Translations under genes and position numbers: made by a program
Notes under the pieces: generated by a model
What the model was told of the DNA's origin: nothing
Database searches by the model: none
Seen by the model: only the letters and a program-made list of their open reading frames with translations
Origin: Chryseobacterium lacus
GTDB lineage: Bacteria > Bacteroidota > Bacteroidia > Flavobacteriales > Weeksellaceae
Length of the DNA: 64,000 nucleotides
Direction: 5' to 3'
NCBI RefSeq assembly: GCF_003336205.1
Contig: NZ_QPIE01000005.1
Coordinates: 62,001 to 126,000, forward strand
In this document: positions 1-64,000 of the stretch, piece after piece
How the letters are laid out: each line of letters starts with the position of its first letter
How positions within the stretch are numbered: the first letter of the stretch is position 1

Positions 1-632
1 CTCTTGCACTTTTCAGCGCTGTTAGTGCTCAGGAATTTAAACCTACTGCAGGTGATGTAACCGTAGACCTAGGTGTTGCAGGTGGATTAGGAAATACTAC
101 CATCAACCTTCCTGACCAAGGTTTTGGAACAGGTGCAATGTTCAAAGCCAGATATTTCAAAACAGAGAATATCGCTTACAGAGGAACTTTGTTTGTAGGA
201 AATGTCAGTGAAACTGATAATTCAACTCCAGACATTAAAAAAGAAAATAATTTCTATGGTTTTGGATTAGGTTTCGGTATGGAAAGACACTTCACAGGAA
301 CTGAAAGATTATCTCCTTATGTAGGTGGTGATGTACTTCTAGGATATGGTTCTATGAACATTAAATCAACTGAAATTACAACAGGTGATGTAGAGGAACT
401 GAAAGGTCCTGGTGTCTTCAGATTTGGGGTAAGAGGTGTTTTCGGAGCTGATTATTATATCGCTAAAAGAGTATTCTTAGGTGTAGAAGCAGGCCTTGGA
501 TTAATGTACGAATCAGAAGGTGATACTACATTAAAAAGAACTGGTGATGCTGATGTTGTTACAAAAGGTGGTAGTTCTTTCAGAATTACACCAGAAGTGG
601 TAACGGGTATCAGAGTAGGATTTGCATTCTAA
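1..632 (+). CDS. Outer membrane beta-barrel protein (5' end outside window)
   Basis: Only the last 209 or so codons are visible; the frame begins at base 3. The first residues read LALFSAVSAQ, the end of a Sec signal peptide with cleavage expected after AQ. The rest alternates glycine-rich turns and short amphipathic strands (YVGGDVLLGYGSM, FRFGVRGVFGADYY, FLGVEAGLGLMY) and ends in VGFAF; a terminal Phe is typical of barrels inserted by the BAM machinery. It is the first of three similar genes in a row (next at 744 and 1502). The barrel fold is well supported; its substrate or role is unknown. Confidence 0.8.
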   Translation, partial: LALFSAVSAQEFKPTAGDVTVDLGVAGGLGNTTINLPDQGFGTGAMFKARYFKTENIAYRGTLFVGNVSETDNSTPDIKKENNFYGFGLGFGMERHFTGTERLSPYVGGDVLLGYGSMNIKSTEITTGDVEELKGPGVFRFGVRGVFGADYYIAKRVFLGVEAGLGLMYESEGDTTLKRTGDADVVTKGGSSFRITPEVVTGIRVGFAF

Positions 633-657
633 TCATTTGATAACAATAACATTACAA

Positions 658-683
658 GCCGGCAAAATTGTCGGTTTTTTTTT
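658..683 (+). terminator. Rho-independent terminator after the first barrel gene
   Basis: A 6-bp stem (CCGGCA pairing with TGTCGG, one G-U) with a short AT loop is followed by a run of nine T. It lies 26 bp after the stop codon at 632. Confidence 0.85.
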
Positions 684-714
684 GTTAATTATTAATAAAT
701 TAATCCTATATTTG
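682..714 (+). promoter_or_regulatory. Bacteroidota-type promoter of the second barrel gene
   Basis: TTG at 682-684 and TATATTTG at 707-714, 22 nt apart, match the -33/-7 pattern (TTG, TAnnTTTG). The expected start of transcription near 720 leaves a leader of about 22 nt before the ATG at 744. The -33 element overlaps the T-run of the preceding terminator. Confidence 0.65.
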
Positions 715-743
715 CCGCTTAATTCTAAAATAAATTAATTATT

Positions 744-1391
744 ATGAAAAAACTATTTTTTGTTGGTGCTGTAGCACTTTTCGCTTCTGTAAATGCTCAG
801 GAAGTTAAATTTGGAGCTAAGGCTGGATACGCAATGTCTACTATCTCAATGTCTATTGATGGATTAGGATTGACTATTAATACCAATTCTAAATCTACTT
901 TTTATGCGGGAGCTTTAGTTGAATATCAATTAAACGATAAGTTTGCGCTTCAGGGTGAAGTTCTTTATTCACCTTTAGGAGGAGAGTATACAGTTGAAGA
1001 ATCCTTCATGGGAGATAGTTTCAAAGCAACTTCAAAAGTGGATTTAGGAACTTTGCTTATTCCTATAGGTGCTAAATATTATGTATCTGAACAATTTGCA
1101 TTAGGAGCTGGTTTGAATTTTGGGATTATTATGTCTGCGAAAAACAATTATACAGAAACGACTACCGTGGGTGGTGTGACTGAAACCGTATCAACAAGCG
1201 AGGATATGAAAGATGAAATTAATTCTCTGAATCTTGCACCTTATCTTGGAGCAGAATATAACTTATCTAACGGACTGTTTTTCGATGCAAGATATAACCT
1301 TGGAGTTTCTAACCTTGCAAAGGATTCTGGTGAAGGTAAATGGAAAAATAGCTTTTTTCAAATTGGTCTTGGATATAAGTTCGGGAACTAA
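744..1391 (+). CDS. Outer membrane beta-barrel protein (OmpA/PorT-like barrel)
   Basis: A 215-residue protein with a clear signal peptide, MKKLFFVGAVALFASVNAQ. The mature part is a small eight-strand-type barrel: repeated Gly/aromatic strands (FGAKAGYAMS, FYAGALVEYQL, FALQGEVLYSPLGG, LLIPIGAKYYV, APYLGAEYNL, FFDARYNLGVS) and a last strand FFQIGLGYKFG. This resembles the outer-membrane-protein beta-barrel domain shared by PorT-like proteins. The signal peptide is almost the same as that of the gene at 1502, which points to tandem duplication. It has its own promoter and terminator, so it is probably monocistronic. The function is unknown; a general envelope or stress barrel is the most that can be said. 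Confidence 0.85.
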   Translation: MKKLFFVGAVALFASVNAQEVKFGAKAGYAMSTISMSIDGLGLTINTNSKSTFYAGALVEYQLNDKFALQGEVLYSPLGGEYTVEESFMGDSFKATSKVDLGTLLIPIGAKYYVSEQFALGAGLNFGIIMSAKNNYTETTTVGGVTETVSTSEDMKDEINSLNLAPYLGAEYNLSNGLFFDARYNLGVSNLAKDSGEGKWKNSFFQIGLGYKFGN

Positions 1392-1409
1392 CCTCTTGAA
1401 TCACAAATA

Positions 1410-1443
1410 AATCGTCTTGCTTAAGAGTAAGGCGATTTTTTTT
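1410..1443 (+). terminator. Rho-independent terminator after the second barrel gene
   Basis: ATCGTCTTGCT pairs with AGTAAGGCGAT around a TAAG loop, with two G-U pairs, followed by TTTTTTTTG. Confidence 0.85.
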
Positions 1444-1446
1444 GTT

Positions 1447-1473
1447 TTGTATTTAAAATTAATTTTATATTTA
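1447..1473 (+). promoter_or_regulatory. Probable promoter of the third barrel gene
   Basis: TTG at 1447-1449, 16 nt spacer and TATATTTA at 1466-1473; the last base of the -7 box differs from consensus (A for G). The ATG follows 28 bp later. Confidence 0.5.
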
Positions 1474-1501
1474 CCATCTCAACCTAAATGAATAAATTAT
1501 T

Positions 1502-1984
1502 ATGAAAAAACTTTTTTTAGTAGGTGCTTTGGCACTTTTCGCATCCGTGAACGCACAGTCCGGATTTAAAATTGGTGCTCATGTTGGTTTGCCAATGGGA
1601 GATGCTGGTAATGCTTACAGCTTCAATGTTGGTGTTGATGCTGCGTACCTTTTTCCGGTTGCTGAATCCTTTTCAGCTGGTGTAGCTACTGGATATTCTG
1701 CATTCTTAGGTAAAGATGTTGGAGGATTTAAAGTTCCGACACTTGGATTGATTCCAATTGCTGCTACGGGACAATACATGCTTGCAGAACAGTTCAGTCT
1801 TGGTGCTGATCTTGGATATGGATTTTTAATGCAAGATGGAAATAACGATGGTGGATTTTATTACCAACCAAGAGCAACATATCATATTGGAGAAAATATG
1901 GGACTTTCTTTATCATATAAAGGAGTGTCTCAAAAAGGAGGTACAATCGACGCTATCAACTTAGGTTTTGGTTATAGCTTCTAA
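1502..1984 (+). CDS. Outer membrane beta-barrel protein
   Basis: A 160-residue protein with signal peptide MKKLFLVGALALFASVNAQ, differing from that of the gene at 744 at two positions. Eight or so short strands follow (FKIGAHVGLPMG, FNVGVDAAYLFP, FSAGVATGYSAFLG, LGLIPIAATGQYML, FSLGADLGYGFLM, GLSLSYKGVS) and the protein ends INLGFGYSF with the terminal Phe of BAM substrates. It is shorter than its neighbour, with reduced loops. Own promoter and terminator. Most likely a paralogue of the two genes upstream; the specific function is unknown. Confidence 0.85.
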   Translation: MKKLFLVGALALFASVNAQSGFKIGAHVGLPMGDAGNAYSFNVGVDAAYLFPVAESFSAGVATGYSAFLGKDVGGFKVPTLGLIPIAATGQYMLAEQFSLGADLGYGFLMQDGNNDGGFYYQPRATYHIGENMGLSLSYKGVSQKGGTIDAINLGFGYSF

Positions 1985-2004
1985 TTAAATTTAAGAAAAT
2001 AAAG

Positions 2005-2040
2005 AAGCCGTTTCAATATTAAATTTGAGTCGGCTTTTTG
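2005..2040 (+). terminator. Rho-independent terminator after the third barrel gene
   Basis: GCCGTTTCAA pairs with TTGAGTCGGC (one mismatch, one G-U) across a short AT-rich loop; TTTTT follows. Confidence 0.8.
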
Positions 2041-2075
2041 TTTAGTTATCACCTCTTTACTCAAAAAAAACTATT

Positions 2076-2525
2076 ATGAAAAAACTCTTATTAATGCTTT
2101 TTGCATTTTCGTTGTTCGCTGCTGGATGTTCACGTGAAGATGATAAACCCCAAGATTTGCTTTTAGGATCTTGGAAACCTGTAAAATATGTTATGAAACA
2201 TAGTTTAAATGGCACCCCAGAAGTTACCACAGAAAATGTTAGTATTTGTAGCCAACAAAGTAGAATGAATTTTGAAACAAATGGCAATGGTACTTCTACT
2301 ACGTTTAGCGTTAAAAATAGTGTATGCTCTCAAACAGATTTTACAACCTTCACTTATCATTATGATACGAATACAAAGAAAATTACAATAAATGAAGGAG
2401 GCACAAGTTCTACTCAGGATGTGATAATTTTAACTTCTTCTACCCTTGTTCTTTCTATTTCTGACTCTTTCACAATGGGCGATCAGACACACCACTACGT
2501 ACTTGAAACTTATTTACAAAAATAA
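2076..2525 (+). CDS. Lipocalin-like lipoprotein
   Basis: A 149-residue predicted lipoprotein. The signal MKKLLLMLFAFSLFAAGC has a lipobox (FAAGC) so Cys18 would be acylated. The mature start, LLLGSWKPVKYVM, is the typical opening of the small Bacteroidota lipocalin-like domains, in which a G-x-W motif heads the first strand. Later strands (TTTFSVKNSVC, FTYHYDTNTKKITI, DVIILTSSTLVLSISD) fit an eight-strand calyx. Its leader (ACTATTATGAAAAAACT) closely resembles those of the barrel genes just upstream. Ligand unknown; the family assignment rests on the motif and length. Confidence 0.75.
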   Translation: MKKLLLMLFAFSLFAAGCSREDDKPQDLLLGSWKPVKYVMKHSLNGTPEVTTENVSICSQQSRMNFETNGNGTSTTFSVKNSVCSQTDFTTFTYHYDTNTKKITINEGGTSSTQDVIILTSSTLVLSISDSFTMGDQTHHYVLETYLQK

Positions 2526-2552
2526 ATTAGGCTTACTTTTTAGTTATTTGCA

Positions 2553-2580
2553 AACCTCTCGTCATCGGGAGGTTTTTTTT
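2553..2580 (+). terminator. Rho-independent terminator after the lipocalin-like gene
   Basis: AACCTCTC pairs with GGGAGGTT (one G-U) around CGTCATC, followed by eight T. The T-run touches the stop codon (2579-2581) of the convergent dgkA gene. Confidence 0.85.
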
Positions 2581-2929
2581 ACAAATACTTCCCATAAATG
2601 AGTATTGCTGTTACCAACGCGCCCAAAGTTGCTACAAGCACTGCACCTGCTGAAATATCTTTAATTTTTCCAATACTCAAATGAAATTCCGGGTGGATGA
2701 AATCGCAGATTTTTTCTACACAGGTATTGAGCATTTCGGTGATCAAAACGATAACAGAAACAATGATGATGATGGCAGCGTCTGCACTGTTCAGTTGCAA
2801 AGCGATAATCAGAAAAAAATTGATCAATAGAGCAAACAAATGAATCTGAAAATTTCTTTCCGAAAGAATCATTATGCCAATACCACGGAATGCGTAGCCA
2901 AAACTCTTATCCAGCGAGGGTTTTCTCAT
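2579..2929 (-). CDS. dgkA: Diacylglycerol kinase / undecaprenol kinase family membrane protein
   Basis: A 116-residue integral membrane protein of the DgkA family. The family signature is visible as EMLNTCVEKICDFI (the E-x-x-NTa-E helix that binds nucleotide and metal) and KDISAGAVL in the third helix. Three membrane segments can be placed at about residues 29-47, 51-68 and 95-114, with an N-terminal amphipathic stretch (SFGYAFRGI) on the membrane surface. Family members phosphorylate diacylglycerol or undecaprenol with ATP, recycling lipid carriers for envelope synthesis. The KDISAGAVL form resembles the undecaprenol-kinase branch, but specificity cannot be settled from sequence. It stands alone, convergent with the lipoprotein gene. 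Confidence 0.88.
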   Translation of the reverse strand: MRKPSLDKSFGYAFRGIGIMILSERNFQIHLFALLINFFLIIALQLNSADAAIIIIVSVIVLITEMLNTCVEKICDFIHPEFHLSIGKIKDISAGAVLVATLGALVTAILIYGKYL

Positions 2930-3038
2930 ATCTTCAAAGATATTTAAAAATTGAAAAATCTCTTAATAAAATCAATTGTTTTTATCGTTTTTGTTGATAA
3001 CTCATCTCCTAAATCTTCACTTTCTTGCGTCAATTTTA

Positions 3039-3046
3039 TATATTTG
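3039..3046 (+). promoter_or_regulatory. -7 promoter element of dnaN
   Basis: TATATTTG, a perfect TAnnTTTG match, 18 bp before the ATG at 3065, so the predicted leader is only about 10-12 nt. No TTG at the usual distance upstream. Confidence 0.55.
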
Positions 3047-3064
3047 TACAAATTTAATTAACAG

Positions 3065-4192
3065 ATGAAGTTTATCGTTTCGAGTGGAGAATTGCAGAAA
3101 GCATTGCAAACGGTGAGTGGAGTGATCGCAAGTTCACAGTCCCGGCCAATCTTAGAAAACTACCTTTTCGCATTAGATGGAAATAATCTTAACATAACTG
3201 CTTCCGACGGAGAAACTACATTGGTAACTTCCGTGGAAGTTAAAAGCGATGAAACCGGAAAGTTCGCCGTTCCTGCAAAGATTTTTCAGGATTTTGTGAA
3301 AACTTACGGGGAGCAACCACTTACACTTTCTATAAAAGACAATGAAGAAGGAACGGGAAGTGTCCTCGAAATTCTGGATGAAAAAGATAATTTCGCCGTA
3401 GCACTGGACAATGCAGAAGATTACCCGGAATTCCCGGAATTTGATGCGTCCCAAAGTGTGAGAATTCCTGCCGGAATACTTTCAGAAGCACTCACCAATA
3501 CGTTGTTTGCAACCAGCAACGATTCTCTTCGCCCCGTTATGACAGGTGTTTTGTTCCAGTTTGGGGAAGAAGGGACGCATTTTGTTTCTACTGATTCGCA
3601 CAGGCTCGTGGTGTACAAAAGAACAGATCTTGTATCTGAGCCCATGGAATTCATTATGCCTAAAAAACCGCTCAGCATTTTTAAAAATATTTTGAGCAAT
3701 TCCAGTGACGAAGTCGTGATAGAGTTCAATGAAAATATGGCCAAATTTACTTTTGGAAATAATATCTGGATTTGTAGACTTATCGACGGGAAATATCCGA
3801 ATTACTCGGCTGTTATTCCAAAGGAAAATCCAAATATTCTAACCATTAACAGAAACCTTCTGCTGAATGCCATCAGAAGAGCTTCCATCATGTCGAATAA
3901 ATCTACCAATCAGGTTCGTTTCAAACTTTCCGGAAATATTCTTCACCTTCATGCCGAAGATACAGAGTATGCAAACAAAGCAGATATGCAGGTTCCGTGC
4001 GATTATAACGGCGAAGATATCAATATTGGTTTCAGTTCTAAATTTCTTACGGAAATGCTGTCGGTACTTAGTTCAGAAGATATTACCCTTAAAATGTCAC
4101 AGCCGAATCGTCCTGGAATTGTAGAACCTGTGGATGGATTGGAAGACAATGAACATTTGCTGATGCTTTCGATGCCGGTAATTGGAATGTAA
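3065..4192 (+). CDS. dnaN: DNA polymerase III beta subunit (sliding clamp)
   Basis: A 375-residue protein that is recognisably the beta clamp: MKFIVSSGELQKALQTVSGVI at the start, SRPILENYLF in domain I, RPVMTGVLFQF and STDSHRLVVYKR in domain II, and the C-terminal end LLMLSMPVIGM, a variant of the usual MPMR(L/V/I) tail. Three copies of the clamp fold fill the length. As a ring-shaped dimer it holds replicative polymerase and other partners on DNA. The gene is not beside dnaA or recF here; it is followed by a terminator and is probably transcribed alone. Confidence 0.97.
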   Translation: MKFIVSSGELQKALQTVSGVIASSQSRPILENYLFALDGNNLNITASDGETTLVTSVEVKSDETGKFAVPAKIFQDFVKTYGEQPLTLSIKDNEEGTGSVLEILDEKDNFAVALDNAEDYPEFPEFDASQSVRIPAGILSEALTNTLFATSNDSLRPVMTGVLFQFGEEGTHFVSTDSHRLVVYKRTDLVSEPMEFIMPKKPLSIFKNILSNSSDEVVIEFNENMAKFTFGNNIWICRLIDGKYPNYSAVIPKENPNILTINRNLLLNAIRRASIMSNKSTNQVRFKLSGNILHLHAEDTEYANKADMQVPCDYNGEDINIGFSSKFLTEMLSVLSSEDITLKMSQPNRPGIVEPVDGLEDNEHLLMLSMPVIGM

Positions 4193-4212
4193 ATTTTGAA
4201 TTAATAATACCT

Positions 4213-4239
4213 AAGACCCGGAATTTCGGGTCTTTTTTT
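4213..4239 (+). terminator. Rho-independent terminator after dnaN
   Basis: AGACCCG pairs perfectly with CGGGTCT around GAATTT, followed by seven T, 20 bp after the dnaN stop codon. Confidence 0.9.
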
Positions 4240-4247
4240 ATAAAGTT

Positions 4248-4709
4248 ATGTTTGTTCCTCAGCAACTTCGACGGGATTTCGAAAAAAACCGGAATAAAAC
4301 TTCTAATCCGGAAGTCTATCACAAAATTCTGAAGTCCGACTTTGAGGATTATGGTGGCTTTTGTGAATTGTACGTTGAAGCACAAAATGGCATTATCGAA
4401 ACGGAACAGGTGGTGATACTGAACGATTTTATGGAAAAATACCAACATTTTATTCCTGAAATTCGCCAGTTCATCAATCTTAATTTAAAGCCGTTTGAAA
4501 AACTCATCAAACCTATTATTGACAAAGCGGCTTTCACTATTGATGTGATTGACATTCCAAAAAATCACAGCCAATATGATGTGGTGATGATTTGCGGAAA
4601 AACTTATCGTTTTCTATTTTGGAAAAAAGAAATCGCTATTAGAGTTGAATTTCAGGACGGAAGGATTCAATCCATGAAAAGAACTGACAATCCCGCTTTG
4701 GAAAATTAG
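4248..4709 (+). CDS. Conserved hypothetical cytosolic protein
   Basis: A 153-residue protein without a signal peptide or membrane segment that I do not recognise as a named family. The N-terminal half is charged and helical (QQLRRDFEKNRNKT, YHKILKSDFEDYGGF, NGIIETEQVVILNDFMEKY); the C-terminal third looks like a small beta domain (YDVVMICGKTYRFLFWKKEIAIRVEF). It begins only 9 bp after the dnaN terminator, and the next gene (J-domain) starts 54 bp after its stop. No function is inferred; the length and reading-frame quality make it very likely a real gene. Confidence 0.75.
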   Translation: MFVPQQLRRDFEKNRNKTSNPEVYHKILKSDFEDYGGFCELYVEAQNGIIETEQVVILNDFMEKYQHFIPEIRQFINLNLKPFEKLIKPIIDKAAFTIDVIDIPKNHSQYDVVMICGKTYRFLFWKKEIAIRVEFQDGRIQSMKRTDNPALEN

Positions 4710-4738
4710 TGATGCTGCATCGTTTCTAAGAAAATATT

Positions 4739-4746
4739 TACTTTTG
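4739..4746 (+). promoter_or_regulatory. -7 promoter element of the J-domain gene
   Basis: TACTTTTG matches TAnnTTTG and lies 17 bp before the TTG start chosen at 4764, predicting a leader near 10 nt. No -33 TTG at the expected distance. Confidence 0.45.
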
Positions 4747-4763
4747 TACTTTTACTATTGATT

Positions 4764-5408
4764 TTGAAAGACTATTATTATTTTCTGGGAATTAAAGACG
4801 ATGCTTCGGAAGAAGAGATCAAAAAAGCCTACCGTAAACTGTCGTTGAAATACCATCCTGACAAAAATGAAAATGATGATTATTTTGCAGAACGTTTTCG
4901 GGAAGTACAGGAAGCCTATGAAACGCTGAGCGACAAAGAACGCCGAAAAACGTATAATCAGCAGTTTGTTTCAAACCGGCGCAGTTCCAGAACAAATTAT
5001 CCGCCTTCCGTGAAAACGTTTACTTCCACAAAAATGCAAGCCGTGAAAGGCGACGAAATCACCATTAAATGGAATACAACACACGCAGATGTCGTAAAAG
5101 TATTGCCTTTTGGCCTGGAAAAATCTTATGGCGAAAGAACTTTTAAAATTACAGAATTTAAGGATGGTAAATTCGTGATGATTCTGCATGCTACCAATTC
5201 TTTGACGCGGCAAACTGCGGTTCAGGGCATCACGATTACCGAAGTTTTTGAGAATGACAGAGAAAAATTCAGACAGAATGTAGAAGAACTTTTCCGACCG
5301 GAAAAAGATACGCCAGAAACCAAGGATTATTCCAGGATTCTAAAGATTATATTGGCAGTGATGGCCTTGGCATTAGCCATGTTTTTCCTTTTGCAACAGG
5401 TGCGCTAA
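4764..5408 (+). CDS. J-domain (DnaJ-like) protein with C-terminal membrane anchor
   Basis: Starts at a TTG giving [10 protein letters not shown], the standard opening of J-domains; an alternative TTG two codons earlier is also possible. Residues 1-65 form the J-domain with the HPD motif (YHPDKNEN) needed to stimulate DnaK ATP hydrolysis. A linker follows, then a beta-rich segment of roughly residues 88-160 ([40 protein letters not shown]) that looks like an Ig-type fold. Residues about 190-210 ([19 protein letters not shown]) form one C-terminal membrane helix. There is no Gly/Phe-rich or zinc-finger region, so it is not DnaJ itself. It probably recruits Hsp70 to the inner membrane face for a specific client. 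It abuts the convergent microprotein gene. Confidence 0.85.
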
Positions 5409-5567
5409 TCAGGAAATTTTCAGTCGGCCAGGACATTTTTTGCAACGCTTTCCTTTTTTGAATTTCTTGCAGCATTTCTTTTTGCTGCATTGCATTTCTT
5501 CGATATTTCCGAAAGCCGGAGCAAGAGGAGCGATCCTGAAAGGATGATACTTGCATTCATGTCGCAA
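5409..5567 (-). CDS. Small Cys/Lys-rich protein, probable (TTG start)
   Basis: On the minus strand a 52-codon frame runs from a TTG at 5567 to a TGA at 5411-5409, directly abutting the J-domain stop codon at 5408. It reads RHECKYHPFRIAPLAPAFG, then NIEEMQ, then CSKKKCCKKFKKGKRCKKCP and GRLKIS: six Cys and a strongly basic second half. This looks like a real compact protein, perhaps metal-binding or nucleic-acid-binding. Two other frames overlap it: one from the ATG at 5551 and one from the ATG at 5560, neither with protein-like composition. The start is uncertain because a good promoter overlaps the TTG; a 28-residue form from the internal ATG (MQCSKKKCC) is the alternative. I cannot name the family. 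Confidence 0.5.
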   Translation of the reverse strand: MRHECKYHPFRIAPLAPAFGNIEEMQCSKKKCCKKFKKGKRCKKCPGRLKIS

Positions 5568-5596
5568 ATATAAAAGTTATTTAGAATAAATCAAAA
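5565..5596 (-). promoter_or_regulatory. Leftward promoter in front of the Cys/Lys-rich frame
   Basis: Read on the minus strand: TTTTG at 5596-5592, a 19-nt spacer and TATATTTG at 5572-5565, a near-ideal promoter. Transcription would start near 5560, just inside the proposed frame. Confidence 0.65.
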
Positions 5597-5632
5597 TAAT
5601 TGTACAACAACTATTCATGATGAAAATCACGG

Positions 5633-5663
5633 TTGCCTGAACGCCTGAAAATCCTTACTTTTA
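5633..5663 (+). promoter_or_regulatory. Probable promoter of gcvP
   Basis: TTG at 5633-5635, a 20-nt spacer and TACTTTTA at 5656-5663 (last base off consensus), 36 bp before the ATG. Confidence 0.5.
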
Positions 5664-5699
5664 CGAATCTTTATTTTTCAAAAAATACCCTATAAAAAT

Positions 5700-8555
5700 A
5701 TGAATACACAGCAGTTTGTCAACCGTCACATTTCCATGAATGAGGAGGATAAAAATGCAATGCTGGAAAGAATTGGCGTATCAAATATGGAAGAACTGAT
5801 TCGCCAGACTATTCCTGCATCCATTATATCCAAAGAGGATTTGAATATTTCGGAACCTCTTTCTGAATATGAAATGATTCGGCATTCAAGTGATCTTTCT
5901 AAAAAAAATCAGGATTTTACCAACTATATTGGTTTTGGTTATCATCACACCATCCTGCCCGCTGCGATTAAAAGGAATATTTTAGAAAACCCCTCATGGT
6001 ACACAGCCTATACGCCGTATCAGGCCGAGATTGCACAGGGAAGGTTGGAAGCACTTCTTAATTTTCAAACCGTTGTAGCTAATCTCACAGGTTTTCCAAT
6101 TGCCAATGCGTCTCTTCTGGATGAAAGTACTGCCGCTGCAGAAGCCATGAATATGTTTTTCTCCGGCAGAACAAAAGAGCAAAGAAAATCAGCGGATAAA
6201 TTTTTTGTTTCTGATCTCGTACTTCCTCAAACCATCGCTGTACTTACTACCAAAGCAGAAGGTTTAGGAATCCAAATCGTGATCGGTGACCACGAAAATC
6301 ATTCTTTTGATGAAACGTATTTTGGCGTATTGCTACAATATCCGGGTAAAAATGGAGCCGTAATAGATTATTCTGATGATATCCAACGTTACAAAGAATT
6401 ACAGTTACAGGTAGCTGTTGCCTGCGACCCATTGGCTTTGGTAAAATTGAAATCGCCGGCAGAAATGGGCGCTGACTGTGCCGTTGGAACTACTCAACGA
6501 TTCGGGATTCCTATGGGATATGGTGGTCCTCACGCTGCATTTTTCTCTTGTAAAGAAGAATATAAACGCGATATTCCCGGAAGAATTATCGGCGTTTCTC
6601 AGGATAAATACGGGAAAAGAGCGCTTCGCATGGCATTGCAAACGAGAGAACAGCACATTAAAAGAGAAAAAGCGACTTCCAATATTTGTACAGCACAAGT
6701 TTTATTGGCAGTAATGGCCGGAATGTATTGTGTATATCATGGTCCAAAAGGCTTGAATTTTATTGCCGACCAGATTCATTTCAAAACCAATGCGCTCTCA
6801 GGTGCGTTGAAAGCACTGGGCTATGATGTAGTAGAGGAACCGGTGTTTGATACCGTAAAAATTCTTATTTCGGAATCCGAAAAAGGAAATCTGATGAGAT
6901 TGATGAGAGACCGTAAAATTAATCTGAATTATTTCTCTGAAAATATTGTCAGCATCGCCCTGAATGAAAGCACAACGATTGAAAAACTGAATATTCTGGT
7001 TGAAGTTTTTGCTAATTTTAAACAAAAGCAGGCTTTTAAACTTGCTTTGAAAGAAGAATATTCACTTCCTGAAAATCTATTGAGAAAAGATGAAATTCTG
7101 ACAGAAGAAGTATTCAATAAATACCATACAGAAACCGAGTTGATGCGCTATATCAAGCGTTTGGAAAGAAAAGATCTTTCACTTACACATTCTATGATTT
7201 CTCTCGGATCCTGTACCATGAAGCTGAATGCCGCTACACAAATGCTTCCGATTTCCTGGGGAGCTTGGGGAAATATTCATCCATTTGTTCCTGTAGAACA
7301 GGCTGCAGGATATCAGGAAATGATCCGCGAACTGGAAAAAGATCTGGCCGAAATTACTGGTTTTGCGGGTACTTCACTTCAGCCCAATTCCGGAGCTCAG
7401 GGAGAATATGCCGGTTTGATGGTGATTCGGGAATATCATAAATCCAATGGCGACGATCATAGGAATATTGTCCTCATCCCGCAATCTGCGCACGGAACCA
7501 ACCCTGCTTCCGCTGTATTGGCCGGAATGAAAGTAGTAGTTTGTAAAAACTTGGAAAACGGGGAAATTGACGCTGCCGACTGGAAAGCAAAAGCCGAACA
7601 ACATAAAGAAAATCTGGCTGCTGCCATGATCACTTATCCGTCCACGTATGGTTTTTTTGATGCCAACATCAAAGAAATTATTCAAATTATTCATGATAAC
7701 GGAGGGCAAGTTTATATGGACGGAGCCAACATGAATGCGCAGGTTGGATTTACAAGTCCAGGGTTAATTGGTGCGGATGTTTGTCACCTTAACCTTCACA
7801 AAACCTTCGCAATTCCTCACGGTGGTGGCGGTCCAGGAGTTGGCCCTATTTGCGTGGCTCCTCATCTGGTGAAATTTTTGCCCAGCAACCCGAATATTAA
7901 AATTGGAAGCAAAGAAGCCATCGAAGCCATTTCTTCTGCACCTTACGGATCAGCTTTGGTACTGAATATTTCTTATTCTTACATCAAAATGTTAGGTGCT
8001 TCCGGATTGAAAAAGTCAACAGAACACGCTATTTTGAATGCTAATTATCTAAAAGAAATCCTCGCTGAACATTTCCCGATTCTTTATTCCAATAAAGAAG
8101 GAAGGGTGGCGCACGAATGTATTGTGGATTTCAGACAGTTCAAATCTCTTGGAATTGAAGTAGCTGATATTGCAAAACGCCTTATGGATTATGGATTTCA
8201 TGCGCCTACAGTTTCCTTTCCTGTTGCCGGAACGCTCATGATAGAACCGACAGAAAGTGAAAGCAAATCGGAAATTGACCGTTTCGCTGATGCTTTAATC
8301 AGCATTAAAAGAGAAATTGAAGAAATTGAAAACGGACAGGCAGATCCAACCAATAATGTTCTGAAAAACGCACCGCATACCGAGCAGGTAGTGATTTCCG
8401 ACAGTTGGGATAAACCTTACAGCAGAGAAAAAGCGGCATATCCACTGGATTGGGTTCGCGAACATAAATTTTTCGCTTCTGTTTCCCGTGTGGATGAAGC
8501 TTTTGGAGACCGGAATCTGGTGTGTACCTGCGAGCCTATCGAAGCTTACATGTAA
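5700..8555 (+). CDS. gcvP: Glycine dehydrogenase (decarboxylating), glycine cleavage P protein
   Basis: A 951-residue single-chain P protein of the usual length (N- and C-terminal halves fused). The pyridoxal-phosphate lysine lies in HLNLHKTFAIPHGGGGPG at about residue 701, the diagnostic motif. Other recognisable stretches are YTPYQAEIAQGRLEAL near the N terminus, GIPMGYGGPHAAFF, SLGSCTMKLNAATQM and PQSAHGTNPASA. It decarboxylates glycine and passes the aminomethyl group to lipoyl-H protein. gcvT and gcvH are not in the window, so in this organism the system is split. lipB, which supplies octanoyl groups for lipoylation, lies elsewhere in the window at 43898. Followed by a terminator. Confidence 0.97.
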   Translation: MNTQQFVNRHISMNEEDKNAMLERIGVSNMEELIRQTIPASIISKEDLNISEPLSEYEMIRHSSDLSKKNQDFTNYIGFGYHHTILPAAIKRNILENPSWYTAYTPYQAEIAQGRLEALLNFQTVVANLTGFPIANASLLDESTAAAEAMNMFFSGRTKEQRKSADKFFVSDLVLPQTIAVLTTKAEGLGIQIVIGDHENHSFDETYFGVLLQYPGKNGAVIDYSDDIQRYKELQLQVAVACDPLALVKLKSPAEMGADCAVGTTQRFGIPMGYGGPHAAFFSCKEEYKRDIPGRIIGVSQDKYGKRALRMALQTREQHIKREKATSNICTAQVLLAVMAGMYCVYHGPKGLNFIADQIHFKTNALSGALKALGYDVVEEPVFDTVKILISESEKGNLMRLMRDRKINLNYFSENIVSIALNESTTIEKLNILVEVFANFKQKQAFKLALKEEYSLPENLLRKDEILTEEVFNKYHTETELMRYIKRLERKDLSLTHSMISLGSCTMKLNAATQMLPISWGAWGNIHPFVPVEQAAGYQEMIRELEKDLAEITGFAGTSLQPNSGAQGEYAGLMVIREYHKSNGDDHRNIVLIPQSAHGTNPASAVLAGMKVVVCKNLENGEIDAADWKAKAEQHKENLAAAMITYPSTYGFFDANIKEIIQIIHDNGGQVYMDGANMNAQVGFTSPGLIGADVCHLNLHKTFAIPHGGGGPGVGPICVAPHLVKFLPSNPNIKIGSKEAIEAISSAPYGSALVLNISYSYIKMLGASGLKKSTEHAILNANYLKEILAEHFPILYSNKEGRVAHECIVDFRQFKSLGIEVADIAKRLMDYGFHAPTVSFPVAGTLMIEPTESESKSEIDRFADALISIKREIEEIENGQADPTNNVLKNAPHTEQVVISDSWDKPYSREKAAYPLDWVREHKFFASVSRVDEAFGDRNLVCTCEPIEAYM

Positions 8556-8576
8556 ATTATCGAATTATAAATTTAT

Positions 8577-8605
8577 AAAAATCCCGATCAATTCGGGATT
8601 TTTTT
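8577..8605. terminator. Bidirectional terminator between gcvP and the barrel gene
   Basis: AATCCCGA pairs perfectly with TCGGGATT, with T-runs on the right and A-runs on the left, serving both convergent genes. Confidence 0.85.
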
Positions 8606-8615
8606 CTTTTTGAAA

Positions 8616-9143
8616 CTAAAACTGGTATCCTAATGAAATTAATCCGTTACCCAATAAAGGAACAAGATCATTTTCATTGAAATCATAGCCAACAGTGATA
8701 AAAGTATTAATAGTAAATCTGTTGTTCAGTTTAAATTTATAGCCACCGCCTAAAGCAGGACCAAAGTATTTTTTCGAAGTCTTATTGCTTTCAACTTCGT
8801 TTATAAATAGGGTTGACTGTACTTTTGAAAAATAAATTTCGCCCATTAAAAACCAAGTATTAAAATCGTCTCTGAAATAATATCGTACAAATGGAGAGGT
8901 GTAAAATTCAGTAAGGTTTTTACTGCTGTAGCTGTTGCTGGTCATTATAATGAGTTCATTTTTTTTTATACCGAACAAGCCAGTTCCTGCTTGTGCTCCG
9001 AAACTAAATTTTTTCCCGGTAAAATATTCATAAGAAATTCCGATATTGGTGAAGCTTGATTGAATTGCCAATTCATTTTTCTGAGAATTATAAAAATTTG
9101 TCAGAAAAAAGAATAAAGAACAGAAAAAATAATTTGATTTCAT
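8616..9143 (-). CDS. Outer membrane beta-barrel protein
   Basis: The start at 9143 gives MKSNYFFCSLFFFLTNFYNSQ, a plausible signal peptide; a start six codons earlier would add only polar residues in front of it. The 175-residue product has alternating strands (AIQSSFTNIGISYEYF, FSFGAQAGTGLFG, FYTSPFVRYYFRDD, FLMGEIYFSKVQ, FGPALGGGYKFKL, FTINTFITVGYDF) and ends LISLGYQF. This is a small eight-strand-type barrel. No partner genes are nearby: it is convergent with gcvP and divergent from dgt. Function unknown. Confidence 0.8.
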   Translation of the reverse strand: MKSNYFFCSLFFFLTNFYNSQKNELAIQSSFTNIGISYEYFTGKKFSFGAQAGTGLFGIKKNELIIMTSNSYSSKNLTEFYTSPFVRYYFRDDFNTWFLMGEIYFSKVQSTLFINEVESNKTSKKYFGPALGGGYKFKLNNRFTINTFITVGYDFNENDLVPLLGNGLISLGYQF

Positions 9144-9219
9144 TAATACAATTTCTGACAAAATTAAATAAAATAAGGCATTTCAATCTTTAAATGATAG
9201 CATATTCCTGCCAATTATC

Positions 9220-9227
9220 TATTTTTG
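9220..9227 (+). promoter_or_regulatory. -7 promoter element of dgt
   Basis: TATTTTTG matches TAnnTTTG. Its last base is only 5 bp before the ATG at 9233, so the transcript is predicted to be leaderless or nearly so. Confidence 0.5.
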
Positions 9228-9232
9228 AAGCT

Positions 9233-10588
9233 ATGATTTTAAATCAAATTTTTACCAGTCAACGTTCCGGAAACCATGCGCCAACTCGTGCTCACAGAAC
9301 AGATTTTCAGAGAGATTTCGACCGGATTATTTTTTCTTCCGCATTCCGCAGGCTTCAGAATAAAACACAGGTTTTTCCTTTGCCTGGAAGTGTTTTCGTT
9401 CACAACAGGCTCACACATTCTTTGGAAGTTTCTTCTGTCGGGAGAAGTTTGGGAAGTGTTGCCGGAGAATTTATTGTTGATAAATACAAAAATGAACTTA
9501 CTGATGATGCTTTAGATTTTTATCAGCATAACCTCAGCAATGTTATTGCCGCAGCGTGTCTTTGTCATGATGTGGGGAATCCGGCTTTCGGGCATTCCGG
9601 TGAAGATGCCATTGCCAGTTATTTTGAACGGAATGAATCCGATTTAAAATCTTTATTTTCTGAAAAAGAATGGGCAGATTTGATCAATTTTGAGGGAAAT
9701 GCCAACGCAATCAGAACATTAACGCATCAACAAACCGGAAAAGATGTCGGCGGAACTCAGCTTACTTACACAACATTGGCAAGTATTGCAAAATATCCCT
9801 GCGAAGCTGTAGCCAGAACCAAAGGAATTCTGCACCGGAAAAAATTTGGTTTTTTTCAAAATGAAAAAGAAACGTTTCTGGATATTGCCCACGCTGTCAA
9901 AATGACCTCGGAAAGTGAAGATCCTGTTATTTTCCGCAGGCATCCTTTCGTATGGCTTGTGGAAGCAGCGGATGATATCTGTTACAATATTATCGACATG
10001 GAAGATGCTCACCGTTTGGGAATTATTTCTACCGATGTAACACAGGAATTATTTTTAGAACTGATCAAATCTGAAAATCGTGATATACAAAAAGTGACGC
10101 AGAAACTTAGCGAAATCTCCAATGCCAACGAAAGAATATCTTACCTGCGCGCGAAAGTGATTAATGCACTCATTAACAAAGCAACAGAGTTGTACAAGTT
10201 TAATTTTGAAAAAATTCTGGAAGGCAATCTCGACAAAGCGTTGCTTGAAATTTTCTTAAATGAAAATCCTTCCCTTAAAGAAATTGAACGGTTTTCTATT
10301 GAGCATATTTATGGTCACAGATCTGTTGTGGAAATCGAAAATGCTGGTTATAATGTGATGTATGAATTGTTGGATCATTTTATTCCGCCTGTCATAAAAA
10401 ATCCTTCCGAAAGAAAATCCTACGATAAAAAAGCGCTGCAGCTCATTCCTCAACAGTTTTGTTATGAAAACGGTAGCTTGTATCAAAAAACATTGGGAGT
10501 TATTGATTTTGTTTCCGGAATGACGGATAATTTTGCAACAGATCTCTACAGAAAAATAAAAGGAATAGAAATCGGAATGACGGTTTAA
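9233..10588 (+). CDS. dgt: dGTP triphosphohydrolase (HD-domain dNTPase)
   Basis: 451 residues from the ATG at 9233 (MILNQIFTSQRSG); a longer reading from 9194 would begin upstream of the -7 element and is rejected. The HD superfamily metal site is visible: H in RLTHSLEVSSVGRSL, then HD in CLCHDVGNPAFGHSGEDAI at about residues 112-113, and a late D in VEAADDICYNIIDMEDA. FSSAFRRLQNKTQVFPL is the conserved family opening. The enzyme splits dGTP (or other dNTPs) into the nucleoside and triphosphate, helping balance dNTP pools. The subgroup resembles the dgt-like enzymes of Bacteroidota; substrate range is not deducible. Confidence 0.92.
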   Translation: MILNQIFTSQRSGNHAPTRAHRTDFQRDFDRIIFSSAFRRLQNKTQVFPLPGSVFVHNRLTHSLEVSSVGRSLGSVAGEFIVDKYKNELTDDALDFYQHNLSNVIAAACLCHDVGNPAFGHSGEDAIASYFERNESDLKSLFSEKEWADLINFEGNANAIRTLTHQQTGKDVGGTQLTYTTLASIAKYPCEAVARTKGILHRKKFGFFQNEKETFLDIAHAVKMTSESEDPVIFRRHPFVWLVEAADDICYNIIDMEDAHRLGIISTDVTQELFLELIKSENRDIQKVTQKLSEISNANERISYLRAKVINALINKATELYKFNFEKILEGNLDKALLEIFLNENPSLKEIERFSIEHIYGHRSVVEIENAGYNVMYELLDHFIPPVIKNPSERKSYDKKALQLIPQQFCYENGSLYQKTLGVIDFVSGMTDNFATDLYRKIKGIEIGMTV

Positions 10589-10646
10589 AAATAACCCATA
10601 AACCATTTTTTTTGTATCTTTCAGTACAAATTTTAAATAATACAAT

Positions 10647-11579
10647 ATGACTTTTTTTGTAGCGATTATTTTCATAGGATTAATCATTTTATTTGCTTCT
10701 TTCTTTATTGTCAAACAGGAAACGGCAGCCATTGTCGAACGTTTCGGTAAACTGCAATCGGTGCGTCATGCAGGATTTCATCTGAAAATTCCACTTATTG
10801 ACCAGATTTCCAAGCGTTTGAATCTCAGAATTCAACAGTTGGATGTCATCATTGATACGAAAACGCTGGATAACGTTTTTATCAAAATGAAAGTTTCAGT
10901 TCAGTATCAGGTTATCAGAAATCAGGTGGCAGATGCTTATTATAAACTGGAATATCCTGAAGGACAGATTACTTCATTTGTATTTGATGTTGTGCGTGCT
11001 GAAGTTCCCAAAATGAAACTGGACGATGTTTTTGTTCGCAAAGACGATATCGCCGTTGCCGTTAAAGGTGAACTTCAGGAAGCGATGAACAGTTATGGTT
11101 ATGATATTATCAAAGCATTGGTGACAGATATTGATCCGGATGAGCAGGTGAAACATGCCATGAACAGAATCAACGCTGCAGAAAGAGAAAAAACAGCTGC
11201 AGAATATGAATCCGAAGCACAAAGAATCAGAATTGTTGCCGTAGCGAAAGCAGAAGCAGAATCTAAAAAGCTTCAGGGACAAGGTATTGCAGATCAAAGA
11301 AGGGAAATTGCAAAAGGTTTGAAAGAGTCGGTAGAAATGCTGAATAATGTCAACATTAATGCAGCAGAAGCATCCGCACTTATCGTTGTTACACAGCATT
11401 ATGACACTTTACACTCCGTGGGTTCCAACAACCGAAGCAATCTCGTTCTGTTGCCGAATTCTCCTACAGCAGCCAGCAATATGCTGAATGATCTCGTGGT
11501 TTCGATGGCGGCAACACAGCAATTCGCTGATCTGGATAAAAGCAATTTGCCACAACCTCCGAAGCAACACGGACATTAA
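10647..11579 (+). CDS. SPFH/band-7 membrane protein (stomatin-like)
   Basis: A 310-residue protein with one N-terminal membrane helix (about residues 3-23, FFVAIIFIGLIILFASFFIV) and a band-7 domain (QETAAIVERFGKLQSVRHAGFH through DPDEQVKHAMN, roughly residues 26-175). An Ala/Glu/Lys-rich coiled coil follows (AEREKTAAEYESEAQRIR, VAKAEAESKKLQGQGIA, to about residue 230) and then a hydrophobic tail with ALIVVTQHYDTL. Members form oligomeric rings in membrane microdomains and often modulate proteases. HflC/HflK would occur as a pair; this gene is single, so the stomatin/paraslipin group fits better. It stands between dgt and a terminator. Confidence 0.88.
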   Translation: MTFFVAIIFIGLIILFASFFIVKQETAAIVERFGKLQSVRHAGFHLKIPLIDQISKRLNLRIQQLDVIIDTKTLDNVFIKMKVSVQYQVIRNQVADAYYKLEYPEGQITSFVFDVVRAEVPKMKLDDVFVRKDDIAVAVKGELQEAMNSYGYDIIKALVTDIDPDEQVKHAMNRINAAEREKTAAEYESEAQRIRIVAVAKAEAESKKLQGQGIADQRREIAKGLKESVEMLNNVNINAAEASALIVVTQHYDTLHSVGSNNRSNLVLLPNSPTAASNMLNDLVVSMAATQQFADLDKSNLPQPPKQHGH

Positions 11580-11595
11580 TTAAAATAATTTTTAC

Positions 11596-11626
11596 AAAGG
11601 CTGGACTTCACGTTCGGCCTTTTTTA
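11596..11626 (+). terminator. Rho-independent terminator after the SPFH gene
   Basis: AAGGCTGGA pairs with TTCGGCCTT (two G-U pairs) around CTTCACG; TTTTT follows. Confidence 0.75.
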
Positions 11627-11666
11627 ATTAAAAATCGCAAGTGAAAAACTTATTTCAAAGTAGTGA

Positions 11667-11692
11667 TTGAGTTTTTAAAGTTGGTACATTTG
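11667..11692 (+). promoter_or_regulatory. Probable promoter of ogt
   Basis: TACATTTG at 11685-11692 is a full -7 match; a TTG at 11667-11669 is 15 nt upstream, slightly close. The ATG is 20 bp downstream. Confidence 0.5.
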
Positions 11693-11711
11693 TAATGAAT
11701 ATGATGTTACT

Positions 11712-12278
11712 ATGAAAACAAACCTTGTTTCTGCCCTCGATGTTACTCTTCCTAAAAAAGAAAAGAAAGGCGTTATTTATTCAAAAAAAATTGATACGCC
11801 ACTAGGAGCAATGATTGCCTGTGCCGGCGAAAGCGGCATCTGTATGTTAGAGTTCTCTGACAGAAAATCTTTAGGAGCAGAACTGGAAGAGATTTCCAGG
11901 CATTTCGGTGCTCATATTATTCCGGGAGAAAGCTCAGTATTCGCGACGCTGGAAGAAGAACTTCACGAATATTTTAATGGAGAAAGAAAAATGTTTTCGG
12001 TTCCCCTTTCGCCCGTCGGAACCGATTTTCAGAAAAAAGTATGGGAAGTGCTGATGAAAATTCCGTACGGAACCACAACAAGTTATCGTGAACAGGCAAC
12101 AATTCTTGGAAATCCAAAAGCGGTAAGAGCAGTAGCCAATGCCAACGGACTTAATAAAATTTCAATTTTTATTCCGTGTCACCGGATTATCGGAAGTAAT
12201 GGAACGCTTACAGGTTATGGCGGAGGAATCTGGAGAAAACAAAAACTTCTAGAGTTGGAAAAAGCAATTTTAATTTAA
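11712..12278 (+). CDS. ogt: Methylated-DNA--protein-cysteine methyltransferase
   Basis: A 188-residue protein. The suicide acceptor is Cys156 in IPCHRII, and the DNA-binding helix is the segment VPYG-type stretch KIPYGTTTSYREQA with ANANGLNKI before the active site; GYGGGIWRKQKLLELE closes the domain. These define the Ogt/MGMT fold. It removes alkyl groups from O6-alkylguanine in DNA. The N-terminal 20 residues are unusual and the AraC/Ada regulatory domains are absent, although the sequence resembles the methyltransferase half of Ada-like proteins. It is alone between a terminator and a convergent gene. Confidence 0.93.
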   Translation: MKTNLVSALDVTLPKKEKKGVIYSKKIDTPLGAMIACAGESGICMLEFSDRKSLGAELEEISRHFGAHIIPGESSVFATLEEELHEYFNGERKMFSVPLSPVGTDFQKKVWEVLMKIPYGTTTSYREQATILGNPKAVRAVANANGLNKISIFIPCHRIIGSNGTLTGYGGGIWRKQKLLELEKAILI

Positions 12279-12287
12279 GAGCGCTAT

Positions 12288-12938
12288 TCAATTTTTTTCT
12301 GCAAAACTGAAAATTGCTCCTAATTTAATTTTAGAATAACCGTTGGATTTTATTTTGGCTGCGTTGCTCATTGCCTGAGCCAGAACTTCTGTGGGTAAAG
12401 GTTTTTGGCTTGTCAGGATGCCCAGTTTATTTGCAAATTTGATAATTTTTCCTCCCAAAACTTCTCCGGATCGTTCTGATTCTTTTCGTTCCAACATTCC
12501 CGGTTGAAAAATAGTGATTTTATTGAAATGAAGCCCTTTCACAGCCTCTTCCAGTGCTCCTTTCATTCTGGAATAAAAAAGTTTTGATTTCGGATGTGCA
12601 CCATATGCAGAAACAAGAATATAATCTTCCACCTGATTTTCTTTGGCAGCTTTGGCGAAATTCAACTGATAATCGTGATCTACTTTCCATTGATTCGCTT
12701 TGCTTCCTGCATCTTTCAAAGTAGTTCCGAGACAGGAAAACGCAACATCTCCTTTTACCAAATCCCGCCAATCTTCAGGTTTCTCAAAATCAATTACATG
12801 TACCGTCAGTTTAGGATGTGTTGCAGGCAAATTGCGCCTTGAAAAAGCATGAATTTCATGAAAATCAGGATCATCCAATAATTTCCCAACCAATTCTTTT
12901 CCTGTAGCACCCGTCGCACCAATTACCAAAGCTTTCAT
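12288..12938 (-). CDS. NAD(P)-binding atypical SDR protein (HTATIP2-like)
   Basis: A 216-residue Rossmann-fold protein. Residues 7-13 read GATGATG, the GxxGxxG dinucleotide-binding loop of extended/atypical SDRs, preceded by MKALVI. VAFSCLGTTLKDAGSK and ILVSAYGAHPKSKLFYSRMKG are typical of the HTATIP2/TIP30-like group, where Y-S-R-x-K takes the place of the Y-x-x-x-K motif. Such proteins bind NADPH; many have no known substrate. It ends 10 bp from the convergent ogt stop. An oxidoreductase or a redox sensor are both possible. Confidence 0.8.
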   Translation of the reverse strand: MKALVIGATGATGKELVGKLLDDPDFHEIHAFSRRNLPATHPKLTVHVIDFEKPEDWRDLVKGDVAFSCLGTTLKDAGSKANQWKVDHDYQLNFAKAAKENQVEDYILVSAYGAHPKSKLFYSRMKGALEEAVKGLHFNKITIFQPGMLERKESERSGEVLGGKIIKFANKLGILTSQKPLPTEVLAQAMSNAAKIKSNGYSKIKLGAIFSFAEKN

Positions 12939-12966
12939 ATAGGATCAATTTCAGGAATAAATATAG

Positions 12967-12974
12967 TATTTTTG
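12967..12974 (+). promoter_or_regulatory. -7 promoter element of the MmcQ-like gene
   Basis: TATTTTTG, full match to TAnnTTTG, 40 bp before the chosen ATG at 13014. A second match (TATCTTTG, 13004-13011) is too close to the ATG to serve it. Confidence 0.45.
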
Positions 12975-13013
12975 AATCAGAATCACGAAATATTCGTTAA
13001 AAATATCTTTGAA

Positions 13014-13364
13014 ATGACAGCAGAAGAAATCCGGGATTATTGTCTCGCAAAAGCAGGTGCAACAGAAAGTTTTCCTTTCGATAGTGAAACTCTGGTGTTT
13101 AAAGTGGGAGGAAAGATGTTTCTTTTGGTTCCTTTGGAAAAACAACCGTCACAATTTGCAGCAAAGGCAGATCCGGAATGGACCGCTGAACTCAGAGAGC
13201 AGTTTCCACAGATTACGGGAGCTTATCACATGAATAAAATCCATTGGAATATGGTGATTTGCGAAGGATTGAAAGTGGAACTTCTCCAACAGCTGATTGA
13301 TCATTCTTATGACCTAGTATTCCGTTCTCTCACCAAGAAATTACAGAAAGAAATCTTGCCATAG
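13014..13364 (+). CDS. MmcQ/YjbR family protein
   Basis: 116 residues from the ATG at 13014 (MTAEEIRDYCLAKAGATES); a TTG at 12972 lies inside the -7 promoter box and is rejected. The family pattern is clear: FPFDSETLVFKVGGKMFLL, a cysteine-protein-like/YjbR fold with a central sheet, then KADPEWTAELREQFPQI, GAYHMNKIHWNMV and a final SYDLVFRSLTKK. Members are small double-wing DNA-binding-like proteins of unsettled function; the length of about 115-120 residues matches. It is divergent from the SDR-like gene and upstream of speB. Confidence 0.85.
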   Translation: MTAEEIRDYCLAKAGATESFPFDSETLVFKVGGKMFLLVPLEKQPSQFAAKADPEWTAELREQFPQITGAYHMNKIHWNMVICEGLKVELLQQLIDHSYDLVFRSLTKKLQKEILP

Positions 13365-13412
13365 ATGGCAGGTTGTGTTCTAAATCCAATGAGTTATCGG
13401 TGAAAAATGTTT

Positions 13413-13420
13413 TATCTTTG
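13413..13420 (+). promoter_or_regulatory. -7 promoter element of the speB-glnS operon
   Basis: TATCTTTG, a full match, 43 bp before the ATG at 13463. Confidence 0.55.
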
Positions 13421-13462
13421 ACCTTTTAAAAAACGAATTAAATTCAAAAAAATATACTTTTT

Positions 13463-14317
13463 ATGAGAACGTACGCAGGAATTCCTGAAGATAATGCCGA
13501 GTTGGATACCTCCGATGTGATGCTTTTAACAGTGCCTTATGACGGTACTTCAACATGGGGGAAAGGAGCTGATAAAGGGCCTGAACTTTTTCTGGATGCT
13601 TCAGAAAACATGGAACTTTTTGATATTGAAACCAGAACGGAACCTTATCTAAACGGGGTTTGGATGGCAGGTGCAGTTTCTGAAAATTCCAGTCCGGAAG
13701 CGATGACAGAAGCAGTGTACGACAGAACTAAGGAATTGCTGAAATATGATAACAAGCTGTTCACAATGATTGGTGGTGAGCATTCCGTTTCCATTGGTTC
13801 TATTCGCGCTTTAGGTGAAAAATATCCGGATCTTACTGTACTGCAGTTGGATGCGCATACAGATTTGCGCCCGGAATTTCATGGTTCTTCCTGCAATCAT
13901 GCGTGTGCTGTTTTTGAAGCCCGCCAAAAATTGAATTTGGTACAGGTCGGAATTCGTTCAATGGATGCCGAAGAAATGGAATACGTTCCGGAAGGACAAT
14001 GTTTTTGGGCACACGAAATTGCTTCCAATGCAAATTGGATCGATGATGTGTTGGAAAAAGTTTCAGGAAACGTTTATATTACAATCGATCTGGATGCTTT
14101 TGATCCATCTGTCGCTCCTTCCACAGGAACACCTGAACCCGGCGGATTGCAATGGTATCCGACTTTGGAATTATTAAAAAAAGTATTTCAAAAATGCAAT
14201 GTAGTCGCTTTTGATATTGTGGAGTTGATGGAAAGCCCATACTCGAAACCTACTGCTTTTCTGGCGGCAAAACTCTATTACAAAATGCTGGCTTATTATC
14301 ATACAGCGCATAAATAA
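13463..14317 (+). CDS. speB: Agmatinase-type ureohydrolase
   Basis: A 284-residue ureohydrolase. All manganese ligands are visible: H107 in GGEHSVS, D130, H132 and D134 in LDAHTDLR, and D209 and D211 in ITIDLDAFDPS; SNHAC-type CNHACAVFEA follows the second motif. The short N terminus and the spacing match agmatinases (agmatine to putrescine and urea), not arginases, though bacterial members with other guanidino substrates exist. glnS starts 8 bp after its stop, so the two genes share a transcript. The pairing with a tRNA synthetase has no obvious metabolic logic. Confidence 0.88.
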   Translation: MRTYAGIPEDNAELDTSDVMLLTVPYDGTSTWGKGADKGPELFLDASENMELFDIETRTEPYLNGVWMAGAVSENSSPEAMTEAVYDRTKELLKYDNKLFTMIGGEHSVSIGSIRALGEKYPDLTVLQLDAHTDLRPEFHGSSCNHACAVFEARQKLNLVQVGIRSMDAEEMEYVPEGQCFWAHEIASNANWIDDVLEKVSGNVYITIDLDAFDPSVAPSTGTPEPGGLQWYPTLELLKKVFQKCNVVAFDIVELMESPYSKPTAFLAAKLYYKMLAYYHTAHK

Positions 14318-14324
14318 AAAAATC

Positions 14325-15995
14325 ATGGAAGAAGAAAAGAAAAGACTCAATTTTATTGAGCAAATTATAGAGGATGATTTAGCCAACGGAATGAAACGGG
14401 AACAGCTTCGGTTTCGTTTTCCACCAGAACCCAACGGATATCTCCACATTGGACATACCAAAGCTATTTGTATTAATTTTGGTTTGGGCGAGAAATATAA
14501 TGCACCCGTGAATCTACGTTTTGATGACACCAATCCTGAAAAAGAAGAACAGGAATATGTAGATTCGATCAAAGAAGATGTCTCTTGGCTGGGATTTCAG
14601 TGGGATCAGGAATTGTACGCTTCCGATTATTTTCAACAACTTTATGAATGGGCTGTACAAATGATCAAAGATGGGAAAGCGTATGTGGACGAACAACCAT
14701 CGGAAATCATTACCGAACAGCGCAAGAATCCTATTGAACCGGGTATTGAAAGTCCATACCGGAATCGGCCCGTTGAAGAATCTCTGGATTTATTCCAACG
14801 CATGAAAGCAGGAGAATTCGAGGAAGGCACGATGTCTTTAAGAGCCAAAATCGACATGACTTCTCCCAATATGAATATGAGAGATCCGGTAATGTACAGA
14901 ATTTTAAAACGACCGCATCACAGAACCGGCGATCAGTGGAAAATATATCCGATGTACGACTGGGCGCATGGTGAAAGCGATTATATCGAACAAATTTCTC
15001 ACTCTCTTTGTTCTCTTGAATTTGAAAATCACCGTCCTTTGTATGACTGGTATCTGGATCAGGTGTATGAAGAGGGAAATGTCCGAAATAAACAAAGGGA
15101 ATTTGCTCGGATGAATGTTTCTTACATGATTACTTCCAAAAGAAAACTACACCGTTTGGTGAAAGAAGGCGTTGTCAATGGTTGGGACGATCCGCGAATG
15201 CCTACCATTTCCGGACTTAGGCGAAAAGGATATACACCAGCATCCATTAAAAATTTTATAGAAAGGGTAGGAGTAGCCAAGCGTGAAAACCTGATTGACA
15301 TACAACTTCTGGAATTTTTTGTGAGGGAAGATCTTAATAAAATTGCCCGCAGAATGATGGCTGTGAAAGATCCTGTAAAACTGATCATAGAAAATTATCC
15401 TGAGGATCATGAAGAATGGCTGGAAACGGAAAATAATCCTGAAGATCCAAACGCAGGAACGAGGAAAATTCCTTTTTCCAGAGAAATCTGGATTGAAAGG
15501 GAAGATTTTATGGAGGAAGCACCTAAAAAATTCTTCAGACTTTCTATAGGAAATGAGGTTCGCCTGAAATCTGCCTACATTATCAAAGCAGAACGCGTAG
15601 AAAGAGACGAAAATGGGGAAATCATAACCATTTATGCTACTTACGATCCAGACACAAGATCCGGAAGTGGCTCAGAAGCCAGCCAAAGAAAAGTAAAAGG
15701 AACTTTGCATTGGGTTTCTGTAAAGCACGCTGTTCCGGTAGAAATCAGAATTTATGACCGCTTATTCACTGTAGAACAACCTGATGCTGAGAAAGATTCA
15801 GATTTTTTGGAATTCATCAATCCGGATTCCCTGACCGTTGTGTACGGATATGCCGAACCTGCTATCCAAGAAATGGAAACAGGCCAGCCAATACAGTTTC
15901 AGAGAATCGGATATTTTACAAAAGATACGGACAGTACAGGTGACAGATTGGTGTTCAACCGAACGGTCACTTTAAAAGATAGCTATAAACCTTAA
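14325..15995 (+). CDS. glnS: Glutaminyl-tRNA synthetase
   Basis: A 556-residue class I synthetase. PPEPNGYLHIGHTKAI holds the HIGH motif at residues 41-44, and SYMITSKRKLHRL carries the KMSKS-equivalent (ITSKRK). The class-specific elements TRFPPEPNGYLHIG-like opening, RFDDTNPEKE and the C-terminal anticodon-binding barrels (WIEREDFMEEAP, SAYIIKAERVE, GTLHWV) distinguish it from glutamyl-tRNA synthetase. Having GlnRS implies that Gln-tRNA can be made directly, without GatCAB. Second gene of the speB operon, followed by a strong terminator. Confidence 0.95.
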   Translation: MEEEKKRLNFIEQIIEDDLANGMKREQLRFRFPPEPNGYLHIGHTKAICINFGLGEKYNAPVNLRFDDTNPEKEEQEYVDSIKEDVSWLGFQWDQELYASDYFQQLYEWAVQMIKDGKAYVDEQPSEIITEQRKNPIEPGIESPYRNRPVEESLDLFQRMKAGEFEEGTMSLRAKIDMTSPNMNMRDPVMYRILKRPHHRTGDQWKIYPMYDWAHGESDYIEQISHSLCSLEFENHRPLYDWYLDQVYEEGNVRNKQREFARMNVSYMITSKRKLHRLVKEGVVNGWDDPRMPTISGLRRKGYTPASIKNFIERVGVAKRENLIDIQLLEFFVREDLNKIARRMMAVKDPVKLIIENYPEDHEEWLETENNPEDPNAGTRKIPFSREIWIEREDFMEEAPKKFFRLSIGNEVRLKSAYIIKAERVERDENGEIITIYATYDPDTRSGSGSEASQRKVKGTLHWVSVKHAVPVEIRIYDRLFTVEQPDAEKDSDFLEFINPDSLTVVYGYAEPAIQEMETGQPIQFQRIGYFTKDTDSTGDRLVFNRTVTLKDSYKP

Positions 15996-16002
15996 CCTAA
16001 AA

Positions 16003-16042
16003 TAACGGTATTTATATCCCTGATACGAATACCGTTTTTTTT
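16003..16042 (+). terminator. Rho-independent terminator after glnS
   Basis: AACGGTATT pairs perfectly with AATACCGTT, followed by eight T. Confidence 0.88.
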
Positions 16043-16127
16043 ATTTTAATGAGAAAGCCGACGTATCTGCGTTTTAGTTTGTAATTGATTTTCAACATTT
16101 GTTTTAGTTTTGCTGCAAATTTAACAC

Positions 16128-16192
16128 TTATCATTAAAAAAGAAAGTTAATTTAGCGTTAAAATTATTTAAATGATAATGTTGTCATCTTTG
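16128..16192 (+). promoter_or_regulatory. Possible Fur-like operator and -7 region before the TonB receptor
   Basis: TTATCATT (16128-16135) and AATGATAA (16171-16178) are inverted copies 35 bp apart, and ATGATAATGTTGTCAT (16172-16187) is a near-perfect palindrome overlapping a weak -7 box, CATCTTTG (16185-16192). A repressor site for iron control is an inference. Confidence 0.35.
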
Positions 16193-16203
16193 AAATATTT
16201 ATT

Positions 16204-18228
16204 TTGAAGAAACTATTATATTTTTTTTGGATATTCTCTTTTGCTTTATTTTCATCTCAGGAAACAGACAGCGTTTCATTAATCTCTGAAGTGGTGATGG
16301 ATGCATATCAAAAACCGACTCGCTTCATCGCTTCTACCAAATCTGCAGCCATCGCACAGGGCAATATTTTGAAACTGAATGCACCGGACAGACTTCTAGA
16401 AAGCTTGAATTTTCTTCCCGGAACCCGAATGGAAGAACGTTCACCCGGAAGTTACAGGCTTGCGATTCGGGGTAGTGCGCTCAGGTCGCCGTATGGTGTG
16501 AGAAATGTGAAGGTGTATCTGGACGAATTTATCTTTTCAGACGCCACAGGAAATACTTATCTTAATTTGCTTGATCCGTCGCTCATCAACAAAATTGAAT
16601 TGTATAAAGGCCCGGAAGGTGGAGATTTTGGTGCGGTAACAGGTGGAACAGTTTTGCTGAAAACGTCAGATTCAGAACGCAAAACACTGGAAATAAATGC
16701 AGGAAGCTATGGGCTTTTTCGATATGGAGCGCATTATGCGCGCGATTTTGGGCAACATTCATTACAGTTTTTTCATAGTTTTCATACCGCAGATTCTTAC
16801 CGGGAACAGTCCGCCTTACAGCGCATGAATTTCTTTCTGAAAGATAAAATTACCTATAAAAAAGATCATGAATTAAATCTGATGTTTCTCTTCTCCGATT
16901 TAAAATATGAAACTCCTGGCGGACTCACCGAAGCACAGATGAACGACAACAGAAGACAAGCGAGACCCGCTGCTGGTGCATTTCCTGGTGCTTCCGAACA
17001 ACAGGCAGGAATTTATAATCAAACTTTTATGGGCGGAATTTCTCACCGTTTTCCGCTGTCAGAAAGTTGGTCACATTTTATGGTTTTTCAGAATACCATT
17101 ACATCTATTAAAAATCCCTTCATCACCAATTTTGAGAAAAGAAAAGAAGAAAATTATGCCTTCAGAACTCATCTGAATTATGAAAAAATATTGAAAAATA
17201 TGATTTTGCAAACGCGGATTGGTTTTGAAGGAGGAATGAATACCACACAAATTGAAAATTTTGATAACAATAAAGGTGTGCCGGGAAATTTACAAAATGC
17301 CGATAAAATCTTTGCCAGAAGTGGATTTATTTTTCTTTCCCAAAAAGCTGAAATAGGAAACCGGTTGTTCATTGATGCTGCATTAAGCCTGAATGGAATG
17401 GAATATCAATGGAAAGTGCCAGACGCAGCGGATGGTGCTGTACAGTTTAATAATCAATGGTTGCCCGATTTTGGCATCACTTATCTTTTGAGTGAACGCT
17501 TTTCTATTCGGGGTAAAATCGGAAAAGGAAATTCTGCTCCGGTGTTGGAAGAATTCCGTTCTTCAACTCAGGAAATTAATACTTTTTTGAAACCGGAATA
17601 TGGATGGAATAAAGAACTCGGATTCCGAAAGCAATTAGGAACTTCCTTTTATCTGGAAGCATCGTTTTTTGATTTTCGCCTTAAAGATGCGATTGTCAGA
17701 AGACAAAACGAGGCCGGACAGGAGTTCTTTGTCAATTCCGGAAGTACAGCGCAACAAGGAATTGAAATAACTGCGGAAACTAAAAAATTTAAAATAAATT
17801 CTTCTTTTCTGAATGAAATCAGATTTTGGACTTCCGCAGCGTTTTATGATTTCACTTTTGAAGAATATCGTAAAAACGATGAAGATTATTCAGGAAACAA
17901 AATAACAGGTGTTCCCGCTTCCACCATCCAGAATTTGTTGAGCTTGAAATTAGCGAACATCATGAACTTTCACTTGTCACATTTTTATACATCGTCTTTT
18001 TATCTGAATGATGCCAATAGTGTGGCTTCTGAACCCAGTCTCATTGGAAATTTAGTTTTCGAATATCCCTTAAAATTGAACAATTCTATTCTGAATTTTA
18101 AAGTTCAGATGAACAATATTTATAATACAAAATATGTTCTCGGGTATGACATCAATGCTTTCGGAGGAAGGTTTTATAATCCGGCACCGACACGAAGCTT
18201 CACAGCAGGAATGACAATACATTTTTAA
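16204..18228 (+). CDS. TonB-dependent outer membrane receptor
   Basis: A 674-residue protein starting at a TTG, the only start that keeps the signal peptide (KKLLYFFWIFSFALFSSQ). A plug domain spans roughly residues 40-155: ANAPDRLLESLNFLPG-like LNAPDRLLESLNFLPGT, YRLAIRGSALRSPYGVRNVK, VYLDEFIFSD and IELYKGPEGGDFGAVTGG. A barrel of about 22 strands follows, ending SFTAGMTIHF with terminal Phe. There is no N-terminal carboxypeptidase-regulatory domain and no SusD partner, so it looks like a siderophore, heme or metal receptor and not a polysaccharide-uptake SusC. The upstream palindrome is compatible with iron control. The substrate cannot be read from sequence. Confidence 0.9.
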   Translation: MKKLLYFFWIFSFALFSSQETDSVSLISEVVMDAYQKPTRFIASTKSAAIAQGNILKLNAPDRLLESLNFLPGTRMEERSPGSYRLAIRGSALRSPYGVRNVKVYLDEFIFSDATGNTYLNLLDPSLINKIELYKGPEGGDFGAVTGGTVLLKTSDSERKTLEINAGSYGLFRYGAHYARDFGQHSLQFFHSFHTADSYREQSALQRMNFFLKDKITYKKDHELNLMFLFSDLKYETPGGLTEAQMNDNRRQARPAAGAFPGASEQQAGIYNQTFMGGISHRFPLSESWSHFMVFQNTITSIKNPFITNFEKRKEENYAFRTHLNYEKILKNMILQTRIGFEGGMNTTQIENFDNNKGVPGNLQNADKIFARSGFIFLSQKAEIGNRLFIDAALSLNGMEYQWKVPDAADGAVQFNNQWLPDFGITYLLSERFSIRGKIGKGNSAPVLEEFRSSTQEINTFLKPEYGWNKELGFRKQLGTSFYLEASFFDFRLKDAIVRRQNEAGQEFFVNSGSTAQQGIEITAETKKFKINSSFLNEIRFWTSAAFYDFTFEEYRKNDEDYSGNKITGVPASTIQNLLSLKLANIMNFHLSHFYTSSFYLNDANSVASEPSLIGNLVFEYPLKLNNSILNFKVQMNNIYNTKYVLGYDINAFGGRFYNPAPTRSFTAGMTIHF

Positions 18229-18268
18229 TTCACGGAATAAAAGTTGCTCTGCCTCAATAAAAAATGTT

Positions 18269-18910
18269 GTGAAAAAGATCATCTTCTTATTTCTTCTAAT
18301 GTTGTTTTCAGGATCCTGCACTCAAAAAAAAACGGATTTACCATCTCAGGAACTAACTGTGAATTCGGTTTCAGAAGATACCACTTCTACTCTAAAGCCA
18401 TTTCCGGAAGCGGAAAATAAGAATGTTATTTCGCTCAGCATTCAAATTTTAAATCTTTTGCAAAAAGAACAATATGATGAATTTATCGGATTTATTCATC
18501 CGGAAAAAGGGATGCGCTTTTCCATGTACGCTCATGTTGATCCGCAAAAAAACAAGGTTTTCAGCCGGGAAGATTTTCAGAAATATATCAACTCCAACAT
18601 CCGTTTTACCTTCGGAGAAAAGGACGGAACCGGAGAAAAATACGTTATTTCTCTCGGGAAATATATTCAGGAATGGGTATTGAAAAGAGATTTCAGTAAA
18701 GCGGAATTGCTGCACAATACTTTTAAAGGAGAGGGAAACTCGCTGAACAATTTAAAAGAAATGTATCCAAATTCGGAATTTACAGAGTTTTACATTTCAG
18801 GAACTGAACAATACGGTGGTATGGACTGGAATGCGCTTCGATTGGTTTTCGAAAAATTTGAAGGGAAATATTATCTTGTTGCCATCATCAACGATCAGTG
18901 GACAATCTGA
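18269..18910 (+). CDS. Hypothetical lipoprotein
   Basis: A 213-residue protein from a GTG start (MKKIIFLFLLMLFSGSC), with a lipobox FSGSC so that the Cys at residue 17 would be acylated. The mature part begins with a Thr/Ser/Pro-rich linker, then a mixed alpha/beta domain: NVISLSIQILNLLQKEQYDE, FIGFIHPEKGMRFSMYAHV, then FEKFEGKYYLVAIINDQWTI at the end. I do not recognise a named family, though the layout recalls small ligand-binding NTF2-like folds. It lies 40 bp after the TonB receptor and could be co-transcribed as its surface partner. It converges on the glycosyltransferase gene with only 3 bp between stops. Confidence 0.75.
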   Translation: MKKIIFLFLLMLFSGSCTQKKTDLPSQELTVNSVSEDTTSTLKPFPEAENKNVISLSIQILNLLQKEQYDEFIGFIHPEKGMRFSMYAHVDPQKNKVFSREDFQKYINSNIRFTFGEKDGTGEKYVISLGKYIQEWVLKRDFSKAELLHNTFKGEGNSLNNLKEMYPNSEFTEFYISGTEQYGGMDWNALRLVFEKFEGKYYLVAIINDQWTI

Positions 18911-18913
18911 AAA

Positions 18914-20203
18914 TTACAAAATTTCTGAAAGTCTGTGCGTCAGGTTTCTTCGGGAATACTGATCAATACGGGATGGGTTTCGCTGTATTTCATTATTTTT
19001 CCAAAACTCAAATTGCTGTAAGAGAAAACTTTTCACTTCTTCCTTTTGATCAAAATTAAAATGGTGTCCGGCTTTTGTTTCTTCCAGAATTCTGGCAACA
19101 TCCGCACCTTTCGGTCCAAAAGAAAGAACTGTTTTCCCGGTAGCCAGATATTCAAAGATTTTTCCCGGAATGATGCCTTTAGACTTTTCATTTGGAAAAT
19201 TGGTCACCATCAGCACGTCAGATTTCTGCATTTCTTTATTCGATTCAGAATGAGAAAGATAACCTAAATTATTTACCGTATTGTGTAACGGAGTATTTTG
19301 AATCTTTTTAATGATTTTATCATCAATTCTGCCAACGAATTTCAGTTCAAAATAATCTCTAAATTCTTGATTTTCAGTAATAATTTCATTTAAAACTTGC
19401 CAAAGAACTTCAGGATTTCTCAGTTGCTCCAATACGCCAATATAGCTCAAAGTGAATTTTTCATTTCTTTTCAACTCAGATTTATTCTGAATTTCTGTAT
19501 CAAAACCATTGGTGATACAAATTGCATTCGCACCTTTATGCCTGAAGTTTTCGGCGTCTGTAAAACTGGTAGCCAGCGTTATATCAGCGTTTTTAAAAAC
19601 TTTTTCTTCCAATTTTCGGTGTTTCAGGTCCGATTTTTTAGTCAGTTTTAAATGTTGATAATATGAAATTTCCGTCCACGGATCTCTGAAATCAGCCATC
19701 CATTTCATATCGGGAAATTCTTTTTTCAGTTGCAGACCTATCAAGTGAAGCGAATGTGGTGGCCCGGTGGTTACCAAAGCATCGATATGATTTTCTTTCA
19801 GATATTTTCGAAGGAATTTTACAGAAGGTTTCACCCAAAAAACCCGCGCATCAGGAATGAAAAAATTACCGCGAATCCAGATGGACAATTTTGATTTCCA
19901 ACTTTGGTTTTGGCCTACATCAAATTGTCCTGCCTTGAATTTTTTATTGTCTTTTCCGAAAAATTCAGCAATCTGATACGGCTCCAGAATTTTAGTTTTG
20001 ATGACTTTCAAATCTTCGGAAACTTCACTTTGCAAAGTCTCATCCACAATAGGATAACTCGGATTTTCCGGAATAAAAACCACCGGTTCCCAACCAAATT
20101 CCGGAAGATATTTCACGAATTTCAGCCATCGCTGAACACCGGGCCCACCTGCAGGCGGCCAATAATAGGTGATGATCAGGATTTTTTTTGATTCCGAACT
20201 CAT
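18914..20203 (-). CDS. Glycosyltransferase (GT4-like)
   Basis: A 429-residue GT-B type enzyme. The N-terminal half has the glycine-rich loop ITYYWPPAGGPGVQRWLKF and TTGPPHSLHLIGLQL; the C-terminal half has FTLSYIGVLEQLRNPEVLW and the donor-site segment PGKIFEYLATGKTVLSFGP, corresponding to the E-x7-E region of GT4 enzymes. It transfers a sugar from an activated nucleotide donor, probably at the cytoplasmic membrane in glycan or glycolipid synthesis. It is downstream of the YfhO gene (38 bp) on the same strand, so the two may act on one glycan. No other glycan cluster genes adjoin. Confidence 0.85.
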   Translation of the reverse strand: MSSESKKILIITYYWPPAGGPGVQRWLKFVKYLPEFGWEPVVFIPENPSYPIVDETLQSEVSEDLKVIKTKILEPYQIAEFFGKDNKKFKAGQFDVGQNQSWKSKLSIWIRGNFFIPDARVFWVKPSVKFLRKYLKENHIDALVTTGPPHSLHLIGLQLKKEFPDMKWMADFRDPWTEISYYQHLKLTKKSDLKHRKLEEKVFKNADITLATSFTDAENFRHKGANAICITNGFDTEIQNKSELKRNEKFTLSYIGVLEQLRNPEVLWQVLNEIITENQEFRDYFELKFVGRIDDKIIKKIQNTPLHNTVNNLGYLSHSESNKEMQKSDVLMVTNFPNEKSKGIIPGKIFEYLATGKTVLSFGPKGADVARILEETKAGHHFNFDQKEEVKSFLLQQFEFWKNNEIQRNPSRIDQYSRRNLTHRLSEIL

Positions 20204-20241
20204 GTCATTTCAGGAAACTGAATGATTATTTAAAAGGATTA

Positions 20242-22764
20242 TTATTCCTTAGATTTTCTTTGTCTGAACATAAAATAACCGCCGCCCACACTTAATAAAA
20301 GAAAAAACCCGAATGAAATCGTTGAAATCAATTTTCCTTTTTCGATGACTTCCGGTTCAAAAACCATTCGCACCGTATGAATTCCGGCCGGAACGTGCAC
20401 TGCTCTGAGGAGATAATTCGCTTTGATGTAAGGAACTTCCTTTTCGTCCACAAAAACCTTCCAACCTTTTGGATAATATATTTCTGAAAAAACTGCCAAC
20501 TGCGGCGTTTTGCTTTGCGCAGAAAATTCCAGTTCGTCAGCTTTATATTTGGTGAGTTTAAGATAGGCGGTAGAATCCGCAGCCAAAGGTTTTCCATCGA
20601 AATAATTTTGATCTGAAGCAGCAATTATTGCGGTTTTTTTCGAATCAATTTCACCAATTCGTCTTATTTCCTCATTGGGCGTTTTCACAAATTCCACATC
20701 GGAAACGAACCACGCATTACCGTTGGCATGAGGATTTGGCACAGCTTGCGGTTCCTGCACATCTCCGAATATCATGTATTTGGTATTCAGCATATTCAGG
20801 ATTTTTGGAATTTTCACTGTATCCATTTTAGTGAAATATTCACCGATAAGATCATCATAACGGCGAAGTTTTACTGCATGATAACCACCAACGGAAGATT
20901 TGAAATAAGAAGTATTGGTTTCTCCAAAAGGATTTATTGCCTGATTGTAAATACGATAATGACCTTTATCTCTCTCAGCAATCGTTTCCAGAGTTTTATT
21001 CACATTAGCGTTGATTAATAATCCCTGAAGTTCACGGTTGTCGCCCACTTTGTCTATAAGCAGGTCGGTGACTTCTGTTTGAAAAGGATTTTCTGCAAAA
21101 ACGGCATCTACGAAATTATCCTCGTTCAGATAACGCTGGTTTACAGTCCATAAATCGAAAATACTCACGGCTGCAATAACGATGAGTGCCAAATTCTGAC
21201 TGATTTTCTTATTCAGTGACAACCAAAGTGTTGCAGCAACAATCGCGACGAAAAGCAATGTTTTAATGGCATCCGTTCGGAACATGCTGAATCGTTCACC
21301 TACAAGATAATCAAGCAAATAAGGTGGAAGATATGTTTTTTCATTATCGGTATGAAAACCAAGCAGCGATTTTCCAAAAATCAATAAAATCAAAATAATT
21401 CCCAGAACTACAGCTGATACGTTCGTCAGAATTTTCTTTTTGTAAGAATGATCCAGCGTTTCATCGGTATAAAAACGATAAAGCCCGATGATGGCTATAA
21501 GAGGGAATAACAATTCCACAACAACGAGAATAGATGACGGTGCTCTGAATTTATTGTAAAAAGGAACGACATCAATAAAAAAATCTGAGAGAAACATCAG
21601 ATTGCTTCCCCAAGCTAACATAATGGTAAGCACCGAAGCACCTAAAATCCAGTAACGGTATTTTTTCCAGGCAAAGAAAAACCCTAAAATCGCAAGAAAA
21701 ACTACGATGGCTCCCTGATACGCCGGGCCTGAAGTTCCGGGTTGGTCGCCCCAATACGTCATATTTGTAAGGCCGCGAACAATATTATCTACCTCGGCCT
21801 GAGACTGTGCATTTTCCTGAACAAGTTGCTGGATGGTCTCCATCATTTCTTTGCCTTCAGGCTCATTGCTTCCTCCTCCCATTAATCTCGGGATGAAGAG
21901 ATTCAGCGTTTCCAGTTTGCCATAACTCCACATCAGAATACTTTCTTTATCCATTCCGGATTTGTCGGCAGTATGTCTTTCGTTATCCAAAATCTGCTTT
22001 CCGCGAACGGTTTCAGTAACATATTCCGCGTTTGCCATAATTCTTTGTGAGTTCATTCCGACTCCTAAAATACAAGCGAGGGCAATGATTCCAGAAGAAA
22101 TAACGAAATGTTTTACAGGTGTTTTTTTCTGAATCGCACGAATCAATTCCGAAATAAATAAAAACGCCAATGCCAGAAACAGATAATACGTCATCTGTGG
22201 ATGATTGGCCGCAATCTGAAGTCCCATGAAAAGTGTGGTGACTATAAATCCGACAACATATTTTTTCCGGATATAAACCAATAAAATGCCTGCAAGCAGA
22301 GGAGCGAAATACGCAATGGTGTGAACTTTTCCATTGTGTCCCGCGGCGATAATAATATAAAAATAAGTAGAAAGCCCGAAAAATAATGCTCCCAACAATG
22401 CATATTTCCAGTTGCGGACGGCTACATAACCCAAAAGAAAAAATCCTGAAAAAAGGAGAAACAGATAATTGACAGGTTTTGGCAGAAAATTCAGGAGATT
22501 ATCGATCTGTTTAATCACATCTCCACGAAACTGCGAACCCATCTGATAAGTTGGCATTCCGCCGAACATACTGTTGCTCCAATAGGTTTCTTTTCCGTAT
22601 TGTGCGCGATAATCTAAAAGTTCTTTCGCACCACCTTTGTATTGAACAATATCGTGCTGAAAAAGCTGCTTGCCGGAAAGTACCGGATAAGCGTACAAAT
22701 AGCCGATTACCATGAAGAAGACGAGGCAAACAATACTATAAATCAGGTTTTTATTCTTGGTCAT
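20242..22764 (-). CDS. YfhO family polytopic membrane protein
   Basis: An 840-residue protein with about a dozen membrane helices, the first at residues 8-28, and a large C-terminal extracytoplasmic domain (from about residue 560) before a last helix near 810-828 (ISFGFFLLLSVGGGYFMF). The features YAYPVLSGKQLFQHDIVQYKG, YWSNSMFGGMPTYQMGSQF and NKFRAPSSILVVVELLFPLI are typical of YfhO proteins, which belong with GT-C type enzymes using polyprenyl-linked sugars; a Bacillus member glycosylates lipoteichoic acid. In Bacteroidota the target is unknown. It is probably co-transcribed with the small protein upstream and the glycosyltransferase downstream. Confidence 0.88.
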   Translation of the reverse strand: MTKNKNLIYSIVCLVFFMVIGYLYAYPVLSGKQLFQHDIVQYKGGAKELLDYRAQYGKETYWSNSMFGGMPTYQMGSQFRGDVIKQIDNLLNFLPKPVNYLFLLFSGFFLLGYVAVRNWKYALLGALFFGLSTYFYIIIAAGHNGKVHTIAYFAPLLAGILLVYIRKKYVVGFIVTTLFMGLQIAANHPQMTYYLFLALAFLFISELIRAIQKKTPVKHFVISSGIIALACILGVGMNSQRIMANAEYVTETVRGKQILDNERHTADKSGMDKESILMWSYGKLETLNLFIPRLMGGGSNEPEGKEMMETIQQLVQENAQSQAEVDNIVRGLTNMTYWGDQPGTSGPAYQGAIVVFLAILGFFFAWKKYRYWILGASVLTIMLAWGSNLMFLSDFFIDVVPFYNKFRAPSSILVVVELLFPLIAIIGLYRFYTDETLDHSYKKKILTNVSAVVLGIILILLIFGKSLLGFHTDNEKTYLPPYLLDYLVGERFSMFRTDAIKTLLFVAIVAATLWLSLNKKISQNLALIVIAAVSIFDLWTVNQRYLNEDNFVDAVFAENPFQTEVTDLLIDKVGDNRELQGLLINANVNKTLETIAERDKGHYRIYNQAINPFGETNTSYFKSSVGGYHAVKLRRYDDLIGEYFTKMDTVKIPKILNMLNTKYMIFGDVQEPQAVPNPHANGNAWFVSDVEFVKTPNEEIRRIGEIDSKKTAIIAASDQNYFDGKPLAADSTAYLKLTKYKADELEFSAQSKTPQLAVFSEIYYPKGWKVFVDEKEVPYIKANYLLRAVHVPAGIHTVRMVFEPEVIEKGKLISTISFGFFLLLSVGGGYFMFRQRKSKE

Positions 22765-22783
22765 CGTTTTGATTTTCAGAAAA

Positions 22784-23002
22784 TTATTGGGTGTTTTTTG
22801 GATCTTTTATTTCTTCATATTCGACCGTTTCAGCATCCCATTTCACTTTTTTATCAATTTTTGATTTTTCTTTTTTCTCCGGTTTTCCAAATGGATTCTG
22901 GTGGATATTTTTATAAAACTGTTTGAAAAACAATCTTTTAAGGATATTCCAAACGAAGAAAATAATAATGGTACTTAATATGGTTAAAAGGATGAATTTC
23001 AT
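22784..23002 (-). CDS. Small membrane protein (DUF4834-like)
   Basis: A 72-residue protein with one N-terminal membrane helix (about residues 2-20, KFILLTILSTIIIFFVWNI) and a charged cytoplasmic tail (KKEKSKIDKKVKWDAETVEYEEI). This helix-plus-charged-tail layout resembles the DUF4834 family of Bacteroidota. It ends 19 bp before the yfhO start and begins 6 bp after the preceding gene's stop, so it sits inside an operon. It could be an accessory subunit of the YfhO protein; that is inference. Confidence 0.75.
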   Translation of the reverse strand: MKFILLTILSTIIIFFVWNILKRLFFKQFYKNIHQNPFGKPEKKEKSKIDKKVKWDAETVEYEEIKDPKNTQ

Positions 23003-23008
23003 CGGCCT

Positions 23009-24064
23009 TTATTTTTTTGGATTTACAATAACATAAGAATCGGAAGTATTGGTCATGGTTTCGGAGTTTTTGCCGTCGCTGAATGTCTGGCTTTGTGATG
23101 TTTTCACATGAATGTTCTGATTGATGATCCAACCGGAATGTACATCAAAAGTATAGGTTCCGTTTTGAGTAAGTTCAGAACTCAAAGTCTGGGTAACACC
23201 TTCCTGGGTTTCTTTGTTGGATTGTTTCGGAATTCCTCCGGTAATGGTAATTTCTGCTATCCCGTCCTTTACTTTTTTCAAAGTGTAATGAGACTGAATT
23301 TTTATTTTTCCATCTGGCGAAGCGTTTTCGGAAACCGTCCATTTTTCTCCGATTTTTGCACCTTTTTTCGGGATGATAAAGATATTTTTGGAAAACTGAT
23401 CCTTCAAAACTTCCTCACTAAAAGATGCTTTTAGCTGCGCAAGAAGTGCTTTTCTTTCATTGGCGTCTTTCGTAAGGCCATTTACTGTAGTTGTAAATTT
23501 GGAATAAATCGGGTCAAATCCTTTGATAGAAATAATATTTCCATTCTCATGAATCTTCATGTTCAGCTTGTTACCGGTCATGGCTTTATCAATCGTCCAG
23601 CGGTTTTTCAGTCCTTCATCTTTAGGTGCAGGTTGTCGCGTGTCAATCGTTTCGGTTTTTCCTTGTGCTGATTGAGAAGTTTTTTTAGCAACAAAATTGA
23701 TGGTTATATCGTAAATTTTATTTTCAAAATTATTTACGGTGAAAGTAATTTCGTCGGTGTTTTCTCGGGTCATGCTCTGCGAACTTCCGTCCGGCAATTT
23801 AGCCGTTGCCACATCTTTCTGATGGGTAGTAAAAGGATAGGTTTTTCCTTTTTCCAGTTTCAGGGATTGGGTAAATATCCCTGCCGAATCTTTTATAGCA
23901 GCGTTTTGTGCCATTTCTTTCAAAGTTTGAGCAGAATCTGCAGCAGGAACTTCAATGGAAATGGTATCACCGGTAACAGGATCTATTTTAGTGATGGTTT
24001 TACTTTCTTTTTTACAGGCTGCCAGTGCGATGGAAACCAGCACCAGGGCTGTTATTTTCTTCAT
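23009..24064 (-). CDS. DUF6263-like lipoprotein
   Basis: A 351-residue lipoprotein: MKKITALVLVSIALAAC has a lipobox (LAAC) at residue 17. A 40-residue acidic linker follows, then a beta-rich body (KLEKGKTYPFTTHQKDVATA, ENTDEITFTVNNFENKIYDI, GKTVNENASPDG-like GEKWTVSENASPDGKIKI, YTLKKVKDGIAEITITGGI, NGTYTFDVHSGWIINQNI). The pattern matches the DUF6263 proteins of Bacteroidota as I remember them; the role is unknown. Same-strand neighbours lie 4 and 6 bp away, making it part of a compact operon. Confidence 0.78.
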   Translation of the reverse strand: MKKITALVLVSIALAACKKESKTITKIDPVTGDTISIEVPAADSAQTLKEMAQNAAIKDSAGIFTQSLKLEKGKTYPFTTHQKDVATAKLPDGSSQSMTRENTDEITFTVNNFENKIYDITINFVAKKTSQSAQGKTETIDTRQPAPKDEGLKNRWTIDKAMTGNKLNMKIHENGNIISIKGFDPIYSKFTTTVNGLTKDANERKALLAQLKASFSEEVLKDQFSKNIFIIPKKGAKIGEKWTVSENASPDGKIKIQSHYTLKKVKDGIAEITITGGIPKQSNKETQEGVTQTLSSELTQNGTYTFDVHSGWIINQNIHVKTSQSQTFSDGKNSETMTNTSDSYVIVNPKK

Positions 24065-24068
24065 ATAA

Positions 24069-24668
24069 TTATTTATTTTTTAAGTCTTTACTATTTCTTT
24101 CGTGAAACGCTTTCTCGAAGGCTTTTGCATCTGCCAGATTCCATATTTTCTCAGAAAAAAACTGTATCAATTGTTTTCTCAACGGGTGGTTTTCTGCAAG
24201 GCAATCATTTCTTTTGGAATCGAAAACACTTATCGATGCATATTTTTCTTTCCATTCGCTGATACCTCCGGCAAATACGGTGAAGGTTTCTTTGGAATTT
24301 TTGAGTAATTTAATATCTCTCCACACCAACATAGGTTCTGTTCCTAGAATTTCGATTTCATTCTGCCATTTTCCAAAATTGTCGAACATCAGCTGTCGGG
24401 TGTACATCGCTGAAACAACGTGATGAAAGCGAAGTTCATGAAATCCGGTTTCTTTCCCTTCCAGTTTTTCTACCGTATAATTTTTAAATCCGTTAATGTA
24501 AACATAGTGAATGTACGGATTAGCGGTTTTCTGAAAACCTTTGCTTTTCACTTTGGTAGGATCTTCGGTTTCCGCTTTCTGCGCATTCATTTGCTGAAAA
24601 GCGCTGAAAAAAAGAATCAGCAAAATAAATTTTGCAGACCGGAGTATTTGGAATTTTTCCGAAAACAT
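24069..24668 (-). CDS. Hypothetical exported protein
   Basis: A 199-residue protein with a signal peptide ending NAQ (FILLILFFSAFQQMNAQ, residues about 14-30). The mature region contains HYVYINGFKNYTVEKLEG, FHELRFHHVVSAMYTRQLMF and KETFTVFAGGISEWKEKYASI; no family is recognised. Its ATG overlaps the rlmB stop by one base (TAATG), a sign of translational coupling, and the DUF6263-like gene starts 4 bp after it. A periplasmic or surface role is likely from the signal only. Confidence 0.72.
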   Translation of the reverse strand: MFSEKFQILRSAKFILLILFFSAFQQMNAQKAETEDPTKVKSKGFQKTANPYIHYVYINGFKNYTVEKLEGKETGFHELRFHHVVSAMYTRQLMFDNFGKWQNEIEILGTEPMLVWRDIKLLKNSKETFTVFAGGISEWKEKYASISVFDSKRNDCLAENHPLRKQLIQFFSEKIWNLADAKAFEKAFHERNSKDLKNK

Positions 24669-25426
24669 TAAACGATATTGTTTTTATTCAGTTTCTGCCT
24701 CATCGCTTCATACATTATCGCTCCACACGCTACAGAGACATTCAGCGACAGCGTTTTTCCTTCGATAGGGAGTTTCATTTTTTCATCTGAATGATGCATT
24801 ACTTCTTTGGAAATTCCGGTTTCCTCATTTCCCATTACGATCGCGCAAGGTTCTGTAAAATCAAGTTCGTAAATCAGTTTCTGTGCTTTTTCGGTGGATG
24901 CAAAAACCTGAACTCCACTTTGTTGAAGGAAATCAACCGTGTGTGCCAGGTTTTTTTCTTTACAGATTTTAATATTATACAATGCGCCAGCCGAGGTTTT
25001 GATCGCATCTGAGTTAATGGGAGCGGCTCCTTTTTCCGGAATAATTACCGCATCAATTCCTACACATTCGGCGGTTCTGCAAATCGCCCCGAAATTCCGA
25101 ACGTCCGTCAGCCTGTCCAGCATCAGAAGAAAAGGCGTTTTCCCTTCTTCAAAAAGTTGAGGCAAAAGATCTTCGATTTTATAAAACGGAATATCTGAAA
25201 TAAACGCTACAATTCCTTGGTGATTTTTACGGGTGAAACGGTTTAGTTTCTCAATAGGAACATAGTTAGGCCGAAGTTTGTTTTTTGCCAAAAGCACTTT
25301 CAGATCTGCATAAATTGAACCTTGCAAACCGTTCTGTATAAATACTTTATCGATGGTTTTTCCTGCTTCTATCGCTTCGATGACCGGCCGCAAACCGAAT
25401 ACAAAGTCTTCTTTTTTTTCTGTCAT
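24668..25426 (-). CDS. rlmB: 23S rRNA (guanosine-2'-O-)-methyltransferase RlmB
   Basis: A 252-residue SpoU (TrmH/RlmB) enzyme. The knotted methyltransferase motifs are present: motif 1 NFGAICRTAECVGIDAVIIP, motif 2 AIVMGNEETGIS and motif 3 LSLNVSVACGAIMYEAMRQ. An N-terminal substrate-binding domain precedes them (FVFGLRPVIEAIEAGKTIDK), as in RlmB, which methylates the ribose of G2251 in 23S rRNA. It is 2 bp from the DinB-like gene and overlaps the next gene by one base, so the run from 25899 leftward reads as one operon. Confidence 0.92.
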   Translation of the reverse strand: MTEKKEDFVFGLRPVIEAIEAGKTIDKVFIQNGLQGSIYADLKVLLAKNKLRPNYVPIEKLNRFTRKNHQGIVAFISDIPFYKIEDLLPQLFEEGKTPFLLMLDRLTDVRNFGAICRTAECVGIDAVIIPEKGAAPINSDAIKTSAGALYNIKICKEKNLAHTVDFLQQSGVQVFASTEKAQKLIYELDFTEPCAIVMGNEETGISKEVMHHSDEKMKLPIEGKTLSLNVSVACGAIMYEAMRQKLNKNNIV

Positions 25427-25428
25427 AT

Positions 25429-25899
25429 TTAATATTTTTCTCCCATGATTGCTCTTTTTTGAGCCATTGCATAACCGAAATGGAGGCTTTCATGCATATT
25501 ATTGAAAATAATAGCGTCCTGAATATTCTTCAGATCCAGGCCAAAACTGGTGGTATAAGGTGTATATTCAGAGAAAAAATCTGCATCGTAATCTTTCATC
25601 AATATTTTGGAAGTTTCACTGAGCAAGAATTCCAGATCTTCTATTTCGCTTGCTGCCACCTGCAGATTCGGGAGGGTTCCTTTTTTATAAGTTTCAATCC
25701 AGTATTTATCAATTCTGAACGGATTGCCGCTTAGGTAATAATGCAGTAATTGCTGGGTAGCTACAGTATGGGCAATATTCCAGTATATGTTATTATTAAA
25801 ACCATCGGGAATTGCAGTCAAATCTTCGGGAGCAGTGTTTTTCAGAAGCTCCAGAAGATTGCTGCGCACCTGACGGTGAGCCTGAAAATGATAATTCAT
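25429..25899 (-). CDS. DinB family protein
   Basis: A 156-residue four-helix-bundle protein. The metal-binding histidines typical of the DinB/YfiT superfamily are visible: H at about residue 44 in YWNIAHTVATQQLLHYYL, and H136 and H140 in NNMHESLHFGYAMAQKR. Members are often thiol-dependent S-transferases or have no known activity. First gene of the leftward operon ending with rlmB and the exported proteins. Confidence 0.85.
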   Translation of the reverse strand: MNYHFQAHRQVRSNLLELLKNTAPEDLTAIPDGFNNNIYWNIAHTVATQQLLHYYLSGNPFRIDKYWIETYKKGTLPNLQVAASEIEDLEFLLSETSKILMKDYDADFFSEYTPYTTSFGLDLKNIQDAIIFNNMHESLHFGYAMAQKRAIMGEKY

Positions 25900-25992
25900 T
25901 TTTCAAATTTTAATTTTCAAAAATAGTTTAATTAACTGAGAACGGCAAAAAGTTAATAACGCAAAAAATGTATAAAAATTGGGCTTTCAACA

Positions 25993-26021
25993 AGAAAAAC
26001 GGAATCTAAATCCCGTTTTCT
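25993..26021 (-). terminator. Rho-independent terminator after metG
   Basis: Read leftward, GAAAACGG pairs with CCGTTTTTC around a short loop, ending in TTTTTC, 25 bp after the metG stop codon. Confidence 0.75.
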
Positions 26022-26045
26022 CTATTGTGTTCAATAAAATCTGAT

Positions 26046-28079
26046 TTATCCTATTTCTATTCCGTTTTCCACAGGTTCTTCTGGAGTTACAAAGCTCAGC
26101 TTTCCGTCTGGTTTTGTAGTGAGCAAAAGCATTCCCTGAGATTCGATGCCGCGGATTTTTCTTGGTGCAAGATTCAGCAGAATCATCACTTGTTTTCCAA
26201 TGATTTCTTCAGGGGTAAAACTTTCAGCAATTCCCGAAACTACAGTTCTCACATCTACGCCGGTATCCACTTTCAGTTTTAATAGTTTATCGGCTTTTTC
26301 CACTTTTTCAGCTTCCAAAATGGTGGCAGTGCGAAGATCTATTTTCGTAAATTCGTCAAAAGTGACTTCTTCTTTCATAGGATTGGCGTTAGGATTGGTT
26401 TTATTATTATTTAGTTTGGTGTTTTCTAATTTTTGAATTTGAGTCGCAATTACTTCATCTTCTATTTTTGAAAAGAGAAAGGAAGCTTCGTTGATGCGAT
26501 GGCCTGTTTTTATCAGAATTCTGTCGGTCTCAAGATCTTGCCATTTCATTTGCGAAATATTCAACATTTTCTGTAGTTTATCTGCACTGAAAGGCATAAA
26601 TGGTTCGCAAAGCTGAGCCAAACCTGCTGCAATTTGTGCGGAAATGAACAACGAATGCGCCGCTTTTTCCGGGGCGTCTTTGATGGTTTTCCAAGGTTCT
26701 TCTGTCTGTAAATATTGATTTCCAAAACGCGCCAGATTTATAAGTGCTGAAAGAGCATTTCTAAATTCAAACCGATCGAGATAAGTATGAATATCTTTAG
26801 CTGCCTTAGAAATTTCTGCTAATTCTGAAACTTCAGCGTTTCCTTCCGGGACAATTCCATCATAATATTTATGAATCAACACCGCAACTCTGTTGATGAA
26901 ATTCCCGAAAATTCCCACCAATTCTGAATTATTTTTGGTTTGAAAATCTTTCCAGGTAAAATTATTGTCTTTCGTTTCCGGCGCAGAAGACAAAAGTGCA
27001 TAACGCAAAACATCCTGTTGTCCGGGAAACTCTTCTACATATTCGTGCGCCCAAACCGCCCAGTTGCGGGACGTGGAAATTTTATCGTTTTCCAGATTCA
27101 GAAATTCAAAAGCCGGAACATTTTCTGGCATAATATAATCTCCGTGAGCCTTCATCATCGCAGGAAAAATAATGCAATGAAATACAATATTATCTTTCCC
27201 GATAAAATGAATCAAGTCGGTATTTTTGTTTTGCCAATAATCTTTCCAGTTTTTACCGTTCTTTTCAGCCCATTCCTGAGTAAAAGAAATATAACCGATG
27301 GGAGCGTCAAACCAAACGTAGAGTACCTTTCCACCTGCATCCGGCAAAGGAACCGGAACGCCCCAATTCAGGTCGCGCGTCATTGCTCTGGGTTTTAATC
27401 CGTCATTTAACCATGATTTCACCTGCCCGTAAACATTGGGTTTCCAGTCATCCTGATGTCCTTTAATAATCCATTCGTCGAGAAAATCTTCATATTCATT
27501 TAAAGGAAGATACCAATTTTTGGTTTCCTTTAAAACGGGTATATTGCCGCTCAACATGGATTTTGGATTTATTAATTCTGATGGCGAAAGGGTAGAGCCA
27601 CATTTTTCACACTGATCTCCATAAGCACCCTCATTACCACAATTTGGGCATGTTCCGGTGATGTATCGGTCGGCAAGAAATTCATTCGCTTGTTCGTCAA
27701 AATACTGTTCTGAAATTTCTTCGGTAAATTTACCTTTTTCATACAGTGTTTTGAAAAAATCCTGGCTTACTTCATAGTGTTTTGAGGAAGTTGTGCGGGA
27801 ATATTCGTCAAAAGAAATCCCAAGATCGTTAAACGATTTCTTAATGATTTCATGGTATTTATCGACGATATCCTGTGGAGTTACACCTTCTTTTTTTGCC
27901 CGAATAGTAATCGGAATTCCGTGTTCATCCGAGCCGCAAATAAAGGCCACATCTTTTCCCAATCTTCTTTGAAACCGTGCATACACATCGGCAGGAATAT
28001 AAACTCCGGCTAAGTGTCCAATATGTACAGGCCCGTTTGCGTAAGGCAATGCGGCGGTAATCAATTTTCTATCTGACAT
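26046..28079 (-). CDS. metG: Methionyl-tRNA synthetase
   Basis: A 677-residue class I synthetase. HIGHLAG gives the HIGH motif at residues 19-22; NDKISTSRNW near residue 333 is a KMSKS variant (KISTS), common in this branch. A zinc knuckle appears as CPNCGNEGAYGDQCEKCG. The C-terminal extra domain (FTKIDLRTATILEAEKVEKAD to the end, about residues 570-677) is the EMAP/Arc1p-like tRNA-binding module of dimeric MetRS. It charges tRNA(Met) with methionine. Alone on the minus strand with its own promoter and terminator, divergent from ssb. Confidence 0.96.
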   Translation of the reverse strand: MSDRKLITAALPYANGPVHIGHLAGVYIPADVYARFQRRLGKDVAFICGSDEHGIPITIRAKKEGVTPQDIVDKYHEIIKKSFNDLGISFDEYSRTTSSKHYEVSQDFFKTLYEKGKFTEEISEQYFDEQANEFLADRYITGTCPNCGNEGAYGDQCEKCGSTLSPSELINPKSMLSGNIPVLKETKNWYLPLNEYEDFLDEWIIKGHQDDWKPNVYGQVKSWLNDGLKPRAMTRDLNWGVPVPLPDAGGKVLYVWFDAPIGYISFTQEWAEKNGKNWKDYWQNKNTDLIHFIGKDNIVFHCIIFPAMMKAHGDYIMPENVPAFEFLNLENDKISTSRNWAVWAHEYVEEFPGQQDVLRYALLSSAPETKDNNFTWKDFQTKNNSELVGIFGNFINRVAVLIHKYYDGIVPEGNAEVSELAEISKAAKDIHTYLDRFEFRNALSALINLARFGNQYLQTEEPWKTIKDAPEKAAHSLFISAQIAAGLAQLCEPFMPFSADKLQKMLNISQMKWQDLETDRILIKTGHRINEASFLFSKIEDEVIATQIQKLENTKLNNNKTNPNANPMKEEVTFDEFTKIDLRTATILEAEKVEKADKLLKLKVDTGVDVRTVVSGIAESFTPEEIIGKQVMILLNLAPRKIRGIESQGMLLLTTKPDGKLSFVTPEEPVENGIEIG

Positions 28080-28100
28080 CTGTTTCTAAAATTACATTTG

Positions 28101-28108
28101 CAAAGATA
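28101..28108 (-). promoter_or_regulatory. -7 promoter element of metG
   Basis: Read leftward, TATCTTTG is a full match, 21 bp before the metG ATG at 28079. No -33 TTG at the usual distance. Confidence 0.5.
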
Positions 28109-28182
28109 CGGCTTCTCTATAAAAATATCACCTGTCATTTTTAACTTAATTAAAATGTTGATTTATAGTGACTTATTCGATA

Positions 28183-28204
28183 CAAACGATTACAAACGAT
28201 ATTA
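28183..28204 (+). repeat. Tandem ACAAACGAT repeat in the metG-ssb intergenic region
   Basis: ACAAACGAT occurs twice with a single T between copies. It lies between the divergent metG and ssb promoters and may be a protein-binding site or chance; no function is shown. Confidence 0.6.
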
Positions 28205-28309
28205 AATAATTCTTAACCGGATAATTTTCAGCTTCTGTCGAATCTTTGCAGTAGAAATCTGAGAAACACAGAACGACTCAGAAAATGTTCAACTTAAATT
28301 TTTAGTATT

Positions 28310-28639
28310 ATGTCACTTAGAAACAAAGTTACCTTAATTGGTCACACAGGAAAAGAAGTAGAAATCACCAATTTCGAAAAGGGAGGAATGAAAGCAAGCG
28401 TTACTCTTGCTACCAACGATTATTACACTAATGGGATGGGCGAGAAAGTAGAGGAAACGCAATGGCACAATCTGGTTGCTTTCGGAAAAACGGCTGAAAT
28501 TATGCAGAAATATGTTCCGAAAGGTAAAGAGATTGCTGTGGAAGGAAAGATTACTTATCGTTCGTATGAGAAAGAAGGTAAGAAGGTGTATATAACCGAA
28601 ATTCGTGTAGAAGAAGTCGTACTTTTAGGAAGTAAATAA
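28310..28639 (+). CDS. ssb: Single-stranded DNA-binding protein, short form without acidic tail
   Basis: A 109-residue OB-fold protein. MSLRNKVTLIGHTGKEVEI, KASVTLATNDYY, EETQWHNLVAFGKTAEIMQKYVPKGKEIAVEGKI-type strands (here split by helix) and YITEIRVEEVVLLGSK are the standard SSB core. The usual linker and acidic C-terminal tip that recruits repair proteins are absent; the protein ends right after the last strand. It may be a short paralogue. The HRDC gene follows after 16 bp, so both are likely co-transcribed. Confidence 0.93.
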   Translation: MSLRNKVTLIGHTGKEVEITNFEKGGMKASVTLATNDYYTNGMGEKVEETQWHNLVAFGKTAEIMQKYVPKGKEIAVEGKITYRSYEKEGKKVYITEIRVEEVVLLGSK

Positions 28640-28655
28640 AACAATAAAGACGATC

Positions 28656-29105
28656 ATGATGAAAGTAAAAATCCTCAAAATAAGGCTTTCTGAAGAATTT
28701 CAGAATCATGATGAGCAGCAGCTGAACAGGTTTCTTCGCCAACATGAAGTTATCAAGATTACCAGCAGCATGATCAACGGAAGCGAGAATTTCTGGTCGG
28801 TAATAATTTATTATGATGAAGGATATCCGACGGTACACGAGAAAAAAAATAAATATACCGCCGATTCCGAGTTGCCACTGAACTCCGACGAAGTAAAAAT
28901 TTTGGACAGCCTCCGTCTTTGGAGAAATGAAAAAGCGAAACAACAGAATCTTCCTTCTTATTTTATTGCTACCAATAAAGAACTTCTTTCAATAGCGAAA
29001 TATAAACCCGCGAAAAAGGAGGAACTTTCTGACATCAAAGGTTTTGGCAGGCACAAAATAGAAAATTACGGAATGGAGATTATAGGATTGTTAGAAAACA
29101 TTTAA
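28656..29105 (+). CDS. Stand-alone HRDC domain protein
   Basis: A 149-residue protein. The C-terminal half, about residues 76-149, is an HRDC (helicase and RNase D C-terminal) domain: SDEVKILDSLRLWRNEKAKQ, LPSYFIATNKELLSIAKYKP and LSDIKGFGRHKIENYGMEII. The N-terminal half (MMKVKILKIRLSEEFQNHDE, FWSVIIYYDEGYPTV) looks like a small alpha/beta domain. HRDC domains bind DNA and usually sit at the end of RecQ helicases; here there is no helicase or nuclease. The gene follows ssb closely and is likely in the same transcript. A DNA-processing role is an inference. Confidence 0.85.
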   Translation: MMKVKILKIRLSEEFQNHDEQQLNRFLRQHEVIKITSSMINGSENFWSVIIYYDEGYPTVHEKKNKYTADSELPLNSDEVKILDSLRLWRNEKAKQQNLPSYFIATNKELLSIAKYKPAKKEELSDIKGFGRHKIENYGMEIIGLLENI

Positions 29106-29127
29106 AAAAACACATCACTATATTTTG

Positions 29128-29165
29128 AAGCTTTGGCAGAGCACGTCTTTGTCAAAGCTTTTTTT
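29128..29165 (+). terminator. Rho-independent terminator after the HRDC gene
   Basis: AAGCTTTG pairs perfectly with CAAAGCTT around an 17-nt partly paired loop, followed by seven T. The hairpin contains the -33 box of the hisS promoter. Confidence 0.8.
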
Positions 29166-29178
29166 ATAAGTATTTTTG
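29148..29178 (+). promoter_or_regulatory. hisS promoter
   Basis: TTTG at 29148-29151, a 19-nt spacer and TATTTTTG at 29171-29178. The start at about 29185 leaves a leader of about 34 nt before the ATG at 29219. Confidence 0.65.
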
Positions 29179-29218
29179 CAAAGGTGCAATAAATGACACC
29201 TTATTGATACGAAAAGAA

Positions 29219-30571
29219 ATGAAGCCAAATTTAGCAAAAGGAACCCGTGATTTTACTGCTGATGAAGTAGTAAAAAGAAAATATATCATCCAGATTCTTC
29301 AGAATAATTTTGAACTTTTTGGTTTTCAGCCCTTGGAAACCCCAAGTTTTGAAAACCTTTCCACGCTCACCGGAAAATATGGGGAAGAGGGCGACCGCTT
29401 GATTTTCAAAATTTTAAATTCAGGCGATTATGCATCCAAAGCAAAAGAGGAAGACTGGAATTCCCGAAATTCACAAAAACTTACTGCCCAAATTTCCGAT
29501 AAAGCTCTTCGCTATGATCTAACGGTGCCTTTTGCGCGTTTTGTAGCGATGAACTACGGACAGCTTACTTTTCCTTATAAAAGATATCAGATTCAGCCCG
29601 TTTGGAGAGCAGACCGTCCACAGAAAGGGCGTTTCAGGGAATTTTATCAATGCGATGCTGATGTAGTAGGAAGTGAAAGTCTGTGGCAGGAAGTAGAACT
29701 GATTCAGTTATATTTCAAATCTTTTTCTGAACTTAAAGTTCCGGTGCATATTCACATCAACAACCGAAAAATACTTTCCGGACTTGCAGAATTTGCCGGT
29801 ATTTCAGAACAGCTTATTGACTTTACCGTTGCGCTGGATAAGCTTGATAAAATCGGAAGGGAAGGAGTGATTAAAGAACTGAGGGAGAAAGGAATCCCGG
29901 ATTTTGCTATTGAAAAAGTTTCTTTTCTTTTTGATACTAACCGTCCTTCAGAAGAAACCTTGCAACTTCTGAAGAAGCATTTTGAAGGAATAGAAACCGG
30001 AATTGAAGGTGTGGAAGAATTGGAATTTGTGATTCAACAATGTAAAAATCTGGGAATTGTGGACCAACTTGTATTTGATATTACGCTTGCCCGCGGACTG
30101 GATTATTATACCGGAGCAATTTTCGAAGTGAAAGCTCAGCAGGTTGAGATGGGTTCTGTGGGCGGCGGCGGAAGGTATAACAATCTCACCGAGGTTTTCG
30201 GTGTGAAAAATGTTCCGGGGATTGGAATTTCTTTTGGTTTGGACCGTATTTATCTCGTGATGCAAGAGTTACATTTATTTCCTGAAAATACCGTTTCCAA
30301 AGTACAGTTTCTTTTTACAAATTATGGTGAAAAAGAGACCACAGAAGCCATCAAAGTAATGACTAAGTTAAGAGATAAAAACATCTCATGTGAGCTTTAT
30401 CCTGAAGCTGTAAAGCTTAAAAAACAATTTACTTATGCAGAGAAAAAAGAAATTCCCTTCATCATTTTTTATGGAGAGCAGGAAATTAAGGAAGGAAAGA
30501 TCTCGATGAAGAATATGGAAACCGGAGAACAAAACACCCTGACTCTCAATGAATTTTATGATATATTGTAG
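29219..30571 (+). CDS. hisS: Histidyl-tRNA synthetase
   Basis: 450 residues from the ATG at 29219 ([12 protein letters not shown], the usual opening); an upstream TTG adds five residues and is less likely. Class II motifs are visible: [37 protein letters not shown] (motif 2) and the histidine-specific [12 protein letters not shown] and GGGGRYNNL; motif 3 is [13 protein letters not shown]-terminal anticodon-binding domain follows ([18 protein letters not shown]). It attaches histidine to tRNA(His). Its own promoter overlaps the terminator of the gene before it. Confidence 0.95.
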
Positions 30572-30598
30572 TGTTTCGTTTTTTATAATTTTGGATGA

Positions 30599-30702
30599 GA
30601 TTGTTCATTTGTTTAATGACTTGGTAATCAATTAAATATACGGATTTTTATCCAATTGAATAATCTCTTTTTTATTCTTATTTCCTAAATGCACAACAGG
30701 TA
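30599..30702 (+). repeat. 104-bp intergenic repeat, copy A
   Basis: This stretch (from GATTGTTCATTTGTTTAAT to GCACAACAGGTA) is clearly related to 42647-42748, with about 80% identity over the whole length. Conserved blocks include TTGGTAATCAA, TAAATATACGG and AAATGC. Both copies hold a small hairpin, GGAT-TTTT-ATCC here and GGTT-TTTT-AACC in copy B, a compensatory change. This copy runs into the transposase remnant. Confidence 0.8.
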
Positions 30703-31042
30703 GAAAGAAAATAAACGAAGACTTCCACCGGGATACACTTTATTATAATGAGGAAAATGATCAATACATCTGTCTGATGGGTCAGCCCATGAATAAAATA
30801 GGCGAGCGCGGAAGAAAAACAAAAAATGGTTATATCCAAACCAGTTCATATTACCAAGCCAGAATTCCAACGGCTGCCCTGTGCATGGTACTTGTTTTAA
30901 AGCTAAAGGCAACAGAATAGTAGAATGCAACTACAACCTGGAGCGGCACAAAATCAAAATAAGGGAAAATCTTTTAAGCGATATAGGCGAAATAAAACGA
31001 AAACAGCGAACCCCTGATGTAGAACTTGTGTTTTCGCACTTT
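30690..31042 (+). pseudogene. IS1182-type transposase remnant, frameshifted and truncated
   Basis: The forward strand encodes a decayed C-terminal piece of a DDE transposase. In one frame it reads EDFHRDTLYYNEENDQYI, CLMGQPMNKIGERGRKTKNG and YIQTSSYYQA; at about 30860 the homology shifts to another frame, NGCPVHGTCFKAKGNR, then NYNLERHKIKIRENLL and RTPDVELVF. The D-x-Y/Y-x-C-P-M-G-Q-P-M block, the CP-x-x-x-x-C motif and the NLERHK block are, to my knowledge, characteristic of IS1182 family transposases. About 120 codons remain of a normal 450-550. Both element ends are missing. The reading stops where methyltransferase homology begins. Confidence 0.75.
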
Positions 31043-31322
31043 TCTGAAGAAAGCAAAATCACTGCTGAAACCGAACGAAAAAATCGTATTCGATTCCTGC
31101 GATGTCGCTTATATGTATGAAGATATTCCTTTTCCCGAACAATATTACGGCGAAGTGGAATGCCGCTACTAATAGCAGGGCGAATTCACAGACTGGTTCG
31201 GCTGGCTTTATATTGATCAACACACCATGAAATCTGTTGCTGAGGAAGAAGGTTGGATTTCGGAAATTGTTTTCGAGGACGACCGAAATCAATATTTAGC
31301 AGAACTTTATTTGAACGAATAA
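31041..31322 (+). pseudogene. 3' fragment of a SAM-dependent methyltransferase gene
   Basis: A third frame on the forward strand reads FLKKAKSLLKPNEKIVFD, SCDVAYMYEDIPFPEQYYGE and VECRY, hits two consecutive stops (TAA, TAG at 31170-31175), then continues QGEFTDWFGWLYIDQHTM and GWISEIVFEDDRNQYLAELY to a TAA at 31320. This matches the end of class I SAM-methyltransferases of the type seen in Bacteroidota (LLxPxGKIxxDSxD, WLYID, YLAxL). The 5' two-thirds, including the SAM-binding motifs, is missing; it joins the transposase remnant directly. It cannot make a functional enzyme. Confidence 0.7.
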
Positions 31323-31440
31323 GTTAAATTAATTATTAATTCTATTATTAAAATAAACAATGCAACTATCTGTTAATATTAAACATATAATAATTTATTC
31401 AACCAAAAATTTAATAGTTGTATCAACTCTTCACCCACTA
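31323..31440. other. AT-rich spacer, nothing recognised
   Basis: Between the methyltransferase fragment and the fsa terminator there is an AT-rich stretch with no credible frame, promoter match or repeat. Confidence 0.6.
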
Positions 31441-31477
31441 AAAAGTAAAATCCCGGAACTGAAAAGCGCCGGGATTT
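31441..31477 (-). terminator. Rho-independent terminator after fsa
   Basis: Read leftward, AAATCCCGG pairs perfectly with CCGGGATTT, followed by TTTTACTTTT. Confidence 0.85.
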
Positions 31478-31496
31478 GTGATATAGTAATTTTACT

Positions 31497-32150
31497 TTAT
31501 GCCATTTTCTTGCTGTCCTCAATAAACTGCGCAAGGCCGTTTTCTGTCAAAGGATGTTTCAGCAAACTCAGAATCGGAGCGAGAGGAGAAGTGATAACAT
31601 CTGCACCCACTTTCGCACAATCAATAATGTGCATGGAGTGGCGAATGGATGCTGCTAGAATCTGAGTATCAAAAAGATAATTATCAAAAATCAAACGGAT
31701 TTCTTCTATTAAACTGATGCCGTCTGTTGAAACATCATCCAACCTTCCCAAAAAGGGAGAAACATAAGTAGCGCCGGCTTTAGCGGCCAATAGTGCTTGT
31801 CCGGCTGAGAAAATTAAAGTACAGTTGGTCTTAATTCCTTTATCGGAGAAATATTTTAACGCCTTAATTCCGTCTTTAATCATCGGGATTTTCACCACAA
31901 TATTAGGATGAATTGCAGCCAGTTCTTCACCTTCTTTGATCATTTCTTCATAAGTCGTAGAAAGAACTTCGGCAGAAATATCGCCGTCCACAATCTCGCA
32001 GATGGTTTTATAATGACTGTTGATTGCTTCCGTACCCCGTATTCCTTCCTTGGCCATCAGCGAAGGATTGGTGGTTACGCCGTCCAGAATGCCCAGGTCT
32101 TTCGCTTCTCTGATTTGGTCTAAATTGGCAGTGTCAATAAAAAATTTCAT
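31497..32150 (-). CDS. fsa: Transaldolase-like fructose-6-phosphate aldolase
   Basis: A 217-residue short transaldolase (TalC/FSA type). [20 protein letters not shown] and [12 protein letters not shown] are the standard opening, and the Schiff-base lysine is K87 in IVVKIPM, followed by [19 protein letters not shown] and FLGRLDD. Members act either as transaldolase in the pentose phosphate pathway or as fructose-6-phosphate aldolase; sequence alone does not separate the two. A family of this size (about 215 residues) forms decamers. Monocistronic with its own terminator. Confidence 0.88.
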
Positions 32151-32228
32151 TTTTCTTCTTTAAAGTTTTACAGTGACAAAGTTAACCAATTTGAATGAAG
32201 AGATACAGTCGGTTCGGAACAATTTCTC

Positions 32229-32236
32229 TATTTTTG
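32229..32236 (+). promoter_or_regulatory. -7 promoter element of pepE
   Basis: TATTTTTG, a full match, 48 bp before the ATG at 32285. Confidence 0.45.
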
Positions 32237-32284
32237 TTCATGGCTCCTTTATGGAGAAGGATACCCTTAAAATATCACACACCT

Positions 32285-32980
32285 ATGAATGTACTTCTCG
32301 CTTCTACATCTACCTTATACGGGGGAAATTATCTGGAATATCTGAAAGATGAAATAAAAACCCTCTTTCAGGGAATTGACGAAATTCTATTCATTCCTTT
32401 TGCCCGGCCTGGCGGTATTTCTCATGAAGAATATACGGCGAAAGTTGCAGTATTTTTTGAAGAACTGAACATCAAAGTCCGGAGCCTTCACGAGTTTGAA
32501 GAAATGCCGGAAGCCATTCAGAATGCCAAAGCTTACTTTACGGGAGGTGGAAACACCTTCCTTTTGGTAAAAACACTGCTGGAAAAAAATCTGATGCATT
32601 TTCTGAAAGAAAATATAGAAACCGGAAAACCTTACCTTGGAACCAGCGCAGGCAGCAATATCGGAGGAATCAATATGAAAACTACCAACGATATGCCCAT
32701 CGTTTATCCGCCGGGATTTGAGTGTATGGAACTGGTTCCCTTCAACATCAATCCGCATTATCTTGATCCTGATCCTTTGCTTAAACATAATGGCGAAACC
32801 CGTGAAACCCGCATTCAGGAATTTCTGACCCAAAACGACATCATAGTAGTAGGTTTGCGGGAAGGAAACTGGATTCGCAGAATCGGAGATAAAATAACCG
32901 TGGAAGGTTCCCAAATGACCAGAATTTTTGAAAAAGGAAAAGAACCTTACGAAATCGAAGCCGGATCTCAGATAGGATAA
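32285..32980 (+). CDS. pepE: Peptidase E (alpha-aspartyl dipeptidase)
   Basis: 231 residues from the ATG at 32285 (MNVLLASTSTLYGGNYL); a longer reading from 32195 starts upstream of the promoter box. The catalytic serine is S121 in GTSAGSNI, and AYFTGGGNTFLLV forms the oxyanion region; LVPFNINPHYLDPD supplies the histidine. These define the S51 family. E. coli PepE has 229 residues, and it cleaves Asp-X dipeptides. Another gene follows after 5 bp, making an operon. Confidence 0.92.
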   Translation: MNVLLASTSTLYGGNYLEYLKDEIKTLFQGIDEILFIPFARPGGISHEEYTAKVAVFFEELNIKVRSLHEFEEMPEAIQNAKAYFTGGGNTFLLVKTLLEKNLMHFLKENIETGKPYLGTSAGSNIGGINMKTTNDMPIVYPPGFECMELVPFNINPHYLDPDPLLKHNGETRETRIQEFLTQNDIIVVGLREGNWIRRIGDKITVEGSQMTRIFEKGKEPYEIEAGSQIG

Positions 32981-32985
32981 GAAAA

Positions 32986-33480
32986 ATGAACCGTATGGAT
33001 AATTACAGAAAAAGTCCCATTTTCCAAAAATCTGAAGAGATTTTCCAAACACTTCGCACGATTACAAGCCTTATTCCCGAAGATGATGAAATTCTGCAGG
33101 ATATCAAACATCAGATTATGGGAAATATCATGATGATTCAGGCAAAATTGGCCGCTGCACACGGCGCACAATTGTGGGATATCCGCATGGAAAATGCCGC
33201 CATCATCCGCAAAAATGCCCGCGAACTTATGATTCAAAATCACACTTTGAAAGCTTTTGGTTTCCGGGAGGTGAAATATTACGATATTGTGCGGGAGCAA
33301 CTGGAAGAATTCCGCTTGTTATTTCGTGAATGGGTGGCTGGTTTTGATCCCCAAAAATACATTGTGGATGAATGGGTACTTTTCAACCCTCCCGGAATTC
33401 CGCAGGATTATGAGCAGCGCAGCGATGAACTTGACTTTCTGGATGAAGACGATTTTTATGAAGATGAGAATGATGACTGA
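32986..33480 (+). CDS. Hypothetical helical protein with acidic tail
   Basis: A 164-residue cytosolic protein with helical heptads: SEEIFQTLRTITSLIPEDDE, LQDIKHQIMGNIMMIQAKLA, NAAIIRKNARELMIQNHTLK and DIVREQLEEFRLLFREWVAG, which together suggest a four-helix bundle. The last 25 residues are very acidic (SDELDFLDEDDFYEDENDD), such as may bind basic partners. I do not recognise the family. It is 5 bp after pepE and probably co-expressed with it, though no functional link is evident. Confidence 0.75.
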   Translation: MNRMDNYRKSPIFQKSEEIFQTLRTITSLIPEDDEILQDIKHQIMGNIMMIQAKLAAAHGAQLWDIRMENAAIIRKNARELMIQNHTLKAFGFREVKYYDIVREQLEEFRLLFREWVAGFDPQKYIVDEWVLFNPPGIPQDYEQRSDELDFLDEDDFYEDENDD

Positions 33481-33539
33481 GAATTCTGCAAGGTAGAGAA
33501 GGCTTTTCGGACTTACCAAACAGATATTTGTCATGTTTG

Positions 33540-33570
33540 TTGTGCTGTTGACGAAATTTATCTAACTTTA
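33540..33570 (+). promoter_or_regulatory. Probable promoter of the SRPBCC gene
   Basis: TTG at 33540-33542, a 20-nt spacer and TAACTTTA at 33563-33570 (last base off consensus). Confidence 0.45.
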
Positions 33571-33611
33571 ATGTGATAAAAAAATGTTTAACAATTAAAA
33601 ACCAACAAGCT

Positions 33612-34037
33612 ATGCACGATAATGTAATCGTTAAGCAGCGGGTAAACGCACCTGTTGAAAAAGTTTGGGATGCCATCACTGATAAAACTCAGATGAAAAA
33701 ATGGTATTTTGATATTCCGGATTTTGAACTCGCTCTGCACAGTGAGTTTAATTTTTATGAACCCGGAAATGAGCAGAAGTTTCATCATCATGGAGAAATC
33801 TTGGAAATCATTCCCAATTCCAAACTCAAACATACGTGGACGTATCCTGAGTTTTCAAAAGAAAAAACCTTGGTAAAATGGGAACTGAAACCTGATGGCG
33901 ATGGAACAGAAGTGACGTTAACCCACAAAGGTCTGGAGAATTTCAACCATCTTGGAGCGAATTTCAGGCACGAAAGTTTTGCAGAAGGCTGGAATGAGAT
34001 TGTAACCCAATCTTTGAAAACGTATTTGGAAAACTAA
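33612..34037 (+). CDS. SRPBCC (AHSA1-like) ligand-binding protein
   Basis: 141 residues from the ATG at 33612; the longer GTG reading from 33573 starts at or before the predicted transcription start. The fold signature is VIVKQRVNAPVEKVWDAITD, KMKKWYFDIPDFEL, GEILEIIPNSKLKHTWTYPE, TLVKWELKPDGDGTEVTLTH and FAEGWNEIV. Such proteins form a helix-grip cavity for hydrophobic ligands or act as Hsp90 co-chaperones in eukaryotes; bacterial members are mostly uncharacterised. Confidence 0.85.
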   Translation: MHDNVIVKQRVNAPVEKVWDAITDKTQMKKWYFDIPDFELALHSEFNFYEPGNEQKFHHHGEILEIIPNSKLKHTWTYPEFSKEKTLVKWELKPDGDGTEVTLTHKGLENFNHLGANFRHESFAEGWNEIVTQSLKTYLEN

Positions 34038-34057
34038 ACTTTATCGGAAAAAAATGC

Positions 34058-34085
34058 AGAGAACGTACTTGGTGCGTTCTTTTTT
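34058..34085 (+). terminator. Rho-independent terminator after the SRPBCC gene
   Basis: AGAACG pairs with CGTTCT around TACTTGGTG, followed by seven T. Confidence 0.8.
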
Positions 34086-34142
34086 ATGCCTATTTTTGAT
34101 GCATTGATGTACGGTTGTTTACTGGATTGAAGAGCAAAACCG

Positions 34143-34150
34143 TATCTTTG
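34143..34150 (+). promoter_or_regulatory. -7 promoter element of the glutaminyl cyclase gene
   Basis: TATCTTTG, full match, 23 bp before the ATG. A TTG at 34127-34129 is only 13 nt away, too close to be sure of the -33. Confidence 0.5.
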
Positions 34151-34173
34151 AAAAAGAAAAAATTAAAAATAAA

Positions 34174-35196
34174 ATGAAGAAAAAATTATTGGCCGGATTG
34201 TTGGTGCTGGCCCTGATGGTTTCCTGTAATAAAGACAAAGAAATTCTTGATTCTCTCAGCAGCTATAACCTAGAAATGCAAAGCAAAGGCTATCATTTCG
34301 GCGATACGATTTTGCTTCCGGAATCGGTTACCAAAGAATCAGAAAGCATCTCCATCAGTTTTGGCGGCAAAGAAACAGATCAACTCATTGTGGATCCGGA
34401 ATTTTTCACTTTAGGCGACAATGCTGTTACCTTTGTTATTAAAAAGAAAAACGGCGAAGTGCTGCAACAGGATGCTACCATCAATGTATTTGCGAAAAAT
34501 CCTGAAGCACAACTTTCATACAGCATTATCAAAGAATATCCGCACGATACCCGCAATTTCACTCAGGGTTTTCAGCTGGAGGGAAATACCATATACGAAA
34601 GCGATGGGCAACACGGAAGTTCGAAAATTATAAAATACGAACTGGGAACCACGGAGCCGAAGGCATCTACGCCGCAACCCAATGATGTTTTCTCTGAAGG
34701 CGCCACCATTATCGGCGATAAAGTATATCAATTGACCTGGCAGAATAAAAAAGGATTTATTTACAACAAAGCCGACTTGAAACTCATCAGCGAATTTCCT
34801 TATCCGAACATGATGGGCGAGGGTTGGGGATTGACTTATGATGGTAAAAACCTGATCGCATCAGACGGAACCAAAAATATTTATTTTCTGGATGTGAATG
34901 ACCCTTCCAAAATCGTGAGATATATTTCTGTGGCAGGAAACACTCAGGCTTATGATCAGTTGAACGAACTGGAATACCACAACGGATATATTTACGCCAA
35001 TGTCTGGCAAAAACCTTTCATTTTGAAAATAAACCCTGCGAATGGCGAAGTAGCCGGCAAATTGGACCTTTCTGAAATTGCAGCAAAACACACTACCGGA
35101 AATGACGACGTGCTGAACGGTATCGCTTTCAAAGGAGACAACATGCTGATCACCGGGAAAAACTGGCCTTTAATTTATGAAATATCGGTAAAATAA
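34174..35196 (+). CDS. Glutaminyl-peptide cyclotransferase, lipoprotein
   Basis: A 340-residue protein with a lipoprotein signal, MKKKLLAGLLVLALMVSC. Residues about 30-110 are an immunoglobulin-like linker. The rest is a five-bladed beta-propeller of the plant-type (PF05096) glutamine cyclotransferase family: YPHDTRNFTQGFQLEGNTIYES, GEGWGLTYDGKNLIASDGT, QLNELEYHNGYIYANVWQ and VLNGIAFKGDNMLITGKNWP. It turns N-terminal Gln of exported peptides into pyroglutamate. In Bacteroidota many secreted proteins have Gln after signal cleavage (note the AQ cleavage sites in this window), so such an enzyme makes sense in the periplasm. Confidence 0.9.
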   Translation: MKKKLLAGLLVLALMVSCNKDKEILDSLSSYNLEMQSKGYHFGDTILLPESVTKESESISISFGGKETDQLIVDPEFFTLGDNAVTFVIKKKNGEVLQQDATINVFAKNPEAQLSYSIIKEYPHDTRNFTQGFQLEGNTIYESDGQHGSSKIIKYELGTTEPKASTPQPNDVFSEGATIIGDKVYQLTWQNKKGFIYNKADLKLISEFPYPNMMGEGWGLTYDGKNLIASDGTKNIYFLDVNDPSKIVRYISVAGNTQAYDQLNELEYHNGYIYANVWQKPFILKINPANGEVAGKLDLSEIAAKHTTGNDDVLNGIAFKGDNMLITGKNWPLIYEISVK

Positions 35197-35220
35197 ACAT
35201 CGATATATCGTGTTATAGAG

Positions 35221-35249
35221 AATGGCGCTTTCCTGCGTCATTTTTTTTA
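35221..35249 (+). terminator. Rho-independent terminator after the glutaminyl cyclase gene
   Basis: AATGGCG pairs with CGTCATT (one G-U) around CTTTCCTG, followed by eight T. Confidence 0.8.
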
Positions 35250-35255
35250 TCTTTG
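35248..35255 (+). promoter_or_regulatory. -7 promoter element overlapping the preceding T-run
   Basis: TATCTTTG is a full match; it puts the transcription start near 35262, excluding a TTG start at 35253. Confidence 0.5.
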
Positions 35256-35270
35256 ATTCAAATTAACATC

Positions 35271-36041
35271 TTGAAAACAGATTTCCTTTTTTCCATGTTG
35301 ATCTTCATGTCCTGTCTGCTTTCGGCGCAGAGAAGGCTTCCTTTGGACAGTGCACAAATTTTGGGTACCACTTCGTTTTCCGCAGATGATTATGGCAATA
35401 TTTATTTTTATAAAAACAAAGAGCTGAGCTTCACCAAAGTAGATTCTCTGGGAAAGCTGCACGGCAGAATGTTGCTCATCACACCCTACAAAGTGCAGAA
35501 TGTTCAGAATCCGATGAACATCACGCTCTTTTCGGAAAATGCCCAGCAAATCAAGTTTATAGACCAGAACCTGAATGAAATCCAGAAAATTGACCTTCGC
35601 AGATTCGGGTTTATAAAAATGGCTTATGCAGAAGATCTGCAGCAGATCTGGCTTTTGGATGAAAGTACCAAAAGGCTGTTGCAATACAACTTTCGCGAAG
35701 ACAGAATTATCCATACCATCCCTTTTCCTATCAGTTTTGATGAGATAAAAGAGATGTTGATTTTCAATAACAAAGTCTATTTCATCAGAAAAAATCAGTT
35801 CTTGGTGTATGATCTCAAAGCCCGTCAGCTTTTTGCAGAAACAGTGGATTCTGCGGTCAAATTGCGTCGTGAGAACGACCGTATTTACATTATCGGCGCC
35901 CAACAGATTTTTCAATATCTTCCGGATAATCCTCACTTGAAAACTGTTTTTCATGCACCAAAGGCAACTAATGTGGATAAAAACTCATCGGCATATTTTG
36001 AAATCAGAGGAAACAACGTTTATCTTTACCTGCTCAAATAA
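35271..36041 (+). CDS. Hypothetical exported protein
   Basis: 256 residues from a TTG at 35271 (KTDFLFSMLIFMSCLLSAQ, a good signal peptide with AQ cleavage); the only other upstream start lies in the -7 box. Mature residues form repeated short beta strands with a regular pattern (GTTSFSADDYGNIYFYKNKE, MLLITPYKVQNVQNPMNITL, QQIKFIDQNLNEIQKIDLRR, IWLLDESTKRLLQYNFREDR, KVYFIRKNQFLVYDLKARQL, RIYIIGAQQIFQYLPD), which suggests a beta-propeller. No family is recognised by name. It ends 62 bp before the deoxynucleoside kinase gene and may be transcribed with it. A structural or protein-binding role is likely. Confidence 0.7.
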   Translation: MKTDFLFSMLIFMSCLLSAQRRLPLDSAQILGTTSFSADDYGNIYFYKNKELSFTKVDSLGKLHGRMLLITPYKVQNVQNPMNITLFSENAQQIKFIDQNLNEIQKIDLRRFGFIKMAYAEDLQQIWLLDESTKRLLQYNFREDRIIHTIPFPISFDEIKEMLIFNNKVYFIRKNQFLVYDLKARQLFAETVDSAVKLRRENDRIYIIGAQQIFQYLPDNPHLKTVFHAPKATNVDKNSSAYFEIRGNNVYLYLLK

Positions 36042-36103
36042 AAACAGCTTTATCATTGCAGTTTCGGTCTGCATCAGTTCCCGATTTTTAAACTTTTTTC
36101 ATT

Positions 36104-36718
36104 ATGCATATTGCGATTACAGGAAATATTGGCGCAGGAAAAACAACGCTCACCACCATGCTCTCCAAACATTATGGCTGGCTGGCCCAGTTCGAAGATG
36201 TGGATCAGAATCCCTATCTGGAAGATTTTTATGCGGATATGAGCCAGTGGAGTTTTGCCCTTCAGGTGTACTTTTTGGGCAGCCGGTTTCGCCAGGTAAA
36301 GGAAATTCGGGAAAGCGGAAAAAATATTATTCAGGATCGTACAATCTATGAAGATGCACATATTTTCGCAGAGAATCTGTATGACATGAACCTTCTGACA
36401 GAGCGGGATTTCAACAATTATTCTTCCATTTTCAACCTGATGAAATCATTTGTTTCAGCGCCGGATTTACTGATTTACCTGAAGTCTGATGTTCCCAATC
36501 TCGTGAAAAAAATCTACAAGCGAGGTCGCGACTATGAAGCCAGTATTTCCATCGAATATCTCTCGAAGCTTAATGAGAAATATGAAAAATGGATCTCTGG
36601 ATATGAAGAAGGAAAACTCCTGATCATAGAAGTGGATGATCTAGATTTCGTGGAAAGGCCGGAAGATTTTGGCTATATCCTGGAAAGGATAGAAGCTGAA
36701 CTTCACGGATTATTTTAG
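36104..36718 (+). CDS. Deoxynucleoside kinase
   Basis: A 204-residue P-loop kinase of the dNK family. The Walker A motif is ITGNIGAGKTTLTTML (residues 4-19); the lid-side DR(T/S) motif is QDRTIYEDAHIFAENL; LYDMNLLTERDFNNYSSIF follows, and YLKSDVPNLVKKIYKRGRDYE holds the arginine-rich LID loop. Such enzymes phosphorylate deoxyadenosine/deoxyguanosine or pyrimidine deoxynucleosides in salvage. The substrate preference is not deducible. The next gene starts 26 bp after its stop. Confidence 0.88.
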   Translation: MHIAITGNIGAGKTTLTTMLSKHYGWLAQFEDVDQNPYLEDFYADMSQWSFALQVYFLGSRFRQVKEIRESGKNIIQDRTIYEDAHIFAENLYDMNLLTERDFNNYSSIFNLMKSFVSAPDLLIYLKSDVPNLVKKIYKRGRDYEASISIEYLSKLNEKYEKWISGYEEGKLLIIEVDDLDFVERPEDFGYILERIEAELHGLF

Positions 36719-36744
36719 TATCTTTATTCAAAATAACTGGAAAA

Positions 36745-37092
36745 ATGATTAAAGTACTTCATAATAACACCTGTTCAAAATCCCGCAGTGTGCTGGAATA
36801 TTTAGATGAAAACGGTGTAGCTTTCGAGGTGATCGACATCGTAAACCATCCGTTGTCAGAAGATGAAATACGTACCGTTCTGAAAAAACTGGACATGAAA
36901 CCTGAGGATATTTTGAGGAAAAATGAATCGTTGTATCGGGAGAAATATGCGAACCAGCACCTTAGTGATGATGAATGGATCAGTATTTTATCTAAACATC
37001 CCGAACTGATTCAGCGCCCGATTCTGATCAAAGGGCCTGTTGCGCTAATTGGCCGTCCTGTAGAAAATGTGAGATTTTTTATCGAAAAGTAA
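36745..37092 (+). CDS. ArsC/Spx family protein (glutaredoxin-type arsenate reductase-like)
   Basis: A 115-residue thioredoxin-fold protein. The redox site is N-x-C-S-K-S-R in HNNTCSKSRSVLEYLDE, and the second half has IQRPILIKGPVALIGRP with the conserved RP and GRP of the ArsC/Spx/YffB group. True ArsC enzymes use glutaredoxin and an arginine triad; this may reduce arsenate or another oxyanion or act as a Spx-like protein. It is not in the ars operon at 39949; a -7-like TATCTTTA overlaps the preceding stop codon. Confidence 0.85.
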   Translation: MIKVLHNNTCSKSRSVLEYLDENGVAFEVIDIVNHPLSEDEIRTVLKKLDMKPEDILRKNESLYREKYANQHLSDDEWISILSKHPELIQRPILIKGPVALIGRPVENVRFFIEK

Positions 37093-37115
37093 TATTCAGT
37101 TTTACTTCCGGATTT

Positions 37116-37424
37116 CTACAACATAATCACTCCTTCTATTGCAGAAACTTTTTTATAGAGTTCAATTACTTGATCGGCATCCAGAACAAAAGCGAGCATA
37201 CTTGCGGAAATGTACTTGCCATTTTTGCTTTCGCGGGTACTGATGGTGTATTTTATCCGATCGAAAATCTGATACAGTTCAGTGAGTTTCAGATTATCAT
37301 TCGGAAAGATAAACTTGTAAAGATAATCCTCCGGAAAATTATGATTTTCTTCCAGTTTGGCTTTCAGCGAAAGGTAAAATTCTTCCGGATCTTCGCCGGT
37401 GGTATCTGCAAATAAATGATTCAT
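37116..37424 (-). CDS. DUF493 family protein (YbeD-like)
   Basis: A 102-residue protein with the ferredoxin-like fold seen in YbeD: EFYLSLKAKLEENHNFPEDYLYKFIFP, a long central strand TISTRESKNGKYISASMLAFV, and DADQVIELYKKVSAIEGVIML at the end. The final VSAIEGVIML is typical of DUF493. YbeD-type proteins may be regulatory; none is well characterised. It is convergent with the ArsC-like gene and has no partner on its strand. Confidence 0.82.
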   Translation of the reverse strand: MNHLFADTTGEDPEEFYLSLKAKLEENHNFPEDYLYKFIFPNDNLKLTELYQIFDRIKYTISTRESKNGKYISASMLAFVLDADQVIELYKKVSAIEGVIML

Positions 37425-37587
37425 AAGGGTATCAACAGCTTATATAAAGACTTTAAAAATAAAGAAATTCGATATTCCGGATTTTTCAGATGTAAATATA
37501 AGAAATATCCGGTAAGTAAACGCCGATTTCTAAAGAGGGAAAGTTTTAAAAATTGAGCAAAACGATCTTTACTTCTTCCTGTTCAAA

Positions 37588-38898
37588 TTAATTTCTGATC
37601 CATTTCCAGAGTTCTTTCAGCGTGGCTTTGTTTCCGTACATCAGGATGCCGACACGGTAAATCTTAGCGGCAATAAACACCATAAGTAAAGAACTGAGGA
37701 TGAGCAAAACCATCGAAAGGAATATCTGCCAGCCCGGAACTCCAAACGGAATTCGTGCGACCATGGCTACAGGAGAAGTAAAAGGGATCACCGAAAGCCA
37801 GAACCCGAGCGGACCGTCGGGATTGTTAATGATGGTAATACTTCCGTACATTCCCACCATAAGAGGAATAATAGCAAATAAGGTAAACTGCTGCGTTTCG
37901 GTTTCGTTGTCCACAGCGGAACCAATAGCGGCATACATAGAACTGTAAAAAATATAGCCAAACAGGAAAAAGAACAGGAAAACAAAAATGACCAGCGGCA
38001 CGTTCATTTCCAGTAAAATATGGGATATTTCTCCCGCCATTTGCCTTATATCCAATTCTTCTACCATCGTCTCGCTGCCTGCCGGAAGGGTATCCTTCAT
38101 GGTGCTGAATCCGGTATTGAGGACTAATGCGCCGGCAAGAGCCATTGTAATCCAGACCATGAACTGGGTGAGTGCCACCAAAGTAACGCCGAATATTTTC
38201 CCCATCATCAGATCAAAAGGTTTTACCGAAGAAATGATGATTTCCACAACACGGTTATTTTTTTCTTCCAGAACGCTGCGCATGACCCGAACGCCATAAA
38301 TAATGATGAACATGAAGGTAGCATACATCAGAATCATTCCCAAACCGTATTTTACACCGAAATCCAGATCGCTGTCTATTTTTTTTGTATCGTGAATATC
38401 GCTGCTTTTCAGCTTGAAATCGGCATCCAGTTCTGCGATGCGGCTTTCGTCAATATTCATTGCTTTTATTCGGGCGGTGCGAACAATATCGGAGAGGTCG
38501 TTCACGATGCGTTGGCGGGTATCAAGCCCAATTTTATTGTTGATGATCAGTTGCGAACCTTTTTCCATTGCCTCAAAATTTTCCGCTTGAAGCGGAGCAA
38601 TAATGAGAAGAGCATCTACGGTTTCGCTGTCTTTCAAATTTTTGAGATGCTGTTGCTCCTTGTCGGGATTTACACTCAAGTATTTTAACTTGCTGTCCGA
38701 CTGTATTTTATCGGCAAACAGGCCGCTTTTATCCAATACCTGTACGGTGTATTGCGTTTCATTTGCTTTCAGCATCACGGCGATAAAAGCTCCAAAAGCG
38801 ATCATCAGCACCGGCGCCAGAACAGTGAGAACGATGAAAGATTTCTTTTTTACTTGGGTCAGATATTCACGCTTGGTGATAAGGAGGATATTCTTCAT
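37588..38898 (-). CDS. ABC-2 type exporter permease
   Basis: 436 residues from the ATG at 38898 (MKNILLITKREYLTQVKKKS); an ATG eight codons upstream adds MLNILKKI and is less usual. One N-terminal helix (FIVLTVLAPVLMIAFGAFIAV) is followed by a large extracytoplasmic region to about residue 190, then five or six C-terminal helices (YATFMFIIIYGVRVMRSVLE, GVTLVALTQFMVWITMALAG, PLVIFVFLFFFLFGYIFYS, SVIPFTSPVAMVARIPFG). This is the NatB-like layout with VVEIIISSVKPFDLMMGK in the cytoplasmic loop. The ATPase partner lies just upstream on the same strand. Substrate unknown: sodium or a drug/peptide are options. Confidence 0.88.
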   Translation of the reverse strand: MKNILLITKREYLTQVKKKSFIVLTVLAPVLMIAFGAFIAVMLKANETQYTVQVLDKSGLFADKIQSDSKLKYLSVNPDKEQQHLKNLKDSETVDALLIIAPLQAENFEAMEKGSQLIINNKIGLDTRQRIVNDLSDIVRTARIKAMNIDESRIAELDADFKLKSSDIHDTKKIDSDLDFGVKYGLGMILMYATFMFIIIYGVRVMRSVLEEKNNRVVEIIISSVKPFDLMMGKIFGVTLVALTQFMVWITMALAGALVLNTGFSTMKDTLPAGSETMVEELDIRQMAGEISHILLEMNVPLVIFVFLFFFLFGYIFYSSMYAAIGSAVDNETETQQFTLFAIIPLMVGMYGSITIINNPDGPLGFWLSVIPFTSPVAMVARIPFGVPGWQIFLSMVLLILSSLLMVFIAAKIYRVGILMYGNKATLKELWKWIRN

Positions 38899-38943
38899 GA
38901 TTTTTTTTAAAATATTCAGCACTATTTAGTGCGGTTCCGTATT

Positions 38944-39861
38944 TTACAAAGCACCGGTATTTCCTACCGCGTTGATGAATACTTCGTTCATGCTTGGGAT
39001 TTTTTCCTGAAAAGAACGAATCTTACCTATTTGAACCAATTGGCTGATGAGTGCATTCTGATCGTCATGCCTTGTGATTTCAAAAGTGGAAAGATTGTTA
39101 TCCGAATGATGTTGCTGAACGCCGTTCATCTGAAGGAAATTTCCCAATTTTTCAGGATCTGCATCAGCCAAAGTAATACTGAAGATGTTCTTTTTAAACT
39201 GTTCGCGAACATCAAACACTTTTCCGTCCAGAATCTTCCGGGAATTATTGATAAGAGCTACAGCGTCACACAATTCTTCTACACTTTCCATGCGGTGAGT
39301 GGAGAGAATAATGGTAGTTCCGTTTTTCTTCAGGTTCAGAATCTGATCTTTTATCAGATTGGCATTAACAGGATCAAAACCTGAAAACGGTTCGTCCAAA
39401 ATTAACAGTTTCGGACGATGAAGAACCGTCACCACAAACTGTATTTTCTGCGCCATTCCTTTGGAAAGTTCACTGAGTTTTTTCTTCCACCATTGGTCAA
39501 TATTCAGTTGCTCAAACCAGTACTTCGCTTCGTGAAGGGCATCGTTCTTAGACATTCCTTTCAGTTCTCCGAAATACAGAATCTGATCGCCGACCGTCAT
39601 GTTTTTATAAAGACCTCTTTCTTCAGGCATATAACCGATATCCCGGATGTGCGCGTTTTTCAGTTGTTCTCCACGGATCAATACCGTTCCGGCATCGGGT
39701 TGCGTAATTTGATTAATAATTCTGATAAAAGTGGTTTTGCCGGCACCATTCGGACCTAAAAGACCGTAGATACTGCCTTCAGGTACATGAATACTGAAAT
39801 CCTGAAGTGCGGTTTTCTTTCCTGCGTTGTATGTTTTGGTAATATTTTCTGCTCTGAGCAT
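38944..39861 (-). CDS. ABC transporter ATP-binding protein (NatA-like)
   Basis: A 305-residue ATPase. Walker A is GPNGAGKTT at residues 36-44, the signature loop is LSKGMAQKIQ (in place of LSGGQ), Walker B is KLLILDEPFSGFDP and the switch His is in STHRMES. A C-terminal domain of about 80 residues resembles that of NatA-type exporter ATPases. It pairs with the permease gene 45 bp downstream; together they form an efflux system. A -7-like TATCTTCG lies near 39891-39898 on the minus strand. Confidence 0.92.
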   Translation of the reverse strand: MLRAENITKTYNAGKKTALQDFSIHVPEGSIYGLLGPNGAGKTTFIRIINQITQPDAGTVLIRGEQLKNAHIRDIGYMPEERGLYKNMTVGDQILYFGELKGMSKNDALHEAKYWFEQLNIDQWWKKKLSELSKGMAQKIQFVVTVLHRPKLLILDEPFSGFDPVNANLIKDQILNLKKNGTTIILSTHRMESVEELCDAVALINNSRKILDGKVFDVREQFKKNIFSITLADADPEKLGNFLQMNGVQQHHSDNNLSTFEITRHDDQNALISQLVQIGKIRSFQEKIPSMNEVFINAVGNTGAL

Positions 39862-39948
39862 AGTAGAGTAGGAGTCTGATTTTAGGAAGCCGAAGATACG
39901 GAAAAATTGCGGTTTGACGAGATTGTTTTATTCAAGATGAAAATGTTG

Positions 39949-39984
39949 TTTGTACTTATAATTCTTTATCGTAATATTGCAATA
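39949..39984 (+). promoter_or_regulatory. ars operon promoter with ArsR operator palindrome
   Basis: TTTG at 39949-39952, a 19-nt spacer and TAATATTG at 39972-39979 (one base off consensus). The perfect 12-bp palindrome ATATTGCAATAT at 39973-39984 covers the -7 box, which is the place for a repressor site. The arsR ATG is at 39998. Confidence 0.6.
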
Positions 39985-39997
39985 TAGAAATAAGAAG

Positions 39998-40336
39998 ATG
40001 GAAACAGAACTTACAAAACCAAAGGACTTTACAGACAGCCAACACGAAATGGCTCATATTATAAAAGCATTGGGACATCCTGCACGGGTGGCGATAATAG
40101 AATATTTATTATCTGTGGATACCTGTATCTGCGGAGATATTGTTGATGTACTTCCTTTGGCACAGCCCACTGTTTCAAGACATTTAAAAGAACTTAAAAA
40201 TGCCAAACTGATCAAGGGTACCATTGAAGGCAATACGATTTGCTACTGCATTGATGAAAATACGATTGAAGAGCTACAAAAATATTTTACGAATATTTCG
40301 GCAAAACTCACCCTGAAAAACCAAAATTGTTGCTAA
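39998..40336 (+). CDS. arsR: ArsR family arsenic-responsive repressor
   Basis: 112 residues from the ATG at 39998; a TTG at 39977 lies in the operator/-7 region. The winged helix shows ALGHPARVAIIEYLLSVDTCICGDIV, then PTVSRHLKELKNAKLI, the DNA-recognition helix. A metalloid site is suggested by the Cys pair in TCICGD and the C-terminal CC. ArsR releases DNA when it binds As(III). The position at the head of the arsenic genes and the palindrome just upstream support autoregulation. Confidence 0.9.
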   Translation: METELTKPKDFTDSQHEMAHIIKALGHPARVAIIEYLLSVDTCICGDIVDVLPLAQPTVSRHLKELKNAKLIKGTIEGNTICYCIDENTIEELQKYFTNISAKLTLKNQNCC

Positions 40337-40351
40337 TAAAATAATACAAAC

Positions 40352-40825
40352 ATGAAATTATCACAAGTAAAAGCTCTGTTGCCTACCTTAGAAACTGTAA
40401 GTTTCAAACTTGAAAATGGCTCTTTCGTTCCAGAACATTTTCACGTTACTGAAGTTGGAATGGTAACCAAAAATTTTATTGATTGTGGCGGCGTCATTCG
40501 CACAGAAAAAACGGTAAATTTTCAACTATGGAATGCCAATGATTTTGAACATCGTTTAAAACCCGCTAAACTTTTAAACATCATTAAACTATCTGAAGAG
40601 AAGTTAGGCATTGAAGATGCAGAAATTGAAGTAGAATATCAAAGCGACACGATTGGGAAATATTCGTTAGCGTTTGACGGAACAAATTTCATTTTGCAAA
40701 ACAAAACAACTGCTTGTTTAGCCCAAGACCAATGTGGAATGCCACAAGAAAAACAGAAAATAAAATTGTCGGAATTGCAAACGGCTCAAACATCTTCTTG
40801 TTCGCCAAATTCGGGCTGTTGCTAA
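40352..40825 (+). CDS. DUF6428 family protein of the ars operon
   Basis: A 157-residue cytosolic protein, 15 bp after arsR. It contains LETVSFKLENGSFVPEHFHV, VTKNFIDCGGVIRTEKTVNF and VEYQSDTIGKYSLAFDGTNF, then a Cys-rich end TTACLAQDQCG and SSCSPNSGCC. This matches the DUF6428 proteins often found in Bacteroidota ars operons, as I remember them. The Cys-rich tail could bind As(III) or a metal, possibly as a chaperone, but no function has been shown. Confidence 0.8.
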   Translation: MKLSQVKALLPTLETVSFKLENGSFVPEHFHVTEVGMVTKNFIDCGGVIRTEKTVNFQLWNANDFEHRLKPAKLLNIIKLSEEKLGIEDAEIEVEYQSDTIGKYSLAFDGTNFILQNKTTACLAQDQCGMPQEKQKIKLSELQTAQTSSCSPNSGCC

Positions 40826-40842
40826 CCACAAAACAAAATACG

Positions 40843-41457
40843 ATGTATCAAAAACTAATCGAAGTCATTAACAACAAAATAGACGTTCACCGCATCAGTG
40901 AAGAACGTAAAACCATAGTACAGCCGTTGATAGATTTTATACAACAAAAAGTAAATAGCCAACAGGATATCATTATCAATTTCATCTGTACCCATAATTC
41001 TCGAAGAAGCCATTTATCCCAGGTTTGGGCACAGGTAGCATCAGCACATTTTAATATTCCAAACGTGTATTGTTATTCAGGGGGAACAGAAGAGACAGCA
41101 CTATTCCCGAAAGTTGCAGAAACATTGACAGAACAGGGATTTACTATTTTCAAAATTGCAGATACCCACAACCCTGTATATGCCATAAAGTACAGCGATA
41201 ATGCTTTGCCTATCATCGGATTTTCAAAAAAATATGATAGTCTTTTCAATCCTGTATCAGCCTTCGCAGCCATTATGACCTGTTCGCAAGCAGACGGTGG
41301 ATGTCCGTTTATAGGAGGAGCAGAACAAAGAATACCTATCACATTTGAAGACCCGAAAATTTCTGACGGTACAACAGAACAGACCAAAGTTTATGCAGAA
41401 AGAAGTTTGCAGATAGCTGCCGAAATGTTCTATGTTTTTTCAATGATTAAAAAGTAA
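40843..41457 (+). CDS. arsC: Low-molecular-weight phosphatase-type arsenate reductase
   Basis: 204 residues from the ATG at 40843, 17 bp after the preceding stop; a longer reading would overlap DUF6428. The active-site loop is CTHNSRRS (C49-x5-R55-S56), the C-x5-R-S loop of LMW protein-tyrosine phosphatases and arsenate reductases. MTCSQADGGCPFIGG adds further Cys that could resolve a disulfide, and RIPITFEDPKISDGT has the late aspartate. Reduces arsenate to arsenite for export by the ACR3 pump coded next. The long form (about 200 residues) is typical of Bacteroidota ars operons. Confidence 0.87.
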   Translation: MYQKLIEVINNKIDVHRISEERKTIVQPLIDFIQQKVNSQQDIIINFICTHNSRRSHLSQVWAQVASAHFNIPNVYCYSGGTEETALFPKVAETLTEQGFTIFKIADTHNPVYAIKYSDNALPIIGFSKKYDSLFNPVSAFAAIMTCSQADGGCPFIGGAEQRIPITFEDPKISDGTTEQTKVYAERSLQIAAEMFYVFSMIKK

Positions 41458-41460
41458 CAG

Positions 41461-42492
41461 ATGCAAGCAAAACTAAAATTTCTTGACAGATATCTAACCT
41501 TATGGATATTCCTTGCAATGGCGTTTGGTGTGGGGTTGGGGTATTTCTTTCCTAATATTTCAAATATTACAAATTCTCTTTCTGTTGGCACAACCAATAT
41601 TCCCTTAGCTATCGGATTGATATTGATGATGTATCCGCCTTTGGCGAAAGTGGATTACACCTTATTGCCTAAAGCTTTAAAGGACGGAAAAGTAATAGCT
41701 ATTTCCCTTTTGCTGAACTGGGTTATCGGTACCGTTTTGATGTTTGGATTAGCCGTTTTATTCTTACGCAACGAGCCCGAATATATGTCGGGATTAATTT
41801 TAATCGGTTTGGCACGGTGCATCGCAATGGTTATTGTGTGGAGCGATCTGGCAAAAGCAAACAGAGAATATACCGCATTATTGGTCGCTCTAAACAGCAT
41901 TTTTCAGATTTTGACTTATAGTTTTTTCGTTTGGCTGTTCATCAACATATTGCCCAATACATTAGGTTTAGCCAATTTCAGTGTCAGCGTTTCCATGAAA
42001 GACGTTACACAAAGTGTTTTGATTTATTTGGGCATTCCTTTTTTTGCTGGTTTCGTAAGCCGTTATTATCTCGTAAAATCGAAAGGTATTGAATGGTATA
42101 ATAGGAAGTTTGTTCCAAAAATATCGCCTATTACATTGTATGCTTTACTATTTACCATCGTGCTGATGTTCAGTTTAAAAGGCGACAAAATACTGGAATT
42201 GCCTTTGGATGTTTTAAAAATAGCGATACCCTTAATCATTTATTTTGTAGTGATGTTTTTCCTGAGTTTTTTCATCAGTAAATTTCTAAAAGTCCCTTAC
42301 GACAAGAACGCATCTATTGCATTTACAGCTACTGGTAACAACTTTGAATTGGCCATTGCAGTGGCTATCGCAGTTTTCGGGATTCACTCGCCTCAGGCAT
42401 TTGTGGGTGTCATCGGCCCTTTGGTAGAAGTTCCTGTTTTAATTTTACTGGTTCGGGCAAGCCTGTTTTTAAAACGAAAATATTACAAATAA
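41461..42492 (+). CDS. acr3: ACR3-type arsenite efflux permease
   Basis: A 343-residue protein with ten membrane helices starting at residues 12-28 ([17 protein letters not shown]). The ACR3 signatures are present: [16 protein letters not shown], containing the conserved cysteine for As(III), and [20 protein letters not shown] and [13 protein letters not shown]. It uses the proton gradient to export As(III). It starts 3 bp after arsC. Its stop TAA overlaps an ATG (TAATG) that opens a relic of another arsC. Confidence 0.93.
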
Positions 42493-42545
42493 TGACAACG
42501 AAAATTTTAGTGCTCTGCACAGGAGTCTGTTGCAGACGTAGATAG
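42492..42545 (+). pseudogene. 5' relic of a second LMW-type arsC
   Basis: The overlapping ATG after acr3 opens a frame [17 protein letters not shown] followed by TAG at 42543. The beginning [11 protein letters not shown] fits the start of low-molecular-weight arsenate reductases (LVLCTGNSCRSQ); homology then breaks in the active-site loop, where VCCRRR replaces NSCRSQ. The rest of the gene is missing and repeat B begins 100 bp later. A functional enzyme is not possible. Confidence 0.65.
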
Positions 42546-42646
42546 GTAAGGGTTATTTACACCAAAGATTCGCCGTGCTTGGTTGATTCAATATGTTTAC
42601 AAGTATTTGTCAATTCTTTTAAAAATAATTTCGTGGTTTTTAATAA
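42546..42646 (+). other. Intergenic stretch after the arsC relic
   Basis: No credible frame, terminator or promoter is visible between the arsC relic and the repeat copy B. It may include eroded remains of the lost arsC, but no protein match can be read. Confidence 0.5.
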
Positions 42647-42748
42647 GATTGCTCATGTATTTAATCGATTGGTAATCAAATAAATATACGGTTTTTTAAC
42701 CAAATGAACAGTCTTTTTTTATCTAATTCTCAAATGCGCAATAGGTTA
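42647..42748 (+). repeat. 104-bp intergenic repeat, copy B
   Basis: Related to 30599-30702 along its whole length with a one- or two-base gap. Shared blocks are TTTAAT, TTGGTAATCAA, TAAATATACGG, CAAATG-type and AAATGC. A GGTT-TTTT-AACC hairpin replaces the GGAT-TTTT-ATCC of copy A. It sits between the ars operon and the orphan ketoisomerase. Confidence 0.8.
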
Positions 42749-42879
42749 ATCATTTAAACATTTAACCGATTAAAACAATTAATCATTTAAACAATTAACA
42801 TTTTCCTTATTTTAGCCGTTTAATCGAGGGTTCAGCGAATTATAAAACTGAACGATTTGCGAATCGAAAAAACACAATA
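42749..42879 (+). other. AT-rich leader with short direct repeats
   Basis: TTAATCATTTAAACA occurs at about 42746 and again at about 42779. A weak -7-like TATTTTAG is at 42809-42816. The stretch leads to the ATG at 42880; the repeats may bind a regulator or be chance AT-rich sequence. Confidence 0.4.
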
Positions 42880-43341
42880 ATGAAACCGGAACTCATAGAG
42901 GGAAGCATTCATAAAGATGCCCGAGGGAGCATCGCGTACAATAATATCTTTAGTGAATGTCTGACAGATCAGGGAATTAAAAAGGTATTTACCCTGCGGA
43001 ATACTGATACCGTGTCCGTAAGGGCATGGCAGGGCCATGCAGTGGAACAGCGCTGGTTTTCTGCATTGACTGGAAAGTTTAAAGTCCTCCTCATAGAAAT
43101 TGACGATTGGGAAAACCCTTCTCCGGACTTGCCTCAGTTAGAGTATGTTCTGACCGCAGATCAGATGGACATATTACATATTCCTGCAGGGTATGCAAGT
43201 TCCATTCAGGCACTTGACGAATGCTCAGTCCTGCTGGTTATGGCGGATTACGCACAGGGAGAATTGCAGGATGAGTACCGCTTCCCGCCGGAGTACTTTA
43301 AAGAAAAACAGAATGAAGTTTCAAAGCAAATTTGCAAATAA
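42880..43341 (+). CDS. WxcM/FdtA-like sugar 3,4-ketoisomerase or epimerase
   Basis: A 153-residue cupin protein. IHKDARGSIAYNN, SVRAWQGHAVEQRWFSALTGKFKV, IPAGYASSIQALDECSVLLVM and DEYRFPPEYF are typical of the RmlC-like cupins acting on dTDP-4-keto sugars (FdtA, QdtA, WxcM and dTDP-rhamnose epimerase relatives). The conserved HxxxQRWF and the pocket histidines are present. Usually such genes sit in O-antigen or capsule clusters; here it is an orphan between the ars operon and the DUF4268 gene. Which sugar it acts on is unknown. Confidence 0.82.
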   Translation: MKPELIEGSIHKDARGSIAYNNIFSECLTDQGIKKVFTLRNTDTVSVRAWQGHAVEQRWFSALTGKFKVLLIEIDDWENPSPDLPQLEYVLTADQMDILHIPAGYASSIQALDECSVLLVMADYAQGELQDEYRFPPEYFKEKQNEVSKQICK

Positions 43342-43458
43342 GCAAAGCAACACAATCATCTGTGGAATCTGTGCGCAAAACAATCCCTCAGCTTGCAACA
43401 CCCTTCGAGGGTGAGAAAAATTGATGAGTTTATAAAACCTGAATTAGCGCCATTAGAC

Positions 43459-43887
43459 TCACACATCCTTTATGAAATCCTCATACTCCAGATAGAAGCG
43501 TTCGAAGCCGTCCATTTTTTCGATAAAGAATTCAAAGATGTCCCGCCAGGAAGTTTTGTTGAAGATGGAAACTCCGGTTTTTTCGGCCCAGATTCGGCTG
43601 ATCACTTTGCCGTTATCTAACGTATAAAATTCGTCTTTCTGGAATTGGCCGATATATTCCTCAAGAATCTTTTCCAAGGACCATATTTTTTCATAATACG
43701 CATTCCGGAACAGTTCATCTTTCATTTCAATATCCAATGAAACTTCTGCTTTCTTATTATCTGCGCTGAATTTGAATGAAAAATCCTTGATTTTGGTATC
43801 ATACAGAATCCATTTCCTCGGAAAACTTTTTCCAAAAGCAGTCCAGAATTCTTTTTTCAGTTGGGCGGCTTCTTCTTTGCTAAACAT
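43459..43887 (-). CDS. DUF4268 family protein
   Basis: A 142-residue cytosolic protein. The family features are KKEFWTAFGKSFPRKWILYDT near the N terminus, EVSLDIEMKDELFRNAYYEK and a long helical C-terminal (FFIEKMDGFERFYLEYEDFI). DUF4268 domains occur alone or with restriction-type nuclease folds; the function is unknown. lipB lies 10 bp upstream on the same strand, so the genes share a transcript, with no obvious functional link. Confidence 0.85.
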   Translation of the reverse strand: MFSKEEAAQLKKEFWTAFGKSFPRKWILYDTKIKDFSFKFSADNKKAEVSLDIEMKDELFRNAYYEKIWSLEKILEEYIGQFQKDEFYTLDNGKVISRIWAEKTGVSIFNKTSWRDIFEFFIEKMDGFERFYLEYEDFIKDV

Positions 43888-43897
43888 GAATGAAGGC

Positions 43898-44632
43898 TTA
43901 CTTGTTCAGAATTTCAAAGCGGGCTCCAAACACATCAATGAAATGCTTTTTGATTTTCTCTTTAACTTCAGCAGTTTCTTCTTCAGTAAAATTCCGTTCC
44001 AGTTCGCGAGCGAGGGAAGTGACCGCTTTGTCTTTGATACCGCAAGGAATGATGTATTCAAAATACCTCAAATCGGTATTCACGTTCAGCGCAAATCCGT
44101 GCATCGTCACCCATTTGGAAGTTTTCACACCCAGAGCACATATTTTTCTGGCATAAGGCCGTCCTACATCCAGCCAAACGCCGGTTTCGCCTTCACTTCG
44201 TTCGCCTTTCAGACCGTATTCTTCAATCACGCGGATGATGACTTCTTCCAGATTTCTCATGTAGAGGTGGATGTCCGATTTAAAATTATCCAGATCGACA
44301 ATAGGGTAGCCTACAATTTGTCCGAAACCATGATAAGTAATATCGCCGCCACGGTTGGTTTTCACGAAAGTAGCGTTGATTTCCTTTAATTTATGTTCGT
44401 TGGCGAGCATATTGTGTTCATCCCCAGATTTCCCTAAAGTATAAACATGAGGGTGTTCTACAAAAAGAAAATAATTGGGAGTTTCTTCGATATTTCCATC
44501 AGTGCGGTCACGGTTTGTGGTTTTCAGATCGATGATGGATTTCATCAGCTGTTCCTGCTTCGCAAAGGCGTCCATATAATCGGTAATTCCAAGATCCTGA
44601 AATTGTATCGTTTTATTTTGGGTAATGGTCAT
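43898..44632 (-). CDS. lipB: Octanoyltransferase (lipoate biosynthesis)
   Basis: 244 residues from the ATG at 44632 (MTITQNKTIQFQDLG); the longer GTG/TTG-type reading from 44653 would lie in the -7 promoter box. The catalytic pair is visible: Lys in KICALGVKTS and Cys in IIPCGIKDKAVTSL; RGGDITYHGFGQIVGYPI is a variant of the family GGDVTYHGPGQ motif with Phe for the usual Pro. It transfers octanoate from ACP to lipoyl domains, including those of the glycine cleavage and 2-oxoacid dehydrogenase complexes. Confidence 0.93.
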   Translation of the reverse strand: MTITQNKTIQFQDLGITDYMDAFAKQEQLMKSIIDLKTTNRDRTDGNIEETPNYFLFVEHPHVYTLGKSGDEHNMLANEHKLKEINATFVKTNRGGDITYHGFGQIVGYPIVDLDNFKSDIHLYMRNLEEVIIRVIEEYGLKGERSEGETGVWLDVGRPYARKICALGVKTSKWVTMHGFALNVNTDLRYFEYIIPCGIKDKAVTSLARELERNFTEEETAEVKEKIKKHFIDVFGARFEILNK

Positions 44633-44650
44633 GAGAATGATTTTGACGGA

Positions 44651-44658
44651 CAAAGGTA
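44651..44658 (-). promoter_or_regulatory. -7 promoter element of lipB
   Basis: Read leftward, TACCTTTG is a full match, 18 bp before the lipB ATG at 44632. Confidence 0.5.
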
Positions 44659-44707
44659 CAAAATAATGTTCTTATGCAGAGAATAACAATTGTGTAAGTA
44701 GCAGTTT

Positions 44708-45271
44708 TTATTTCAGAAAATTGCTCAGAATTGTTTTCCCAAAAGGTGTGAGAATGCTTTCCGGGTGAAACTGTACACCGTGAACAGGATATTTTTTGTG
44801 TTGCAGAGACATGATTCTGCCTTCAGGATCCAGTGAAGTAATTTCTAGTTCATCAGGAAAATTTTCTGTCGTTACGGCCCAACTGTGATATCTTCCGACG
44901 TCAAAAGAGTCGGGAAGGTTTTTCAGCAACCTACATTCTTTTATTCGAATTGCTTTTGTAGCTACGCCGTGAAAAGGCTGTTTCAGGTTGATCAGGCTTC
45001 CGCCAAAAACTTCGGCAATAGCCTGCATTCCGAGACAAACTCCCAAAATTGGTTTTTTGTGATGAAATTCTTGAATCACATCAAGAAGATTTCCCGCTTC
45101 AGAAGGAACTCCCGGTCCTGGTGAAAGGATGATTTTGTCGAATTCCTCTATTTCTTTCAGGCCGATTTCATTATTTTTAGCGACAAAAATAGGGTGGCCC
45201 ACAATCTGTTCTGTCATCTGAACCAAATTGTAGGTAAAACTGTCGTAGTTGTCTAAAACAAGAATTTTCAT
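44708..45271 (-). CDS. pabA: Glutamine amidotransferase, anthranilate/aminodeoxychorismate synthase component II
   Basis: 187 residues from the ATG at 45271 (MKILVLDNYDSFTYNLVQ, the standard TrpG/PabA opening). The glutaminase triad is complete: Cys in ILGVCLGMQAIAEVFGG, His and Glu in YPVHGVQFHPESILTPFG. DSPGPGVPSEAG-type LSPGPGVPSEAGN is the oxyanion loop. It hydrolyses glutamine for tryptophan or folate precursor synthesis. The synthase component I is not nearby, so it may serve both pathways as an amphibolic subunit; TrpG is equally possible. Confidence 0.88.
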   Translation of the reverse strand: MKILVLDNYDSFTYNLVQMTEQIVGHPIFVAKNNEIGLKEIEEFDKIILSPGPGVPSEAGNLLDVIQEFHHKKPILGVCLGMQAIAEVFGGSLINLKQPFHGVATKAIRIKECRLLKNLPDSFDVGRYHSWAVTTENFPDELEITSLDPEGRIMSLQHKKYPVHGVQFHPESILTPFGKTILSNFLK

Positions 45272-45345
45272 AACCATTCCTGCAGCGAAAGTAAGAAACT
45301 TTTTGCAGGATCAAAACGCAGGATTTTAAACTCATCAGAAATCCG

Positions 45346-45353
45346 TAAATTTG
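45346..45353 (+). promoter_or_regulatory. -7 promoter element of lysS
   Basis: TAAATTTG, full match, 21 bp before the ATG at 45375. Confidence 0.5.
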
Positions 45354-45374
45354 CCACCTTTAAAGCTATACAAA

Positions 45375-47081
45375 ATGTCGTTATCTGAACAGGAGATCAT
45401 CCGCCGCGAAAAATTACAAAAACTGACAGCCATGGGAATTGATGCATTTCCGGCTGCTGAATACACCATTTCCGATACCACCAAAACCATCAAAGAAAGT
45501 TTTGAGGAGAATAAAAAGGTGAAAATTGCCGGCCGTCTGATGTCGAGAAGAATTCAGGGAAAGGCGAGTTTCGCAGAACTTCAGGATTCCGAAGGGAGGA
45601 TTCAGGTTTATTTTAACCGCGATGAAATATGCCCGGGAGACAATAAAGAGCTTTATAATGAAGTCTACAAACACCTTTTGGATATAGGTGATATTATAGG
45701 AATTGAAGGTGAACTGTTTAAAACTCAGGTCGGAGAAATGACGGTGATGGTGAAAAATTTCACCCTTCTTACCAAAGCATTAAGACCTTTACCACAGGCG
45801 AAAACCGATGAAAATGGTGTAGTTCATGATGCTTTCAACGATCCTGAACTGCGATACAGACAGCGTTATGTGGATTTAACGGTAAATCCGCATGTGAAAG
45901 AAGTTTTTGTGAAAAGAACAAAAATGTTCAATGCCATGCGAACTTTTTTTAATGATGCCGGATACTTTGAAGTAGAAACGCCTGTTCTGCAACCGATTCC
46001 CGGTGGTGCTGCAGCGCGGCCGTTTATTACGCATCACAATGCGCTCGATATTCCTTTGTATCTAAGAATTGCCAACGAACTGTATTTGAAAAGATTGATT
46101 GTAGGTGGTTTTGACGGGGTTTATGAATTCTCAAAAAACTTCAGAAATGAAGGAATGGACCGCACTCATAATCCGGAATTTACGGCAATGGAAATTTATG
46201 TTGCCTATAAAGATTACCACTGGATGATGGATTTCACAGAAAAACTGCTGGAATTTACCGCTAAAGAAGTTAATGGAACTACAGAATCACAGTTCGGGGA
46301 ACACACTATTAACTGGAAAGCACCGTATCCGCGGATTTCCATGACAGAAGCCATTCAGAAATTTACAGGTTTCGATATCACCGGAAAAACCGAGCAGGAA
46401 TTATTCGATTTTGCAAAATCTATCGGTATTGAGGTAGACGAAACGATGGGGAAAGGCAAACTGATTGATGAAATTTTCGGTGAAAAATGCGAGGGCAATT
46501 TTATACAGCCTACTTTCATTACCGATTATCCGATAGAAATGTCGCCGCTCACTAAAAAACACCGCAGCAAAGAAGGCCTGACAGAACGTTTTGAGCTGAT
46601 GGTATGCGGAAAAGAAATTGCCAATGCGTACTCCGAGTTGAATGATCCTATAGATCAGCGCGAACGTTTTGAAGAACAAATGAAACTTTCCGAAAAAGGA
46701 GATGATGAAGCCATGTTCATTGATCACGATTTTCTTCGCGCTTTGGAATACGGAATGCCGCCGACTTCAGGTTTGGGAATCGGGATGGACAGGCTCATTA
46801 TGTTTCTTACCAATAATGCGAGCATTCAGGAAGTGCTGTTCTTCCCGCAAATGAAGCCGGAAAAAAACACGTCGCAAATTGAACTTGGCGAAGATGAAAA
46901 AGTGATTGTCGAAATTCTGAACTCCCAGTCGGAGCCTATGTCACTATCAGAAGTGAAGGAAAGAAGCCAGCTTTCTGGGAAGAAATGGGATAAAGCTTCC
47001 AAAAATTTATCCAAACACAATCTGATGAAAGTGGAGAAAAAAGATGGAGATTTGTTAATGATGTTGATATCAAATAATTAA
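45375..47081 (+). CDS. lysS: Lysyl-tRNA synthetase (class II) with C-terminal extension
   Basis: 568 residues from the ATG at 45375 (MSLSEQEIIRREKLQKL); a start at 45351 is inside the -7 box. The anticodon-binding OB-fold is about residues 55-135 (VKIAGRLMSRRIQGKASFAE). Class II motif 2 is FRNEGMDRTHNPEFTAMEIY and motif 3 is GLGIGMDRLIMF. The catalytic domain would end near residue 490 in most bacteria; here roughly 75 residues follow (DEKVIVEILNSQSEPMSLSE, SGKKWDKASKNLSKHNLMKV), which look like a winged-helix extension. Monocistronic with a strong terminator. Confidence 0.94.
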   Translation: MSLSEQEIIRREKLQKLTAMGIDAFPAAEYTISDTTKTIKESFEENKKVKIAGRLMSRRIQGKASFAELQDSEGRIQVYFNRDEICPGDNKELYNEVYKHLLDIGDIIGIEGELFKTQVGEMTVMVKNFTLLTKALRPLPQAKTDENGVVHDAFNDPELRYRQRYVDLTVNPHVKEVFVKRTKMFNAMRTFFNDAGYFEVETPVLQPIPGGAAARPFITHHNALDIPLYLRIANELYLKRLIVGGFDGVYEFSKNFRNEGMDRTHNPEFTAMEIYVAYKDYHWMMDFTEKLLEFTAKEVNGTTESQFGEHTINWKAPYPRISMTEAIQKFTGFDITGKTEQELFDFAKSIGIEVDETMGKGKLIDEIFGEKCEGNFIQPTFITDYPIEMSPLTKKHRSKEGLTERFELMVCGKEIANAYSELNDPIDQRERFEEQMKLSEKGDDEAMFIDHDFLRALEYGMPPTSGLGIGMDRLIMFLTNNASIQEVLFFPQMKPEKNTSQIELGEDEKVIVEILNSQSEPMSLSEVKERSQLSGKKWDKASKNLSKHNLMKVEKKDGDLLMMLISNN

Positions 47082-47084
47082 GAT

Positions 47085-47114
47085 AAAAAAGTTCCTGATT
47101 CGGGAACTTTTTTT
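47085..47114 (+). terminator. Rho-independent terminator after lysS
   Basis: AAAAGTTCC pairs with GGGAACTTT around TGATTC, followed by seven T. Confidence 0.88.
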
Positions 47115-47288
47115 ATATTCAGTTTTCATTATTTTTCATCATTTTCCTGTGTGATTTCGCTTTCATATCTCATTAATTTTTCCGATATTTGCTAGTCTTT
47201 TCATTAGCGGGATTTCACGCCTCAGACTTTAGATTTCAGACATTTTTTGAAATTTTTTTTAGTGTTGGGGGAGCTAAATCTCATTTAA

Positions 47289-49238
<1,950 letters not shown>

Positions 49239-49253
49239 GCTTCAACTCTAAAT

Positions 49254-49280
49254 AAAAGCCGTCAAAATGGACGGCTTTTT
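49254..49280 (+). terminator. Rho-independent terminator after gyrB
   Basis: AAAAGCCGTC pairs with GACGGCTTTT around AAAATG, followed by T residues. Confidence 0.85.
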
Positions 49281-49310
49281 GTATATTCAGCCAATTCAAA
49301 ATTGATAAAA

Positions 49311-50102
49311 ATGAAAAATCTCAGTCTTTTATTTCTGGCGTATCTTCTGATGTCCTGTAATCAGAAAAAGATGGACATCAATGAAACTTTGCAGGATACA
49401 GATACTATTCCGGTCGCAAAAATGATGTCCATGGATTCCCTGAGCGTAGGAGATACGTTGAAGATTTCCAATACTCTGACTGTTGAATACCGTCAAAAAG
49501 TTTTGGTATTCACCGGGATAGATAAAGTAGTGTTGGACAGTCTTTATATAGATGTTCTTCCGAAAAGTAAAACGTTGACATCTTATTCACGGGAAGAAGT
49601 GCAAGCTGCATTACACAACGATTTGCAGGAGTATATGAATGAGATGAAAAAAGAAAGCAAGTCCTATATGCCGGAATTCCCCCAAACCTGGGACCGACAT
49701 TCCATCATGGAAATTTTTTCTGATCAAAATTACTACCTCACGCTTCGTTATACCGGATATGGATATACCGGCGGTGCTCACGGTTATGCCTACGAAATTT
49801 ATAAAACCGCAGATGTTAAGGAGCAGAAATATGTAGAGCTTTCAGATATTTTGAATCCTTCGCAGATAGACTGGAACACATTGCTTTTAAAGTATGCAGG
49901 AGAAAGAAAAGCTGAGTTTTTTGAACCCAATTCTGTTTCGTTCAACCGTAATTTTTATTTCAATTCAGATTCAATTACTTTCGTCTACGGACAGTACGAA
50001 ATTGCTCCTTATTCCTCAGGCATTATCCATATTACCATTCCTTTTAAAGAACTTTCAACTGCCTTGACGCCTGAATTTAAAAAGAGAATGCAGATTCCAT
50101 AA
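49311..50102 (+). CDS. DUF3298-type lipoprotein
   Basis: 263 residues from the ATG at 49311 (MKNLSLLFLAYLLMSC, lipobox LLMSC); a TTG three codons upstream adds nothing useful. After a linker the protein shows the DUF3298/RsiV-like fold: ALHNDLQEYMNEMKKESKSY, YLTLRYTGYGYTGGAHGYAY with the conserved GGAHG, YVELSDILNPSQID and ITFVYGQYEIAPYSSGIIHI. The RsiV relatives bind lysozyme; here the role is unknown. The lipid kinase gene starts 20 bp after the stop, so both may share a transcript. Confidence 0.82.
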   Translation: MKNLSLLFLAYLLMSCNQKKMDINETLQDTDTIPVAKMMSMDSLSVGDTLKISNTLTVEYRQKVLVFTGIDKVVLDSLYIDVLPKSKTLTSYSREEVQAALHNDLQEYMNEMKKESKSYMPEFPQTWDRHSIMEIFSDQNYYLTLRYTGYGYTGGAHGYAYEIYKTADVKEQKYVELSDILNPSQIDWNTLLLKYAGERKAEFFEPNSVSFNRNFYFNSDSITFVYGQYEIAPYSSGIIHITIPFKELSTALTPEFKKRMQIP

Positions 50103-50122
50103 GCAAGAAACTTTAGTTAAAT

Positions 50123-50974
50123 ATGCAGCACGTTGCTTTTATCATCAATCCACACTCGGCCAAAAAAAATTATCAGCCTTTCCTGAATGAACTTCAGGAG
50201 AAAATAGATCATCCTATCTATTATATTTCCGAATCTATTGAAGGAACCGATCGTTTTATTAAAGAACATTTCAATTCGATAGAAATTTTTGTGGCAGTAG
50301 GTGGTGACGGCACCATTTCTTCCGTTGCTCAACATCTTATTCATACCGATAAAAAGCTCGCAATTTATCCCGCAGGTTCGGGAAATGGCTTTGCCAATGA
50401 AACGAATTTCGGAAAAAACCTGGACCAGCTTTTGGAAAAGATTAAGAAGAATAAATTTCAGAAAATAGATACAGTGACGGTAAACGGGCGTTTATCCATT
50501 AATGTTTCAGGAGTGGGGTTTGACAGTAAAGTAGTGAAGGAATTTGAAAAAACAACGCGGGGTTTTTTAAATTATATTAAAGTCAGTCTTGCTGTCTTTT
50601 TTCGGTATCAACCGGTTCATTTATCATTTCCTGAAGAGCAGTTTAAGAAATATAATGGCCATTATCTGATGCTGAACGTCGCCAACACCCGTCAGTTTGG
50701 AAATCACGCTTACATTGCTCCAAACGCCGACAAAACTGATGGTCTAGCAGAAGCAGTTTTGGTGAAAAAGTTCCCATTTACATACGGGTTGCTGTTTGCG
50801 TACAGGATGTTTACAAAACGCCTGAAAGAAGACAGTTATGTTTCGATTGTTTCCACGTCGGGGATGAACGTGAACGCAGATACGGAAGACTGGCATTTGG
50901 ACGGGGAATATCATGCAATTCCTTCGCCGGTCAACATCAAAGTAGTGCCCGCGAGCCTGAAAGTAATCATTTAA
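50123..50974 (+). CDS. Diacylglycerol kinase-like lipid kinase (DagK/YegS type)
   Basis: A 283-residue cytosolic kinase. FINPHSAKKNY is the nucleotide-side loop, VAVGGDGTISSVAQ holds the GGDGT motif, and IYPAGSGNGFAN the following glycine loop; the C-terminal beta domain shows ISVSGVGFDSKVV-type INVSGVGFDSKVVKEFEK. The family phosphorylates diacylglycerol, sphingosine or other lipids. It is unrelated in fold to the membrane DgkA at 2579. It lies 20 bp after the DUF3298 lipoprotein gene and may be co-transcribed. Confidence 0.88.
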   Translation: MQHVAFIINPHSAKKNYQPFLNELQEKIDHPIYYISESIEGTDRFIKEHFNSIEIFVAVGGDGTISSVAQHLIHTDKKLAIYPAGSGNGFANETNFGKNLDQLLEKIKKNKFQKIDTVTVNGRLSINVSGVGFDSKVVKEFEKTTRGFLNYIKVSLAVFFRYQPVHLSFPEEQFKKYNGHYLMLNVANTRQFGNHAYIAPNADKTDGLAEAVLVKKFPFTYGLLFAYRMFTKRLKEDSYVSIVSTSGMNVNADTEDWHLDGEYHAIPSPVNIKVVPASLKVII

Positions 50975-51055
50975 GACATTATTAGTTAAAAAAAATACTG
51001 ATCAATTATTCTTTTTTTAGGAATAAAAACTGTGTCAGAAATAGGATTAAATCTT

Positions 51056-51063
51056 TAAATTTG
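51056..51063 (+). promoter_or_regulatory. -7 promoter element of the threonine dehydrogenase-like gene
   Basis: TAAATTTG, full match, 14 bp before the ATG at 51078, giving a very short leader. Confidence 0.5.
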
Positions 51064-51077
51064 TATAAAATCAAAAT

Positions 51078-52055
51078 ATGATCATGGAGTCTTCCACGGA
51101 AAAAATACTTATTACCGGTGCTTTAGGACAAATCGGCACCGAACTTACCAACAGGCTGATTGAAATTCACGGAGAAGAAAATGTAGTGGCTTCCGGGCTG
51201 GATCGTTGGGATAGTACTACTACCAATGCAAAATATTATGAAAGGATGGACGTTACCAATACCCAGTTGGTGCGGCAGGTAATTCAGGATTATCATATTA
51301 CTACAGTGTATCATTTGGCTTCATTGCTTTCCGGAACTTCCGAAAAACAGGCGCTTTTTGCATGGAAACTGAATGTGGAACCCTTGATTAATTTTTGTGA
51401 AATGGCCAAAGAAGGCCTCATTAATAAAATATTCTGGCCCAGTTCCATCGCTGTTTTTGGGAAAGGAATTCCCAAAGAAAATGTTGCTCAGGAGGTGGTT
51501 TTGAATCCTTCCACAGTATATGGAATTTCAAAACTCGCGGGTGAAAAATGGTGCGAATATTATTTTGAAAAATATGGTGTCGATGTAAGAAGTATCCGTT
51601 ATCCCGGCCTCATTTCCTGGAAAACCCCTGCCGGCGGAGGAACGACAGATTATGCTGTAGAAATTTTTTATGATGCTGTAGAGAAAGGAAGTTACACCAG
51701 TTTCATCAGTGAAAATACGGCGATGCCGATGTTGTACATGGAAGATGCGATCAATGCCACTTTACAATTAATGGAAGCTCCGAAAGAAAATATTACGATT
51801 CGTACCTCGTACAATTTAGGGGGAATGTCTTTTACACCTGCAGATTTGGCGGCTGAAATTAAGAAAGAAATTCCAGGTTTCACCATAGATTATAAACCGG
51901 ATTTCCGTCAGGCAATTGCCGATTCGTGGCCCGCTTCTATCGACGATTCCGTTGCGAAGCAGGATTGGGGACTGAACTATGAGTTCGGTTTGCCAGAAAT
52001 GACTAAAGATATGATTGATAATTTGAAAATAAAACTCGGGAAGGGCATGGTATAG
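51078..52055 (+). CDS. L-threonine 3-dehydrogenase-like NAD-dependent epimerase family enzyme
   Basis: A 325-residue extended SDR. The dinucleotide loop is ITGALGQIGTELTNRL (GxxGxxG) near residue 13; YHLASLLSGTSEKQ and the YGISK catalytic motif (Y-x-x-x-K) follow, with WPSSIAVFG and RYPGLISWKTPAGGGTTDYA. These are the hallmarks of the short-chain L-threonine dehydrogenases described in Cupriavidus and Flavobacterium, which look like UDP-galactose 4-epimerases. Oxidises threonine to 2-amino-3-ketobutyrate, which can give glycine and so feed the glycine cleavage system. Followed by a strong terminator. Confidence 0.87.
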   Translation: MIMESSTEKILITGALGQIGTELTNRLIEIHGEENVVASGLDRWDSTTTNAKYYERMDVTNTQLVRQVIQDYHITTVYHLASLLSGTSEKQALFAWKLNVEPLINFCEMAKEGLINKIFWPSSIAVFGKGIPKENVAQEVVLNPSTVYGISKLAGEKWCEYYFEKYGVDVRSIRYPGLISWKTPAGGGTTDYAVEIFYDAVEKGSYTSFISENTAMPMLYMEDAINATLQLMEAPKENITIRTSYNLGGMSFTPADLAAEIKKEIPGFTIDYKPDFRQAIADSWPASIDDSVAKQDWGLNYEFGLPEMTKDMIDNLKIKLGKGMV

Positions 52056-52094
52056 AGTTTTGGGTTATTTTTATTATTACCCTTGAGTTTTAAA

Positions 52095-52129
52095 TGAGCC
52101 GGCTTCCCTGAAACCGGCTCTGTTTTTGT
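52095..52129 (+). terminator. Rho-independent terminator after the threonine dehydrogenase-like gene
   Basis: GAGCCGG pairs with CCGGCTC with further partial pairing inside, followed by TGTTTTTG. It ends 13 bp before the convergent phosphoesterase stop. Confidence 0.8.
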
Positions 52130-52141
52130 CAAATTTTATTA

Positions 52142-53350
52142 TTAGCTCAGTTCAAAAACCGTAATTTCGGGTAATATTCCAACTCTTCCGGGATAGCCGA
52201 TAACCCCGAAACCACGATTCACATACAGGAATTTGCCTGCGCTTTCGTACAGGTCTGCCCATTTTTTGTAACGGTATTGCACAGGGCTCCATTTTATATT
52301 TTTTAAATCGAGGCCAAACTGCATTCCGTGGGTATGCCCGGAGACGGTAAGCTGAATATTGGACGGATGGTCTTTTACTTTTTCATCAAAGTGAGAAGGA
52401 TCGTGGCTCATCAAAATTTTTGCGGCTTCCGGTGGAATGCCCTTTGTCGCTTTGTCCAAGTCACCATATTGCGGGAAAGGTTTCAAACCCCAATTTTCCA
52501 CGCCAATGAGGTAAAGCTTTTCACCATTTCTTTCAATAATCCGGTGTTCATTTCTCAGGGTTTCAAAACCCGCTTGACTTTTCAAACGAATCAGCTCGGG
52601 AACATTCCGGTCTTTGGTTGCCTTGGAGTGCCATTCTGCATAATGTCCGTAATCATGATTCCCCAACACCGAAAATTTGCCGTCTTTCGATTGTATTTTG
52701 GAAAGAAGCGGAATAAAAGGAATGAATTCTTCAGCATAATTATTGACGGTGTCGCCCGTAGCCAGAACGAGATCCGGATTCTGTTCATTAATCAAATCTA
52801 TGGCCGGGTACAGTTTTTCAGGATTCTTGAAGCTTCCGCTATGAATATCTGAAATCTGAACGATTCTGTATCCTTTGAAACTTTCCGGAAGCCCTGGAAT
52901 TTTTAATTTCACTTTTCTGGCAGTGTGCCGGTATTTTCCAAACAGGATGCCATCCGTAAACAAAATAGCGAACAGTCCCGTAAGCCCAAGTCCGGCAAGG
53001 CCCAAAAATTTTCTTCGTCCGGGATATCCTTTGTCTGAATTTCCTGATAAAGAGTGGGTTCCGAATTCCATCAGCCGGAAAAGATCATCAATCAGAAGAA
53101 AAATAACGGCTAAAAGTTTAGGAACTACAAATATTAAAAAAAGCGAAACGATGAACTGAATACGATAATGTCCGCCTTCTGCTTTGCTGAAACTAAGGAT
53201 CAGATAAACGAGAAGGGCATAGACGGAGACGGTAATAATCCAATAGGCTGTTCTCGCCCATTGTTTTTCGGTAACCATTTTGAAAGCCTGAAACACATAA
53301 AATTCCAGGACGAATATAATGGCGGTAAAAATGAGAAGGTTTTTCTGCAT
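52142..53350 (-). CDS. Membrane-anchored calcineurin-like metallophosphoesterase
   Basis: 402 residues from the ATG at 53350; a GTG six codons upstream sits in a terminator stem. The first 145 residues carry four or so membrane helices (LLIFTAIIFVLEFYVFQAF, TAYWIITVSVYALLVYLIL, FLGLAGLGLTGLFAILFTDG). The catalytic domain shows the metal motifs RIVQISDIHSGSF (D-x-H), LVLATGDTVNN (GD), SVLGNHDYGHY (GNHD) and TVSGHTHGMQFG (GHTH). The YaeI/YkuE-like layout suggests a role in lipid or nucleotide-derived phosphoester hydrolysis near the membrane; substrate unknown. Confidence 0.87.
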   Translation of the reverse strand: MQKNLLIFTAIIFVLEFYVFQAFKMVTEKQWARTAYWIITVSVYALLVYLILSFSKAEGGHYRIQFIVSLFLIFVVPKLLAVIFLLIDDLFRLMEFGTHSLSGNSDKGYPGRRKFLGLAGLGLTGLFAILFTDGILFGKYRHTARKVKLKIPGLPESFKGYRIVQISDIHSGSFKNPEKLYPAIDLINEQNPDLVLATGDTVNNYAEEFIPFIPLLSKIQSKDGKFSVLGNHDYGHYAEWHSKATKDRNVPELIRLKSQAGFETLRNEHRIIERNGEKLYLIGVENWGLKPFPQYGDLDKATKGIPPEAAKILMSHDPSHFDEKVKDHPSNIQLTVSGHTHGMQFGLDLKNIKWSPVQYRYKKWADLYESAGKFLYVNRGFGVIGYPGRVGILPEITVFELS

Positions 53351-53356
53351 ATTAAA

Positions 53357-53390
53357 ATAAAAAAGCACAGAAAATTCTCAAATTCTGTGC
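53357..53390 (-). terminator. Rho-independent terminator after the FabH-like gene
   Basis: Read leftward, GCACAGAA pairs perfectly with TTCTGTGC around a short loop and is followed by TTTTTT. It argues against the GTG start of the phosphoesterase gene. Confidence 0.8.
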
Positions 53391-53413
53391 CCTATTCTGT
53401 ATTTGTGACTCAT

Positions 53414-54481
53414 TTACGGAAACCGGTAAACAATCGCGTTGATGTTCATTCCTGCTCCTACAGAAGCAAAAACGATATTTCCTTTTTCTTTGAATTGTTG
53501 CCCTTCCATTTGGCCGCTAACAATAAGATCATACATGGTAGGAATAGTCGCTACGGAAGAATTTCCAAGCTCCTGAATGGTCATTGGTGCCACGATTTCA
53601 TCATATTTTTTTTTGCCATAAAGTCTCATCAGCCTGTCAATAATGGCATGATCCATTTTTGCATTCGCCTGATGCAGCAATATTTTGTCGATATCTTCAA
53701 TACTCAGTCCGGCATCATCTATCGTGGTTTTGATGGCATCGGGAACGTTTTTCAGCGCGTATTCATATATTTTTCTTCCCTGCATGCGGATGTAGAGTTC
53801 ATTCTGATCCGCTTCTTTATTGAGAGAAGGCGCACTTTCAAGATAGGTGATTTCAACATCATTGTCGCAAACGGTATTGCTGGCAATAATTCCGACATTT
53901 TCCTCTTCGGTTGCCTGTACTATGGTAGCTCCTGCGCCATCGGCGAAAATCATTTTATTCCGGTCGTAGGGATCAGTCACTCTGCTCAGTGTTTCGGCTC
54001 CGATGACGAGAATTGTTTTGGCAACTCCGGCTTTAATGAGATGATTGGCCAGAATCATTCCTTCTACCCAGCCGGGACATCCGAAGACCATATCGTAGGT
54101 GATGCATTTTCTGTTTTTGATTCCCAGTTTATTCTTGACCCTTGAAGCCAGATTCGGCATCAGATTCGGGCGGGCATCCGAGGTAGCGTCTCCGAAATTA
54201 CTGGCGTAAATAATGTAATCCAGCGTTTCAGGATCTATTCCGGCAGAAGCAATGGCTTTTTTGGAAGCTTCATAGCCTATGTCAGAATTCATTTGATCAT
54301 CATCAATATATCGGCGGTTTTCAATCTCGGTAATTTCAACAAACTTTCCAATAATCTCTTCTGCAGGCTTATCAATTTTCTCACCGCTGTCCGTGAAAAA
54401 AGTGGTATCCATAAAGTGTTTGCGGCCAATGATGTTAGGCGGTAAATAACTGCCTGAGCCTATGATAACTGTATTGGGCAT
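53414..54481 (-). CDS. 3-oxoacyl-ACP synthase III (FabH-like) family enzyme
   Basis: A 355-residue thiolase-fold enzyme. The triad is complete: C135 in DMVFGCPGWVEG, H270 in LLHQANAKMD and N307 in ELGNSSVATIP. The N terminus (NTVIIGSGSYLPPNIIGRKH, then EITEIENRRY) differs from housekeeping FabH, and DADGAGATIV-type FADGAGATIVQA is the usual glycine loop. Condenses an acyl-CoA with malonyl-ACP to start fatty acid or related synthesis; a paralogue with a special substrate (branched or polyene/flexirubin-type primer) is possible. Monocistronic with its own terminator. Confidence 0.9.
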   Translation of the reverse strand: MPNTVIIGSGSYLPPNIIGRKHFMDTTFFTDSGEKIDKPAEEIIGKFVEITEIENRRYIDDDQMNSDIGYEASKKAIASAGIDPETLDYIIYASNFGDATSDARPNLMPNLASRVKNKLGIKNRKCITYDMVFGCPGWVEGMILANHLIKAGVAKTILVIGAETLSRVTDPYDRNKMIFADGAGATIVQATEEENVGIIASNTVCDNDVEITYLESAPSLNKEADQNELYIRMQGRKIYEYALKNVPDAIKTTIDDAGLSIEDIDKILLHQANAKMDHAIIDRLMRLYGKKKYDEIVAPMTIQELGNSSVATIPTMYDLIVSGQMEGQQFKEKGNIVFASVGAGMNINAIVYRFP

Positions 54482-54555
54482 TTTGTAAAAAAAGTAAAAA
54501 AAATTAATTGCAAATGTATGAATTAAAATCTATAAGGCAGAATGAAAATTATTAT

Positions 54556-54563
54556 TAAATTTG
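54556..54563 (+). promoter_or_regulatory. -7 promoter element of the 54584 gene
   Basis: TAAATTTG, full match, 20 bp before the ATG at 54584, which rules out a start at 54542. Confidence 0.5.
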
Positions 54564-54583
54564 CAAAAATCTCCATAACGGAT

Positions 54584-55153
54584 ATGAAAATGAGTCCTGC
54601 CTTAAAAGGTTTCCTTATCTCTGTTGTTGCCGTTCTGATGGCTTTCGGAATATACTTCCTGTTTCTGGCCAAAAAGGATGCTTATTTGGTAGATAATCCC
54701 ACTTCAGAAACCTATTATTTTAAACTCAATAAAGGTGCAGAGAAAATTATTTCCGGTGGGCAATATGTAGAAGTGGATCTGAATAAAGGCCAGAACAGCA
54801 TTCAGGTTTTTGATAAACATAAGAAATTGCTATATGATTCTGCGTTTACTGTCGCGAGGCAACGCGGAATGGTGAATATTGCACATCAGGATTATTATAT
54901 CCATACCCAATATTACGGATATGATGTTGATAAAGATTCCCTACTAATGACATTGGGAACGACGACGATTGATAATGAAAATTATTTCGGAGCGCCAAAA
55001 CACTTCAAATCTTTGTATGCGGAGGATTTCTATTATAATGTTAATGAAAATTACGACCGCATTATCAAAAATATTCAAAAGACAGAAACCCGGACGAAAA
55101 TATTCCGGAAACAGGATTTTTTAAATTATTATAAAGAACATTATCAATTTTAA
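54584..55153 (+). CDS. Hypothetical membrane-anchored protein
   Basis: 189 residues from the ATG at 54584 (MKMSPALKGFLISVVAVLM). One N-terminal helix, residues about 8-28, anchors a mostly soluble domain (VDNPTSETYYFKLNKGAEKI, GGQYVEVDLNKGQNSIQVFD, AHQDYYIHTQYYGYDVDKDS, FFYYNVNENYDRIIKNIQKT-like YYNVNENYDRIIKNIQ). The family is not recognised. Its stop overlaps the ubiE start by one base (TAATG), so it is translationally coupled with ubiE and part of the operon that continues to porT. Confidence 0.75.
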   Translation: MKMSPALKGFLISVVAVLMAFGIYFLFLAKKDAYLVDNPTSETYYFKLNKGAEKIISGGQYVEVDLNKGQNSIQVFDKHKKLLYDSAFTVARQRGMVNIAHQDYYIHTQYYGYDVDKDSLLMTLGTTTIDNENYFGAPKHFKSLYAEDFYYNVNENYDRIIKNIQKTETRTKIFRKQDFLNYYKEHYQF

Positions 55154-55881
55154 TGAGCAATACAGATCCGGTGAAGCCGTATAATTCCGAGGCGAGCAAA
55201 AAAAGTGAAGTGGAGGATATGTTTGATAATATCGCTCCCAAGTATGATTTGCTCAATCATGTTCTTTCTTTGAAGATCGACGTCATCTGGCGCAATACGC
55301 TGACCAAATGGATGAAGAAAGATGATGTAAAAGAAGTCCTGGATGTGGCAACAGGAACCGGCGATTTGGCCATTGCCATTCAAAAAGGAACCGGTGCGAA
55401 GGTTGTAGGATTGGATTTATCGCAACAAATGTTAAATGTTGGTGCTGTTAAAATAAAAAAACTTAATTTAGACGGCAGAATTTTACTACAGAAAGGTGAT
55501 GCTGAACAGTTGCCGTTTGAAGACGATCGTTTTGATGCGGTATCCGTAGCATTTGGAGTCCGGAATTTTGAAAATCTGAACAAAGGATTGGCGGAACTGA
55601 GAAGAGTGGTGAAGAAAGAAAAAAGCGTTTATATTTTGGAATTTTCCAAAGTGGAAGGCCTTTTGGCACCGCTGTATATGTTTTATTTTAAAAATATTCT
55701 TCCGATGATTGGAAGATTGGTTTCCAAGGATAACCGCGCGTATACTTATCTGCCCGATTCGGTAAATGCATTTCCGTTCGGAGAAAAAATGAAACAGATC
55801 CTGCTGGAAACAGGATTCAAAAAAGTGGAATATAAAAAACTAAGTTTAGGGATTGCCACCATTTATAAAGCCACCAAATAG
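55153..55881 (+). CDS. ubiE: Demethylmenaquinone methyltransferase
   Basis: A 242-residue SAM methyltransferase of the UbiE/MenG family. The SAM motif I is LDVATGTGDLAIA; VEDMFDNIAPKYDLLNHVLSL near the N terminus and AYTYLPDSVNAFPFGEKM near the C terminus are UbiE/MenG-specific signatures. It methylates demethylmenaquinone, the last step of menaquinone synthesis, at the membrane. Menaquinone is the quinone expected in this phylum. It starts inside the stop codon of the previous gene and is followed 41 bp later by porT, an order known in flavobacteria. Confidence 0.95.
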   Translation: MSNTDPVKPYNSEASKKSEVEDMFDNIAPKYDLLNHVLSLKIDVIWRNTLTKWMKKDDVKEVLDVATGTGDLAIAIQKGTGAKVVGLDLSQQMLNVGAVKIKKLNLDGRILLQKGDAEQLPFEDDRFDAVSVAFGVRNFENLNKGLAELRRVVKKEKSVYILEFSKVEGLLAPLYMFYFKNILPMIGRLVSKDNRAYTYLPDSVNAFPFGEKMKQILLETGFKKVEYKKLSLGIATIYKATK

Positions 55882-55922
55882 TACGGCGTTAAAGAAATGG
55901 GTAAGAAAAATTAAATATACAC

Positions 55923-56705
55923 ATGAATAAAATTTTATTAAAATCACTGGTTTTAGTATCCTTTACATTTGCGACACTGGCTGATGCTCAGTTCCGAACC
56001 AGAGACAGAATGGACAGGTTGGAGAGTTTTGATCATCAGAAATTCAGCTGGGGCTTTTATCTTAACGGAAATTTGTTTGATTTCCATACGGTTTTGCACC
56101 CAAGATACGGGATGAGTGGCAATCATAATCTGGTTTCGGCCAAACCGATGGGTGGTTTTGGTGCCGGACTTATCGGAAAAATGAGGCTGAATGATTATTT
56201 TGATCTGAGGTTGGAGCCAGGATTACAGTTTGCTGAAAGAGAAATTGTTTTCAATACCCAGTCCAATGATCAATATGCGGCCGGAACGCTTACCAATCCT
56301 CCTTTTATCCCTTTTCCAATGGATGAAGATGATCGGGTGAGAAGAGTAAAATCTACCATGTTGGATATTCCAGTACTTGTGGAAATGCACGGAGAAAGAT
56401 GGTACAATACCCGCCCTTATGTTGCTGCCGGAGTTAATTATGTAGTTAATTTACAATCAAATGCCAACAGTGATGATGATAATCTTCAACAGGTTTTTCG
56501 TTCTACCACGCATAATTTCGCATGGTCTGCCGAAATCGGAATTCAGATTTATTTCAATCGTTTCAAGCTGACTCCGGGAATTCGCGGTACCTTTTTCATG
56601 AACAATGAAATGGTAGCCGATAATCCGGCAACGCCGCCATATTGGGCAAAAGCAGTTTCTACATTGCAAACCAGAGCGTTTATGTTCACGCTGAAATTTG
56701 AATAA
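55923..56705 (+). CDS. porT: PorT, type IX secretion system barrel protein
   Basis: A 260-residue protein with a signal peptide ending DAQ (residues 1-23). The mature chain is a PorT-like beta-barrel: QKFSWGFYLNGNLFDFHTVL, FGAGLIGKMRLNDYFDLRLE, GLQFAEREIVFNT, MLDIPVLVEMHGERWYNTRP, YVAAGVNYVVNLQ and TTHNFAWSAEIGIQIYFNRF, ending FMFTLKFE. PorT is required for gliding/type IX secretion in Porphyromonas and flavobacteria; the neighbour ubiE supports the call. It implies that surface proteins with type IX C-terminal sorting domains are exported in this organism. Confidence 0.87.
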   Translation: MNKILLKSLVLVSFTFATLADAQFRTRDRMDRLESFDHQKFSWGFYLNGNLFDFHTVLHPRYGMSGNHNLVSAKPMGGFGAGLIGKMRLNDYFDLRLEPGLQFAEREIVFNTQSNDQYAAGTLTNPPFIPFPMDEDDRVRRVKSTMLDIPVLVEMHGERWYNTRPYVAAGVNYVVNLQSNANSDDDNLQQVFRSTTHNFAWSAEIGIQIYFNRFKLTPGIRGTFFMNNEMVADNPATPPYWAKAVSTLQTRAFMFTLKFE

Positions 56706-56726
56706 AAATCAATACAATATCAAGAT

Positions 56727-56758
56727 AAAGAGAAAGTTACCCACGCTTTCTCTTTTTT
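56727..56758 (+). terminator. Rho-independent terminator after porT
   Basis: AAAGAGAAAG pairs perfectly with CTTTCTCTTT around TTACCCACG, followed by six T. Confidence 0.88.
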
Positions 56759-56795
56759 ATTTTCGTAGTAAAACAAAAAAGAAGAGGTTTTGTAA

Positions 56796-56825
56796 TTGAT
56801 TCATCATTTAAATTTTATATTTTTG
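56796..56825 (+). promoter_or_regulatory. Promoter of the coiled-coil-zapA operon
   Basis: TTG at 56796-56798, a 19-nt spacer and TATTTTTG at 56818-56825, 29 bp before the ATG at 56855. Confidence 0.65.
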
Positions 56826-56854
56826 CTTAAATGTTAGAATTTTAAAAACCTGAA

Positions 56855-57157
56855 ATGCTCAAAGATTTAGAACAACATTTTTTGGAACTGGAAAACAGAA
56901 TTGCGGCAATTAGCAAAAATTATCAGTCGCTTTCCAAAGAATATATCGCTCTAAATGAAGAGCTCCAAGAACTGAAGGAAAAATATGATGAAGAGAGAAA
57001 AAAAAATCAGGTATTAGCAGAAGAACAAAAAAATATAAAACTTTATTCAGCAATAGCAGGAAATCCGGAACATAACAGGCTGATGAAAAACCACCTGAAC
57101 CGCCTCATCAAAGAAGTAGATTTCTGCATTGCCGAACTTCAAAACAGCGGATTGTAA
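56855..57157 (+). CDS. Small coiled-coil protein coupled to zapA
   Basis: A 100-residue protein that is almost all coiled coil from residue 5 to 65 (LEQHFLELENRIAAISKNYQ, EYIALNEELQELKEKYDEER, KKNQVLAEEQKNIKLYS) followed by a short alpha-helical tail (MKNHLNRLIKEVDFCIAELQ). Its stop TAA overlaps the zapA ATG (TAATG). The coiled coil plus the fixed neighbour suggests a division-ring accessory comparable to ZapB, but this is inference; there is no evident sequence identity with ZapB. Confidence 0.8.
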   Translation: MLKDLEQHFLELENRIAAISKNYQSLSKEYIALNEELQELKEKYDEERKKNQVLAEEQKNIKLYSAIAGNPEHNRLMKNHLNRLIKEVDFCIAELQNSGL

Positions 57158-57444
57158 TGGATGTAAGACGAATTACCATTAATATTGCAGGAAGAGTATA
57201 CCCGCTGAATGTTCCCGCAGCAGAAGAAGAAACACTGCGCAAAGTCGGGAAGCAGATTGAACTCATGATTAAAGATTTTGAACAGAATTTTGATGTGCGC
57301 GACAAGCAGGATGCTCTTGCGATGTGTGCACTGAAACTGGGAACCAATGCAGAAGTAACTGCGCTGGCCAATGAAAACAATATTAAAGCTTCCTCCGAAC
57401 GGCTGAAAAAAATCAACCAAAACCTGGAAGCACTGGAAAAGTAG
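57157..57444 (+). CDS. zapA: Cell division protein ZapA
   Basis: A 95-residue protein. RRITINIAGRVYPLNVPAAE and EETLRKVGKQIELMIKDFEQ are the ZapA globular head; the C-terminal coiled coil is NENNIKASSERLKKINQNLE. As a tetramer it bundles FtsZ filaments at mid-cell. It is coupled to the coiled-coil gene before it by the TAATG overlap and precedes a structured RNA 22 bp after its stop. Confidence 0.88.
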   Translation: MDVRRITINIAGRVYPLNVPAAEEETLRKVGKQIELMIKDFEQNFDVRDKQDALAMCALKLGTNAEVTALANENNIKASSERLKKINQNLEALEK

Positions 57445-57466
57445 ATTTTTCTTTTCCAAAAAACTG

Positions 57467-57634
57467 CCTACAATAGTTCTAACACATTAAAGGTAAACTC
57501 AACGCTAAACAATTACCGAACAAATGTCCTTTGAATGGCGTGCCGCATTTTGCGGATTACAGACAAAGGAAATCAGTTCAAATCGTGTTGATTAGGAGTT
57601 TACTCTTATCACCTGAACTGTTGTAGGTTTTTTT
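57467..57634 (+). ncRNA. ssrS: Structured RNA, candidate 6S RNA
   Basis: No protein frame fills this gap. A long rod can be drawn: CCTACAATAGTTC (57467-57479) pairs with GAACTGTTGTAGG (57615-57627, one G-U); GTAAACTC (57493-57500) with GAGTTTAC (57596-57603); CAACGC (57500-57505) with GTGTTG (57585-57590, one G-U); TCCTTTG (57527-57533) with CAAAGGA (57564-57570); apical hairpin CCGCA-TTT-TGCGG (57543-57555). Internal loops between them give the open-bubble shape of 6S RNA. The closing stem is followed by seven T, so it ends as an intrinsic terminator. 6S RNA binds RNA polymerase. In gammaproteobacteria ssrS is also next to zapA. Length near 168 nt fits. Confidence 0.75.
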
Positions 57635-57709
57635 ATGAAAAAATAGGGACCATCGTGTGATCCTTAAGAACTTAATATCAAAATATTTAGAAATAAAAAC
57701 TTAATATAT

Positions 57710-59281
57710 ATGACACTTACCACTATTATTATCGGCTTTGTAGCCTTGGCAGCAGGAATTCTCATGGGGCTGTTATTTTCCAGAAGCAGCCTCAATACAA
57801 AAGCTAAATTTATTATAGAAGATGCCAAGAAAAACGCTGAGAATATCATAGAAAACTCCAACGTAAAAGCAGAATCCGTAAGAAAAGAAAAAGAAGCTCA
57901 AGCCAAAGTGAAATTTTTGGAACTGAAATCACAGCATGATACCGAAATTCAGAATCGGGAAAAGAAAATTCAGGAAATTGAAAAACGCATCCGCGATAAA
58001 GAACAAAAGCTGAATGATGAATTGAGCAAAACCGGAAAGCTGGAAAAAGATCTGGATAGACAAATTGCCGATTATGCCAAAAAGCATGAAATTCTGGAAA
58101 GAAAACAGGAAGAATTGGAGACCATCACGACGCAGAAAGTGGAAATCCTCGAAAAGCTGTCACATTACACTGCCGAAGAAGCCAAAGCCGAATTGGTAGA
58201 AGCCATGAAAGCAGAAGCCAAGACCAGAGCGCAGGCACACGTGCAGGAAATCATGGAAGAGGCTCAACTGAATGCGAAAAGTGAAGCCAGAAAAATAGTA
58301 ATTCAAACCATCCAAAGAATCGGTACAGAGCAAGCCATTGAGAATTCTGTTTCTGTTTTCAATATCGAATCGGATGAAATAAAAGGAAGAATTATCGGAA
58401 GAGAAGGGCGGAATATCCGTGCCTTGGAAGCCGCAACAGGCGTAGAAATTATTGTGGATGATACTCCGGAAGCTATTTTGCTTTCCTGTTTCGATCCGGT
58501 GAGAAGGGAAGTCGCCAGGCTTTCACTCCACAGATTGGTGACAGACGGAAGAATTCACCCTGCAAGAATAGAAGAGGTGGTGGAAAAAACCAGAAAACAA
58601 ATCGAAGAAGAAATTATAGAAGTCGGGAAAAGAACGATTATAGACCTCGGAGTTCACGGGTTACATCCCGAACTAGTGAAAATTATAGGGAGAATGAAAT
58701 ACCGTTCCTCTTATGGACAAAACCTGTTGCAGCACTCCCGCGAAGTAGCCAATATCGCTGCAACGATGGCTGCAGAACTGGGATTAAATGTGAAACTCGC
58801 CAAAAGAGCCGGGCTGTTGCATGATATAGGAAAAGTGCCGGAACAGGAATCCGAACTTCCACACGCACTTTTGGGAATGCAGTGGGCAGAAAAATATGGA
58901 GAAAATGCAGAAGTCGTCAACGCAATTGGTGCGCACCATGACGAAGTGGAAATGACTTCTTTATTATCACCGCTGATTCAAGTTGCGGATGGTATTTCCG
59001 GAGCAAGGCCGGGAGCAAGACGTCAGGTTTTGGAATCGTATATTCAAAGACTAAAGGATCTGGAATCCACTGCCATGAGTTTCGACGGCGTTTCGAGTGC
59101 TTATGCCATTCAGGCCGGGCGTGAACTGCGCGTGATGGTAGAAAGTGGAAAAGTGACTGATGAACAATCGCACCAGCTTTCCTACGATATTTCGGAAAAA
59201 ATACAAAATGAACTCACCTATCCCGGACAAGTGAAAGTAACGGTCATCCGTGAAACCCGTGCCGTGAATATTGCAAGATAG
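57710..59281 (+). CDS. rny: Ribonuclease Y
   Basis: A 523-residue membrane-anchored endoribonuclease. An N-terminal helix is at about residues 3-24 ([21 protein letters not shown]); a coiled coil covers about 30-190 ([20 protein letters not shown]). The KH domain is [21 protein letters not shown] and the HD domain has [20 protein letters not shown] and [14 protein letters not shown] (H371, D372). It starts mRNA decay by endonucleolytic cutting. The 265-bp interval to zapA holds the 6S-like RNA, and a terminator follows the gene. Confidence 0.94.
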
Positions 59282-59304
59282 GCAAACGTAAGAATTTTAT
59301 ATAA

Positions 59305-59333
59305 AGCCAGAACAAAAAAGTTCTGGTTTTTTT
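59305..59333 (+). terminator. Rho-independent terminator after rny
   Basis: CCAGAAC pairs perfectly with GTTCTGG around AAAAAA and is followed by seven T. Confidence 0.88.
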
Positions 59334-59674
59334 GTGGAATAATAGTGCCCGAATTAATTCCAAAAATCTTATTGAGCCAACTATAGTGGAGACGTTATAA
59401 AGATTGAATGATTATCATTTCAGCTGATATAATAAGAAAGAATAAAAGAACAAATCAGTGTAGAAGTGATTTATTTCAGCTTATTGTCGGCTCTTTTTCA
59501 AAAAAAAGAAATGTACAACCCTCTATTTTGCTCAAAAAGTTTACATTTGTAATACTGGAATAAAGCGATTCAGTGGTGACTAAAAAGAACTGTTTCGTTT
59601 CCTTTTCATCACTTCTTGCCAATTCCCTAAAACTTTTTTTAAAAATAAAATTATAACCTTATTAATTAATAATT
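59334..59674 (+). other. Long intergenic region before the amidohydrolase
   Basis: About 340 bp without a credible frame. It includes the perfect palindrome AATGATTATCATT (59407-59419), a full -7 match TACATTTG (59542-59549) that would give a leader of about 120 nt, and stretches of AT-rich sequence. No transposon or RNA fold is evident. The palindrome could be a repressor site. Confidence 0.4.
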
Positions 59675-61387
59675 ATGAAGAAAACTCTGTTTCTTTTTTT
59701 AAGCTTAGCACTCTTAAGCAATTGTAAAACAAAAGAATCTGTTTCTGTTGACAGCATTTATTACAACGGAGACATCCTGACCATGGAAGGCGACGAACCA
59801 CAGTATGTAGAAGCTGTGGCCGTGAAAGACGGAAAAATTCTTTTCGCCGGAAGTTTACAGGAAGTGAACCAATATAAAGGTTCTGAGACTACGATGAATG
59901 ACCTGCAAAACAAAACCTTGTTGCCAGGATTTATAGATGCTCACGGCCATATCTGGAATGCCGGATTTCAGGCTGTTTCTGCAAATCTTCTTCCGGCTCC
60001 GGACGGAAACGGTAACAGCATTGACGATATTGTCAGGTTGCTGAACGAATGGAAAGGAAAAAACAAGAAAGCGATAGGAAAATACGGATGGATTATAGGA
60101 TTTGGATATGATGATGCGCAGTTAAAGGAAAAACTTCCTCCTACAGCAAGAGATCTGGACAAGGTTTCTACAACGGTTCCGGTCATTATTATTCACCAGT
60201 CCGGACATTTGGCAGTCATGAATCACAAAGCACTCGAATTGTCTGATATTAATGAAAATACTCCGGATCCTGCCGGCGGACTTATCCGAAGACTCCCCGG
60301 AACTACGAAACCCAGCGGTGTATTGGAAGAAATGGCGGCCTTCATTCCTTTATTCAAAATGTTGGCTGTTTTGGATGCAGATGCGAACGAAAAAATTGCA
60401 CTGGCCGGTTTGAACGCCTATGTTCGTTTTGGATTCACAACAGCGCAAGAGGGCAGAGCGACAGTTGATGCATCCAATACCTGGTCGAAACTGGCTGATG
60501 AGGGAAAATTGCCAATAGATATTGCGGTGTATCCGGATATCCAAACGCAGATGGAATATATGAAGAAGCACGGAGTGAGCAAAGATTACAAAAATAAATT
60601 CAGGATTGCAGGAGTGAAAATTTCTTTAGACGGTTCGCCTCAGGGAAAAACAGCTTGGCTTACTCAGCCTTATGTAGTTCCGCCACCGGGACAACCCGAC
60701 ACCTATAAAGGATATCCTGCATTTCCAAAAGAAGATGATGCGATTTCGCTTGTAGACGCTGCTTACAGCAACAATTGGCAAATTCTGGCTCACTGCAATG
60801 GTGATGCTGCCATTGATGAACTGATTGCCGCTGCAGATGCTGCTGGAAAAAAACACGGAAATGAGAACAGAAGAACGGTGGGTATTCATTCCCAGACTGC
60901 GAGAATGGATCAGTTGGACAGCTATAAAGAATTAGGAATCATTCCTTCTTTCTTCGGAATGCACACGTATTATTGGGGAGATTGGCATACGGATGAAACT
61001 TTAGGAAAAGAAAGAGCAGACAAAATTTCTCCGGCACAATCAGCTTTGAACAAAGGAATGATCTTTACCCAGCACCATGATGCTCCGGTTGCATTGCCGA
61101 GCAGCACCATGATTTTGTACTCTGTGGTGAACAGAATCAGCAGATCCAGTAAAGTTATCGGAGCGGATGAAAGAATAAGTCCTTATTATGCACTAAAATC
61201 TCTTACAGAATGGGCTGCATACCAATATTTTGAAGAGAATTCAAAAGGAACCATCAAGAAAGATAAACTGGCTGATTTTGTGATTCTGGATAAAAATCCC
61301 CTCAAAATAAATCCTGAAGCACTGAAAGATATTGTAGTTTTGGAAACGATTAAAGAAAGAAAATCGGTGTATTCTGTGAAGAACTAA
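59675..61387 (+). CDS. Amidohydrolase-3 family lipoprotein
   Basis: A 570-residue exported protein. MKKTLFLFLSLALLSNC has a lipobox-like end (LLSNC). The catalytic barrel shows LLPGFIDAHGHIWNAGF (the H-x-H metal motif), VKISLDGSPQGKTAWLTQPY, ILAHCNGDAAIDELIAAADA and VGIHSQTARMDQLDSYKELG. These are typical of the YtcJ-like amidohydrolase-3 branch, which hydrolyses C-N bonds in cyclic or N-acyl compounds. The lipoprotein anchor puts it at the cell surface or periplasm. Preceded by a long leader and followed by a strong hairpin. Confidence 0.85.
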   Translation: MKKTLFLFLSLALLSNCKTKESVSVDSIYYNGDILTMEGDEPQYVEAVAVKDGKILFAGSLQEVNQYKGSETTMNDLQNKTLLPGFIDAHGHIWNAGFQAVSANLLPAPDGNGNSIDDIVRLLNEWKGKNKKAIGKYGWIIGFGYDDAQLKEKLPPTARDLDKVSTTVPVIIIHQSGHLAVMNHKALELSDINENTPDPAGGLIRRLPGTTKPSGVLEEMAAFIPLFKMLAVLDADANEKIALAGLNAYVRFGFTTAQEGRATVDASNTWSKLADEGKLPIDIAVYPDIQTQMEYMKKHGVSKDYKNKFRIAGVKISLDGSPQGKTAWLTQPYVVPPPGQPDTYKGYPAFPKEDDAISLVDAAYSNNWQILAHCNGDAAIDELIAAADAAGKKHGNENRRTVGIHSQTARMDQLDSYKELGIIPSFFGMHTYYWGDWHTDETLGKERADKISPAQSALNKGMIFTQHHDAPVALPSSTMILYSVVNRISRSSKVIGADERISPYYALKSLTEWAAYQYFEENSKGTIKKDKLADFVILDKNPLKINPEALKDIVVLETIKERKSVYSVKN

Positions 61388-61420
61388 TATACAGTAACCT
61401 GTTTTATTACTACTCAATCA

Positions 61421-61456
61421 ACATTGCCAAAGTTTCAAACTTAGGCAATGTCTTTT
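61421..61456 (+). terminator. Rho-independent terminator after the amidohydrolase gene
   Basis: ACATTGCC pairs perfectly with GGCAATGT, with the inner AAGTTT/AAACTT continuing the stem, followed by CTTTT. Confidence 0.8.
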
Positions 61457-61507
61457 AAAAAAAAGATTATAACAAGAATAAATTTACTATTTTTCGGACA
61501 AGGCATA

Positions 61508-61545
61508 AAAAAATCATGTTGGGAATTTCCAACATGATTTTTTTA
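61508..61545. terminator. Bidirectional terminator between convergent genes
   Basis: AAATCATGTTGG pairs perfectly with CCAACATGATTT around GAATTT, with T-runs after the stem on both strands. Confidence 0.88.
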
Positions 61546-61562
61546 TCTGCTAACATTTTCTG

Positions 61563-64000
61563 TTACATTGGCGGCATTTCATCGTCGCCACCTTCGAGGT
61601 TAGTGTCGCGTTTTCTTCTTGGCTGTTCTACTTTATCACCCTGTTTGAAACGGTAAGTAAGACTCACTGAAAAAGTTCGGGGTTGCCATTGCATGAAAGA
61701 TTTTCTTTCGAAGCCATCTCCAAAGGTGTAATAAGACCTGCTTCGGGTATCAAAAATATCCTGAATATTAAAATTAATCGTTCCGTTGCCATCCCAGATG
61801 GTTTTGGAAGCTCCCAGATTGAGGGCATACATCGGCTCGGTTTTAGAGCTGCTCGTTTCCGTTCCTCCCCGATAGAAACCTTGCAACTGAACATTAAATG
61901 TTCGGTCAATCCGGAAAGTTGTGGTAAGTCTGGATCTGGTTGAAAATCCATTTCCGTCAAATGATATATTGGCGGGAGCTGCCACACCATTGATGAGTGT
62001 CGTATATTGATAATCGCCCTCAGATTTATAGCCAAATAAGTCGAGATTTCCCATCAGTTTTAACCAAGAAAATGGATCGTATGTAAAGTTCATATCCAAA
62101 CCATAACGCTGCTCTGACCCAATGTTGAAAGGTTTGGTCTCGAATCGGCTTTTCTCGAAATTATAGAGGTTAACCATTTGAGTTTCATCTTCCTCATGAT
62201 TGAAATAGACGGTAGGGTTAATGGTGAATTTTCTTTTTTGAATACTATATCCGAGTTCAAATGAATTAACAAAAGAAGGATTCAAATTTGGATTTCCGCT
62301 AAAGATATTATCGTTATTGCTATAGCTTCGCATAGGAACCAAAAACCATGACCGTGGACGGTTAATTCTTTTGGAATAATTTAGTAAAATTTGGCCGCTG
62401 TCTGAAATATTATAACTTAAAAAAACAGAAGGGAAGATATTGTTATAAGCTTTATCAATAGCAGGTTCCTGATCTACCAGGTTTTTGAAGTCTACATCTA
62501 CTTTTGAAATTTCATCCCTCAATCCCAATTGGTACGCAAATTTTTCACCAATTTTACTTTTGAACTGAACATAAAAAGCGTTGAACATTTCACTATAATT
62601 TGTAACGCTGGTGAAATCAGGATTTACAATTCCGTTATTCCACACAGCATAATCGTAATCATTTTGGTTCCTGTCAAAGCGGTAGCCGGCTTCAATTTTT
62701 GAATTTTCACCAATGGGAAGCTCATAATCTATCTTTCCTATGATTGTATTACTTTCGGTATTGTTAACGGTTTGATCGAATCCGTAATTGGCATTATTGC
62801 GTAATTCGGTAATGCCACTTTCTCCCTCTGAAAGGTTCTTTTGAAGGCTTAATGACATTGAAATCAATTGTCCGTTGTCATCAATTTTATGATCTAATCC
62901 AAAATCTCCCTGAAAAGATTTGTTCTGGTTAGTTCCTATAGTGTTTCGTAATTTGCTTAGGGGAAAATCAAAATCGGTATTGTTGATATCAATACCATTA
63001 TAAGTCATTTTGTTATCTACTGAGTCATCAGAATCATTCTTATAAGTTCTGAAAGATATAGAAGCATTAGCAGAAGTTCTGTCGTTGAAATCATATACCA
63101 TCCCTGCAGTTCCGTTGAAATTGTTCATTTCATTTTTGCTTTCCGAATCAGAAACCTGTGTCAGCATTTGTTTCAATATCCCTCTATCTTCAAACCGTGC
63201 ATCGTAATTATTGACCCCTTTCGATCTTCTGTAACCACCACCACCATTCAGAAACCACGTCAGGTTACCTCTTCTCCAGCTCAAGTTGGTGTTTAAACTA
63301 GTATTCGGAAGATATCCAACTGATCCCGTAACACTTCCGTTAAAGCCCATTCTTCTTGATTTTTTCAAAATAATATTCAGAATACCTGCCGTTCCGGAAG
63401 CTTCAAATTTGGACGATGGATTCGTGATGACTTCAATTCTTTCAATCTGATCTGCAGGAATGGATTGCATCGCATTGGCACCATCATCAATTCCTAGCAT
63501 GGAAGAAGGTTTTCCATTAATTAAAAACCGCACATTTGTATTTCCTCTCATGGATACGGTACCGTCGGTTTCCACAGATACGGACGGAACATTGCTGAGA
63601 ACATCCTGTAAATTTCCGCCTTTGCTGATGATATCCTGAGAAGGGTCGTACACTTTTTTATCCAATTCTACACGATAAGGGCGGGATGCAGGCGCAGAAA
63701 TCACAACTCCCTCAATATTCTGAGTAGGAGTGAGCGTGGTGGAACTTTCCGCTTCCACACTGATGCTGCCGATATTTCCAGCAGTGGAAATCTGCTTGTT
63801 CGCAGTTCTTCTTTTGAAATCAATCGCTTCCACAGTAACATCATAATTCCCCGGCACCAGTTCCAGTGTGTAAAACCCGCTTTCATCCGTAAGCGCAGCA
63901 TCATTGAAAGCAGTGTTGGCTTTGTTGGAAAAACTGACAGAAGCATAGGGAACAGGATTGTTTTGCTGATCCACAATACTGCCGGAAACATTGATTTTCT
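61563..64000 (-). CDS. TonB-dependent receptor / outer membrane beta-barrel protein, 5' end outside window
   Basis: About 810 residues are visible and the frame runs past base 64000. The N-terminal visible part is a carboxypeptidase-regulatory-like domain (INVSGSIVDQQNNPVPYASV, TDESGFYTLELVPGNYDVTV, about the first 80 residues). A plug follows (DPSQDIISKGGNLQDVLSNV, GTVSMRGNTNVRFLINGKPS, ASGTAGILNIILKKS). The remainder is a barrel of the outer-membrane-beta-barrel type (OMP_b-brl_3) ending SLTYRFKQGDKVE plus a basic tail. No SusD gene follows, so it is more likely a metal, peptide or iron receptor than a SusC. Cargo not deducible. Confidence 0.87.
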   Translation of the reverse strand, partial: KINVSGSIVDQQNNPVPYASVSFSNKANTAFNDAALTDESGFYTLELVPGNYDVTVEAIDFKRRTANKQISTAGNIGSISVEAESSTTLTPTQNIEGVVISAPASRPYRVELDKKVYDPSQDIISKGGNLQDVLSNVPSVSVETDGTVSMRGNTNVRFLINGKPSSMLGIDDGANAMQSIPADQIERIEVITNPSSKFEASGTAGILNIILKKSRRMGFNGSVTGSVGYLPNTSLNTNLSWRRGNLTWFLNGGGGYRRSKGVNNYDARFEDRGILKQMLTQVSDSESKNEMNNFNGTAGMVYDFNDRTSANASISFRTYKNDSDDSVDNKMTYNGIDINNTDFDFPLSKLRNTIGTNQNKSFQGDFGLDHKIDDNGQLISMSLSLQKNLSEGESGITELRNNANYGFDQTVNNTESNTIIGKIDYELPIGENSKIEAGYRFDRNQNDYDYAVWNNGIVNPDFTSVTNYSEMFNAFYVQFKSKIGEKFAYQLGLRDEISKVDVDFKNLVDQEPAIDKAYNNIFPSVFLSYNISDSGQILLNYSKRINRPRSWFLVPMRSYSNNDNIFSGNPNLNPSFVNSFELGYSIQKRKFTINPTVYFNHEEDETQMVNLYNFEKSRFETKPFNIGSEQRYGLDMNFTYDPFSWLKLMGNLDLFGYKSEGDYQYTTLINGVAAPANISFDGNGFSTRSRLTTTFRIDRTFNVQLQGFYRGGTETSSSKTEPMYALNLGASKTIWDGNGTINFNIQDIFDTRSRSYYTFGDGFERKSFMQWQPRTFSVSLTYRFKQGDKVEQPRRKRDTNLEGGDDEMPPM

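Follow-up and report, generated by a model that had tools for sequence, protein, structure and literature searches.

The gap between zapA and rny in a 64,000-nt stretch of Chryseobacterium lacus DNA (hereafter the window) encodes a true 6S RNA that belongs, as a divergent member, to a known kind. Our explanation as a whole, in which this RNA is also transcribed and acts as set out below, is in our judgment very probably correct. A preliminary description had placed a 6S-like rod at 57467-57634, in a gap free of protein code, and had named it 6S from its shape and its neighbours. The coordinates are correct, and no listed open reading frame of at least 60 aa lies inside the zapA-rny gap; of the two antisense reading frames that flank it, one ends at 57459 and the other begins at 57664. 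Both neighbouring genes are confirmed by their Pfam domains (Table 1), and a zapB-like gene that overlaps the start of zapA is found in the same place in relatives from the host family.

On the plus strand, the 168 nt fold into one unbranched rod with a minimum free energy of -54.3 kcal/mol, against a mean of -29.95 for 200 dinucleotide shuffles, none of which folds as well (z -6.75). The rod runs from a 13-bp closing stem (P1) through an internal loop, a 9-bp stem (P2) and a central bubble (nt 35-51 and 114-129 of the RNA) to an apical stem that is interrupted and capped by a closed hairpin; the RNA ends in UUUUUUU. Its length and its parts are those of the 6S class, in which rods of 160-200 nt carry a closing stem, a large central bubble and an apical arm. 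The long rod with a closed apical hairpin thus holds up, and its structure is far beyond chance, since covariation preserves the stems among relatives. The terminator-like end of the preliminary description turns out to consist of P1 and of the U-run behind it, which the host family conserves; the two would together form the intrinsic terminator of the RNA. The reverse strand folds as well (z -5.28), as any rod would, and the U-run as well as the relatives and models single out the plus strand.

Table 1. Features of the zapB-zapA-6S-rny region, in window coordinates
Feature	Position	Strand	Details
Perfect Bacteroidota -7 box TATTTTTG	56818..56825	+	Predicted single promoter of zapB-zapA-6S-rny
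GTTAGAA in operon leader	56833..56839	+	Complementary to 57477-57483; a few nt after the -7 box
zapB-like small coiled-coil protein	56855..57157	+	100 aa; PF06005 E 0.0042, weak, below cut-off
zapA	57157..57444	+	95 aa; Pfam PF05164 E 1e-15
6S RNA gene	57467..57634	+	168 nt including U-run; R1 match spans 57465-57636
Closing stem P1, 5' arm	57467..57479	+	Pairs with 57615-57627
TTCTAAC in 6S 5' arm	57477..57483	+	Top of P1 and internal loop; complementary to leader motif
Stem P2, 5' arm GGUAAACUC	57492..57500	+	Pairs with 57596-57604 GAGUUUACU
Central bubble, 5' strand	57501..57517	+	Fold; contains U 57506 (RNA nt 40)
Interrupted apical arm, closed hairpin (GCCGC AUUUU GCGG)	57518..57579	+	Fold and covariation
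Central bubble, 3' strand AAAUCGUGUUGAUUAG	57580..57595	+	Fold and alignment
Stem P2, 3' arm GAGUUUACU	57596..57604	+	Fold and alignment
Closing stem P1, 3' arm	57615..57627	+	Fold and covariation
U-run after P1	57628..57634	+	Conserved T columns in alignment A1 (host family)
rny, RNase Y	57710..59281	+	523 aa; RNase_Y_N PF12072 E 1.5e-28, plus HD and KH domains

At Rfam gathering scores, no family matches anywhere in the window. When the 4227 families were searched against the gap by E-value instead, the two top-ranking ones were both Bacteroidota 6S families, each aligned at full length on the plus strand. The 6S-Flavo RNA (RF01685; Weinberg 2010, PMC2864571) scores 53.8 bits (E 6.8e-8, positions 1-108 of 108), and Bacteroidales-1 (RF01693; Rfam description: '6S-Bacteroidales RNA suggested') scores 51.9 bits (E 1.1e-7, positions 1-179 of 179). 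The window RNA reaches neither gathering score (85 and 60 bits, respectively). The RF01685 alignment contains four non-standard pairs and keeps AUUA, GCCGC...GCGGAU and GGAGUUU, with the consensus core and the stems retained; the window RNA shares with 6S-Flavo the phylum and the core motifs ACUCAAC...CUAA, GCCGC/GCGGAU and GGAGUUU. Unlike the 6S-Flavo RNAs of Rfam, the window branch lies outside the Rfam seed, and the closing stem that the window RNA possesses is missing from the Rfam model, which spans only 108 nt. RF01685 finds a match in 49 of 59 relatives, exactly one in each of the 35 that belong to the same family, and since none of the 59 reaches 85 bits, this cut-off excludes the whole branch. 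The missed thresholds weaken membership as Rfam defines it, not 6S identity. Further matches to MIR8562, hsp17, bxd_4 and SSRC8_2 are due to chance, as they are far under their cut-offs and mostly on the other strand.

Among relatives, compensatory changes preserve the pairing of the stems. In an alignment of 26 host-family members that was not fitted to the structure (A1, the source of our model R1), 18 of the 41 predicted pairs vary on both sides and 98.6% of cells are paired, a level reached by none of 500 shuffles, while slid controls are 33-45% paired. A set of 40 members from across the class, gathered with R1, has 37 of the 41 pairs varying on both sides and 92.1% of cells paired (0/500 shuffles); this second alignment was fitted to the structure and so leans towards it, and the unfitted A1 agrees with it. 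In the class-wide alignment, every pair of the P1 helix (14/14) varies on both sides somewhere, with 96.4% of cells paired. R1 scores the window RNA at 204.7 bits, with the window sequence among those it was trained on, and R2, the class-wide model, whose training set leaves the window sequence out, scores it at 162.5 bits (E 7.6e-27). A minus-strand match of R1 in the window (44.5 bits, against 204.7 on the plus strand) is what a near-palindromic rod is expected to give.

The RNA is nearly universal and normally single-copy in the host family, as is expected of 6S RNA: R1 detects it in 215 of 216 genomes, and in all 206 that are near-complete. R1 also extends to Bacteroidales, where it detects Bacteroidales-1 RNAs in two genomes (E 1.8e-8 and 1e-6). 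The window RNA is therefore tied to Bacteroidales-1 in both directions, since R1 finds RF01693 members and RF01693 in turn matches the window at full length. The 6S name is thus supported by both Bacteroidota 6S models, by covariation and by near-universality. At one locus (L196, genome G488) there are two R2 matches (E 7.8e-17 and 5.8e-6), the second of which is possibly a second 6S copy or an assembly duplicate.

The connection to canonical 6S RNA (RF00013, SsrS) runs through intermediate genomes. Run directly on the window sequence, RF00013 gives no match. Among 296 genomes from the outer classes of the phylum, 52 have RF00013 matches that stay below its cut-off (the best at 42.3 bits, E 2.9e-7), and R2, which was built without these RNAs, coincides with RF00013 in L079-L089 and L106. 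In L084, R2 matches at 1504-1710 (E 8.2e-7) and RF00013 at 1501-1707, and R1 alone matches this locus too (E 0.0024); the other coincident places include L080, L081, L086 and L106. Homology to RF00013 is seen in these places shared with R2 and R1, not in the window sequence itself. As one RNA in one gene order is recognised by both models, there is good evidence for taking the flavobacterial rod to be the same gene as SsrS. The window RNA resembles SsrS of E. coli (ssrS) and 6S-1 of B. subtilis in its closing stem, in the distance of about 35 nt between the 5' end and the central bubble, and in its interrupted apical arm. It differs from SsrS in its downstream neighbour, which is rny rather than ygfA or an EVE gene, and its host has a different housekeeping sigma factor and -7 box.

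Gene order supports the same relationship. All 49 loci with an RF01685 match were taken from our first search of relatives, two of which end at a contig edge; zapA lies upstream in 48/48 and rny downstream in 48/48 where the contig reaches. All 30 fetched outer-class loci with an RF00013 match sit just upstream of rny, Pfam identifies the gene preceding 6S as ZapA in all four loci that were tested, and several have the order pheT-zapB-like-zapA-6S-rny, with pheT inferred from reading the translation. A scan guided by an alignment of Rny added named genomes of several phyla to the comparison, among them seven Deltaproteobacteria/Myxococcales with a canonical RF00013 6S RNA above the cut-off, all upstream of rny. 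In five of them (L139, L131, L141, L164 and L169), zapA lies on the other side of 6S from rny (in L139, zapA ends at 2355, 6S occupies 2462-2649 and rny follows at 3001); in L173 and L183, no zapA was recognised beside 6S. R2, applied to 76 loci in an unbiased search, gave 27 matches at E <= 1, and all 27 are on the rny strand immediately before rny. The rny loci examined in Firmicutes carry no zapA.

The window RNA thus occupies the same place as the RF00013 RNAs of other Bacteroidota classes and Deltaproteobacteria, and it adjoins zapA as SsrS does in beta- and gammaproteobacteria, where the order is zapB-zapA-ssrS (PMC7641849). The preliminary description had left it undecided whether the position beside zapA was an ancient link or a chance parallel, and the occurrence of zapA-6S-rny in other Bacteroidota classes and in Deltaproteobacteria/Myxococcales decides for an ancient link. 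This is most simply read as a single ancestral zapA-6S neighbourhood, and the link between a division gene and a polymerase-silencing RNA is very old, since it is common to Bacteroidota, Deltaproteobacteria/Myxococcales and beta/gammaproteobacteria. The literature that we searched, which did not extend to a 2014 survey of 6S RNA, holds no earlier description of the zapA-6S-rny order, and the depth of this link appears to be among the new parts of this work.

The order is broken in places, and these places bear on whether the RNA could instead be a cis-regulatory leader or attenuator of rny that does not act in trans. Such a role would suit the terminal U-run of this RNA and its place immediately before rny in 48/48 testable relatives. 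However, the RNA persists away from zapA-rny in 8 of 30 class-wide loci, among them Bacteroidales-1 members (the RF01693 members found in Bacteroidales are, unlike the window RNA, beside neither zapA nor rny), and Bacteroides and relatives (L145, L147, L151, L158, L172) keep zapA-rny with a gap that has shrunk to about 95-110 nt and lacks the RNA. Homologues are, moreover, expressed as 6S RNA in Bacteroides, where product RNAs of two classes are made (PMC7366714), and in Flavobacterium psychrophilum (PMC9723704). We regard a leader of rny as very improbable, and a trans-acting 6S RNA as the better account. The zapA-rny gap that remains in the five loci of Bacteroides and relatives folds better than shuffled sequence, with z from -2.4 to -6.2.

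In 6S RNA, the central bubble mimics an open promoter and traps RNA polymerase carrying the housekeeping sigma factor, and synthesis of a short product RNA frees the polymerase. By this model, the central bubble of the window RNA would imitate an open promoter, bind polymerase with the housekeeping sigma factor, and block it at ordinary promoters as growth slows; synthesis of a short product RNA on the bubble would then release the polymerase. Within this lineage, the model draws direct support from relatives, namely from the expressed 6S RNAs of Bacteroides and F. psychrophilum and from the product RNAs of the former (PMC7366714, PMC9723704). The AAACUC of the P2 5' arm leads into AAACUCAAC, the best-conserved stretch of the RNA, which forms the 5' strand at the passage from P2 into the bubble, and this strand is the expected template. 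The U at 57506 is nearly invariant in the host family, and we take it to be the counterpart of U44 of E. coli 6S RNA, the predicted template base for position +1 of the product. The predicted product RNA would accordingly begin opposite 57506 and read 5'-AGCGUUGAGUUUACC. A scan of the bubble for a mimic of the TAnnTTTG-like -7 box gave no convincing candidate.

A polymerase-binding rod could also be of the Ms1 kind, which binds core RNA polymerase without sigma. Ms1 is likewise a long rod, structurally related to 6S RNA (PMC9130861). Yet it is reported from Actinobacteria, another phylum, and beside other neighbours (PMC9130861), whereas the covariance and positional links of the window RNA go to 6S families; no sequence or covariance link to Ms1 was seen. 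In addition, product RNAs arise from the 6S RNA of Bacteroides (PMC7366714), and their synthesis requires that transcription start on the RNA. An Ms1-like RNA is hence scarcely credible here, slightly less so even than a leader of rny, and sequestration of the housekeeping holoenzyme, as by 6S RNA, is the reading we retain.

How the RNA is made is suggested by the distribution of the Bacteroidota -7 box, TAnnTTTG (PMC7366714, PMC9723704). A perfect box lies 31-39 nt before zapB in all 26 host-family genomes (2.85 expected). The same box is found before 6S in two of the 26 and between 6S and rny in none of them, and on the plus strand of the window the next perfect box after 56818 is at 59542. 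Because a consistent perfect box is present only upstream of zapB, zapB-zapA-6S-rny look like one transcription unit, from which 6S is probably carved. We propose that one promoter upstream of zapB would drive the whole transcript, that cutting of this transcript would make the 5' end of 6S, that the closing stem and U-run of the RNA would set its 3' end, and that rny would be expressed by read-through past the 6S terminator. This -7-box pattern appears to be a new detail.

The alternative is that 6S has a promoter of its own just before 57467 and is not fed from upstream of zapB, as in E. coli, where ssrS is transcribed from its own promoters. A box matching at five of six positions, TAGATTTT, overlaps the zapA stop codon, and boxes of this quality occur within 60 nt before 6S in 20 of 26 family genomes (13.5 expected, maximum 19), with the perfect box just before 6S in two. 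The imperfect boxes may include a weak promoter of 6S. Those two stand against 26/26 upstream of zapB, and the perfect or best boxes before 6S lie at varying distances from the RNA start (-18 to -33). A dedicated 6S promoter is therefore unlikely in our view, if a serious competitor, and processing from the zapB-zapA-6S-rny transcript is preferred.

The zapA stop codon is also straddled by a stem-loop, TGGAAAAG-TAGATTTTT-CTTTTCCA, at 57434-57458, and relatives have stems of different sequence about 10 nt ahead of the 6S start. We do not put the hairpin (TGGAAAAG/CTTTTCCA) forward as an element, its mean fold z of -0.83 being no better than the -0.74 of the coding stretch upstream. With fold z-scores that are not significant, it is possibly a processing signal or the 3' end of zapA.

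The leader of the unit contains a further feature. In the window, its GTTAGAA is the exact complement of TTCTAAC in the 5' arm of 6S. Of the 490 cells that the seven core positions make up in 70 distinct leader/6S combinations, 488 are paired, compared with a mean of 479.9 and a maximum of 484 in permutations; the sequences were anchored by the motif, kinship inflates the permutation results, and there are few independent double changes. The exceptions to the common pair are nine double changes, nine one-sided changes to wobble and two breaks. Eight of the double changes are T-A to C-G in genera g22 and g28, probably one event, and the ninth is in L033, from another family. In some genera, matching changes lengthen the pairing (GAGUUAGAA/UUCUAACUC in g17), which extends to 15 bp in L229, and a formal count over 33 combinations, likewise anchored by the motif, found 93.3% of positions paired versus 27-42% for slid versions. 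Genus g15 (L039, L224) has a divergent 6S 5' arm, GUUUUGUGCAACACA, and a divergent leader, GUUAAACAAAAC, which are again largely complementary. Outside the host family, the pairing is clear only in three single-genome families of the order (L004, L006, L033), and it is not clear in Flavobacteriaceae proper.

A stable duplex between the leader and mature 6S was rejected, as cofolding brings no gain and the pair probability is 0 in the 805-nt precursor. If the complementarity reflects RNA pairing, then, as folded 6S gives no gain in energy, that pairing has to take effect while P1 is still open, on the nascent transcript, or be assisted. We also rejected the motif as a general promoter feature (four occurrences in the genome versus two for the reversed pattern); the other three genomic occurrences show no clear link. 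Alternatively, the match may be a DNA site that is present twice, in inverted orientation. The complementarity appears to be among the new parts of this work, as a lead and not as a result. Pairing of the leader GUUAGAA (and its extensions) with UUCUAAC of 6S might provide feedback among 6S, zapB/zapA and RNase Y, through a transient structure of the nascent transcript that would time 6S folding or processing, or through 6S acting in trans on the leader of its own operon. We hold this feedback to be doubtful, somewhat more so than a separate 6S promoter.

These findings bear on how 6S RNA is found in this branch and on what its position may mean. The branch falls under every Rfam cut-off, so pipelines that use those cut-offs leave the gap empty, and the position of the gene can be used to locate 6S where sequence fails. 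If 6S is indeed processed from a zapBA-rny operon, and if the leader pairs with it, a single unit would couple cell division, the shut-down of transcription and RNA decay.
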